34,448 nucleotides of DNA from positions 1-34,448 of the IMG/VR virus record IMGVR_UViG_3300042893_000696; one strand, 5' to 3'. Of this stretch, positions 1-34,448 are shown in pieces. Position 1 is the first letter of the stretch. Every line of letters starts with the position of its first letter. Made by a program: the position numbers and the translations under genes. Origin of the DNA: a virus. Below the pieces are notes generated by a model. It was not told the DNA's origin and ran no database searches. It was given only the letters and a program-made list of their open reading frames with translations.

Positions 1-1344
1 GTTTTTACTTTGATCTACGCCCTGACCTTGTGTGTAAACATTTAATGTTCTTCGAACGCCTGTACCTGTACTAAAACTATCTAAATAGGCAAAGTTTAAG
101 TTGTCGAGATATGTTAGTTGTTGTCTATATGGACCTGGTTCTGTGAGTGATTGATTTATTAAATCTTCAGCACGTTGACAGGCTCTGTTGATTGTGGCAA
201 ACGCATAGGCAAATGCTCTGCCTTGTTTTTCCAAAGGTACATTGTCCTGATCATCTATACCTGAATTGGCCACAAACAAATTGGATTGACTGGCAAAACT
301 GGAACTGTCCACATAAAATTTTGTAGCTGCCTGTAGATCATCTGGGCCGTTGGGACTACCTTGTCCTGAAAACTCCCCAGGATGGTCATGTAAGTACAAA
401 GCGCCAGCCATGTGGTCGCCTTGTCTTCTCACAACTGATTTTCTGGGCAATGCTTCATTGCTGACCCAGAAACCGTCTAGTTCATATCCGTCATCATCTT
501 CGGTCATGTACATAGCATCAGTTAGATACTCTGTACCTCTATTAATTGCGGGAACATCAGGATCGTTCACTATAATTCTAGCAATATCATTAATAGCGTT
601 AGTTGGAGTTAAGTACACACCCATTCTATCTTTGGTAACGTATCTTAAATAGTAAGTTGTTCCAATAGTTAATCCTGTAGCAGGAGTACTTCCTGAAATG
701 CTATACACATAGGCAATACCATTGCTACCACTGTTAAATCCATGATCAGGGATACTGGCATACCCACTCACCCATGAATCGATAATTTTTGTATACTCAA
801 ACGCATTGTCTGGTTCATCACGAATACGAATTTGACTGCCAGTGGCTGCTCCATTACCGCTGGCTTGTAAGTAACGTTGGTCAGCATATCCTTTGTTGAT
901 AACAAGGTCGTCTGCTGTGAGAGATGTACTGTGTAATGAATTGAATAACACAGCCGTTTCGTCTGTGGGTTCAGCTAAATTTCCAATTGTAAAATTTTGT
1001 GCGTTTAGATGGCCACCTAGACTTGGTCTAATATCATTACCAACTTTACCACCAGTGCTGATAATACGTATTTGATTTTCATCAGTATGATCAACACTGA
1101 TGCCTTCGCCGCCTACTAGTTCTTTAGCAACGAGACTGTCCCCTTCAGCATTGGAAACAATTACCTGATCGGCACCATATGTTTCAGGCGTGTCATCTAG
1201 ATCTTTAAAGCTGATGGTATCACCAGCGCCAAAGATAGAAAATAATTGTACAAAGTTTTCATTAACTTTACGGAAAGATTCGCGAATACTATCGCCGGTG
1301 CCGTCATTACCTTGTACACCAATATCAACGTTTTGTCTTGCCAT
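1..1344 (-). CDS. Virion structural (tail/neck fibre-like) protein, C-terminus outside window
   Basis: The frame is open from an ATG at 1344 to the left edge, giving 448 codons with no stop, so the C-terminus is missing. The N-terminus reads MARQNVDIGVQGNDGTGDSI followed by RESFRKVNENF. I recognise this opening from virion structural proteins of marine T4-like phages (recall, not searched). The rest is rich in Gly, Thr, Asn and Asp with short beta-type repeats, as in fibre or whisker proteins. It follows the Fe-S carrier gene with a 1-bp gap and probably shares its transcript and the late box near 1720. An exact role in the particle cannot be assigned. Confidence 0.65.
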   Translation of the reverse strand, partial: MARQNVDIGVQGNDGTGDSIRESFRKVNENFVQLFSIFGAGDTISFKDLDDTPETYGADQVIVSNAEGDSLVAKELVGGEGISVDHTDENQIRIISTGGKVGNDIRPSLGGHLNAQNFTIGNLAEPTDETAVLFNSLHSTSLTADDLVINKGYADQRYLQASGNGAATGSQIRIRDEPDNAFEYTKIIDSWVSGYASIPDHGFNSGSNGIAYVYSISGSTPATGLTIGTTYYLRYVTKDRMGVYLTPTNAINDIARIIVNDPDVPAINRGTEYLTDAMYMTEDDDGYELDGFWVSNEALPRKSVVRRQGDHMAGALYLHDHPGEFSGQGSPNGPDDLQAATKFYVDSSSFASQSNLFVANSGIDDQDNVPLEKQGRAFAYAFATINRACQRAEDLINQSLTEPGPYRQQLTYLDNLNFAYLDSFSTGTGVRRTLNVYTQGQGVDQSKN

Positions 1345-1345
1345 T

Positions 1346-1699
1346 TTATTCCCCTACGTGATCGTAGAACTCATCTGCTACTGAAAAACTGCTTCCGCAA
1401 CCGCATGTTGTTTGTGCGTTGGGATTTTTGATAGAAAACGTAGCGCCCATAAGATCTTCTTTATAATCTATTTCAGCATCGTTTAAGTATGTCATACTCA
1501 TGCTGTCCACAAGCAAAGAAACGCCTGATTTTTCAATACTGAAATCGTCATCGTTTTGTGCTTCGTCAAAGGTAAACCCATAGCTCATGCCGCTACAGCC
1601 CCCGCCTTGTACAAAAACACGCAATTTTAAGTTAGGATTGCTTTCTTCGGCTATTAAGTCTTTGATTTTTTCTACGCAAGAATCTGATAGTGTTAACAT
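1346..1699 (-). CDS. A-type iron-sulfur cluster carrier (HesB/IscA/ErpA family)
   Basis: This 117-residue protein has the full A-type carrier signature: Cys35 in [13 protein letters not shown], and Cys99 and Cys101 in TTCGCGSSF. Family length is about 105-120, so it is complete. Such proteins receive [Fe-S] clusters from a scaffold and pass them to apo-enzymes in the cytoplasm. The start at 1699 is supported by AAAGGGA upstream and by a late-promoter-like GATAAATA. It is transcribed into the structural gene with a 1-bp gap, so it is likely made late. Related genes occur in marine T4-like phages (established knowledge). The target apoprotein is unknown. Confidence 0.93.
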
Positions 1700-1717
1700 G
1701 TTTTTCCCTTTATAGAA

Positions 1718-1725
1718 TATTTATC
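1718..1725 (-). promoter_or_regulatory. Late-promoter-like box GATAAATA
   Basis: GATAAATA on the minus strand lies 18 bp upstream of the Fe-S carrier start. It matches the NATAAATA late-promoter consensus known for T4 and cyanomyoviruses. Assignment rests on the match and on its position before a structural-gene operon. Confidence 0.45.
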
Positions 1726-1757
1726 GTATATTTTTATAACCTTAATGTAAATAGTGT

Positions 1758-2045
1758 ATGTACTTGAGTAAAGAATACCGAACAATAACCTATACCAGAA
1801 CCAGTAAGTTAGGGCATGAGCATGAGTATACCCGCACTCGAACTCTATTAATGTTTAGGTGTGACAATTGCGGCGAACTGTTCACTAGACTCAAAGAGAA
1901 GATGAGTCCGGCAAGATTAAGCAATAATTATTTTCATTGTTGCGAGCACTGCGATGTCAAACGATTCGCACAAAAGAAAGGCGCAGAGCGTAGGACTATA
2001 TGGGATAAGCCAGCAAGTAGCCTTGATGATATTAGCAAGATATAA
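1758..2045 (+). CDS. Small Cys-rich putative zinc-binding protein
   Basis: This 95-residue protein has two Cys pairs, CDNC near residue 35 and CCEHC near residue 62, separated by about 25 residues. That is a zinc-ribbon or HNH-like spacing, followed by basic FAQKKGAERR. No full HNH catalytic motif is visible. It is one of only a few plus-strand genes here and is divergent from the Fe-S carrier gene. The ribosome site before 1758 is poor, so an internal start is possible. Function unknown; a DNA- or RNA-binding role is inferred only from the zinc-like knuckles and the charge. Confidence 0.6.
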   Translation: MYLSKEYRTITYTRTSKLGHEHEYTRTRTLLMFRCDNCGELFTRLKEKMSPARLSNNYFHCCEHCDVKRFAQKKGAERRTIWDKPASSLDDISKI

Positions 2046-2048
2046 ATA
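2041..2048 (+). promoter_or_regulatory. Late-promoter box TATAAATA
   Basis: An exact T4-type late box on the plus strand, at the end of the preceding gene. It lies 22 bp before the next ATG, with AAGGAGG in between. This is the clearest late-box match in the window. Confidence 0.55.
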
Positions 2049-2070
2049 AATCATTAAGGAGGAACACAGA

Positions 2071-2415
2071 ATGTTCAACACAATTAAAGAGTTTATTTTT
2101 GGAAAACCAGCACCAGTGGCTGATGTAGTTGCACCCGGTGGTGCACCATACAAAATCGATCCTGTTGTATCAGGTGAAGATAGAACTGGAGTTGCTAAGG
2201 AAACTCCAAGTCATATACAAAATGAACAACGTCAGCACACCGCAACAGTAGCAGAACACGTAGTTATTCCGGCCGGTACAGAAGCTTCAATTGCAGCACC
2301 TGTTAAGCAGCCACGTACTCCTAAAGCAGTTATAGAAAAGACAGTCGTAAAAAAAGCGGCCCCTGTTAAGAAGGCCGCCGCCATTAAAGCTGCCCCTAAG
2401 TCAAAGAAGGTCTAA
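2071..2415 (+). CDS. Small protein with Ala/Lys/Pro-rich histone-H1-like tail
   Basis: This 114-residue protein has a strong Shine-Dalgarno (AAGGAGG) and a TATAAATA late box. The N-terminal half is unremarkable (MFNTIKEFIFGKPAP). The last 35 residues, from about 80 on, are repeats of Ala, Lys and Pro such as KKAAPVKKAAAIKAAPKSKK, resembling histone H1 or bacterial nucleoid-protein tails. Late expression and a basic tail suggest DNA condensation, packaging or a virion-internal protein; this is inference. Its 3' end overlaps the convergent UvsE gene by 15 bp. No enzymatic motif. Confidence 0.75.
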   Translation: MFNTIKEFIFGKPAPVADVVAPGGAPYKIDPVVSGEDRTGVAKETPSHIQNEQRQHTATVAEHVVIPAGTEASIAAPVKQPRTPKAVIEKTVVKKAAPVKKAAAIKAAPKSKKV

Positions 2416-3438
2416 TTCTTTAGCCCTGTTAGCTAGTGTAAAACTAGCTAAGTTTTTGCCCTTAGATTCGCACATAATATCATGTGTGTCTAAAAAGCTC
2501 AAAGCCCAATCATTAACACTACTATTCCAGTAGAAGTTAGAGTGGGCTCTGAGCTTTTGTCTTTTATAACCAGATTCAATTAACTGTTTAAAGTCGGGCA
2601 TAGTTTTGTCACAGTGATCAACAAGGCAATCTTCCCTACTCACGCTATAATGAATAACAGGCCGGACACCGCGCCAGCTGTCAATTATGCGTAATACTCT
2701 ATCATCGGAGGGTTGAATGTAACCTCCAGTATTGATCCAGTTATGGTGTATATCAAGCACAAGGGCGCAGTGATTGACAAGTTCGAGACTGCTATCAACT
2801 CCCCAGGACATTTCGTCGTTTTCAATTGTGATAACGTTTCTTGCTTCGGGGGTAAGTCGTCCGAGTACATCTTTAATGCCTTGGGGACCTTTTCGACCCG
2901 AAATGTGTACGTTGACTTTAAAGTCCTGGAACGACTTACCGTATCCCATCCACCGGGCCATATCCACATGATATTCAAACTCCTCTATACTTCTATTTAC
3001 AATATCTGGAGTATCACTAGCAAGCACAGTAAACTGACCAGGGTGCATAGACAGGCGAACACCCATCTTGCGAGACAGATCTCCCACGATTCGAAATTCT
3101 CTTTCGCAATAGGCTCTAACGTCGCTAGTCCGCCAAAACCAAGCCCAATCACACTGAGTGTACACAGGCAGGATATCGCTGCTGAGTCGTACCATTCTAA
3201 GATTTTCATCAAGTGTTCCTACACGTTCAACAAGTTTGCGGATACTTTCGATGTTACCTTTCATGAGGTCCCACAGCTTTTCTACTGCCACATCCTTGTG
3301 CTGTCTATTTAACCAAGAAACTGTAGTGCTACCTGTGTTAAAGATTTTACAGTCATCCTTGGGTTTAATGCCGTTAACTTGCTCGGGACGATCAATCCAT
3401 TTACAAGCAAAACCAATACGCTTAATCATATTAACCAA
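2401..3438 (-). CDS. uvsE: UV damage endonuclease UvsE/UVDE
   Basis: This 345-residue protein belongs to the UVDE TIM-barrel family, which nicks DNA 5' of UV photoproducts and other lesions. Recognisable blocks are RIGFACKW near the start, MVRLSSDILP, LSMHPGQFTVL, KVNVHISGRKG, ITIENDE, VLDIHHNW and HYSVSRED. The His, Glu and Asp residues in these blocks are the metal ligands in the family. Length is normal. The first ATG at 3438 is used here; ATG 3429 (MIKRIG) is equally plausible because neither has a clear ribosome site. The start lies only 3 bp downstream of the U-tract of the terminator ending the upstream gene, so transcription probably depends on read-through. Confidence 0.95.
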   Translation of the reverse strand: MVNMIKRIGFACKWIDRPEQVNGIKPKDDCKIFNTGSTTVSWLNRQHKDVAVEKLWDLMKGNIESIRKLVERVGTLDENLRMVRLSSDILPVYTQCDWAWFWRTSDVRAYCEREFRIVGDLSRKMGVRLSMHPGQFTVLASDTPDIVNRSIEEFEYHVDMARWMGYGKSFQDFKVNVHISGRKGPQGIKDVLGRLTPEARNVITIENDEMSWGVDSSLELVNHCALVLDIHHNWINTGGYIQPSDDRVLRIIDSWRGVRPVIHYSVSREDCLVDHCDKTMPDFKQLIESGYKRQKLRAHSNFYWNSSVNDWALSFLDTHDIMCESKGKNLASFTLANRAKELDLL

Positions 3439-3440
3439 TC

Positions 3441-3480
3441 AAAAAAATAGACATAGTGTATTGTAACATCTATGTCTATT
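3441..3480 (-). terminator. Rho-independent terminator after the QueD-like gene
   Basis: The minus strand has an 11-bp perfect stem (AATAGACATAG with CTATGTCTATT), a 13-nt loop and then seven T. It lies 19 bp past the stop of the QueD-like gene and directly before the uvsE start. Confidence 0.85.
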
Positions 3481-3498
3481 AAAAGCAATCACATTGGA

Positions 3499-4053
3499 TT
3501 ATTCAAACAAGTTTTCATTCCATTCTCTATGACCTTCTCGGAAAGCCATATTGCTTTGTGTCTCACGCACTTCAACACGATAACACCACAGCCGCTTGCT
3601 TTCGCCTTCACCCCACATCTCAGGAATGTAAACTCCGTTAACGTATTTGTAAAGCATATCGCTAAGACCTTCACAGCCTAGTTTTGGAAGAACAACAATT
3701 TTAGCCATGTTACGTTCTTGTAGCAGTTTGAATGTAGCCATTTCTGGATCATCTTGCGCCACAATAAGTGTATGATCAAATTGGTCTTCTAGGATCTTTT
3801 TAAGTTCTTTTAAACCACCATAGTCTGCCGCCCAATTACGAACGTCGAGATCATTAGTTCCAAAATAAAACTTCATACTAAACGAGTAACCGTGAATTAA
3901 ATTACAGTGACTGTCAGATCGCCATTGGCGATAAGCGCAAGGGAATGAGTCGTGATACTCTTTTGTGCTTGTGTACTTATACAACACCGGTTTAGTGTTT
4001 TCTAAGTTGTCTTCTAAGTGACGAATTAAGTCACTGGTTGATGATATTGCCAT
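3499..4053 (-). CDS. 6-pyruvoyl/6-carboxy-tetrahydropterin synthase-like (QueD family)
   Basis: This 184-residue protein has QueD-family landmarks: His34 in EYHDSFP, Cys50 and His54 in SHCNLIHGYSF, DYGGLKELKK (77-86) matching the DF-x-x-LK block, FDHTLI (92-97), and a C-terminal VEVRET. QueD makes 6-carboxytetrahydropterin in the preQ0/queuosine pathway; phages use preQ0 products for tRNA or for 7-deazaguanine DNA modification. The usual HGH zinc motif reads HGY, so one canonical ligand is replaced. No queC, queE, folE or dpdA partner is seen in this window. It has its own promoter and terminator. Substrate is uncertain. Confidence 0.8.
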   Translation of the reverse strand: MAISSTSDLIRHLEDNLENTKPVLYKYTSTKEYHDSFPCAYRQWRSDSHCNLIHGYSFSMKFYFGTNDLDVRNWAADYGGLKELKKILEDQFDHTLIVAQDDPEMATFKLLQERNMAKIVVLPKLGCEGLSDMLYKYVNGVYIPEMWGEGESKRLWCYRVEVRETQSNMAFREGHREWNENLFE

Positions 4054-4071
4054 TATATTCTCCTATGTTAA

Positions 4072-4100
4072 ATTATAGCATAGGCGGCAGAGTTTGTAAA
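4072..4100 (-). promoter_or_regulatory. Sigma70-like promoter for the QueD-like gene
   Basis: TTTACA (minus strand, 4095-4100), a 17-bp spacer and TATAAT (4072-4077). It is followed by a short leader with TAGGAG before the ATG at 4053. Confidence 0.75.
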
Positions 4101-4133
4101 GCGGGAGTGACGCCAAGACCGCTAGACTAATAT

Positions 4134-4700
4134 TTATTGTTTGCGTTCCCACACCCAATATAATCGTTCATTTCGCTGATTTTCAAATTCCACAACAGGT
4201 TGCGTATATAGTTCTAAACCATATAATTTACCTGCTTCTATTATATCAGCTAAGTTCCATATATAAAATATGTCAGCTATGCCTTGCTTTCGACTGGCCA
4301 AGCTGGCTAGTGTCCTACATCGCATAAACAATCGTCCGTTAACCTTAAGCCATTTACTAATGATACTTAATTGATTAAATGTATGAACTTTGTTGCCAAA
4401 ATGTAAACTACCTAACGCAACTATTGCATCCGCAGATTCTGGCTCAAAATGAACAGTTTCTATATCTGCTTGTAAGTCAGCGGTAGGATAAGGTAGTCGA
4501 TCAAACCCTATAAGATTTTTAACATGCGGTTTTAACTGATTGAAACCGCATCCAACATCGATCACTAACAACGGACTCATCGAATTTAACTCTTTAGCAA
4601 GGGTAAATAGCGTTCGACGATGATCTGGATTCGTAGGACTACCCGGCGGATTATTGATATCCGGCAGATAAGTCTTATCAATCTTATCTTGCAATGACAT
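4134..4700 (-). CDS. Class I SAM-dependent methyltransferase-like protein (paralog of 7091-7630)
   Basis: This 188-residue protein has the Rossmann SAM motif LLVIDVGCGFNQLKP (about residues 44-58), an acidic strand-2 position (GFD), then VALGSLHFG and a GRLFMRCR strand. These are typical of small class I methyltransferases. The gene at 7091-7630 has the same landmarks in the same order (VIDVGCG, LGSxxFG, RxxxRC), so the two look like diverged paralogs. Its start overlaps the stop of the upstream gene (TAATG), implying co-translation. No substrate-specific domain is visible; substrate unknown. Confidence 0.8.
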   Translation of the reverse strand: MSLQDKIDKTYLPDINNPPGSPTNPDHRRTLFTLAKELNSMSPLLVIDVGCGFNQLKPHVKNLIGFDRLPYPTADLQADIETVHFEPESADAIVALGSLHFGNKVHTFNQLSIISKWLKVNGRLFMRCRTLASLASRKQGIADIFYIWNLADIIEAGKLYGLELYTQPVVEFENQRNERLYWVWERKQ

Positions 4701-5878
4701 TAACCTACCTTAAGCAACATAGTTTCTTCGTTAAGACGACCATTCATCATGGTGTCTGTAGCATTGATTTCATCCAAGAACTTTCGAAGCGCAATCTTAC
4801 CAGCTGCCTTAAACTCTTTGAGTTTTTCTTCCGGCTTTCGCAGTGTCTTACAAATGCTCTTGATTTGATCAAAGCCTGTGATTGTGGTTCCTTTAACACC
4901 GAGAGTATTAAATTCTGAGGCAACATACTTGCCCAATTTACGGCTCTTGGTATTATAGACCCACAATTCGCCTGCGCCGATAATGTCCACAGGGTTAACA
5001 CTAACCAACTTTAAGGGTTCGTTAGTTTTCATGTACTTGAGCTTGGCAACGACCTTGCTGGTGTCTGTTGGCTTTTTGGCACGAGGCTTTTTGTTCACCT
5101 TGGCTTCTTGCATCAACATAGTACAGGCAGTTTGTACTTCAGTCAAAAACTGAATAAAGTTTTTAATCTGTTTGCGGCTACGATGCTTGTAGCCTTCTTT
5201 CAATTGTTCGTCGGCATTACCGCTGGCAAGTTCTTCAAGCTCTGCTAAGTCACGGGCATAAAAGTCTTTAATGATACGGGCATGTGCTGCCTTGGCCTGC
5301 TGACTCTTCAACAAGTTTAGAACCTTAAATGCTTTTGGATCAAATGCGTCAGGATCAGTTTGAAAGCTTTCGTAGGCGTTTTCAATTTCTTCAGTCATTT
5401 TATATGCGGCATCTCGCACCCGTTCCTGAATCGAAGGAACATATACATTAGTCTTGACTGCTTGCGCCGCAACCGCATCTTCGTCGATATCGTTCTTGCC
5501 TTCGTCGATAACTTTGGCAATTTCTTTACCTAACCAAGTGGCAGTATCGCGGCCATTGTTGAAGTCCGGTCGTGTGCTTTGCATACCACGAAGTAGGCAA
5601 GAGGCAATTGAACCCACTGTCAATGAGCAACGATTGTCTTTGGTTTTCTTAAAACTAGCAATGGTCTTTTTGTCGTAGCCGTTTTTACCCATCCAGTCAA
5701 TAACTTTGCCTTTGAGTTCTTTACTGCTAGACTCCATACGGTAGTAGGCCATAGAGCTGTGAAAATAGCGAAGAAATTGATTTTCGTCCCACGCCTCACA
5801 ACCAACCCAACTAGGACTGTAATCGCGTTTGGCTTTTTCGCGGATTGCGATAGATGCTTTTTTAAGGTTAGTTGCCAT
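4700..5878 (-). CDS. Conserved phage protein of unknown function, 392 aa
   Basis: This long well-formed frame starts with ATG at 5878 after TTGGAGC and has its own TTGACT-17-TATAAT promoter. The protein is alpha-helical and highly charged. A lysine-rich segment KVNKKPRAKKPTDTSK lies near the middle, and a beta-rich domain follows (VSVNPVDIIGAGELWVYNTK, then KGTTITGFD). No catalytic motif is evident. The C-terminal KLKEFKAAGKIALRKF helix is basic. Nucleic-acid binding is possible from charge alone. It overlaps the downstream methyltransferase-like gene by 1 nt, forming a two-gene unit. Confidence 0.75.
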   Translation of the reverse strand: MATNLKKASIAIREKAKRDYSPSWVGCEAWDENQFLRYFHSSMAYYRMESSSKELKGKVIDWMGKNGYDKKTIASFKKTKDNRCSLTVGSIASCLLRGMQSTRPDFNNGRDTATWLGKEIAKVIDEGKNDIDEDAVAAQAVKTNVYVPSIQERVRDAAYKMTEEIENAYESFQTDPDAFDPKAFKVLNLLKSQQAKAAHARIIKDFYARDLAELEELASGNADEQLKEGYKHRSRKQIKNFIQFLTEVQTACTMLMQEAKVNKKPRAKKPTDTSKVVAKLKYMKTNEPLKLVSVNPVDIIGAGELWVYNTKSRKLGKYVASEFNTLGVKGTTITGFDQIKSICKTLRKPEEKLKEFKAAGKIALRKFLDEINATDTMMNGRLNEETMLLKVG

Positions 5879-5908
5879 ACTTGCTCCAATGTGTTAAACA
5901 ATATGTAT

Positions 5909-5937
5909 ATTATACAGTCAATTTATCTAGAAGTCAA
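5909..5937 (-). promoter_or_regulatory. Sigma70-like promoter
   Basis: TTGACT (5932-5937, minus), 17 bp, TATAAT (5909-5914). It drives the 392-aa gene and the methyltransferase-like gene downstream. Confidence 0.8.
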
Positions 5938-5950
5938 GGCTTTTTTAGCC

Positions 5951-5992
5951 AAAAGAAAACCCGCCTGTTTAGCTATGCCAAAGTGAGGTGGG
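5951..5992 (-). terminator. Probable terminator after exported-protein gene
   Basis: On the minus strand CCCACC pairs with GGCGGG around a 21-nt loop and is followed by TTTTCTTTT. It lies just past the stop of the 5998-6243 gene. The stem is short and includes a G-U pair. Confidence 0.45.
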
Positions 5993-5997
5993 CCAAA

Positions 5998-6243
5998 TTA
6001 TTTCTTTTTAGCGTCTGCTGGAGGTGCCTCTTTTGGTTTTTCAACTTTGGGCATTTCTTTTGAAGGCTTTTTACATTCAGTTTTGTCAGCATTGGCTTTG
6101 TCCTTACAATCAATCTTTGCTGATTTTGGAACTCTAGCTTCTACTGTTTTATTACCAACTTTGATGTCTTTGGTTTCTTCTTTGGCTTGAACCGGACTGG
6201 CAAGAACTAATGCCAAACCCATAACAAAAATAATATTCTTCAT
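5998..6243 (-). CDS. Small exported Lys/Pro-rich protein
   Basis: This 81-residue protein has a classical signal peptide, MKNIIFVMGLALVLASPVQA, cleaved after ~20 residues. The mature part has two Cys (IDCKDKANADKTECKK) that could form a disulfide, and a Pro/Lys-rich tail (KVEKPKEAPPADAKKK). The start is supported by TAGGAG at normal spacing and a GATAAATA late-like box. It is the last of three consecutive small exported proteins. A cell-envelope or lysis-related role is possible but not shown by any motif. Confidence 0.75.
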   Translation of the reverse strand: MKNIIFVMGLALVLASPVQAKEETKDIKVGNKTVEARVPKSAKIDCKDKANADKTECKKPSKEMPKVEKPKEAPPADAKKK

Positions 6244-6261
6244 GTTTATCTCCTACGTAAC

Positions 6262-6269
6262 TATTTATC
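6262..6269 (-). promoter_or_regulatory. Late-promoter-like box GATAAATA
   Basis: GATAAATA lies 18 bp before the ATG at 6243 and overlaps the stop region of the upstream gene. Same box type and spacing as before the Fe-S carrier gene. Confidence 0.4.
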
Positions 6270-6555
6270 GTTGATAGCAGGTACGTTCACGAAGGATAGT
6301 ACCATCTTGTTGTTGGACTTCTCTCCAAGAACTACACACCGTTTGTTGTTGTAAAATAATGGGTTGTTGTTCTATTACAACAGGTTGAGGAGTTGGTCGT
6401 GTTAGCACATAAGTAACTACACCTCCAATAATAGCAGGTGCCATCCAATTGTTGGCACTGCCATGCCAGTGATGATGTCTTAGGCCGTGTCCATGATGCT
6501 GTGCCATGGCAGGAACAGAAATCATCAACATTAAAGCTAACATAAATTTTTTCAT
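6265..6555 (-). CDS. Small exported His/Gln-rich protein
   Basis: This 96-residue protein has the signal peptide MKKFMLALMLMISVPAMA. The mature start is strikingly His-rich (QHHGHGLRHHHWHGS), which could bind metal. A Gly/Ala/Ile segment (MAPAIIGGVVTYVL) may be a second hydrophobic or glycine-zipper-like stretch, followed by a Gln-rich part and two Cys near the C-terminus (VCSSW, RTCYQR). RBS is TAGGAG, with AATAAATA upstream. Periplasmic or outer-membrane placement is inferred from the signal peptide. Function unknown. Confidence 0.75.
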   Translation of the reverse strand: MKKFMLALMLMISVPAMAQHHGHGLRHHHWHGSANNWMAPAIIGGVVTYVLTRPTPQPVVIEQQPIILQQQTVCSSWREVQQQDGTILRERTCYQR

Positions 6556-6573
6556 ACCGAACTCCTAAACTAA

Positions 6574-6581
6574 TATTTATT
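6574..6581 (-). promoter_or_regulatory. Late-promoter-like box AATAAATA
   Basis: AATAAATA on the minus strand, 18 bp before the ATG at 6555. It matches NATAAATA. Confidence 0.4.
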
Positions 6582-6597
6582 CTAGAAGTTTGGGGTG

Positions 6598-6837
6598 TTA
6601 CCCCCAAACTTCGTAGTACTTCTTCATTGCTAACTGTCTAGCTAGCCATAATCTAAACTTTACATGATCTGATAGTTCATCATCTTGAACTAACTTACCA
6701 AACTCTGCACTTCGTCGATTACGACCAAAAGTGACCTCATCGTCTATTATGAGGTCACTGTGTTCTAGATCAAAATTACTTTGCTGGAACAGCAGGCTTT
6801 GCGTCTGCTTTAGATGCGTCTTTCTTAGCAGGCTCAC
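6598..6837 (-). CDS. Doubtful or decayed small gene flanked by hairpins
   Basis: The open frame ends in a protein-like stretch (FGRNRRSAEFGKLV, then DHVKFRLWLARQLAMKKYYEV). Its only ATG upstream of that stretch (6837) lies 62 bp inside the preceding exported-protein gene, where the residues look like an out-of-frame shadow. No ATG, GTG or TTG occurs between the upstream stop and the plausible core. An 11-bp hairpin sits in the frame near its start and another covers its stop. It may use a rare start, be translationally coupled, or be the remnant of a longer gene. Confidence 0.4.
   Translation of the reverse strand: MSLLRKTHLKQTQSLLFQQSNFDLEHSDLIIDDEVTFGRNRRSAEFGKLVQDDELSDHVKFRLWLARQLAMKKYYEVWG
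6727..6759 (-). terminator. Hairpin terminator after the Ala/Lys-rich exported-protein gene
   Basis: A perfect 11-bp stem AGTGACCTCAT / ATGAGGTCACT with an 8-nt loop, then TTTT on the minus strand. It starts 17 bp past the stop at 6776. The T-run is short. Confidence 0.55.
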
Positions 6838-6997
6838 TTTTTGCAGGCTTCTTTTCGTCCTTCTTAACTTCTTTCTTTGCTTCTACTTTAGCTGGAGCAC
6901 TTACGGCAGCGGCAGGAGCAGCCGGCGCCTTAGCTGGCTCAGCGGCGAATACAGTTGCGGCAAACATTGTTGCGATTAGAGTTGCGATCAATTTCAT
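6776..6997 (-). CDS. Exported Ala/Lys/Pro-rich low-complexity protein
   Basis: Starting at ATG 6997 (after AGGAAAC), this is a 73-residue protein with the signal peptide MKLIATLIATMFAATVFA. The mature chain is almost entirely Ala, Lys, Pro, Glu and Ser (APAKVEAKKEVKKDEKKPAK). The upstream in-frame ATG at 7045 would add 16 residues that spoil the signal peptide, so the internal start is preferred. It is the first of three neighbouring exported small proteins. It lacks any fold-defining motif. Envelope interaction is inferred from export only. Confidence 0.7.
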   Translation of the reverse strand: MKLIATLIATMFAATVFAAEPAKAPAAPAAAVSAPAKVEAKKEVKKDEKKPAKSEPAKKDASKADAKPAVPAK

Positions 6998-7020
6998 TAT
7001 AAAGTTTCCTTTTTGTTTAA

Positions 7021-7042
7021 TATACAGAAAACTATCTGTATA
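7021..7042. promoter_or_regulatory. Inverted repeat TATACAG-N8-CTGTATA, possible operator
   Basis: Perfect 7-bp arms separated by 8 bp lie 24 bp upstream of the start at 6997. They overlap AT-rich sequence that probably contains the promoter. There is no T-run, so a terminator is unlikely. The repressor, if any, is unknown. Confidence 0.35.
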
Positions 7043-7090
7043 CATATATAACGCCTTAGCCTAACAAACAGTTGACACAGATTAATAAAA

Positions 7091-7630
7091 TTATTTTAAA
7101 TTCCATTCTGCATATAATCTTCGAGGAGTATCAAAACAACATTCAATTAATACAGCATTAAATTTATCTGCTAATCGAACATGCTCATTGATAGTCCATG
7201 GATAAAAATTAATATTTTTACATTCTTCGTTGGCATGATCGTGAAGGCCTGGGTTACAACGCCAATAGATCCGTGCGTTAGGTTTTAATAAAGATATCAC
7301 TTTGGCAATTTGCCGTTCGATATCATTGACTGTTCCAAAATTAATACTACCTAGGCAGAAAGCAACATCAAATCTATCGTCTGTTTGGAACTCTTCGATT
7401 GTACATTTAAAGTCGGCTTGATCAAACGCAGGGTCTACTCCTACAATATGTGGTATAAGATTTTTAAACGGATTTGTGCCACACCCCACGTCAATTACAC
7501 GTTCACCTGGTTTAATTTTATCAGCTAACGATAGTCCTGTTTTATCATATTTGTCTAAACGACTGTCTGTTTTATACCAAATTGTGCTAAAATAATTATT
7601 AAGATATTCTTGATTAACTTTTATGTCCAT
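7091..7630 (-). CDS. Class I SAM-dependent methyltransferase-like protein (paralog of 4134-4700)
   Basis: This 179-residue protein has the SAM-binding motif ERVIDVGCGTNPFKN (about residues 43-57), the acidic VGVD at strand 2, CLGSINFG, and ARIYWRCNPG. Order and spacing match the 4134-4700 protein, suggesting a duplicated family. Its start overlaps the stop of the upstream 278-aa gene by 10 bp, so the pair is co-transcribed. No substrate-recognition domain is visible. Small phage methyltransferases of this type act on sugars, nucleotides or proteins; which applies here is unknown. Confidence 0.8.
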   Translation of the reverse strand: MDIKVNQEYLNNYFSTIWYKTDSRLDKYDKTGLSLADKIKPGERVIDVGCGTNPFKNLIPHIVGVDPAFDQADFKCTIEEFQTDDRFDVAFCLGSINFGTVNDIERQIAKVISLLKPNARIYWRCNPGLHDHANEECKNINFYPWTINEHVRLADKFNAVLIECCFDTPRRLYAEWNLK

Positions 7631-8457
7631 AACGAGTCTCTTGCCTTAATAAGGCGAATCATCATGGCTTCGTCCTCTTTTTCGTAGTCAGCTTCAATCT
7701 TTTGTAGAAGCTTGTGAGTTTTATTACTTAGTTTTTCTAGTTCGGGAGTTTTCTTGCTGCCGAACAATTTACCACCATTCAGTTCTCGACTCCGTTCACA
7801 GTACTCAGTCCAACCACTTGCGTCATATGGATCGGGACGATTTGGATAGACAGTAGTCCACCATGTGTAAAGCTCTTTGATTTCTTTCGCACGTATGGCC
7901 TGTCCAGTTGGCTTGTTGTAGTCAGGATGATCTGGCCCACACCAATCGCTGTTGGTCAATGTCATTGCCCAATCTAAGTGATCAAGGCCTGCTTGTGGGC
8001 AACGCCAGACCCGCCAACGGAACCAACCACTAGCCCAAAATGGAGGATCGTATTTTGCGCGAGCTTCTTTATCACCCCAAGCAATGTGACTCCACGCTGA
8101 TTCTATCTCAACAAAATCAACCAGCTCATTGAATAAGCAAGGCAAAAAGCGGTTCCCCACGTCCTGCCATTGACCAGGCTTAATATCCCGGGCATGAGCG
8201 GTAAGACTATGAGTGCGACTAACCCAACGGTTGTTAATGTAGTACTTGATATCATAAATTTTCCTTATAGGCCATGTTACAAAATCTTGGATATGCCCGA
8301 GTGCTTCTTCCGCCAACCAATAGCGGAAGTTATGTTTCATTTGGGCCGCAGTTGTCCATTCGTCCCATTCCTCGCTAGTCCCGGCGCCGAGTTTTTTAGT
8401 GCCGCGAATCCAGTCTGCGAACGGAGTACAACTCCAGTAACGTGTGTGTTGTGCCAT
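7621..8457 (-). CDS. Trp-rich conserved phage protein of unknown function
   Basis: This 278-residue protein is unusually rich in Trp and aromatic residues (HTRYWSCTPFADWIRG, then FWASGWFRWRVWR and YTWWTTVYPNRPD). It has a charged C-terminal helix (ELEKLSNKTHKLLQKIEADY). It starts exactly where the BI-1 gene stops, making a compact BI-1 / this gene / methyltransferase unit. I recall similar proteins from marine T4-like phages without function (recall, not searched). No catalytic motif identified. The aromatic content suggests a compact globular or ligand-binding fold rather than a membrane protein. Confidence 0.75.
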   Translation of the reverse strand: MAQHTRYWSCTPFADWIRGTKKLGAGTSEEWDEWTTAAQMKHNFRYWLAEEALGHIQDFVTWPIRKIYDIKYYINNRWVSRTHSLTAHARDIKPGQWQDVGNRFLPCLFNELVDFVEIESAWSHIAWGDKEARAKYDPPFWASGWFRWRVWRCPQAGLDHLDWAMTLTNSDWCGPDHPDYNKPTGQAIRAKEIKELYTWWTTVYPNRPDPYDASGWTEYCERSRELNGGKLFGSKKTPELEKLSNKTHKLLQKIEADYEKEDEAMMIRLIKARDSLWT

Positions 8458-9132
8458 TTAGTCCTTCTTTACGCCAAACAGTTGTAATAGATTGATGAAT
8501 AGATTGATGAAATCCATATAGAGTGTTAGAGCTCCGATTACTTCTTCACGACCTGTGTTGTCATAACTAACCAATTCACGAATACGTTGTGTATCATAGG
8601 CAGTCAATCCCAAGAAGATAATAATTGCCAAAGCACTAATAACCATTTGCATCACTGTACTGCCAATAAAGATATTAATGATGCTGGCAATGATAATGGC
8701 AATTAAACCAATAATCATAAATTGTCCAACTCCAGATAGATCTCGTTTGGTAAAGTAGCCATACCCACTCATAACGCCAAAAAGTACACCAGCACCCATA
8801 AAGGCACTTACAATACTACCCATAGTATAAATGGCAAAAATTGTGGCAAAACTCAGACCCATCAAGGCCGCAAAGCCGTGTAAAAATAGCTGTAGCCCAC
8901 TCTTGCTAAGTCGTTCACTAGCAAATGTAAAGGCAAAAATTGCTACCAGTGGGGCAAAGATTACAATCCATTTCAATACGCCTGTAAAGAAAAATGCCAG
9001 TAGTTCAGGACTGGATCCTACAAAGTAACTAACAATCATGCTAGTTATAACAGCCAAGCTCATGTGACCGTAGACACGTCCCATTGCTGAATTAATCTCG
9101 CTTGCTGAGCGGTACATTGATGTTGTGTACAT
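8458..9132 (-). CDS. Bax inhibitor-1 / YccA-YbhL family membrane protein
   Basis: This 224-residue integral membrane protein has about seven hydrophobic segments and the BI-1 features NSAMGRVYGHMSLAV near the start, SGYGYFTKRDLSGVG mid-protein and LTAYDTQRIRELVS with LYMDFINLFINLLQLFG at the C-terminus. Bacterial members are calcium-leak or pH-sensing channels. E. coli YccA modulates the membrane protease FtsH (established knowledge). RBS AAGGAG before ATG 9132 is good. In a phage it is an auxiliary gene, possibly protecting the host membrane or altering FtsH activity; that is inference. Confidence 0.93.
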   Translation of the reverse strand: MYTTSMYRSASEINSAMGRVYGHMSLAVITSMIVSYFVGSSPELLAFFFTGVLKWIVIFAPLVAIFAFTFASERLSKSGLQLFLHGFAALMGLSFATIFAIYTMGSIVSAFMGAGVLFGVMSGYGYFTKRDLSGVGQFMIIGLIAIIIASIINIFIGSTVMQMVISALAIIIFLGLTAYDTQRIRELVSYDNTGREEVIGALTLYMDFINLFINLLQLFGVKKD

Positions 9133-9161
9133 AAGTTTCTCCTTGTGTGTACTATATTTAA

Positions 9162-9386
9162 TTATCTTAGTGCGTCCATGGTAAGTTCTTTACCATGGAC
9201 ATGTGCTACAGGTTTAAGCCATCCATACTCAATACATTCAGCAAGAACTTTTGCGTAATTTGTAGGACACTTTTCACTGATTTCAAATCCTGCTCTAGGG
9301 CATATCATTAGACCGTCCTGAAGCATAAACTTAGGGTCACCCTGACGTATGGTTCGAATATTAGTTGTTCTAGCACTTATCTTCAC
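9162..9386 (-). CDS. Small conserved phage protein
   Basis: This 74-residue protein overlaps the upstream DNA-ligase gene by 4 bp (ATGA), so it is translationally coupled to it. It has two Cys (ICPRAG, KCPTNY) and a helical stretch AKVLAECIEYGWLKPVAHV. No signal peptide or membrane segment. The last codons contain a perfect 11-bp inverted repeat (9174-9200) with a 5-nt loop but no T-run, which may be structural in the mRNA. Function unknown. Confidence 0.7.
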   Translation of the reverse strand: MKISARTTNIRTIRQGDPKFMLQDGLMICPRAGFEISEKCPTNYAKVLAECIEYGWLKPVAHVHGKELTMDALR

Positions 9387-10705
9387 AGTTTCTCTCCTAC
9401 TTCAAATCCTCTGAACCGTAGGAACCGTGGAAATCGCAAACTGTATGTTCCGTCTTGGTTTTGTGTGACTGCGTCTGCTCGCACTTCCACGATCTGACCA
9501 AGTAAGGAATCACGTGAACTCCAATAACTATCACGATCACTATCACTAAAACCACTGCCAACATTGACTTGAATAGTTTTTCCGTCATCGACTCCCTGGC
9601 ATACAATCGCTCCAAGTCGTCCAATATTTTTTCCTGTGCCTTCTTCAACATCGATTACCTCTAAACTTACTTCGATAAACGGCTTCAGCTTGAGCCATGC
9701 TACACTGCGTTTACACTTATATCCAGCATCAGCATCTTTAAGCATGATGCCTTCGTAGCCGCCCTTGATAGCCAATGCGTTAATCTCTTTGTAACGCTTT
9801 TGTCCTGCTTCAGTATCCAAGTCCACAGTTTCCTGTGCCACAACTGTTATGTTGGGAATTTTATCTTCCCAAGTTCCATGCCAAACTTTGAGCAACATAC
9901 TGCGTTCTGATTGTGTGCGGCCACACACGCCTGTTTCAAAATCTTCAAGCGGAATAATGTCAAACAAGTTAAGCACCGCATCGTTGGCTTGAGCACTGCT
10001 CTTGCGATGAATCTGTTTCATCAAGTCTTGAAACGAGCCACTCATAATCTCACCGTCAAAAACAGTAGGCTGACTGATGCCACCTTCTGCCGCTACAGCT
10101 TCAAACTGTGCCTTAACGTGCGGAAAGTTTACAAGTTCCTTGCCATTACGACTAAACTGATCCACGCGACCATCGGGATACACAATAGTGATGACACGCA
10201 CTCCGTCTAACTTAACTTCGATAATTTTTTTGCCTGTAACTTTTGCTTCGTGATTAGCACTATCGTGAGCAAGCTGACAGCTAAACACAGGAACAGCATA
10301 TTGCGGGTACTGTTTTTCTACAACTTTGTTAACTGTGTTTTCACTAAATCCGGCTCGCATGTCTTTAATAAGAATTCTGCGATACCATCCGTTCCATTCG
10401 GCCTTAGTGGCCGTCTTCATCATGTTCGCAACAGTGTCACGAGCAAGGTTGCCTGTGAATGAGCGATTGACAAAGCCAGTAATAATGAGACTAAAACTAT
10501 CCCAATCCAAGCCAACACCATCTTCATCTTTTTTCTCCGGAATTTGTTTAAGCCCAAATGTAATCATGGAATCGTAGCAAAGGCGCAAACCTTCAAAAAA
10601 TTCTTGATTACCTGCTTCCGCTTGAGCTTGAATAATAGCTTCTTTATTCAAACGGCTAGGATGGTCCTCCAAAGAGGAAATAACGCTGTAACATGGGTCT
10701 GACAT
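9383..10705 (-). CDS. ATP-dependent DNA ligase (T4 gp30-like)
   Basis: This 440-residue protein has all nucleotidyltransferase motifs: motif I KLDGVR with catalytic Lys165, motif III FDGEIMSG, motif IV YEGIMLKD, and motif V AWLKLKP. A C-terminal OB-type domain follows (LGAIVCQGVDDGKTIQVNVG). The N-terminal helical domain resembles T4 gp30 (VNRSFTGNLARD...RILIKDMRAGFSENTVNKV). It seals nicks in duplex DNA during phage replication and repair via a ligase-AMP intermediate. It has its own TTGACC-17-TATAAT promoter and a TAGGAG ribosome site. Length is slightly under T4 ligase (487). Confidence 0.95.
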   Translation of the reverse strand: MSDPCYSVISSLEDHPSRLNKEAIIQAQAEAGNQEFFEGLRLCYDSMITFGLKQIPEKKDEDGVGLDWDSFSLIITGFVNRSFTGNLARDTVANMMKTATKAEWNGWYRRILIKDMRAGFSENTVNKVVEKQYPQYAVPVFSCQLAHDSANHEAKVTGKKIIEVKLDGVRVITIVYPDGRVDQFSRNGKELVNFPHVKAQFEAVAAEGGISQPTVFDGEIMSGSFQDLMKQIHRKSSAQANDAVLNLFDIIPLEDFETGVCGRTQSERSMLLKVWHGTWEDKIPNITVVAQETVDLDTEAGQKRYKEINALAIKGGYEGIMLKDADAGYKCKRSVAWLKLKPFIEVSLEVIDVEEGTGKNIGRLGAIVCQGVDDGKTIQVNVGSGFSDSDRDSYWSSRDSLLGQIVEVRADAVTQNQDGTYSLRFPRFLRFRGFEVGEKL

Positions 10706-10735
10706 TTGGGCTCCTATATCTTTTACAATACAAGT

Positions 10736-10764
10736 ATTATAGCATCGAACGGTCAGTAGGTCAA
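10736..10764 (-). promoter_or_regulatory. Sigma70-like promoter for DNA ligase
   Basis: TTGACC (10759-10764), 17 bp, TATAAT (10736-10741) on the minus strand. It partly overlaps the 3' end of the zincin gene. Leader of about 25 nt. Confidence 0.8.
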
Positions 10765-11484
10765 GTGATTTGTTGTTCGAAATGGTTTACCAATTTGGGC
10801 GTAGGGCAAGTTTCGAATTATTTTCTTTTTCATGGAGCGTATGACAGGATGGTTATGATTCCAATCAAACGTCTTTAAATACTTATGATAGCTGGATTTT
10901 TTGGCACGTTTTGCCAAATTGCTGTCTAAATATCGTTTGGCTGCGTCAAAATCGTCGCCAAATTTATCGTACAATTCACAGGCAATGTTAAAACTAAATG
11001 CGCCCATTTCGTCTTTGTGCCCGTAATACTCTTGCTCTTTGCGATCTCTCGCATAATAGGCTGTGCTTTCGTAACCTGGAATATCTTTAAATGTTCTAGT
11101 ACGATATTGCCTCACGTGTATTATTTCGTGTAGCATGGTATCCGCAAACAATTTACACATTCTATCCCATCTGCTGTCCGATAGTTTGATGGTAGCATTG
11201 GTATCTTTATAACTAAACGTTATTTCAACATGCCGACGATTTTCAACATCATTATCAGAATAATATGCGCCGCCAATATAGACCAGCCCTTTTTCGTGAG
11301 TGAGATCCCGTTTCAAGGTAACTTTAATGGGTAAGTGCCATTTGATATGCGCTGCCAATAACTTTTGTAAGTCTTTGATGGCGATACGGCGCCCCACAAC
11401 AGAGGGCTTCAATTCGTATAGCATAGTATACAAATTGGTTCTGTCCAATACTGACCAGTTAAATGGTTTCCTATTCATTGCCAT
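10753..11484 (-). CDS. Zincin-like metalloprotease-fold protein (HEIIH)
   Basis: This 243-residue protein has the zinc motif HEIIH at 119-123 (MLHEIIHVRQYR) and a plausible third ligand in GHKDEMGAFSFN about 35 residues later. It shares the HExxH plus E-x-x-A[F/Y] pattern with two other proteins in this window (17569-18231 and 27465-27866). The C-terminus is basic (MKKKIIRNLPYAQIGK). The start ATGGCAATG at 11484 follows GGGG; ATG 11478 is an alternative. A peptidase or SprT-like role is inferred from the motif; substrate unknown. Confidence 0.8.
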   Translation of the reverse strand: MAMNRKPFNWSVLDRTNLYTMLYELKPSVVGRRIAIKDLQKLLAAHIKWHLPIKVTLKRDLTHEKGLVYIGGAYYSDNDVENRRHVEITFSYKDTNATIKLSDSRWDRMCKLFADTMLHEIIHVRQYRTRTFKDIPGYESTAYYARDRKEQEYYGHKDEMGAFSFNIACELYDKFGDDFDAAKRYLDSNLAKRAKKSSYHKYLKTFDWNHNHPVIRSMKKKIIRNLPYAQIGKPFRTTNHLTY

Positions 11485-11496
11485 TCCCCTATAACA

Positions 11497-11504
11497 TATT
11501 TATA
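11497..11504 (-). promoter_or_regulatory. Late-type box TATAAATA
   Basis: An exact TATAAATA on the minus strand, 12 bp before the zincin start. A TATAAT hexamer lies next to it (11504-11509), so it could instead be part of an ordinary promoter. Confidence 0.4.
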
Positions 11505-11535
11505 TTATACAGGGAATACCAATTAACTGCGTAGT

Positions 11536-12126
11536 TTACGGACGTTTTGTTATGATTTCGTCAATCAATCCATAATCCAGTGCTTCTTGTGCGCTCATAA
11601 ACTTGTCACGTTCCATATCAGCACTAAATTGAGCAAAGGTTTTACCTTTACTATTGTGGGCAACATAGATTCCGGTTAGCTCTTTTTTCATTTTCAAAAT
11701 CTCTTCCACTTGAATCTGCATATCTGTAGCTTGTCCACGGGCGCCGCCACTGGGCTGATGAATCATGTGTCTAGCAAACGGCAACATCTTACGCTTGCCT
11801 TTCGCACCCGCTGTGGCTAGCAAACTGCCCATACTACAGGCCTGCCCCATAACCACAGTACAAACATCGGGTTTGATAAACTGCATTGTGTCGTAGATGG
11901 CCAAGCCCGCCGTAACTACACCCCCAGGGCTGTTGATAAAGAATGTGATATCTTCATTACCTTGGCTTTCCAAAAACAGCAACTGAGCCACTAGTAAACT
12001 GGCACTATGCTCATTCACGTCCGTGTCTAGCATCACAATACGATCTTTAAGTAGTCGACTATAAATGTCGTAACTGCGTTCTCCTCGAGCTTCTTGCTCG
12101 ATTACCATAGGCACTAAATTAGGCAT
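11536..12126 (-). CDS. clpP: ATP-dependent Clp protease proteolytic subunit
   Basis: This 196-residue protein is a full-length ClpP. The catalytic Ser98 lies in [11 protein letters not shown], His123 in [11 protein letters not shown], and the Asp in the segment before [17 protein letters not shown]. The oxyanion-loop INSPGG is present. Typical ClpP forms a tetradecameric chamber fed by ClpX or ClpA. No propeptide or partner ATPase is encoded nearby, so it would use the host unfoldase. RBS AAGGAAAC precedes ATG 12126. It lies 8 bp after the SPFH lipoprotein gene. Phage ClpP may act in prohead maturation or protein turnover; which is unknown here. Confidence 0.96.
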
Positions 12127-12134
12127 TTGTTTCC

Positions 12135-12935
12135 TTATTTTCCGTTAGTTTGTACAGTGGGAGTTACAACACCATTGATGACTAAAGTCTGGCCCTTGAA
12201 GTTGGCAATAGCATCTGGCAACTTACGCATGGCTTCTGCTTGGGCTTCCGCCATCAGCAACGGAATTGCCATCGGGTTGGCCTGCATCGACTCGTTACGC
12301 TTACGTGCTGTAGCCACTTTGACTTCTTCAGTCTTGAATTCGTTCTTGGCCTTGACCAATTCGTTAGCACTTGCCACAACTGAATCAGCTGGCACAATAT
12401 TACGAATCAATACTTGACTAATACTGATACTACCGTCCAATTTTTCTTCGGCAAGATTGCGAACAATTTCTTCCTTAATAAAAGTTTCCATGTCGCTACG
12501 AGCATCTGCCATGTCCAATGCTTCGTACTTTCGTGCCGCCTTGTAGATAGCGTTACGAGCATTTTGTACAATGTAGTTGTACATTACAAATGTATCACCT
12601 TTGAACTCGGCGTGGAAGCTCTTGTTCTTAGTTGAATACAATTCAGAGACTTGCTGGGGGTTAATGTTGTAGACAACCACTGCATCAAAGTCTTTCATGG
12701 TCGAGTTGTCTTTGGCAACAGGTGTCATGTCGTTAAGAGTTACATTCACATCCTTGATAGGAAATGTAAGTACTTCTCCAATGATGGATTGGTTGAAAGA
12801 ACCAGGAAGCAGTTCACCACTTTGAACTTGTTTGTCGAATCCAACTCGAACACCGACTTCACCAGTTTCAATACGAGTACAACCTGTTGCCAGCACAGCC
12901 GCGGCAAGAACGGAAAGAGTCAAAATACGTTTCAT
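12135..12935 (-). CDS. SPFH/prohibitin-HflC-like lipoprotein
   Basis: Starting at ATG 12935 (AAGGT upstream), this is a 266-residue protein with a lipobox signal peptide, [19 protein letters not shown]. An SPFH domain follows ([19 protein letters not shown] ... [12 protein letters not shown]) and a helical coiled region rich in Ala, Lys and Glu ([20 protein letters not shown]). The upstream in-frame ATG at 13016 would add a second hydrophobic stretch and lacks a ribosome site. SPFH proteins scaffold membrane microdomains; HflK/C regulate FtsH. Lipid anchoring in place of a transmembrane helix is a variant. Co-located with ClpP. Confidence 0.88.
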
Positions 12936-13031
12936 TTTAAATAATACCTTGTGAAAAAAGAAAAAAGCAAACAGCAAAACCCAAAGCAAAATACAAAGGG
13001 CGAAGATAACGATCATTGATCATATAAATCC

Positions 13032-13208
13032 TTAAAATAAAATAACAATTATAGCCATCACTAGAACAGCTAGTAATGCGACAATTATACTATACGCAAT
13101 GGACTTTGTCAAGGTCCAACGTTCCTTACCTTCCATCTTTCTCCAGGCAGTAATGCCAAAGTGAATGATAACAGCAAGGATGGCAAATGCTAACCAAAGT
13201 CTAATCAT
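13032..13208 (-). CDS. Small two-helix membrane protein
   Basis: From ATG 13208 (AAAGGAAT upstream) this is a 58-residue protein with two hydrophobic helices, MIRLWLAFAILAVIIHFGI and a C-terminal SIAYSIIVALLAVLVMAIIV, joined by a charged loop with WRKMEGKERW. The longer reading from 13313 runs into the neighbouring gene and lacks a start signal. It starts 1 bp after the stop of the 13210 gene. A holin or membrane-regulator role is conceivable from topology only. A strong promoter lies inside its coding region. Confidence 0.7.
   Translation of the reverse strand: MIRLWLAFAILAVIIHFGITAWRKMEGKERWTLTKSIAYSIIVALLAVLVMAIIVILF
13084..13112 (-). promoter_or_regulatory. Consensus sigma70-like promoter inside the small membrane-protein gene
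   Basis: TTGACA (13107-13112), 17 bp, TATAAT (13084-13089) on the minus strand. It would drive the SPFH lipoprotein and clpP. Confidence 0.8.
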
Positions 13209-13209
13209 T

Positions 13210-13890
13210 TTATTCCTTTGTAAAATTAAATTGGAATAGAGTGTAATAGTACATATTATCAATTCTATTTGGTTTGTAGTAGGTTGTAAATTTACAAAGT
13301 TTACCAGGCTCAATCATGGTGTTAAACATTTCTAAAAACGGATTGTCGTCTAACACTTCAATGTTAAACAGGTGGGTACTATCGGTAAACCAAAATCTAA
13401 CTAATTTTCTCTTTTGTTGTCTACTAAGTGTACTTTTCAAATAGGTTAATTCTAAATTTTGTTTAGCAGAATTATTACCGTGAACTAAGCCTGTGGTAGT
13501 GTTATATTGTTTTTTAAATTCGTCGTAGATCATATCTTCGTTATAGAACCATGGTAATTTATAATATATACCAGAATCCTTTTCCATACACTCGCGAATT
13601 CGTCCTTCTAACAAAACACAAACTCTTCGCCTATAATCACTCATGTGATTGCTATTTTTCAACGACTGCCAAAGAAACTTTCGCGTGTAATACTTACGAA
13701 CAGCTTCCGAATATGTACGGGTGTCGTCTGTAATATTATCCAGTACTTCTTGACTTTCCAGTTGGCGATACTTGCCGGGTTCTTTTTTACCAAGCTCGTA
13801 TAATGAACAAGCAAGCACTAAGGGATCTTCGGTGTACTTGGTTGCGCTTTCCTGATAGCTTGTAGTGATCCAATCTTGAATAGCGTTCAT
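13210..13890 (-). CDS. Unknown 226-aa phage protein
   Basis: The start at ATG 13890 overlaps the preceding stop as ATGA, so it is translationally coupled; an upstream in-frame start at 13950 lies inside the preceding gene and is rejected. The protein is rich in Lys, Tyr and Asn (EAVRKYYTRKFLWQSLKNSN, SRQQKRKLVRFWF) with no signal peptide and no membrane segment. The C-terminal part is probably beta (LFNIEVLDDNPFLEMFNTMI). No motif identified. Confidence 0.7.
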   Translation of the reverse strand: MNAIQDWITTSYQESATKYTEDPLVLACSLYELGKKEPGKYRQLESQEVLDNITDDTRTYSEAVRKYYTRKFLWQSLKNSNHMSDYRRRVCVLLEGRIRECMEKDSGIYYKLPWFYNEDMIYDEFKKQYNTTTGLVHGNNSAKQNLELTYLKSTLSRQQKRKLVRFWFTDSTHLFNIEVLDDNPFLEMFNTMIEPGKLCKFTTYYKPNRIDNMYYYTLFQFNFTKE

Positions 13891-14312
13891 TGGTATGTGT
13901 CGTCTAAGTTTACGTTGGTTAATCCTGCTACAGTTTGGAACTTTTCCCAAGCCTTCTTGGCTGTAGGATTCTTAGCAAGTTCTTCGCTGGGCAATACAGT
14001 CTCTAGCCAAAACTCCGGACGACGTCGAGGATGAGCACCAAATTGCCGAGGCTGATGCATTTTGCCATCTGTGTAAAGCATGGTGCTCACACTGCGAAAT
14101 TTGTCCTCATCGTCTTTGCTGTTGAAATCGTAGTGACCCCATTCAGTATTACTCATACCTCCTAGGCAGTAGCCTGACCAAATACCACTCCATTGGACAT
14201 CGTCTCGTGGGTCGAAATTTGTACGAGTAATCAACACTAGTACATCTTCCATGTCTACACGGCCTTCTACAATGTCCAAAATGCAACGACTATAGCTTAA
14301 TCCGATTTTCAT
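13887..14312 (-). CDS. Conserved phage protein, 141 aa
   Basis: Opening MKIGLSYSRCILDIVEGRVD and the following DVLVLITRTNFDPRDDVQW are recognisable from uncharacterised proteins in large marine phages (recall, not searched). The acidic middle (NSKDDEDKFRS) and the HPRRRPEFW segment suggest a compact cytoplasmic protein. It follows the 75-aa gene with a 2-bp gap and overlaps the next by 4 bp, so it is part of the long minus-strand operon. Function unknown. Confidence 0.75.
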   Translation of the reverse strand: MKIGLSYSRCILDIVEGRVDMEDVLVLITRTNFDPRDDVQWSGIWSGYCLGGMSNTEWGHYDFNSKDDEDKFRSVSTMLYTDGKMHQPRQFGAHPRRRPEFWLETVLPSEELAKNPTAKKAWEKFQTVAGLTNVNLDDTYQ

Positions 14313-14314
14313 TT

Positions 14315-14542
14315 TTATCTACCTTGTCTGTATGTGCTAACTGTTGGACCGTCTGTGCTAAAGTTAAGACCGGCCACACCGCCTTCGTAAAACTTACCAT
14401 TCCATTGTAACTGAACTTTGACCTTCTTGTCAACACTCACTGACAAGTACTGTCGATCTTTAAAGTCCAAAACGTCAGCTACCATTTTGCGACCGTTTGA
14501 TTCGCAAAGGATTTCGCAAGTGTCTTCAATATATTGTCTCAT
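14315..14542 (-). CDS. Small unknown phage protein, 75 aa
   Basis: A 75-residue, mostly beta protein (LSVSVDKKVKVQLQWNGKFYE) with a ribosome site provided by the overlapping upstream gene (4-bp ATGA-type overlap). The strand pattern resembles the small SH3-barrel protein encoded just upstream, so the two may be related folds; this is inference. No catalytic residues evident. Confidence 0.65.
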   Translation of the reverse strand: MRQYIEDTCEILCESNGRKMVADVLDFKDRQYLSVSVDKKVKVQLQWNGKFYEGGVAGLNFSTDGPTVSTYRQGR

Positions 14543-14844
14543 AGTGTTAACCTTATTTGTTTAATACTATCCCATCTAAAACTTTTCCATGCCCGTGATT
14601 CAAGATCGTAAACTGGCATGATATCTTCGCTAACTTTACGTTCTTTCTTGGCAACAGGAAAGTCAATAGGGTTGTCTGTGTTTGTCTCATGTAACACTTG
14701 GGGAACAAGTGATGTATTAGTTGTACATTCCATCACTCGTTCCGAGCCGTCTTTCTTGGTGAAAATAACAGTTACAGGACCATAGTTGAGATGACTTCTC
14801 AACCACTTCTTGAATAATTTCAAGTCTTGTTCACTTAAGGTCAT
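14539..14844 (-). CDS. Phage Sm-like SH3-barrel protein (WYL_2 type)
   Basis: This 101-residue protein has the pattern of the T4-like phage WYL_2/Sm-like family: a helix with LFKKWLRSHL, then beta strands GPVTVIFTKKDGSERVMECT, and the C-terminal block MPVYDLESRAWKSFRWDSIK. Members bind nucleic acid in some phages, but their roles are mostly unknown. It overlaps both neighbours by a few bases in the long minus-strand operon. Family call is from recall of the pattern. Confidence 0.75.
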   Translation of the reverse strand: MTLSEQDLKLFKKWLRSHLNYGPVTVIFTKKDGSERVMECTTNTSLVPQVLHETNTDNPIDFPVAKKERKVSEDIMPVYDLESRAWKSFRWDSIKQIRLTL

Positions 14845-14989
14845 CTTGATGTAACTCTAGTTTGCGTTTAAGTTCGGCATTTTCTGCCTGTAGCTTTTCA
14901 ATATGAGTTGACAGTTCCATCAACATCTCATACATGTTTTTGGCAGTCACTCTTGTTAAGTCAACAATGTTAATTTTTTCTTCAATCAT
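14831..14989 (-). CDS. Small coiled-coil protein, 52 aa
   Basis: From ATG 14989, preceded by GGAGATTTGAA, this is a 52-residue helical protein (MIEEKINIVDLTRVTAKNMY). Its second half is a coiled coil with a clear heptad, IEKLQAENAELKRKLELH. The longer reading from 15088 is out of context inside the phosphoesterase gene. It starts 1 bp after that gene's stop and overlaps the next gene by 14 bp. A dimerising or adaptor role is likely; target unknown. Confidence 0.7.
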   Translation of the reverse strand: MIEEKINIVDLTRVTAKNMYEMLMELSTHIEKLQAENAELKRKLELHQDDLK

Positions 14990-14990
14990 T

Positions 14991-15845
14991 TCAAATCTCC
15001 AATACAATGTCAGGATTCCAGCCAGTGTCTTCGCTGTATCCGTCGCCTTCATAACCACGAGGGTTACATACAACTCTAGTCTCACCAATTACATAATCAA
15101 ACGGATAATGGGTGTGACCATGTGTCCACAGTTTGACCTGTGGGTGATCCATGATAAACTCGCTCAAGTCACTATGATAGCCACCGTTCATCAAGTACTG
15201 CGACTTGTAAGACTCATGTACACTTTGATAGCTGGGACTGTGATGCCCAACTACCACGCACTTTTTATCTTTGTTATCTGCCAACACCGATTTAAAGTAT
15301 CCAAGTGTACGAGCATGACGATCCGCAACATCTCTAGCACTCATTGAAGCATAGTTACGCTTGTCGTTTTTAATGATACGGAAGTCGTTCATCATACCTT
15401 CAATAGCATGCATGGTCAAAGGATCACCTTTATTCATGTCAGTCCACAACGTGCCGCCCACGAATGTTACATCGTCAATTACCTTGGTATCTTGTTCCAA
15501 CATATAGATGTTGGGATACTTAGCAATTTCTTCACGCATGTGATCGATGCTAGCAAAGAATTTACCGTGGTAAAATTCATGGTTGCCCATAACGTAGATC
15601 ACATGCGGAAACTGGAACGAACAACGCTTCAAAAAATCACGGAAGCGAGCAACACGTTGCATTTTTCGGCTAAGGTCTGCCAAGGCACCATTACTGTAAG
15701 GATTAAAGTCTGCGGCATGATGGTCGTGGAGATCCTGAGCAACCATGATATCGCCTCCGAGAATCAAGACATCGCAGCCTTGATCATTTTTAATATTGAT
15801 ATCGGAAAACTCTAAATGGAGATCCGATACTAGTTTAATTTTCAT
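14991..15845 (-). CDS. Calcineurin-like metallophosphoesterase
   Basis: This 284-residue protein has the full metal-binding set: D-x-H in SDLHLEFSD (residues 8-10), GGD in VLILGGD, GNHE in YVMGNHEFYHG, GHHSP, and GHTH in LWTHGHTHYP. These are the five motifs of the dinuclear-metal phosphoesterase family. Substrate (phosphodiester, nucleotide or protein phosphate) cannot be read from the sequence. It overlaps the upstream gene by 4 bp. A second, different metallophosphoesterase is encoded at 26664-27266. Confidence 0.92.
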   Translation of the reverse strand: MKIKLVSDLHLEFSDINIKNDQGCDVLILGGDIMVAQDLHDHHAADFNPYSNGALADLSRKMQRVARFRDFLKRCSFQFPHVIYVMGNHEFYHGKFFASIDHMREEIAKYPNIYMLEQDTKVIDDVTFVGGTLWTDMNKGDPLTMHAIEGMMNDFRIIKNDKRNYASMSARDVADRHARTLGYFKSVLADNKDKKCVVVGHHSPSYQSVHESYKSQYLMNGGYHSDLSEFIMDHPQVKLWTHGHTHYPFDYVIGETRVVCNPRGYEGDGYSEDTGWNPDIVLEI

Positions 15846-16048
15846 AATCTTTCGCTTAATAATATTCTACATAAGTCAGCATCTTTTGTTGACTTAAATG
15901 TAAACGTCATAAAATCTTCGCTAGGCGTGTATACAAATCTGTGTCCTGGCAAGCCAAACACTTCAAGTACAAGAGCACAAGTGTCGTTCCACCAAGTCAC
16001 ACCTTGCATGTGCCAATCTACAATTACTTCATGATCGCTGGGCGTCAT
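15842..16048 (-). CDS. Small unknown protein, 68 aa
   Basis: With ATG 16048 the frame gives 68 residues (MTPSDHEVIVDWHMQGVTWW ... FTFKSTKDADLCRILLSERL) and overlaps its neighbours by 20 and 4 bp. The longer start at 16171 would overlap the upstream gene by 143 bp and is rejected. It is rich in Trp and in beta-strand residues. No motif recognised. The tight coupling argues that it is expressed. Confidence 0.6.
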   Translation of the reverse strand: MTPSDHEVIVDWHMQGVTWWNDTCALVLEVFGLPGHRFVYTPSEDFMTFTFKSTKDADLCRILLSERL

Positions 16049-16622
16049 ATTCTGCCATATCTTTGGCACGTTTAACTTCACGTGCTTGTTCACAAGGTTC
16101 GCAAATAGTACGAATCCACCCAGGTCCATGTGTTTCAGCTGGTGCGCTACATTCTTCACAGGTAACGCCACTCATGCTTTCTGCCATACGTACCATACCA
16201 CTAATCTCATCATCACCACCTGTGTAATAAAATCTCAGTGTACCAAACTTTTCTTTAACTTGATCCAATGTCACTTGCGGAATGCTTTCTGGAATCTGTC
16301 TAAAATCTCCAGCAATAATTTCTGCCAATCTTTCATCTTTGTATGCTTGATTGGTAATAGAACTATTTTGTTCAAAAAATAATTTACAATCACCAGCCTT
16401 GGCTTGTGCGGCCATTTCATTATATTCCATAGCCCACTTACGCTGTTTCTCTTTCCAATCAATGTGATGTTGGATATTACCCATAAGTTGATCCAGTATA
16501 TTGAACCAACCATCACCACATTCGAATCCCCAACACATACAAGTTTCCTGCATGTTCTTGTTGCGGTTCACCATCATCTTTGGATATTTCTTACAAAGCA
16601 GTTCGTCTAGTTCTTGTTTCAT
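16029..16622 (-). CDS. Unknown protein with C-terminal zinc-knuckle-like Cys cluster
   Basis: This 197-residue protein has Cys pairs near the C-terminus, CEECSAPAETHGPGWIRTIC and then EPCEQ. This is a C-x2-C ... C-x2-C pattern that would suit a zinc ribbon. The N-terminus has CMCWGFECGDGW. Before the zinc region is a block VKEKFGTLRFYYTGGDDEIS that I recall from small uncharacterised phage and bacterial proteins. It starts 1 nt into the preceding stop region (16622). Function unknown; nucleic-acid or protein binding through the zinc site is plausible. Confidence 0.7.
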   Translation of the reverse strand: MKQELDELLCKKYPKMMVNRNKNMQETCMCWGFECGDGWFNILDQLMGNIQHHIDWKEKQRKWAMEYNEMAAQAKAGDCKLFFEQNSSITNQAYKDERLAEIIAGDFRQIPESIPQVTLDQVKEKFGTLRFYYTGGDDEISGMVRMAESMSGVTCEECSAPAETHGPGWIRTICEPCEQAREVKRAKDMAEYDAQRS

Positions 16623-16846
16623 TATTCTTTTCCAAAGTGTTTGATAACCAAATTCAATGCTTCTATAGTTCGTATGTTACCACTTACGTCTTCAGGGTGT
16701 AGCCAGTATCCGTCTGGGTTAGAATCCGTCCTGGGATTCTTTTTCCATTGCGCCAATTCTTTTTTAAGGTAGGCACGATAATCTTGTAGATTAAGCACCG
16801 TAATACGGTCTGCCGCTTCACCATCCAATTCAATTTTTCTACTCAT
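16622..16846 (-). CDS. Small unknown phage protein, 74 aa
   Basis: A 74-residue protein (MSRKIELDGEAADRITVLNL ... KKNPRTDSNPDGYWLHPEDV) overlapping the preceding gene by 4 bp. It is helical and charged, without Cys clusters or hydrophobic segments. The DGEAADRITVLNL opening resembles small conserved proteins of T4-like phages (recall). No function can be assigned. Confidence 0.65.
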   Translation of the reverse strand: MSRKIELDGEAADRITVLNLQDYRAYLKKELAQWKKNPRTDSNPDGYWLHPEDVSGNIRTIEALNLVIKHFGKE

Positions 16847-17532
16847 TGTGCTGCCTTTACATAGTTAAGACGTGTTTCAATTTTCTTAGTGTGCCAATTT
16901 TCGCCGATTGTTTTTACTTTGGCCTTGACAACAACGCAAGGTCCAGTTTTCAATTCTACTTTGCTGAACCAGCTGACTATCCTGTTGTTAATTATAGCAC
17001 AGATGTTCCAAGCGTCAAAGTTTTCCGAGCGTCTTGCTGAAACAATTTCGCAATCCAAATCGGTAAACACATCTCCTGGCATACCCAACGGCTCATTGTC
17101 TGCCGACTTGAGACTGCGTGTTTGGTTAAGTCTTTGTTTATCTCTTTCCATGACGCTGGGCAAACAGGCAATAAACCCAAATTTATTCCGAGCAACAGTT
17201 TCTGAACTCAAAATAGAGTTAACTTCTGTTTGAAACTCATTGTCACCTGCTACAGCACCAAACATATAACGTCGAAAGAATTTTCGAATTTCTTCTGCTT
17301 GTTCTCTATCTGCTTGTATAACATTCAAGGGCTCGGGCCTAGTCTGTTCATCGTAGGCTTTTTCTAGTCCTAGTGTAAACAACATTAGATACTTGTTTGC
17401 TTCTTTTCGGTATAATGGTTTCATTTCCGAATCGTAAACGAATTCGGTTTGCTTAATATAGGCATTGTTAATGCGCTGTGCCGCGCAGGCCAAATCTAAC
17501 ACTTGTTCCAAAGTAAACTCAGGGTGTGACAT
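16843..17532 (-). CDS. Conserved phage protein of unknown function, 229 aa
   Basis: I place the start at ATG 17532 (MSHPEFTLEQVLDLACAAQR), preceded by GGAAAG. The upstream ATG at 17565 lies directly after the -10 box of a strong promoter and could not be in the transcript. The N-terminal part is helical. The C-terminal half is beta-rich with a basic strand pair (GPCVVVKAKVKTIGENWHTK). I recall similar proteins in large marine phages without function. Four-bp overlap with the next gene. Confidence 0.72.
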   Translation of the reverse strand: MSHPEFTLEQVLDLACAAQRINNAYIKQTEFVYDSEMKPLYRKEANKYLMLFTLGLEKAYDEQTRPEPLNVIQADREQAEEIRKFFRRYMFGAVAGDNEFQTEVNSILSSETVARNKFGFIACLPSVMERDKQRLNQTRSLKSADNEPLGMPGDVFTDLDCEIVSARRSENFDAWNICAIINNRIVSWFSKVELKTGPCVVVKAKVKTIGENWHTKKIETRLNYVKAAQ

Positions 17533-17565
17533 TTCAAACTTTCCGTTATCGTTTGCGAGTATCAT

Positions 17566-17594
17566 ATTTTACACGAATATATGTCGTTTGTCAA
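17566..17594 (-). promoter_or_regulatory. Sigma70-like promoter, decides the start of the downstream gene
   Basis: TTGACA (17589-17594), 17 bp, TAAAAT (17566-17571) on the minus strand. It overlaps the end of the zincin gene. Transcription would begin near 17560, so translation must start at 17532. Confidence 0.75.
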
Positions 17595-18231
17595 GCACTT
17601 CTAAATTTTTATAGACCTTTTTGGCTAATCGATTGAGTAATGGATTGTTGCGAAAATGCGACACGTAGGCTTGTAAATTGGTACTAACGTAAACCGGACC
17701 AAATCGCATTTTGGCTAATACCGTTAATCTACTCATGTATCGCTTGGCCCGTTCAGCAGTCATAACTCTTAGCAAATCTACAGCTATACTAACCGCATAG
17801 GCATCTAGCTCGTCAGGATCTGCTAGATATTTGTCATAAGGAGATTCAGCATGATCGCTGAAATTTTCATATTTACGATGTTTACTTTGCTGTTGATGAC
17901 GTAGCTCGTGTACCGTAGCATCATATATTTCTACTAGAAGTTCTGTAGTTTGACTGTCTTTAAACTTTAGTAAGTCATCAAAGTTGTGATGAATAATAAC
18001 TTCGATTGGCGTTTCATTATTGAAATCGCTGTCAGCATCGTAGTATGCTAACACGTAAAAATTAGATGGTTCTAATTTCTTATCTTTTTTGGTTTTTAGA
18101 TCTATATCTAAATCCTGTTCCTTGAATTCTTTTCTTACACTGCCCACTAGTTTCTTAAAACTAATTGAGTCACAGTTAATGTCTCGAACATTTTTACATA
18201 CTGTATTCACACGCCCGAGCAAAGAATTCAT
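17569..18231 (-). CDS. Zincin-like metalloprotease-fold protein (HELRH)
   Basis: This 220-residue protein has HELRH at 108-112 (DATVHELRHQQQ) and a probable third ligand in DPDELDAYAVSIA (138-150). The arrangement matches the zincins at 10753-11484 and 27465-27866. RBS AGGATG precedes ATG 18231, 1 bp after the IF-1 stop. The C-terminus is basic (LAKKVYKNLEVLDKRHIF), as in the 10753 protein. Peptidase activity is inferred from the motif; HExxH alone does not prove catalysis. Confidence 0.78.
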   Translation of the reverse strand: MNSLLGRVNTVCKNVRDINCDSISFKKLVGSVRKEFKEQDLDIDLKTKKDKKLEPSNFYVLAYYDADSDFNNETPIEVIIHHNFDDLLKFKDSQTTELLVEIYDATVHELRHQQQSKHRKYENFSDHAESPYDKYLADPDELDAYAVSIAVDLLRVMTAERAKRYMSRLTVLAKMRFGPVYVSTNLQAYVSHFRNNPLLNRLAKKVYKNLEVLDKRHIFV

Positions 18232-18232
18232 C

Positions 18233-18454
18233 TTACATCCTATAAGTTATTCTACCCTTGGTTAAATCATAAGGGCTCATTTCTATCTTAACCTTGTCTC
18301 CAAGTATAATTTTAATTTTATGTTGCTTGAGTCGTCCACCTATGTAGCACAAAACTATCTGTCCTACATTGTCAACCTTAACTCTAAAAGTGGTATTTGG
18401 CAATACTTCATCTACTACACCAGTGAGCTCTATTAACTCTGATTTTTTACTCAT
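18233..18454 (-). CDS. infA: Translation initiation factor IF-1
   Basis: This 73-residue protein aligns end to end with bacterial IF-1 (about 72 aa). It has [20 protein letters not shown], matching the E. coli pattern GTVLETLPNTMFRVELEN, then [20 protein letters not shown] and [13 protein letters not shown], equivalent to TPYDLSKGRIVFR. It is an OB-fold protein that occupies the ribosomal A site during initiation. It overlaps the AbrB-like gene by 8 bp and is followed at once by a zincin gene. IF-1 in a phage is uncommon and could tune host ribosomes toward phage mRNA; the effect is inference. Confidence 0.94.
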
Positions 18455-18614
18455 GTTTTGTCACAACTATTGCTCCGTTTTCCAGTTTGATGTCGAGTGT
18501 ATCACCAGTCTTCCATCCTGTTTGTTCAATAATTTCCGGAGGAAATTTTAATAACACATTGTCGGGATCTCCTGGAATGTCTTCAAATATATCTTCTACG
18601 TTAAATGTTGGCAT
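18447..18614 (-). CDS. AbrB/MazE-type swapped-hairpin DNA-binding protein
   Basis: A 55-residue frame from ATG 18614 (AGGACC upstream): [20 protein letters not shown], then [20 protein letters not shown] and [13 protein letters not shown]. The second half is the SpoVT/AbrB signature (hPxxhxxxxGhxxGDxhxhxhxxxxhxh). Such proteins are transition-state regulators or antitoxins. No toxin gene is adjacent, so a phage transcription regulator is more likely than an antitoxin. It overlaps infA by 8 bp and faces the plus-strand island operon, which it could regulate. Confidence 0.82.
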
Positions 18615-18680
18615 ATTGGTCCTGAAATTTCTTACTAGTATTTACATTAATTAAATACAGTATACACTTTTTATCAACCA

Positions 18681-19430
18681 ATGTCAAACGCAATAATGCC
18701 AATCGATTACGAAAACATTTTAACAAATGGGATTACCATTTGTAGTTCAGGAACAAGCGGTCGACCATCTGCTTATTTTCAAACTCCAAAAAAACTCAAA
18801 TGTGCCAATGACGTAGCAATCAATGTCCAACAATTAACCAAAGATAGTAGAGTATACACTTGCTGTAGTTTGGAACATGCAGGTGGCCTTCTTGCTCAAA
18901 CATTGCCAGCATTGAGTATAGGGGCAACAGTCGATGTAGTAAAGTTCAGTGCTTATGATTTTGTACGCGATGTTAACAAATATACGCATACTCATATAAC
19001 ACCGTTACATGCTAAAGCAATAATGCTTACTAAAGGATTCGATACCTTAGACCTACATGGCGTATGGGTTACATGTGGCGCAGATCCGGTTACGTGGAAT
19101 ATCATCGAAGCATTTGTACAGCGCGGTGCGACATTCATGACTAATTGGGGAATGAGCGAAGTGGGTCCTATAGCTATTAATACTATTTTCGACAGTATGG
19201 AGAAAATTAATAAGTATAAAACACTCGCGCCCACTAATGCCACTATTATGGGTGACCAATACTGGTGTAGCATAAATGTAGTTGACAACGAATTACGGGT
19301 CAAGGGTGACATTTGTATATTCGATAGTTGGTTTGAAACTAAGGATAAAGTGTGTATGATTAACGGCGTCATGTATTACATGGGCAGAACTAATAAGGAG
19401 GTAGACTTATGGTCTCCGAAGAAAGGTTAA
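18681..19430 (+). CDS. Compact adenylate-forming (ANL superfamily) enzyme
   Basis: This 249-residue protein retains core ANL motifs: SSGTSGRPS (residues 22-30, the ATP P-loop), NWGMSEVGP (about 155-163, matching YGxTE), GDICIFDSWFETKD (matching GWFxTGD), and MGRTNKEV. It lacks the N-terminal subdomain (a normal enzyme has about 150 residues before the P-loop) and the C-terminal lid with the second catalytic lysine. ANL enzymes activate carboxylates as acyl-AMP. The P-loop Lys is Ser here. It begins the plus-strand island operon and overlaps the next gene by 22 bp. Reduced or altered catalysis is possible. Confidence 0.8.
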   Translation: MSNAIMPIDYENILTNGITICSSGTSGRPSAYFQTPKKLKCANDVAINVQQLTKDSRVYTCCSLEHAGGLLAQTLPALSIGATVDVVKFSAYDFVRDVNKYTHTHITPLHAKAIMLTKGFDTLDLHGVWVTCGADPVTWNIIEAFVQRGATFMTNWGMSEVGPIAINTIFDSMEKINKYKTLAPTNATIMGDQYWCSINVVDNELRVKGDICIFDSWFETKDKVCMINGVMYYMGRTNKEVDLWSPKKG

Positions 19431-19999
19431 AAACAGTCCAATACTCTCCAGAGCATTTGGAATCATTAAAAATATTTTGCGAAAAGTGTAGGCTTGAGGG
19501 CAATTTAAATAATAGCTCATTAAAAGCTATGCGATTAGAATGGGCATTAGAAACCGGGGGACAGTTTTTCTTGACTTATTTAGACGATGAACTTATCAGT
19601 GTCAGCGGCTGTCATCCATTGCCAGCGGCAGGCCCTGGAATATTTAGAGTCTTATTTAGAGGTATAGAACTTGCCGAGTACCGCAATGTATTCGATATTG
19701 TTAGTAAGTCCCATATGTCATCTATTCCATTTTATTACCATTTACCATTACAGCGTGAGTGGGCTAAACAACAGGGTGCTGAAACATTAGTTATTACTAC
19801 TAATAAACAAAATCCTGACGGTATTGTTTCAATGGATCAAAGTCATAGGGTATTTCAATTACTAGAAAAACAAGGCATGGTAACTTGCTTAACAGAAAGT
19901 ATTATGCTTTTTGATACTGAGCAATCTATATGGGGTATAAATTTAGATTATTACGATACTGCCCGTGAAGGATTCCGAGAAAGAAATGGATTACGCTAA
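19409..19999 (+). CDS. GNAT-like acyltransferase
   Basis: This 196-residue protein starts at ATG 19409 after AAGGAGG. The layout is GNAT-like: an N-terminal helix pair, beta strands FFLTYLDDELISVSGCHPLP, then AKQQGAETLVITTNKQN and a C-terminal SHRVFQLLEKQGMV helix-strand. This is the usual place where acetyl-CoA N-acyltransferases end their fold. The Q/RxxGxG/A CoA loop is not clear. It sits between the adenylate-forming enzyme and the sulfotransferase-like gene in one operon, consistent with an activated acyl group being transferred. The assignment is fold-level only. Confidence 0.6.
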   Translation: MVSEERLKTVQYSPEHLESLKIFCEKCRLEGNLNNSSLKAMRLEWALETGGQFFLTYLDDELISVSGCHPLPAAGPGIFRVLFRGIELAEYRNVFDIVSKSHMSSIPFYYHLPLQREWAKQQGAETLVITTNKQNPDGIVSMDQSHRVFQLLEKQGMVTCLTESIMLFDTEQSIWGINLDYYDTAREGFRERNGLR

Positions 20000-20795
20000 C
20001 AGTGATAAATTAATTTTTATTTTAGCAAGCCCCGGTGGCAGCGGCCACCGCCTTGGCAGAATAGTGTCCTGTTTTGACAATGTCTATTGGTATAATAATA
20101 AGACTCACAACGGAATCACTCCCTGGGATGTTTTTCATACTAACTTAGTAAAGGGAAAAACAATCAGTCCTCATCATTTTGATAGACGTACTACTAAGAA
20201 CATGATCCCATTAATGGGAGAACGAATTGAAAAGTTTTGGGCTGACGAATTTGTACATATTTTATACGAAACACGTTGGCCAGACGCAATGGCAGCGGCA
20301 GGTGCAGATGAAATTCTCAACGAGGGTAAACATTTAGTCTGGGTATTACATGATATAGGCGATTATCTGCTGACTCATTTCCCTAATGCTAAGATTATTA
20401 ATCTAATAGATCAAAATGTTGAATACATAGTTGACAGGTACATTAACACAACAGCACTATTTCCAATTAACATAGAAAACAAAAGTTTAAAACCTATCGC
20501 AGGTAAGGAAAGCAAGTTTGCATTATCGTTAGCCAAGTTGCTGGATATAAATCCAATCCCGACACATCGCGATTATTGGGCATGGTCGACACACGGAGAC
20601 ACGGTGTATTCTTCCGTGTATGATTCCGAGTATTACGATTATGTGGCAACAATTTTGACCACACAACACATTGAGCGTATAAAGAAAAATCCCAAGTACA
20701 TTAATGTAACTTGGGATAATCTAGATTTAGAACTTATAAAATCTTTTATAGGCGCAACATCGATAGATCTTAATTATAAAAATCTTATGAAATAA
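19986..20795 (+). CDS. Sulfotransferase-like P-loop protein A
   Basis: From ATG 19986 (overlapping the previous gene by 14 bp) this is a 269-residue protein. Its N-terminus KLIFILASPGGSGHRLGRIV resembles the 5'-phosphosulfate-binding loop of PAPS sulfotransferases. A protein on the other strand (21377-22249) has the same opening pattern. An earlier GTG at 19965 is possible. The middle has NLIDQNVEYIVDRYI. The PAPS 3'-phosphate motif is not clear, so sulfotransferase is a family-level guess. It converges on the 20785 gene, with ends overlapping by 11 bp. Confidence 0.6.
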   Translation: MDYANSDKLIFILASPGGSGHRLGRIVSCFDNVYWYNNKTHNGITPWDVFHTNLVKGKTISPHHFDRRTTKNMIPLMGERIEKFWADEFVHILYETRWPDAMAAAGADEILNEGKHLVWVLHDIGDYLLTHFPNAKIINLIDQNVEYIVDRYINTTALFPINIENKSLKPIAGKESKFALSLAKLLDINPIPTHRDYWAWSTHGDTVYSSVYDSEYYDYVATILTTQHIERIKKNPKYINVTWDNLDLELIKSFIGATSIDLNYKNLMK

Positions 20796-21387
20796 TTTCC
20801 CAACACATTGCTTCTATATTACTAGTTAGAGGAGCATTCCCTCCGTTAAATAATTCTGCGTTAAATGGTTGCCAGTCGTGTACAATATGAAGGTTATTTA
20901 TAGCGTTAGCTTGATTTGTAAGTTTGCCCATTCTAATTTCTACAAATTTCAATGCTTGTTCTATAGTAGTTATTGAATCGCCGTATTCTTCAATAATTCT
21001 ATGGTTACCGGCTTGGGAACAGTTATTAGACATATCGATTAAACATTCAGCAGTTACTCTTGTATCGGTTGGTCTAAAAAACCATAATCGAGATCCTATC
21101 GCCGCTTTTTCCATCACCGTTTTAGTTGTATTTTTAAATCCAAAGAATCCTAAATTACATACTGTTTTATTGTCGACTATATTAAACATTTTGGACAATA
21201 CAGTATCTAGTGTATCTGCTCTGTTTAATGGTTCTCTCATTAAGGGGCCCGTGATCATCTGTATATTAGTAAGAGCAAGTTCTTGTTGTAACTTGTTATT
21301 ATTTGGTAACGCAATGGAAGGTCCTCCTACCATATCATCAACTAACTTATGTGTCCCTTCTATACCTACAAATATATTAATTTTCAT
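20785..21387 (-). CDS. Unknown protein, last gene of the minus island operon
   Basis: A 200-residue protein (MKINIFVGIEGTHKLVDDMV) of mixed alpha/beta type, without signal peptide or membrane helices. The N-terminal beta strand followed by Gly-rich turns is compatible with a Rossmann-like or P-loop domain, but no GKS/T motif is present. Its start overlaps the sulfotransferase-like gene by 11 bp, so it is translated as part of that operon. I do not recognise the family. Confidence 0.68.
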   Translation of the reverse strand: MKINIFVGIEGTHKLVDDMVGGPSIALPNNNKLQQELALTNIQMITGPLMREPLNRADTLDTVLSKMFNIVDNKTVCNLGFFGFKNTTKTVMEKAAIGSRLWFFRPTDTRVTAECLIDMSNNCSQAGNHRIIEEYGDSITTIEQALKFVEIRMGKLTNQANAINNLHIVHDWQPFNAELFNGGNAPLTSNIEAMCWEIIS

Positions 21388-22249
21388 GTTTTTCCTTTAT
21401 TATACGATTATAATGCTCTAACTTTTCGATACCGAACTCATCTACAATCTTTTGTTCAACTGCGGACCATTCATATTGTCTTTGAAATTGATAAGCACAT
21501 TTAATAAGTGAATGATCAAACTCTTCTGCGCTGTTAAATTTAGTGGAAATATTTTTATTATAAATTCCAATAGCCGATACAGAAGCTTTAGAATGGAATT
21601 CATCTGCTTGCTTAACTATATCGTAAATTAAGTCATAGTCTGCCTGAGTTAATTTATCAAAATATTCAATCTCATCAGTAAACGCTAAATCTTTTATTAA
21701 TGAATCGTAGTTTTCATGAAATTTAAATTTTATCAAGTGACGTCTTGCGAAATCTGTGATGGTCTTATTATTCTCTTGAATAACGTCGTACATATATTCA
21801 TCATTTTGATACCATTGATACGATGGAAATGTTATATCGAACCCACCATTATACATCCACCATTTGTAAGAGGCGGCGTCACCGTTATAAAACAACATAA
21901 TACTAGCATCTGGAAAATTAGATACTAACCAATCTAGATTTTTATTATGGCAGAACCAATGCGATTTGATTATCTTTACACCAGTGTCCCAATTTGAGAA
22001 TGGCTTTTTAATTTCTGCCAAGAACTCTTCTTTAGTTAGCTTTGATAAGTCTTCAAAGTTTTCGCCGATTTCGTTGTACGGTCCAAAGTATGCACCAAAG
22101 TGATGTACTGCCCTAGTAAAGTTTTGTTTTTTTACATTGGCGGCGTCGGAGTTATTTATTGCGGGGTGAAGTGATAATAAAGATAACACTCTAGTCCATC
22201 TGGATCCAGGTGCCCCTGCCGCAAAAATTAAATCGTGTCCGTTACTCAT
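21377..22249 (-). CDS. Sulfotransferase-like P-loop protein B
   Basis: From ATG 22249 (1 bp after the preceding stop) this gives 290 residues beginning MSNGHDLIFAAGAPGSRWTR. The start is chosen because it aligns with the plus-strand relative (DKLIFILASPGGSGHR); the upstream ATG at 22297 would add an unrelated 16 residues inside the neighbour. The GAPGSRW loop resembles the sulfotransferase 5'-PSB motif. IIKSHWFCHNKNLDWLVSNF resembles the strand before the second PAPS-binding segment. Enzyme activity is unproven. Confidence 0.62.
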   Translation of the reverse strand: MSNGHDLIFAAGAPGSRWTRVLSLLSLHPAINNSDAANVKKQNFTRAVHHFGAYFGPYNEIGENFEDLSKLTKEEFLAEIKKPFSNWDTGVKIIKSHWFCHNKNLDWLVSNFPDASIMLFYNGDAASYKWWMYNGGFDITFPSYQWYQNDEYMYDVIQENNKTITDFARRHLIKFKFHENYDSLIKDLAFTDEIEYFDKLTQADYDLIYDIVKQADEFHSKASVSAIGIYNKNISTKFNSAEEFDHSLIKCAYQFQRQYEWSAVEQKIVDEFGIEKLEHYNRIIKEKHEN

Positions 22250-22250
22250 A

Positions 22251-22919
22251 TTATACTTCAAATGTATGTTTATTTTTGGCAGCAGATAAAAATTCAATTG
22301 TTTTTGTTGTCAGTGTGCCCGTTGTTAGTAAACTAACTCGCGGAGTCAATCCTGCGTTAGCGGAAGAGTGCGGAACATTATGCCAGTCAAATGTATGAAT
22401 GTCACCTGCTTTCCAACCTTGATATGTAAAGTTTCCGTACTGACTGAAATGTCCTTGATCCCAATCTGTTAATTGTATCATGATTCTCATAATTTTACTA
22501 GGATCTTCAGGATTAAACTTTTCTAATTTATCTAGGTGTTTATTGAATACTTGCCCTGGCATTTGAACATGTATTCTGTCCATCCTATTAGCCAATCCAA
22601 TAACGTCACACATCTTTTTAAATATGTCAGGTAGCTTGTAATCGAAATTGCTAATAATCAGTTCAGGATTAGCGCCTGCTACTTCTAAGTCATATTCTTC
22701 AGAAGCAAGTTCTTCTTCGGGGCGAGACGGCTTGTTAGGATCCCCGCGTGTTCTCCAAGATACTGGTTTAGATGTTTCTTTGACAACTTCTAACTCTTTA
22801 CTCCAGTCTCCTGCAAATTTTCCTAACTCAATTATACAGTCCCACTTAGGGTCTATTACTGTGGTATCGAAATGATATTGTGATTTAACTTTTAATTTTT
22901 CCCAGTTACTATTATTCAT
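22251..22919 (-). CDS. 2-oxoglutarate/Fe(II) dioxygenase-like protein 1
   Basis: This 222-residue protein has the double-stranded beta-helix metal motif: His128-x-Asp130 (FNKHLDKLE), distal His184 (NVPHSSANAG) and Arg194 (TPRVSLL) for the 2-oxoglutarate carboxylate. Order and spacing fit Asp/Asn-beta-hydroxylase or prolyl-hydroxylase-type oxygenases. GDIHTFDWHNVPH is the typical strand before the distal His. It lies beside a second such gene with a 7-9 bp overlap. Substrate unknown; small-molecule or glycan tailoring is inferred from the island. Confidence 0.78.
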   Translation of the reverse strand: MNNSNWEKLKVKSQYHFDTTVIDPKWDCIIELGKFAGDWSKELEVVKETSKPVSWRTRGDPNKPSRPEEELASEEYDLEVAGANPELIISNFDYKLPDIFKKMCDVIGLANRMDRIHVQMPGQVFNKHLDKLEKFNPEDPSKIMRIMIQLTDWDQGHFSQYGNFTYQGWKAGDIHTFDWHNVPHSSANAGLTPRVSLLTTGTLTTKTIEFLSAAKNKHTFEV

Positions 22920-23535
22920 CTTTATTTTCCCATATTGCGTATTGTTCGTATTTCTTAAGACTACGTGCTATTAAATTTTCATGTTTGACCGGATCAACCC
23001 ATCCATGACAAAATAATATATATCGATCCTTTGGTATCCCTGTATTAGTATGTAATGTTGTTGTGTGTCCTAACACATAGCAGTCGGTGTCCTCTGGCAT
23101 AGTTGGACGAAGTATATCGTCTTTGACTCTTACTTCTAATTCGCCAGAACGCGATCCTTGTATCACAATCCTATATCCGCAAGGTTCGAATTGTTGATTG
23201 TGTGTGTATAATTCTGGATTACGATCTGGTGATCTAAAATCAATATGCCACGTAGATTCTTTAATAACATTATGCATTTTGATAGTTACCAGTTTTGTAA
23301 ACGGAAGATACAAGTCCACATATTCTTTTAATTTTTGCTGACTATATGTTAGGTCGTTGCGCCAAGTCGCGTCTTTATAATTATGATAATCTTCATTTGA
23401 GTCACACACTGTCAACCGCTGAGCAGCGAATGCCAACGCCGATGGCGGGATAAATTCACATTTAAAATCTTGGACTATTTCTTTACAATATTCAAACTTA
23501 GGAATATCTATAGGTAGCCAGTGTAGTCTTTTCAA
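22912..23535 (-). CDS. 2-oxoglutarate/Fe(II) dioxygenase-like protein 2
   Basis: This 207-residue protein has His97-x-Asp99 (STWHIDFRSPD), distal His162 (TTLHTNTG) and Arg171 (KDRYILFCHGW), the same order as in the neighbouring oxygenase. Between them is GYRIVIQGSRSGELEV, a beta-helix strand pair. The two proteins are not close in sequence but share the catalytic layout, so they may oxidise successive positions of one substrate. Overlaps of 8 and 4 bp to its neighbours mark a single operon. Activity inferred from motifs only. Confidence 0.75.
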   Translation of the reverse strand: MKRLHWLPIDIPKFEYCKEIVQDFKCEFIPPSALAFAAQRLTVCDSNEDYHNYKDATWRNDLTYSQQKLKEYVDLYLPFTKLVTIKMHNVIKESTWHIDFRSPDRNPELYTHNQQFEPCGYRIVIQGSRSGELEVRVKDDILRPTMPEDTDCYVLGHTTTLHTNTGIPKDRYILFCHGWVDPVKHENLIARSLKKYEQYAIWENKDE

Positions 23536-24152
23536 AATTTATATCCTATTAACATGAATCGTTTATATTGATCTAAGTCTAATGTACCTGCGTATAAAAT
23601 ATCCAGCGGATACTTTGTTTTCATTTCTTCTACATTGTCGCATAAATTAGCGTGATCTTCCGCTGGCATATTTGTACTGTGTAATATAACTAACGAACCA
23701 GTTCCTATACCGTCGAACCACGTATTATTTATAATATGCTCAGAACTAGGGTTAATTATCAACTCGTAATCGTTAAGATTTATGTCATTGACATCTGCGG
23801 TAACATGTTTAAATTGTTTATTAAATCTATTTAAATGTTTAGCAAACACTGTTAATCTACCATCAGGATCTACTTCTGTTATATTGGTGAATCCTAACTT
23901 CCATAAGCAGAAAGAAGTAAATCCAAACCAGGATCCTATAACTAATACGGGTACAGTTTTGTCTAGGCAATAATTTTTTAACTCATCTAGCAACCACGTT
24001 TTCCCCTGCATTTGTTTTATTCTAAATGCGTCTCGCATTTCTGTTAACGATGTTGAAGAAAATGCGTCTGGGTTATAAAGAGAATTCATAACTTCGGGAA
24101 TATACGAAGCAACTAACGAGTAGTCTAAATCTGATCCTTTTAAATTATTCAT
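23532..24152 (-). CDS. Class I SAM-methyltransferase-like protein
   Basis: This 206-residue protein has a Rossmann core: VPVLVIGSWFGFTSFCLWKL (motif I with G-x-W-F-G instead of GxGxG), ITEVDPDG as the acidic strand-2 end, HVTADVNDIN as motif II and YELIINPSSEHI as motif III. The motif I variant is that of some peptide or small-molecule methyltransferases. It overlaps the glycosyltransferase-like gene by 8 bp. Methyl transfer fits the other tailoring genes; substrate unknown. Confidence 0.7.
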   Translation of the reverse strand: MNNLKGSDLDYSLVASYIPEVMNSLYNPDAFSSTSLTEMRDAFRIKQMQGKTWLLDELKNYCLDKTVPVLVIGSWFGFTSFCLWKLGFTNITEVDPDGRLTVFAKHLNRFNKQFKHVTADVNDINLNDYELIINPSSEHIINNTWFDGIGTGSLVILHSTNMPAEDHANLCDNVEEMKTKYPLDILYAGTLDLDQYKRFMLIGYKF

Positions 24153-24837
24153 GTTGTCTAGAATTAAAATGAGTAATTAGCCATTTATAATCATTTATTT
24201 TATACAATAAATCTAAATCGTCATTACACAAGTTTACATACTGTTCTGCATCAAGGTAACCTCTATAGCACCATATCGCATTGTTTGTGCCGTTATCTAA
24301 ATGTTGGTATGATTTCCATATGTCTAAATATTTTTCAACGTTTACTGCTAATGGACGATCTCTAAAGATCTTAGATAATAACTTAACGCAATGCCTAAAA
24401 GAAGTTTTCCAAGCATCGTATGGTATAGTGTTATATCTAGTAATTGATAAAACTTTATCCGGACTAATTTTTGCAGCAGTTGCAGCAACAGAAAAATCTC
24501 CCTGGCTCATGTCAGTATTAACAAAACAATCTTTTCGCCATAGTTTAACTCCGCCATTTTTTACACGTATATCGAGTACCGGATCCAGAGCGTAGAACCA
24601 TAATAAATCTCTCGCAGGATCTGGCTCCCAATCTAAGGTTTCAGTTAGCCAGTTATCTCCGTCAATAGTCCAGAAATGTTCAGTCGTTGATAACGCATTA
24701 CATGCCATATGTGCTTTATCAATTCCCAAGATACCATGTATTCTTTTTGCGGCTGGATGAAGTTCAAGTACACGTAACCAATTTTCTTCTTGATTGGCTT
24801 CATTAAATGTAATATGAAAAATATCAAACGTAGTCAT
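24145..24837 (-). CDS. Glycosyltransferase-like (GT-A) protein
   Basis: This 230-residue protein begins TFDIFHITFNEANQEENW and has a clear D-x-D motif at Asp59-Gly-Asp61 (FWTIDGDNWLTE), the nucleotide-sugar/metal site of GT-A glycosyltransferases. The preceding strand KRIHGILGIDKAHMACN and the later KLWRKDCF block fit that fold. It would transfer a sugar from a nucleotide donor. It lies in the same overlapping operon as the dioxygenases and methyltransferase, so glycan or glycosylated-base tailoring is one option. Confidence 0.7.
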   Translation of the reverse strand: MTTFDIFHITFNEANQEENWLRVLELHPAAKRIHGILGIDKAHMACNALSTTEHFWTIDGDNWLTETLDWEPDPARDLLWFYALDPVLDIRVKNGGVKLWRKDCFVNTDMSQGDFSVAATAAKISPDKVLSITRYNTIPYDAWKTSFRHCVKLLSKIFRDRPLAVNVEKYLDIWKSYQHLDNGTNNAIWCYRGYLDAEQYVNLCNDDLDLLYKINDYKWLITHFNSRQHE

Positions 24838-25421
24838 TCATCGTCCTTTAAGTCAGCAACCAACCAACCGATTTTAAATAAGTCATCGGTTATCTCGTCA
24901 GTAACTACACTTTCAGGAACATAGGCAGCAACTTTCTTACGAATTATTTCTTGTTCTATAGTTAGTTCTTGTCCGTCATCTTGATCATCTAGGTACCCGT
25001 CATTGCGTATACCGCTACAGTACCAATCAATATAATCACCTTCTTCTCTCATATCGGCAATTATGCCACCGGCATGTCTCCAACTACAACTCCATCGTTC
25101 GTCTTTCAAAATAGGCCACATCTCGCGTTTAGTGAATTCATTATTACACATGGCAGCATATAGATGTTGGGCATATACTTGATCTCCTCGAACTTTTTCT
25201 AACATCCATTCACAAGTTCTTAAATCGTACTCCATATTATGTTTTTGCCATGCTGGATTATCTTCCTGTTCCTCGGCTTGCTCTGTCCAGCTATTGTAAA
25301 ATTTAATCATGCTTACTACATCTGGATCTTGGAGACTTGTGCCTTTTTGTTCTATTCGAGCAATATAATTATTACGTTGAAAAGTGAATCGCTCACTGCT
25401 TTTAGATATTTTTTTTGACAT
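24834..25421 (-). CDS. Conserved T4-like phage protein of unknown function, first gene of the island operon
   Basis: This 195-residue protein has a basic N-terminus and acidic C-terminus (DDLFKIGWLVADLKDDE). The block YAQHLYAAMCNNEFTKREMW with SCSWRHAGGIIADMREEGDY is recognisable from uncharacterised proteins of marine T4-like phages (recall). The ATG at 25421 lies 6 nt downstream of a TATAAT -10 box, so the mRNA would be nearly leaderless. No in-frame ATG follows for 37 codons. It overlaps the glycosyltransferase gene by 4 bp. Function unknown. Confidence 0.75.
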   Translation of the reverse strand: MSKKISKSSERFTFQRNNYIARIEQKGTSLQDPDVVSMIKFYNSWTEQAEEQEDNPAWQKHNMEYDLRTCEWMLEKVRGDQVYAQHLYAAMCNNEFTKREMWPILKDERWSCSWRHAGGIIADMREEGDYIDWYCSGIRNDGYLDDQDDGQELTIEQEIIRKKVAAYVPESVVTDEITDDLFKIGWLVADLKDDE

Positions 25422-25426
25422 ATACT

Positions 25427-25455
25427 ATTATATAGCATACATAAATTTTAGTCAA
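25427..25455 (-). promoter_or_regulatory. Sigma70-like promoter for the minus island operon
   Basis: TTGACT (25450-25455), 17 bp, TATAAT (25427-25432). Its -35 box overlaps the U-tract of the terminator just upstream, giving back-to-back transcription units. Confidence 0.8.
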
Positions 25456-25482
25456 AAAAATAGGCACCAAAGTGCCTATTTT
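25454..25482 (-). terminator. Rho-independent terminator after the hydrolase gene
   Basis: A 10-bp stem AAATAGGCAC / GTGCCTATTT with a 4-nt loop, then seven T on the minus strand. It begins 3 bp past the stop at 25485. Confidence 0.85.
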
Positions 25483-25484
25483 AA

Positions 25485-26201
25485 TTATTGTTCTAGGAAA
25501 GATACTACTGCTCGCCTGGCTTCTGCTGAAGATACAGTTCCGTGTCCTTGTCCGTTTAATAGAACTAATTTACCATTTGTCCTGTCACCCCACTGTGAAT
25601 CGCATTGAAAGCCTCCGTTAGCAAAATACGGATCGTTACCCCAAGATATAGCTATGATTGGTGTATTAGCACTAGCCATCACACCTAAGCTACATACAAA
25701 TCCAGACACAATGACGCCTTTAAATCCCATATCGGGAGTGCGTGTCGCGGCCATAGCACCTTCGCTATGTCCCATTAAAAAAATACGTTTTTTGTCTGCC
25801 CATTTCATAGTTTGAAGTTGAGACATGGCATACGCTACTTCTGCTGGCCTAAGCCTGTTAACAGGTACTAATCTTAAATTGTTAATTCTCTCTGTGGTAG
25901 AGCAGTTAACAACTCGATTAGGTATTGCGAAAGAATCAGGTAACACTACAATATATCCATTATCTTTCAGCAAACGAGCCCACTGTGTTTCCTCTTGTGT
26001 AATGCCTGTACACCCGTGCATCAAGACAACAACAGGCAGTGGACTGGTTACTTCCACAGTACTAATTTGTTTGGTAAAGAAATTTCCAGGAACATGTACT
26101 TCGGCCTTTTCCCAGGATTTACTAATGTCGTAGGCTTCTAACGGCAATGCGTTAACAGAACTAGCTAATAAGAATAACAATGTAGCAATAATTTTAGACA
26201 T
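25485..26201 (-). CDS. Secreted alpha/beta hydrolase (dienelactone-hydrolase-like)
   Basis: From ATG 26201 this is a 238-residue protein with the signal peptide MSKIIATLLFLLASSVNA. The hydrolase core has LPVVVLMHGCTG (oxyanion strand), the nucleophile elbow GHSEGA, Asp in ISWGNDPYF and His in GQGHGTV: a complete Ser-Asp-His triad. Several Cys may form disulfides in the periplasm. The upstream ATG at 26252 adds a basic stretch and ruins the signal peptide. It overlaps the kinase-like gene by 8 bp. Substrate unknown; it may act on envelope or extracellular polymers. Confidence 0.85.
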   Translation of the reverse strand: MSKIIATLLFLLASSVNALPLEAYDISKSWEKAEVHVPGNFFTKQISTVEVTSPLPVVVLMHGCTGITQEETQWARLLKDNGYIVVLPDSFAIPNRVVNCSTTERINNLRLVPVNRLRPAEVAYAMSQLQTMKWADKKRIFLMGHSEGAMAATRTPDMGFKGVIVSGFVCSLGVMASANTPIIAISWGNDPYFANGGFQCDSQWGDRTNGKLVLLNGQGHGTVSSAEARRAVVSFLEQ

Positions 26202-26655
26202 ACCAAATTTCCTTAAATCCTTCTTCTTCTGTTGGATCTTCCCAGCTAGCAATCATGCTGGCAATAACATGATCCGGAATCTCTTTGCCAGGGCGGCCCA
26301 TCAATCGTCGCATTAGTTCCGTATGCTCAGGTGTCTTAAACACCACGGCAATATGCTCATAGTCTGTTAACATGTTAAACTTGCGAGCACGACTTTTAAC
26401 GGTAGTGCTTGTTTGATCCCAAATGATGTCGCGATTCATTTCACGAGCCACAACAACTTCTTTTGCCATAAGGTCTACGGCAGTGGGCATAAAGTCTACA
26501 AACACTTCACTGTAGGTGCGTCCTACTTCCTTTGCGTAGATTTCAACCCATTTGTCTGTACTAATATGGGCACAGGTTAACGCCCAGTCTTGTTCAGCTA
26601 CCCAGGTAGATTTTCCGCTACCTGGGACTCCAATTAGTTGATAACACTTTGGCAT
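26194..26655 (-). CDS. P-loop kinase, polynucleotide-5'-kinase-like
   Basis: This 153-residue protein has the Walker A motif GVPGSGKS (9-16), matching T4 polynucleotide kinase (GCPGSGKSTWA), then a HISTDKW acidic strand. The Walker B-like IIWDQTSTTVKSRARKF resembles the PNK VIISDTN block, and LMRRLMGRPGKEIPDHVI resembles the lid region. It corresponds to the kinase domain alone, without a phosphatase domain. The next gene upstream encodes a metallophosphoesterase. A role in 5'-end phosphorylation of RNA or DNA is likely; nucleotide kinase is the alternative. Confidence 0.75.
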   Translation of the reverse strand: MPKCYQLIGVPGSGKSTWVAEQDWALTCAHISTDKWVEIYAKEVGRTYSEVFVDFMPTAVDLMAKEVVVAREMNRDIIWDQTSTTVKSRARKFNMLTDYEHIAVVFKTPEHTELMRRLMGRPGKEIPDHVIASMIASWEDPTEEEGFKEIWYV

Positions 26656-26663
26656 AATACTCC

Positions 26664-27266
26664 TTACATTGTTGGGCCGTTGCCGTTTTTAAAACCTACA
26701 CTGCCACCTTCGGCTTCGATACGAGCAATAACATCTTCGAACAAGATAGGTTCAAAGTCAGTTTGCTCCACGCAAACACAATGATAACGAACATCGTTCT
26801 CATCGCTGTATAAAACTTCGCCAGTTCTAGCATCAACACCGCGAGCCTTCTTCACACGGTTGGCGTGAGTGTGTCCGTGAATGTTAACTCCAAAACGACC
26901 CATGCTATCACTATGTAACGGGATATGGCTCAAGATCATTCCGTTCATAACATGATATGCTCGTAATTCACGGAAGTAAGTCCTATACTCGTCATCACGG
27001 AAGATGTCGTGGTTACCGCGGATTAAGACCTTGTCACCGTTTAAGCGACCTAATGTCTTTAATGCCTTACGGTTAATGACCGCATCACCTAAGTGATAAA
27101 CTTTATCAGTTGGCTTAACTTTGGCGTTCCATTTAGCAACCATGGCTTCGTCCATTTCCTCTGGACTGTCCCATGGCCTTAACTTGGTAACACCGTCGTT
27201 ACGTGTGAAGCGACATACACCCATGTGACCAAAGTGTGTGTCGCTTACTAAAAATACACTAGGCAT
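26664..27266 (-). CDS. Metallophosphoesterase, 200 aa
   Basis: This has the five metal motifs: D-x-H in VSDTHFGH, GD in YHLGDAVIN, GNHD in LIRGNHDIF, a His in ILSHIPLH, and GHTH in NIHGHTHAN. The length and SDTHFGH opening match the small phage/bacterial phosphoesterase family. It is 8 bp from the PNK-like kinase, an arrangement reminiscent of the kinase-phosphatase halves of bacterial Pnkp. RBS GGAGGGCAA precedes ATG 27266. End-healing of RNA is a reasonable but unproven role. Confidence 0.9.
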   Translation of the reverse strand: MPSVFLVSDTHFGHMGVCRFTRNDGVTKLRPWDSPEEMDEAMVAKWNAKVKPTDKVYHLGDAVINRKALKTLGRLNGDKVLIRGNHDIFRDDEYRTYFRELRAYHVMNGMILSHIPLHSDSMGRFGVNIHGHTHANRVKKARGVDARTGEVLYSDENDVRYHCVCVEQTDFEPILFEDVIARIEAEGGSVGFKNGNGPTM

Positions 27267-27281
27267 ATTGCCCTCCTTTCT

Positions 27282-27452
27282 TTAATAAATTTCTTTTACA
27301 ATTTTAAATTCTGTTCCTGGATACTTTGCTTTGAATTCGTCAGTTTTAACATAGTCGTTAAACTCTTTTGCGTTAAAAAACACTCGATGAAAAACTGATT
27401 TGTGATCCAGAGTAGTTACTGTGAGGTAAACTGATTTTGCTTTGCCAGCCAT
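27282..27452 (-). CDS. Small unknown protein, 56 aa
   Basis: The frame from ATG 27452 reads MAGKAKSVYLTVTTLDHKSV, then a helical FNAKEFNDYVKTDEFKAKYP and a final strand EFKIVKEIY. AAAGGACAC lies upstream. Basic beta-alpha-beta layout, no Cys. It fills the gap between the metallophosphoesterase and the third zincin, at 15 and 12 bp, so it is in the same operon. Function unknown. Confidence 0.7.
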   Translation of the reverse strand: MAGKAKSVYLTVTTLDHKSVFHRVFFNAKEFNDYVKTDEFKAKYPGTEFKIVKEIY

Positions 27453-27464
27453 TAAAGTGTCCTT

Positions 27465-27866
27465 TTATTCAATTGCTTTTCTAAAAACTATCTCTTGTCG
27501 GGCAAAAGCATCTTGTTCCCAAGGCTGATCCAGATATTTTGTTCGTTTAGTGTAGCGTTTGCCGCACCAATAATTTACACCATTCTTTACTTTAAGAATG
27601 CCTTTGGCAAATTGGCGTACATGGACCATCTCGTGTGCCAGCGTAACTCCGATAGACTTGATAGACATAGTGGGTTTAATAACTATTACATAGCTATCCA
27701 AAATGTCCACAGGAACAGTATAACCCATTCCTTCACAATCTTGTTCTAATCGAATAACCAGCGACTTCCTAGTGTTGGTTAAGCCCAATTGCTCAACTAT
27801 CGAAGGAAGAATAGCTTCGATAAACTTTTTCTTCGTTCGACTACGTGCTTCTACAAGATAATCCAT
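27465..27866 (-). CDS. Zincin-like metalloprotease-fold protein, short form (HEMVH)
   Basis: This 133-residue protein has HEMVH at 78-82 (TLAHEMVHVRQFAKG) and a likely third ligand in QPWEQDAFARQ (114-124). The HVRQ after the motif matches the 10753-11484 protein (HEIIHVRQ). GVNYWCGKRYTKRTKY sits between the motifs, as in SprT-like domains. RBS AAGGAG before ATG 27866, with its own TTGACT-17-TATAAT promoter. It is the smallest of the three zincins here. Protease activity is inferred. Confidence 0.82.
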   Translation of the reverse strand: MDYLVEARSRTKKKFIEAILPSIVEQLGLTNTRKSLVIRLEQDCEGMGYTVPVDILDSYVIVIKPTMSIKSIGVTLAHEMVHVRQFAKGILKVKNGVNYWCGKRYTKRTKYLDQPWEQDAFARQEIVFRKAIE

Positions 27867-27891
27867 GCTCGCTCCTTGTTAGTGTAAATGT

Positions 27892-27920
27892 ATTATAACA
27901 CAGAACTCGCGGTCAGTCAA
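27892..27920 (-). promoter_or_regulatory. Sigma70-like promoter with extended -10 (TGTTATAAT)
   Basis: TTGACT (27915-27920), 17 bp, TATAAT (27892-27897) on the minus strand. It overlaps the last codons of the phosphatase gene and drives the zincin to hydrolase operon. Confidence 0.82.
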
Positions 27921-28380
27921 CCGATCTAAAAGTTCTCCAGTCGTCTAAATTAGGCTTTTCGTCCGAATCGTATGTCCAGCCGAGGGCTTTCATCATACGA
28001 TGCTTGACCAAAAGATTTGGACTACGGAATCGACCCGTATCTTCAAAACCCAACATGACTCCAAGCTCACAAACCGCACCCGATCTGCAAACGCCGGCGT
28101 AGCAATGAACTACAACGTTCATACGGTTAGCCAAAGCGTGTTGTAGCAGTCGAACAAGTTCAGCGGCCTGCTCATGACTACACCGCATGGCTTCGTCTAA
28201 TGCAAAGTCCTTTTCTTCTATGTCTAAAAATTCAAAGTTATGTTGTTCTTTGAACTTGTGTGCGGGTACGGGGCGCCAGCTGGCTGGATCAACAATGCTG
28301 ATCAGCATACTGTTCTCTCCGGCTTCGTGATGGAACCTTGTGGGTATATCAGCAGCCGCTACGTTTTCAATCCATGGCAT
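27913..28380 (-). CDS. Dual-specificity / tyrosine phosphatase-like protein
   Basis: This 155-residue protein has the CX5R signature in VVVHCYAGVCRSGAV, with nucleophile Cys93 and Arg99, and preceding strand MNVV. The N-terminal WIENVAAADIP and an acidic stretch near residues 52-63 (DIEEKDFALDE) could supply the general-acid Asp. Family members hydrolyse phosphoTyr/Ser, polyphosphate or RNA 5'-triphosphates (the RNA triphosphatase branch), so an RNA role is possible beside the kinase and phosphoesterase. RBS AGGAGG just before 28380. Confidence 0.85.
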   Translation of the reverse strand: MPWIENVAAADIPTRFHHEAGENSMLISIVDPASWRPVPAHKFKEQHNFEFLDIEEKDFALDEAMRCSHEQAAELVRLLQHALANRMNVVVHCYAGVCRSGAVCELGVMLGFEDTGRFRSPNLLVKHRMMKALGWTYDSDEKPNLDDWRTFRSVD

Positions 28381-28389
28381 ATATGCCTC

Positions 28390-28596
28390 CTAAGTTTCTA
28401 TGTCGATGTGTCGACCTTTGTCTAAATCTAGACGAAGATTCCTTGCCACTCGTTCTGCTATTATTTGATCAAGTCTGCGCTGTTCAATCTGCTTGCTGTA
28501 ATCTTGTTCTCGTTGTTTTTCCAATCGAGACTGATCCAGACGATACTGTTCTTGATTATATTTTATAACACTTTGTTCTGCTCTTGATATTTCCAT
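28390..28596 (-). CDS. Small charged coiled-coil protein, 68 aa
   Basis: A 68-residue, very Gln/Arg/Glu-rich protein (QEQYRLDQSRLEKQREQDYS) predicted to be one long helix by its heptad-like pattern. It starts where the upstream gene stops (28596) and lies 9 bp before the phosphatase gene. No recognised family. It is likely a structural or adaptor protein, or an inhibitor; there is no direct evidence for any of these. Confidence 0.6.
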   Translation of the reverse strand: MEISRAEQSVIKYNQEQYRLDQSRLEKQREQDYSKQIEQRRLDQIIAERVARNLRLDLDKGRHIDIET

Positions 28597-28823
28597 TACA
28601 CTCGTTCCTTTTTAACACGGCCGATGCGACTCGCCTTGTTCCAATCATAAACAACACCATCTGGGCATAGTCCGTTTTTAACGCTGTCAACACCAAACAT
28701 GCCCACAATTTCAAAATCTGGACCTGTGATAGAGACAAACTCATTCATTGCCTTGGCAGTGCTCATTGCTTCATCCAATGTTGTTACATCGAATGTTACT
28801 ACCGATCCTTTTACCTTATACAT
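28596..28823 (-). CDS. Small unknown protein, 75 aa
   Basis: Using ATG 28823 (MYKVKGSVVTFDVTTLDEAM) the protein has 75 residues and overlaps the GIY-YIG gene by 8 bp. The upstream in-frame ATG at 28868 would lie deep inside that gene. The fold looks like a small alpha/beta domain (VVTFDVTTLDEAMSTAKAMN) ending in a basic tail RIGRVKKERV. No motif. Likely co-expressed with the GIY-YIG protein. Confidence 0.65.
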   Translation of the reverse strand: MYKVKGSVVTFDVTTLDEAMSTAKAMNEFVSITGPDFEIVGMFGVDSVKNGLCPDGVVYDWNKASRIGRVKKERV

Positions 28824-29226
28824 TTTTTGTTCTATCTTCAAAATTTTCATCATTACATAACGGATCAAATATCAACATCATTGCGCCTTCCAAATATGTG
28901 CGATCAACTGCTTTTGAGCATTCAAAATATTCGATAGTCCATGATACAGGATCCCACCATTGTTCTTCTCGGGTCGCTTTCCAACCCTTACCGTGGCTAG
29001 TGCCTTCTTTCAGAATGGCATACGCCTTATTGTGGTGATGTTCAAAACGAGCACGGATGCCTGAACCACCACCGCCTTGTCCTACATAAATGCAAGTATC
29101 ACCTTGCCAAATGCTGTACAGTCCATTACTTTTTGGTAACGATTTAAACTCGTTAAAAGAATGGGTTTGGATAGCTGGGCTAATGCCGCAACGCTGAAAG
29201 TCGGGTTGTAGTTTTGCTAATTTCAT
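28816..29226 (-). CDS. GIY-YIG nuclease-domain protein
   Basis: Starting at ATG 29226 this is a 136-residue protein with the GIY-YIG elements: GLYSIW (about 35-40), CIYVGQG (45-51), Arg in GIRARFEHHH, and Glu in YLEGAMMLIFDPLCND. Such proteins are homing or repair nucleases. The perfect TTGACA-17-TATAAT promoter ends 6 bp before this ATG, so the longer frame from 29301 would be upstream of transcription and the mRNA would be leaderless. It may be a free-standing homing endonuclease or a phage recombination nuclease. Confidence 0.78.
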   Translation of the reverse strand: MKLAKLQPDFQRCGISPAIQTHSFNEFKSLPKSNGLYSIWQGDTCIYVGQGGGGSGIRARFEHHHNKAYAILKEGTSHGKGWKATREEQWWDPVSWTIEYFECSKAVDRTYLEGAMMLIFDPLCNDENFEDRTKNV

Positions 29227-29232
29227 ATCATT

Positions 29233-29261
29233 ATTATAACAGCATCTGACTATCTTGTCAA
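29233..29261 (-). promoter_or_regulatory. Perfect consensus sigma70 promoter
   Basis: TTGACA (29256-29261), 17 bp, extended -10 TGT-TATAAT (29233-29238) on the minus strand. The first transcribed base would fall on or within 1-2 nt of the ATG at 29226. Confidence 0.88.
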
Positions 29262-29400
29262 TAGCCAAATGTGTTGTATATTTACAACATTTATGACCCA
29301 TTTAAATGCCCTACAAGCGTCGATAACGGTTCTAAGCAGGTCAACATTGCCCTAGCTGTTTTAAACTCAGTGTAGGGCTGTATTTTGGGTAACAACAGCC

Positions 29401-29427
29401 AAAAAAATAGCACCCGAAGGTGCTATT
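29401..29427 (-). terminator. Rho-independent terminator after the AAA+ gene
   Basis: Stem AATAGCACC / GGTGCTATT with loop CGAA (TTCG on the minus strand) and seven T. The stem-loop is the same sequence as the terminator after the Ro-like gene. The 29262-29400 stretch holds no gene I can support. Confidence 0.88.
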
Positions 29428-29444
29428 CAAAACTAAGTTTTTGC

Positions 29445-30545
29445 TTAAAAAGCATCGTAGTAGTGGAAGTTCTTTTCTTTCACTTTGGTAAGTGTAAGAG
29501 CATGACCATCCTTGTTCATGAAGATAAACATGCCACTTTGTGGATCAATCTTTTGGATTTCAGCTGGCGTAAAACTAGCTTCTTCCCAGTTCCAATCTGC
29601 ATCTTCCTTGTCGTCGTCTTTGTCAGTCCAGGGTAGGCCTGCGTTAGACACTTTGAACGACAAGTGGATCTTGCTTTGGAGTGGATTACCTTTCCATTCG
29701 CGAGACTCCAGATGCTTTTGTTCAACAGGAATACCTTTGAAGCTCAGTTGAGTTGAATACTTGTTGCCGTCATCAAATTCTGGTTTGGCATTCAACATCT
29801 TCAATGCTTCTTCAGGAGATTCATTGTAGCGATTCATTTCTTCAACTAATGCTTTCAGCATGTCAAAGTTGAACTGGTTAAACAACATGGCAATTGAGCA
29901 AATCTTAGCAATGTGTTCCTTGGCATTCAAGTTGTCCTCACAGTACTCGATGATAAAGTCCTGTGTCAAGCCTGTGTAGTCCAGCATGTAGTAGATACGA
30001 CCTGGACGATTACGCATGTGGCTATCCACACGCCACTTGTCGTTACAGGTAATCACAAACATTTTCTTGCTGGGGAATACACCGTCCAACAAAGTCAGCA
30101 TGGCTTCTTGCTCTTGTGCGTCGTAGACTTTTTCAAACTCGTCAAACAACACAACACATGGTTGCTCGATAGCCTGAATCAAGGCATTGAACTTATCACC
30201 GGTCCACGCATTGTTAATAACAATGGTAGGATGGCCTTGATTGGCTGCATGAATTGACAAGGCTTTTGCCAGCAAACTTTTGCCGCTACCTTTCTCACCA
30301 GTAAGCATTACGCCAGTGCTGGCACTACGATCCATGAATGTATTAAAAATACGATTTGTATTTTTGTCTAAGTCGCCGTACCGCTTGCCTTTGATCTCAA
30401 ACGAATCAATTTGTTCAAGATACAACTCACCACTCATTGGATTTTCTTTAATGGTAAAATTAGCCGCTGGTAGTGCCTCGTGTAGGTCCATGGCTTCTTT
30501 TGATGTTACACGAAACGAGATTCCTGATTTTAAAAAATATGACAT
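29445..30545 (-). CDS. AAA+ ATPase beside the Ro-like vWA protein
   Basis: This 366-residue protein has Walker A GEKGSGKS (83-90), Walker B VVLFDEFE (131-138), sensor-1 VITCND (164-169) and a probable Arg finger in RNRPGRIYY (178-185). An N-terminal beta-rich domain and a C-terminal domain with several Trp/Asp-rich strands (WTDKDDDKEDADWNWEEA) frame the ATPase. AAA+ and vWA proteins often work as a pair (MoxR-vWA logic), and the next gene upstream is a vWA protein. It has its own extended -10 promoter and terminator. Confidence 0.88.
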   Translation of the reverse strand: MSYFLKSGISFRVTSKEAMDLHEALPAANFTIKENPMSGELYLEQIDSFEIKGKRYGDLDKNTNRIFNTFMDRSASTGVMLTGEKGSGKSLLAKALSIHAANQGHPTIVINNAWTGDKFNALIQAIEQPCVVLFDEFEKVYDAQEQEAMLTLLDGVFPSKKMFVITCNDKWRVDSHMRNRPGRIYYMLDYTGLTQDFIIEYCEDNLNAKEHIAKICSIAMLFNQFNFDMLKALVEEMNRYNESPEEALKMLNAKPEFDDGNKYSTQLSFKGIPVEQKHLESREWKGNPLQSKIHLSFKVSNAGLPWTDKDDDKEDADWNWEEASFTPAEIQKIDPQSGMFIFMNKDGHALTLTKVKEKNFHYYDAF

Positions 30546-30586
30546 GTTAGTCTTTTGATGTAGTGTAGTACAATTACTATAGGTTA

Positions 30587-30595
30587 ATTATAACA
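30587..30595 (-). promoter_or_regulatory. Extended -10 promoter (TGTTATAAT) for the AAA+ gene
   Basis: TGT-TATAAT on the minus strand, 42 bp before the ATG at 30545. No good -35 at 17 bp (GCAACT), as is usual for extended -10 promoters. Confidence 0.6.
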
Positions 30596-30636
30596 TCTAA
30601 AATGTTTCTAGTTGCCTACTTTGACAGAATTAATAT

Positions 30637-30665
30637 AAAAAAAATAGCACCCGAAGGTGCTATTT
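30637..30665 (-). terminator. Rho-independent terminator after the Ro-like gene
   Basis: Stem AAATAGCACC / GGTGCTATTT, loop CGAA (TTCG on the minus strand), eight T. It lies 14 bp past the stop at 30679. Confidence 0.9.
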
Positions 30666-30678
30666 AAAAACAATGTTT

Positions 30679-32094
30679 TTACAGCTTGTAACGATCACTC
30701 ATTACAGTCTTAAGCATGATGCCTTCTGGAGTGAACTGATCCAAGTCAGCGGCTAGCAAGCTAGTCATTATACTTGGGCTGAATCCACTTACCAATGCGG
30801 CACCACTCTTGTCAGCCTTAACAGGCACGTTGTCTGAACTGTTTAGGTTCCAGAAAACAACTTGTGGCATGCTGTAGCCTGCGGCTTCGAACTTGCGTTC
30901 GATCATTTCCATTGCGCTGTCGTCGTGCTTGGCGCATTGGTCAAACTGCATGTCACTCAAGATCAGCAACATGGCTGGCATGTCGCTGGCTGGTACTGAA
31001 CCCTTAACCGCTACGTCTAGAATCTTGTTCATAGCCGCGTTTAGGTTAGTGCTCATGTCCCAATCACTCTTGCTCATTTGAGCAACCTTGTCAACAATGT
31101 TACCCTTTAGAGTAACAAGTTCTGGCTTGCTAGAGAAAGTCAAGAAAGTGTCCTTGAACACACCCTTGTTCTTGTCTGCTAGGTACAGGCCCAAGCTGAT
31201 TGAAACATCCATACAAGTCACATTAGTGTTCTTTCCTGCTGGGCAAGACATAGAACCGCTAACGTCTACGATTGGCATGATGCTGGCATCTCCCACATAG
31301 TTTGGCAAAGCATCCCACTGTGCCACGATGTGGTCAGTGGCTGTCTTGTCCAAAATTGCACGGTTGTAGCTTCCGATAACACCCTTCAACACGTCATGTG
31401 GGAAGATTGCGCTGGCGTTAACCTTGACAGTCTTGTCACCACTTACCAACTTGGCCACATACTCAGCGAATGCTGGTGTGTGACGGCTGAATGCCTTCTT
31501 GTAGTTGCGTGAAGCAACACTTGGCACGTGACTGAAGTTGATGTTGTCCCAGTCGTTGGCACACATTTGTGTTTCCACAACTGTGGTCATTCCCACTAAA
31601 CTCTTACGATACTGCTTTGGAGTCATTCCAAAGAATGCTCGTACTTCAGCCGCAATCTTGCCCTTACGAGGAGTCCACTTTGCGGCCAGACCGTTACGGG
31701 CACGTAGGGCATCGCCCAACATGGTATAAGCGGCTGACTTCAAGTCAGGGTTAGTGAAGACAAAGATGTCATCCCAACGGCCAACTTCAGGGATCTTGCG
31801 TAGCAAAGCCAAAGCGGCGTCTGGGTCACGCTTTTCTAGATGTACTAGAATGTCGCGGAACAATTGACGTTCACCTGCACCACCACGGACATCACGTGCC
31901 CATTGTGCGATGCGTAGTGCTACGTCACTGTTTTCTACATAAGCGGCAGTGAAGTCGCCTACAATGTTCTTACCACGGCTTGCGCCGATCTTGTAGAACA
32001 GGTCCACAGTGGCCTTGGCTGTGCTCTTACGTGCCTTCATGCCATTGGCAGTACGGGCTTCTTGGTTTGCTATTGCTGTTACAAATGCGTTCAT
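30679..32094 (-). CDS. Ro60/TROVE-like vWA protein (DUF2828 type)
   Basis: This 471-residue protein has an N-terminal helical repeat domain (VALRIAQWARDVRGGAGERQ, then LLRKIPEVGRWDDIF) of the TROVE/DUF2828 kind. It continues with VVETQMCANDWDNINFSHVP and a C-terminal von Willebrand A domain. The MIDAS loop DVSGSMS is at 277-283, a conserved LILSDMQFDQ follows and VSGFSPSIM is near the end. Ro60/Rsr proteins form a HEAT ring that binds Y RNAs and misfolded RNA ends. DUF2828 proteins are a related, uncharacterised group known in T4-like phages. Its 5' leader contains the structured RNA at 32101-32621. GTGAGG is the ribosome site. Confidence 0.85.
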   Translation of the reverse strand: MNAFVTAIANQEARTANGMKARKSTAKATVDLFYKIGASRGKNIVGDFTAAYVENSDVALRIAQWARDVRGGAGERQLFRDILVHLEKRDPDAALALLRKIPEVGRWDDIFVFTNPDLKSAAYTMLGDALRARNGLAAKWTPRKGKIAAEVRAFFGMTPKQYRKSLVGMTTVVETQMCANDWDNINFSHVPSVASRNYKKAFSRHTPAFAEYVAKLVSGDKTVKVNASAIFPHDVLKGVIGSYNRAILDKTATDHIVAQWDALPNYVGDASIMPIVDVSGSMSCPAGKNTNVTCMDVSISLGLYLADKNKGVFKDTFLTFSSKPELVTLKGNIVDKVAQMSKSDWDMSTNLNAAMNKILDVAVKGSVPASDMPAMLLILSDMQFDQCAKHDDSAMEMIERKFEAAGYSMPQVVFWNLNSSDNVPVKADKSGAALVSGFSPSIMTSLLAADLDQFTPEGIMLKTVMSDRYKL

Positions 32095-32108
32095 TTTATT
32101 ACCTCACA

Positions 32109-32167
32109 GAATGTGTTTTTTTTCGATATGCGTGAAAATTTAAAGTTGCTGTTAACATTCTAAAACT
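32109..32167 (-). repeat. RNA module copy A3 (closing helix GAATGT/ACATTC)
   Basis: GAATGT (32155-32160), 2 nt, ACAGCAA, an inner loop of about 40 nt, then ACATTC (32109-32114) and TGTGAGG, which contains the ribosome site of the Ro-like gene. An alternative hairpin CTGTTAA / TTAACAG competes with the helix. Confidence 0.7.
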
Positions 32168-32169
32168 TT

Positions 32170-32417
32170 AACAGGATGATCGTGCCAATTTGTTTAGTAT
32201 TCTGGTCTGACCAATTACGGCACTCAGACCCTATCAACATTCATGTTGACTATTCACACTCGGCTTTCTGTAGTGAACACATAGTATGTCTTTCCATACT
32301 GTCGTCTATTCCATCTGCGTACATGGTATTTCACATGTATAAACTTTTCAGTCCACCCTTACGGGGCACATTCTATAGCATTAAGCGTTAGTTTAAATTG
32401 CTGTAGTCATCCAAATA
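32170..32417 (-). repeat. RNA module copy A2 (closing helix GGATGA/TCATCC)
   Basis: GGATGA (32407-32412), 2 nt, ACAGCAA, about 227 nt of hairpins, then TCATCC (32174-32179) and TGTTA. Confidence 0.7.
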
Positions 32418-32596
32418 TAACAGGATCGTTTTCTACTTTTTGTTTTTATCGAGGAGACTTATCGAAACTCCTCTATCTTCACTGTCCTTGCTTGCGCATT
32501 GTCTTTAACCTTCAAAGCCCCGAAAGGCTCCAGCTAATAACAGGGTAAGTGAAGCAATCCATAGTAATATGTAGTTGCTGTACCGATCCTAAAACT
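32418..32596 (-). repeat. RNA module copy A1 (closing helix GGATCG/CGATCC)
   Basis: AGTTTTAGGATCG (helix 32584-32589), 2 nt, ACAGCAA, about 155 nt, then CGATCC (32423-32428) and TGTTA. Strongest match to copy B. Confidence 0.75.
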
Positions 32597-32627
32597 GTCC
32601 ACAAGCATTATTGCTTGCTATGTGACT

Positions 32628-32656
32628 ATTATAACAGTATTGCGCTGTCTTGTCAC
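32628..32656 (-). promoter_or_regulatory. Sigma70-like promoter for the structured RNA and Ro-like gene
   Basis: GTGACA (32651-32656), 17 bp, extended -10 TGT-TATAAT (32628-32633) on the minus strand. Predicted start near 32621, immediately before the first RNA hairpin. Confidence 0.82.
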
Positions 32657-32687
32657 TACATTTTGGCTAAACTGCTAAAATATAAAT

Positions 32688-32764
32688 TGGTCGGAGTACA
32701 AGGATTCGAACCTTGGACCCCCTGGTCCCAAACCAGGTGCGCTACCAGACTGCGCTACACTCCG
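32688..32764 (-). tRNA. tRNA-Pro (anticodon TGG)
   Basis: Full cloverleaf on the minus strand with a CGGAGTG/TACTCCG acceptor, anticodon loop TTTGGGA, GGTTCGAATCC T-arm and encoded CCA. Confidence 0.95.
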
Positions 32765-32766
32765 AA

Positions 32767-32919
32767 TTAACTTGCTACAATATGCGGTATATATGGAACT
32801 GCTCTTGGACCACCATACAGTTGCTCGAAAAGTTTTTTAGCCTCTTGCGGTGTATCCGCATAGATACGTTTCTTTTCTTCACCTTGAGGTGTTCTTACAG
32901 TTGCTTCATACATTGGCAT
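32767..32919 (-). CDS. Small protein between tRNAs, 50 aa
   Basis: The frame from ATG 32919 reads MPMYEATVRTPQGEEKKRIY, then ADTPQEAKKLFEQLYGGPRA and ends VPYIPHIVAS. It has a clear beta-hairpin/helix pattern (EATVRTPQG ... DTPQEAKKLFEQLYG) as in small phage proteins inserted among tRNA genes. AAGGATAC lies upstream. The second ATG (32913) is a possible start. Function unknown. Confidence 0.75.
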   Translation of the reverse strand: MPMYEATVRTPQGEEKKRIYADTPQEAKKLFEQLYGGPRAVPYIPHIVAS

Positions 32920-32933
32920 ATTGTATCCTTAAA

Positions 32934-33009
32934 TGGTACCTGGTGTCAGACTCGAACTGACATCGTTCTCCGTGTAAAGGAGATGCATAACCTCTCTGCG
33001 CAACCAGGC
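32934..33009 (-). tRNA. tRNA-Val (anticodon TAC)
   Basis: Minus-strand cloverleaf: GCCTGGT/ACCAGGT acceptor (one G-T pair), loop TTTACAC, T-loop TTCGAGT, encoded CCA. Confidence 0.93.
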
Positions 33010-33018
33010 ATTAAATTT

Positions 33019-33092
33019 TGGAGCGGGATGGGAGAATCGAACTCCCGACATTAGATTGGAAATCTAAGGTAATGCCATTTTACGAATCCCGC
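33019..33092 (-). tRNA. tRNA-Gly (anticodon TCC)
   Basis: Minus-strand cloverleaf: GCGGGAT acceptor, anticodon stem TTAGA/TCTAA with loop TTTCCAA, T-arm GGGAGTTCGATTCTCCC, encoded CCA. Its 5' base is adjacent to a 20-bp helix of the upstream ncRNA. Confidence 0.94.
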
Positions 33093-33555
33093 ACACTTTA
33101 TAGGTGCTCTCTGTGGCGCTTGAATCCACGGCAGCCCTTCTCTTCATGGCCGGTCCTTGCTTTGGTCGACGTTGGCAAGTTTCTCGGTGTTCCATTGTAG
33201 CTACTCAGAAAGCACGTATAAAGTGTCCGGCTACTCACACCACATGAGCCCCGGACTGAGCAGTTACTCTGTCCATAACATTTTCTTCTTCTGGAAAGGC
33301 TGTTAATCCTCACCCTAGGCAGTTTCCAGTATCCCTTAAATGGGGACTGTGAGGTCAGGTCCTAGTGTACCCTCTGGTCTATCGTTACAGAGACGCTATT
33401 TCGTTACGTAGAAATAGTAAGACGGGTTTTTAACAGGATAGGCTTTGCCTTATTTTTTATTTAAAACTTGACAAAGCGAACAAGTTCGTCCGGGTCGCCC
33501 CAGACCTTTGATACGGTTATTCACCGTTAGTGGTTTGCTGTCTCTATCCTAAAAC
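33093..33555 (-). ncRNA. 463-nt structured noncoding RNA between tRNA-Thr and tRNA-Gly
   Basis: No plausible gene is present. The 463 nt fold into many perfect helices: a GNRA hairpin GTCTGGG-GCGA-CCCGGAC (33488-33505), ACGGT-GAATA-ACCGT (33513-33527), AACTTG/CAAGTT (33465-33486), CTATTTC/GAAATAG (33396-33417), GGAC-a-GAG/CTC-a-GTCC (33253-33274) and GTCCGG/CCGGAC (33225-33256). A 21-nt helix with one mismatch (33093-33113 with 33206-33226) directly abuts tRNA-Gly. It begins with module copy B right after the CCA of tRNA-Thr. It would be cut out by tRNA-end processing. Large tRNA-linked phage RNAs (GOLLD, ROOL) are known; I cannot match it to them from memory. Confidence 0.75.
33431..33554 (-). 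repeat. RNA module copy B (closing helix GGATAG/CTATCC)
   Basis: GTTTTAGGATAG (helix 33544-33549) starts at the base after the CCA of tRNA-Thr, then 2 nt and ACAGCAA. After about 102 nt containing three hairpins comes CTATCC (33436-33441) and TGTTA. Confidence 0.75.
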
Positions 33556-33630
33556 TGGTGCCCAATGTCTGATTCGAACAGACGACCTACCGCTTACAAG
33601 GCGGTTGCTCTACCCCTGAGCCAATCGGGC
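33556..33630 (-). tRNA. tRNA-Thr (anticodon TGT)
   Basis: Minus-strand cloverleaf: GCCCGAT/ATTGGGC acceptor, loop CTTGTAA, T-loop TTCGAAT, encoded CCA. Confidence 0.95.
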
Positions 33631-33636
33631 TATATG

Positions 33637-33819
33637 TTACTTATTTGTTGCTGTCTGTATATTATAATTGATTTGACTTTGTTTGTCAAGTCTTTCAAAT
33701 TCTTCATCTTCAAGTTTGGCTTCTTCTAGACGCCTAGGATCAGGCTTTCGAAAAATAGTATCATAATTCGAACCAAATGCTTTCAAATCTGTTGGACGTT
33801 GTTTACTGCCCTTACTCAT
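33637..33819 (-). CDS. Small conserved protein, 60 aa (MSKGSKQRPTD type)
   Basis: A 60-residue protein (MSKGSKQRPTDLKAFGSNYD) with RBS AGGAG before ATG 33819. The N-terminal SKGSKQRP block is familiar from short uncharacterised phage and bacterial proteins (recall). The C-terminal half is acidic and helical (RRLEEAKLEDEEFERL). It lies between tRNA-Ala and tRNA-Thr, and its 3' end contains the promoter that reads into tRNA-Thr. Function unknown. Confidence 0.75.
   Translation of the reverse strand: MSKGSKQRPTDLKAFGSNYDTIFRKPDPRRLEEAKLEDEEFERLDKQSQINYNIQTATNK
33661..33689 (-). promoter_or_regulatory. Perfect sigma70-like promoter for tRNA-Thr and downstream RNA
   Basis: TTGACA (33684-33689), 17 bp, TATAAT (33661-33666) on the minus strand, inside the end of the 60-aa gene. 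The start near 33654 is 24 nt before tRNA-Thr. Confidence 0.85.
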
Positions 33820-33838
33820 AATAAACTCCTACTATTCT

Positions 33839-33914
33839 TGGTGGAGGTGACAAGGATCGAACTTGCTACATCCTGCTTGCAAAGCAGGCGCTCTCCCAAA
33901 TGAGCTACACCCCC
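33839..33914 (-). tRNA. tRNA-Ala (anticodon TGC)
   Basis: Minus-strand cloverleaf: GGGGGTG/CACCTCC acceptor with a G3-T70 pair, as required for alanylation. Loop TTTGCAA, encoded CCA. Confidence 0.94.
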
Positions 33915-33920
33915 AAATAT

Positions 33921-33996
33921 TGGCTCCACAGCCTGGGCTCGAACCAGGGACCAATTGATTAACAGTCAACTACTCTACCAACTGAGCTACTGCGGA
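33921..33996 (-). tRNA. tRNA-Asn (anticodon GTT)
   Basis: Minus-strand cloverleaf: TCCGCAG/CTGTGGA acceptor, loop CTGTTAA, G discriminator, encoded CCA. Confidence 0.93.
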
Positions 33997-34003
33997 ATAA
34001 TTC

Positions 34004-34225
34004 TTAAACTTGAGTACTTGCTGTACCCGTATCATTTGTTTGGTAATTTGCGGCACCCTGTGGACGCTTGTTATCTCGCGGTTCACGTTTTGGAACAATG
34101 GCAGCGGCTAATTCTGCTTGGATCATTGCTCTCTTAAATTCGTTACGCTCATGTGCGTCAACGATAGTACACATGAATCTTTTTGACTGCTTACTGAGCT
34201 TGAATGTCTTGTTTGGTTTTAACAT
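34004..34225 (-). CDS. Small basic protein between tRNAs, 73 aa
   Basis: From ATG 34225 (AAAAGGTAAT upstream) the frame gives MLKPNKTFKLSKQSKRFMCT, then a helix DAHERNEFKRAMIQAELAAA and a basic C-terminal tail (PKREPRDNKRPQGAAN). The longer frame to 34321 would cross tRNA-Ser and is rejected. The charge suggests RNA or DNA binding but no family is recognised. Confidence 0.7.
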   Translation of the reverse strand: MLKPNKTFKLSKQSKRFMCTIVDAHERNEFKRAMIQAELAAAIVPKREPRDNKRPQGAANYQTNDTGTASTQV

Positions 34226-34245
34226 AATTACCTTTTTAAAAAACT

Positions 34246-34335
34246 TGGCGGAACGACTGAGACTCGAACTCAGAACCCGGATTACGCCGAGCGACAGATT
34301 AGCAATCTGCTCTAATACCATTATAGGACCGTTCC
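34246..34335 (-). tRNA. tRNA-Ser (anticodon GCT)
   Basis: Minus-strand class II tRNA: GGAACGG/TCGTTCC acceptor region, loop TTGCTAA, a long variable arm (about 16-20 nt) and encoded CCA. Confidence 0.92.
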
Positions 34336-34345
34336 ATATATACTA

Positions 34346-34448
34346 TGTAGCTGGGAGGCTTCGAACCTCCATGGAATCCTGGATTATATCCTGACCCGTC
34401 CCCTGACCTATGCTATGAGCATAGCGGGAGCTTTGCCTATTTGCTCAC
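34346..34448 (-). ncRNA. tRNA-like / possible tmRNA 3' domain, 5' part outside window
   Basis: On the minus strand GGAGG-TTCGAAG-CCTCC forms a perfect T-arm followed by CAGCTAC-A, an acceptor-like end. The five bases CAGCT at positions 66-70 equal those of E. coli tmRNA, where T70 pairs with G3. The bases before it do not form a normal tRNA: AATCCAGGA could pair with the conserved TCTGGATT of a tmRNA 5' end, and CATAGCATAGG recalls the tmRNA AAGCATGTAG segment. Unlike all other tRNAs here it has no encoded CCA. A rearranged tRNA with CAT anticodon is the alternative. Confidence 0.4.

Follow-up and report, generated by a model that had tools for sequence, protein, structure and literature searches.

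An RNA module with a terminal helix and an ACAGCAA anchor accompanies Ro-like genes of phages and of cellular genomes and is probably a Y-RNA-like element

Ro proteins are widespread, and few of their RNA partners in bacteria and phages are known. Two described RNA classes come closest to the RNA reported here. One is YrlA (Rfam RF02553), which shares with it a place beside a Ro-family gene and a helix joining the RNA ends; the other is the Class I RNA of Dictyostelium (RF01414). Class I RNA is described as about 60 nt long, with a 6-bp stem joining its ends, an invariant 5' G, CUGU at the 3' end and an 11-nt motif in which T3, C6, C9, A10 and A11 are nearly constant; it was called unique to dictyostelids, the genomes of amoebae, plants and opisthokonts and that of Myxococcus having been examined, and no mention of TROVE or Ro60 was found in that paper (PMC7919456). 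In phages, Y RNAs were reported earlier from mycobacteriophages (Chen et al. 2014, cited in PMC12282133). Purified particles of Listeria phage CKA15 contained its Ro-like protein, and upstream noncoding RNAs of high abundance were guessed to be Y RNAs (PMC12282133). The Ro-like protein of mycobacteriophage LeBron is toxic when overexpressed (PMC13148394).

The window analysed in this study is a whole stretch of viral DNA, 34,448 nt long (IMG/VR record IMGVR_UViG_3300042893_000696). Four RNA modules lie on its minus strand, and the helices, coordinates, 2-nt gap and ACAGCAA that the original prediction assigned to them are present letter for letter. Module A (33436-33549) is closed by GGATAG (33544-33549) and CTATCC (33436-33441), module B (32423-32589) by GGATCG (32584-32589) and CGATCC (32423-32428), module C (32174-32412) by GGATGA (32407-32412) and TCATCC (32174-32179), and module D (32109-32160) by GAATGT (32155-32160) and ACATTC (32109-32114). 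Their inner parts, counted between ACAGCAA and the 3' helix strand, are 93, 146, 218 and 31 nt long, and the tail is TGTTA in A, B and C and TGTGA in D; the 2-nt gap and ACAGCAA, read in the letters of the window, are constant in all four. AGTTTTA precedes the helix in three copies, as had been noticed, copy C being the exception with TATATTT at that place. The transcript would run from tRNA-Thr (33556-33630, minus strand) through module A, about 340 nt, tRNA-Gly, tRNA-Val and tRNA-Pro (32688-32764, minus strand, the nearest tRNA upstream of the leader modules) to modules B, C and D in tandem and then the Ro-like gene (30679-32094, minus strand, 471 aa). Module A had been thought to begin at the base after the CCA of tRNA-Thr; it does adjoin this tRNA, but the A of its AGTTTTA is itself the last CCA base, and 6 nt (GTTTTA) separate tRNA and helix. 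A presumed ribosome-binding site, GAGG (32102-32105, minus strand), overlaps the TGTGA tail of module D, whose helix ends 14 nt before the Ro ATG.

The motif pattern has four matches on the reverse strand of the window and one on the forward strand, against 0 and 0 for the reversed control pattern. A partner helix is absent within 450 nt of the fifth GRATNNNNACAGCAA (13163, plus strand), and this lone GAATGATAACAGCAA at 13163-13177 is probably due to chance. Searched with R1, a covariance model of the short module, module A scored 33.6 bits (E 3.4e-6), module B 22.4 bits with its 5' part alone matched, and module C, whose inner part is too long for R1, 9.8 bits; module D scored 61.3 bits, being itself among the R1 rows. 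At gathering score, no Rfam family except tRNA matched the window, and with E values up to 10 admitted only tRNAs stood above the cut-off, the next best match being Dictyostelium Class I RNA (E 0.93). The 343 nt between module A and tRNA-Gly (33093-33435, minus strand) hold no convincing gene; Rfam recorded only tRNA at the edges there, and the segment folds no better than its shuffles (z -1.17). Directly downstream of the Ro-like gene lies an AAA ATPase gene (phrog_2376; 29445-30545, minus strand), and AAA-vWA gene pairs are known from jumbo phages. A 161-aa frame (28816-29301, minus strand) has no Pfam or PHROG match; its letters YIWQG..YVGQG..R suggest a possible GIY-YIG nuclease.

The protein beside these modules carries Pfam domains DUF2828 and DUF7788 and matches phrog_850, annotated as an RNA-binding protein, at E 3e-142. 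An AlphaFold2 model built from 27 sequences reached a mean pLDDT of 86. Foldseek placed Ro proteins at all of ranks 1 to 7 for this model, and alignment to Ro60 with bound RNA (1yvp) by VIA-align gave Z 20.1 over 412 residues, against 9.8 for the first row that is not Ro. The DUF2828/DUF7788 protein is therefore predicted to have the HEAT-ring plus vWA fold of Ro60. At E<=0.001 the TROVE Pfam model matched none of the 27 sequences, while DUF7788 and DUF2828 matched 27 of 27, VWA_2 two and Mlp one. A second phage protein, the Ro60/TROVE protein, has the Ro fold too; its structures 9l5y, from Thermus phage phiLo and named as a phage Ro60, and 9kop align to the window model with Z 14.9 and 16.2, and the sequence match to the window protein is weak (46 residues, E 0.07). 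No paper on the phiLo Ro60 was found in the CC-licensed literature, and we know of no RNA partners for it. Relatives of the window protein are present in 677 of 50,697 phage records, and the DUF2828/DUF7788 family also occurs in eukaryotes.

The pattern exceeds chance by far, and the anchor recurs widely. The pattern TTTTAGGATNNNNACAGCAA, which leaves the last two helix bases free, was found in at least 119 IMG/VR stretches, many of them close relatives whose counts are not independent events, and the same pattern reversed in 9. These loci gave 122 unique sites after 19 duplicates were dropped; the 3' anchor ATCCTGT followed within 300 nt in 114 and was absent in 8. The free helix bases were complementary at 108 of the 114 anchored sites, where 20.3 were expected from composition. 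The paired changes first noticed among four copies are thus borne out in a test that is unbiased, pairing having been no selection criterion. An alignment of short modules, comprising 56 of the 57 non-redundant short modules (L140 omitted) and module D, shows two-sided changes in all 6 helix pairs; its rows had been chosen for an exact helix, so its complete pairing is biased and shows the variety of pairs only, and for this reason the 108 of 114 sites serve as the covariation test. Of 27 inner pairs predicted for 17 module B relatives, 13 show two-sided changes, several rows being broken in some of the pairs. These relatives (L122/L017-type loci, alignment columns 58-166) have a conserved inner fold of their own with invariant TGGAG ... 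TGAAGG, which is neither tRNA-like nor matched in Rfam. A pseudoknot between ACAG and the 3' CUGU was considered from the letters and set aside; both are nearly constant, so covariation offers no test of it. No description of the anchor was found in the CC-licensed literature, a scope outside which two reviews by Sim and Wolin and Chen 2014 lie.

The link between the modules and the Ro-like gene holds far beyond the four copies from which it was proposed. Twenty-three named phages of varied hosts that encode the Ro-like protein were chosen before modules were looked for, and R1 matched all 23 genomes at E<=0.1, 22 of them at E<=0.01; this includes 15 of 15 that had given R1 no sequence. Only 1 of 17 Ro-less records matched, weakly. 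Both phrog_850 and R1 are without a match in T4, phiKZ, SPO1 and phage K. In 14 control contigs, the sole Ro-encoding one has five R1 matches and the other 13 give a single weak one (E 0.07). Seen from the motif instead, the Ro-like protein is encoded on 21 of 25 pattern-bearing contigs of at least 80 kb; 20 of these match it at E 2e-110 or lower, and in the last the gene is truncated where the contig ends. Among control contigs of that size the figure is 1 of 11, a weak partial match in a second one not being counted (Fisher p 4e-5). The remaining 4 of the 25 have no Ro-like gene and may be fragments. At E<=0.001, phrog_850 also matches 6 of 14 named control genomes.

The association extends to cellular genomes. 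Searching GTDB contigs with an alignment of 24 Ro-like proteins brought up relatives at 79 places, among others in Clostridia, Chloroflexi, spirochaetes, Mycolicibacterium and a Methanobrevibacter; a few of these places are near-duplicates, and chromosome, prophage and stray phage contig are not told apart in this count. These loci (L460-L538) lie on many bacterial and a few archaeal contigs, complete chromosomes (L483, L509) included. R1 gave 70 matches at E<=1 near these genes, and 70 of 70 lie on the Ro strand; 40 of the 79 loci have a match at E<0.01 and 39 have none. A second count started from every ACAGCAA and asked for an unbroken 6-bp helix at the 2-nt spacing with [TA]G next to it; 75 of 201 occurrences on the Ro strand qualified, against 0 of 41 on the opposite strand. 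The same count gave 4 of 189 in 120 control loci, and in the 23 named-phage loci 32 of 51 on the Ro strand and 0 of 3 on the other. The exact motif pattern has 0 matches in GTDB, the cellular copies carrying other helix letters.

The modules also keep to certain places. In 63 of 68 distinct Ro leaders, drawn from 80 related IMG/VR loci, about 12-28 nt lie between the end of a module's 3' helix and the Ro start codon, against 9 of 1071 random positions in the same loci. A stricter motif had at first given 43 of 68 (null 10 of 1117); it was widened, which gave 63, after the misses had been inspected, and in five loci the start codon was placed 9 nt upstream of the protein match, so that distances may be a few nucleotides off. 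Four of the five leaders still missed look by eye like 5-bp variants. The helices of leader modules range from GAATGT to GGTTAA and GTTTAT, and in some loci (L440, L447, L453) the leader module is tRNA-like. Among the 23 named phages, coordinates place the end of a module no more than 60 nt from the Ro start in seven (A511, PC14, PhiImVa-1, RHph_I1_18, DLP6, FNU3, VRE9_2), and inspection by eye adds two (KVP40, BUCT-ZZ01). Elsewhere modules follow Ro directly, as in S-CoN_Ph2 (three), AvadaKedavra and Snenia, or lie among tRNAs downstream of it, as in FelixO1 and KP13-26. Snenia (L381, 60-340) and AvadaKedavra (L380, 60-320) carry a short, a tRNA-like and a short module in a row right after Ro, with AG rather than UG tails and then a terminator-like hairpin. 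CKA15 has three modules in the gap before its Ro gene. The most abundant phage RNA region in the published infection transcriptome of this phage, CKA15 26236-26727 (L365, 2526-3017), is noncoding. Modules were considered as the source of this RNA and rejected: the region lacks ACAGCA, and R1 scores no higher than 8 bits in the corresponding stretch of A511.

From these observations we consider it probable that small noncoding RNAs serve the adjacent Ro-like protein and that the module, with its Y-RNA-like anchor, is the element by which they are recognised. Other accounts of the same evidence have to be weighed against this. The tight spacing to tRNA genes could mean that the modules help to process or stabilise tRNA-operon transcripts, to which the Ro-like gene is linked just by its position in or near tRNA operons: 75 of 328 modules follow a tRNA within 15 nt (57 of these at 6-7 nt) and 69 of 328 lie at most 15 nt before one (58 at 10-12 nt). 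The majority of modules, however, do not adjoin a tRNA; leaders without adjacent tRNAs hold modules at a fixed distance from the Ro start, the Ro-encoding S-CoN_Ph2 has its three modules right after Ro, and T4, a tRNA-carrying phage, is without modules. We regard this explanation as unlikely. It is no more persuasive to see in the modules a leader that acts purely in cis on the Ro gene, be it a riboswitch, a thermosensor or the binding site of another protein, and whose scattered copies are relics or controls of other transcripts. The modules in 63 of the 68 Ro leaders would suit such a device, yet many copies are found away from leaders, either behind Ro or amid tRNAs, and the tRNA-like domains inside modules suit a trans-acting RNA. 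Ro, the one companion compared, is moreover the only known companion of the modules throughout, and the odds we would give to a leader of this kind are small.

A repeat acting at the DNA level, either a mobile element with inverted ends or a recombination site, might also produce repeated copies with inverted ends beside tRNA genes. The strand bias speaks against it, with 70 of 70 R1 matches on the Ro strand and ACAGCAA 201 times on that strand against 41 on the other. So does the combination of a motif conserved on one strand with a helix that changes pairwise, even between copies within Snenia, and we find a DNA repeat very hard to credit.

The reading of the modules as RNA partners of the Ro-like protein can be worked out as follows. 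Sequence comparison establishes that the anchor exists and covaries, that it occurs with the Ro gene and on which strand, and that it takes fixed positions in Ro leaders and in tRNA arrays. The anchor would consist of the 6-bp helix joining the RNA ends, two free bases, ACAGCAA and the 3' UG(U), and the Ro-like protein most likely binds it, as co-occurrence, strand and position suggest. Several points speak against this reading: 39 of the 79 GTDB loci give no R1 match at E<0.01, 4 of the 25 long contigs show no Ro-like gene, the window copies lack the tRNA-like domain and, to our knowledge, the RNA-binding motif of the Ro60 family is a different one. The processing of tRNA 5' and 3' ends would free modules from tRNA-operon transcripts as small RNAs, and the freed modules, of which some include a mimic of tRNA, could then gate Ro or tether it in the manner of Y RNAs elsewhere. 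Where a module covers the ribosome-binding site, surplus Ro protein may halt its own translation; such autoregulation would not be general, since a module near the Ro start was seen in no more than 7 named phages out of 23, or 9 if those judged by eye are added. With a short, searchable anchor, autoregulation gains a testable model, the RNAs held by a given Ro would become a lookup, and many phages would appear to spend several noncoding RNAs on a Ro particle, often within tRNA arrays.

How far is this module an RNA without named kin, as was first proposed? In the window only tRNA reaches an Rfam gathering score. The layout itself, however, is that of Class I RNA (RF01414; PMC7919456), and many longer relatives, though not the window copies, enclose the permuted tRNA-like domain of YrlA (RF02553). 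The window copies and the short modules have in common with Class I RNA a 6-bp end stem with a 5' G, ACAGCAA (in Class I RNA part of the 11-nt motif) after the 5' strand and CUGU after the 3' strand, some module relatives having AG or CG tails instead. The length of about 60 nt is matched by module D and by the 144 short ones among 319 unique modules (inner part <=45 nt), whereas A, B and C are longer. The gap before ACAGCAA is 2 nt in the modules and 3 nt in Class I RNA by the alignments, and the modules are of viral, bacterial or archaeal origin instead of dictyostelid. Module D scored 20.5 bits against RF01414, below the cut-off; none of 65 records reached the gathering score of 41.5 bits, the best being 34.5. 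At E<=0.1, RF01414 found matches in 35 of 48 genomes with Ro or modules, the best at 1.4e-5, and in 1 of 17 Ro-less records (Fisher p 1e-6), and also in 4 of 14 large named control genomes; the one Ro-less match, in T4, sits in an open frame by our reading and was taken as chance. In the named phages, where coincidence with modules was checked, all 21 matches, in 14 of 23 genomes, fall on an R1 match (19) or on another detected module (2). The modules were not filed as Class I RNA because none scored above the cut-off and the gap is 2 nt instead of 3. A shared kind of recognising protein, or kinship, would explain the likeness. As a tentative proposal, which we hold possible and short of probable, one ancient RNA family, recognisable by ACAGCAA, a 3' UG(U) and a 6-bp helix that joins its ends, might partner DUF2828/DUF7788 Ro-like proteins across phages, bacteria, archaea and eukaryotes; Class I RNAs would then be its eukaryotic branch, with an unrecognised Ro-like protein as their core partner. 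If the match to Dictyostelium reflects kinship or common recognition, it proposes both a partner and a lineage for an abundant class of developmental RNA.

The comparison with YrlA leads further into the modules. A T-arm was sought in 319 unique modules, with 4 of 1650 shuffles giving one, and its presence depends on inner length: 0 of 144 modules with <=45 nt, 16 of 23 with 46-80 nt, 34 of 51 with 81-115 nt, and 1 of 49 and 0 of 52 in the longer classes. In 26 of the 34 T-arm modules at 81-115 nt the D-arm comes after the T-arm. This order of T-arm, stem and D-arm, found in many modules of 81-115 nt, is that of the permuted tRNA-like domain of YrlA. RF02553 scored 40.1 and 32.5 bits on two KP13-26 modules, and all of the 12 best RF02553 matches in 48 genomes are, by script, enclosed by a module, against 11 of 338 on control strands. 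The gathering score of 69 bits was reached in none of the 48 Ro or module genomes (best 49.9 bits), and the window copies gave no RF02553 match at E<=10, none of the four being tRNA-like. Whole-genome matches at E<=0.01 occur in 37 of the 48 genomes, and this count is set aside as evidence because 9 of 14 named control genomes match too; neighbouring tRNA genes may mimic the permuted domain. The modules differ from YrlA in that the end stems of its model fall off the module helix and ACAGCAA in the alignment seen, and in that short and very long modules, those of the window included, are without the tRNA-like domain; the association with a Ro-family gene, a YrlA trait, was found for the modules as well. 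In sum, the modules apparently form a large, undescribed group that occurs in phages, bacteria and archaea beside a Ro60-like protein. A new branch of Ro-associated, Y-like RNA that has an anchor of its own describes them better than an RNA that lacks known relatives.
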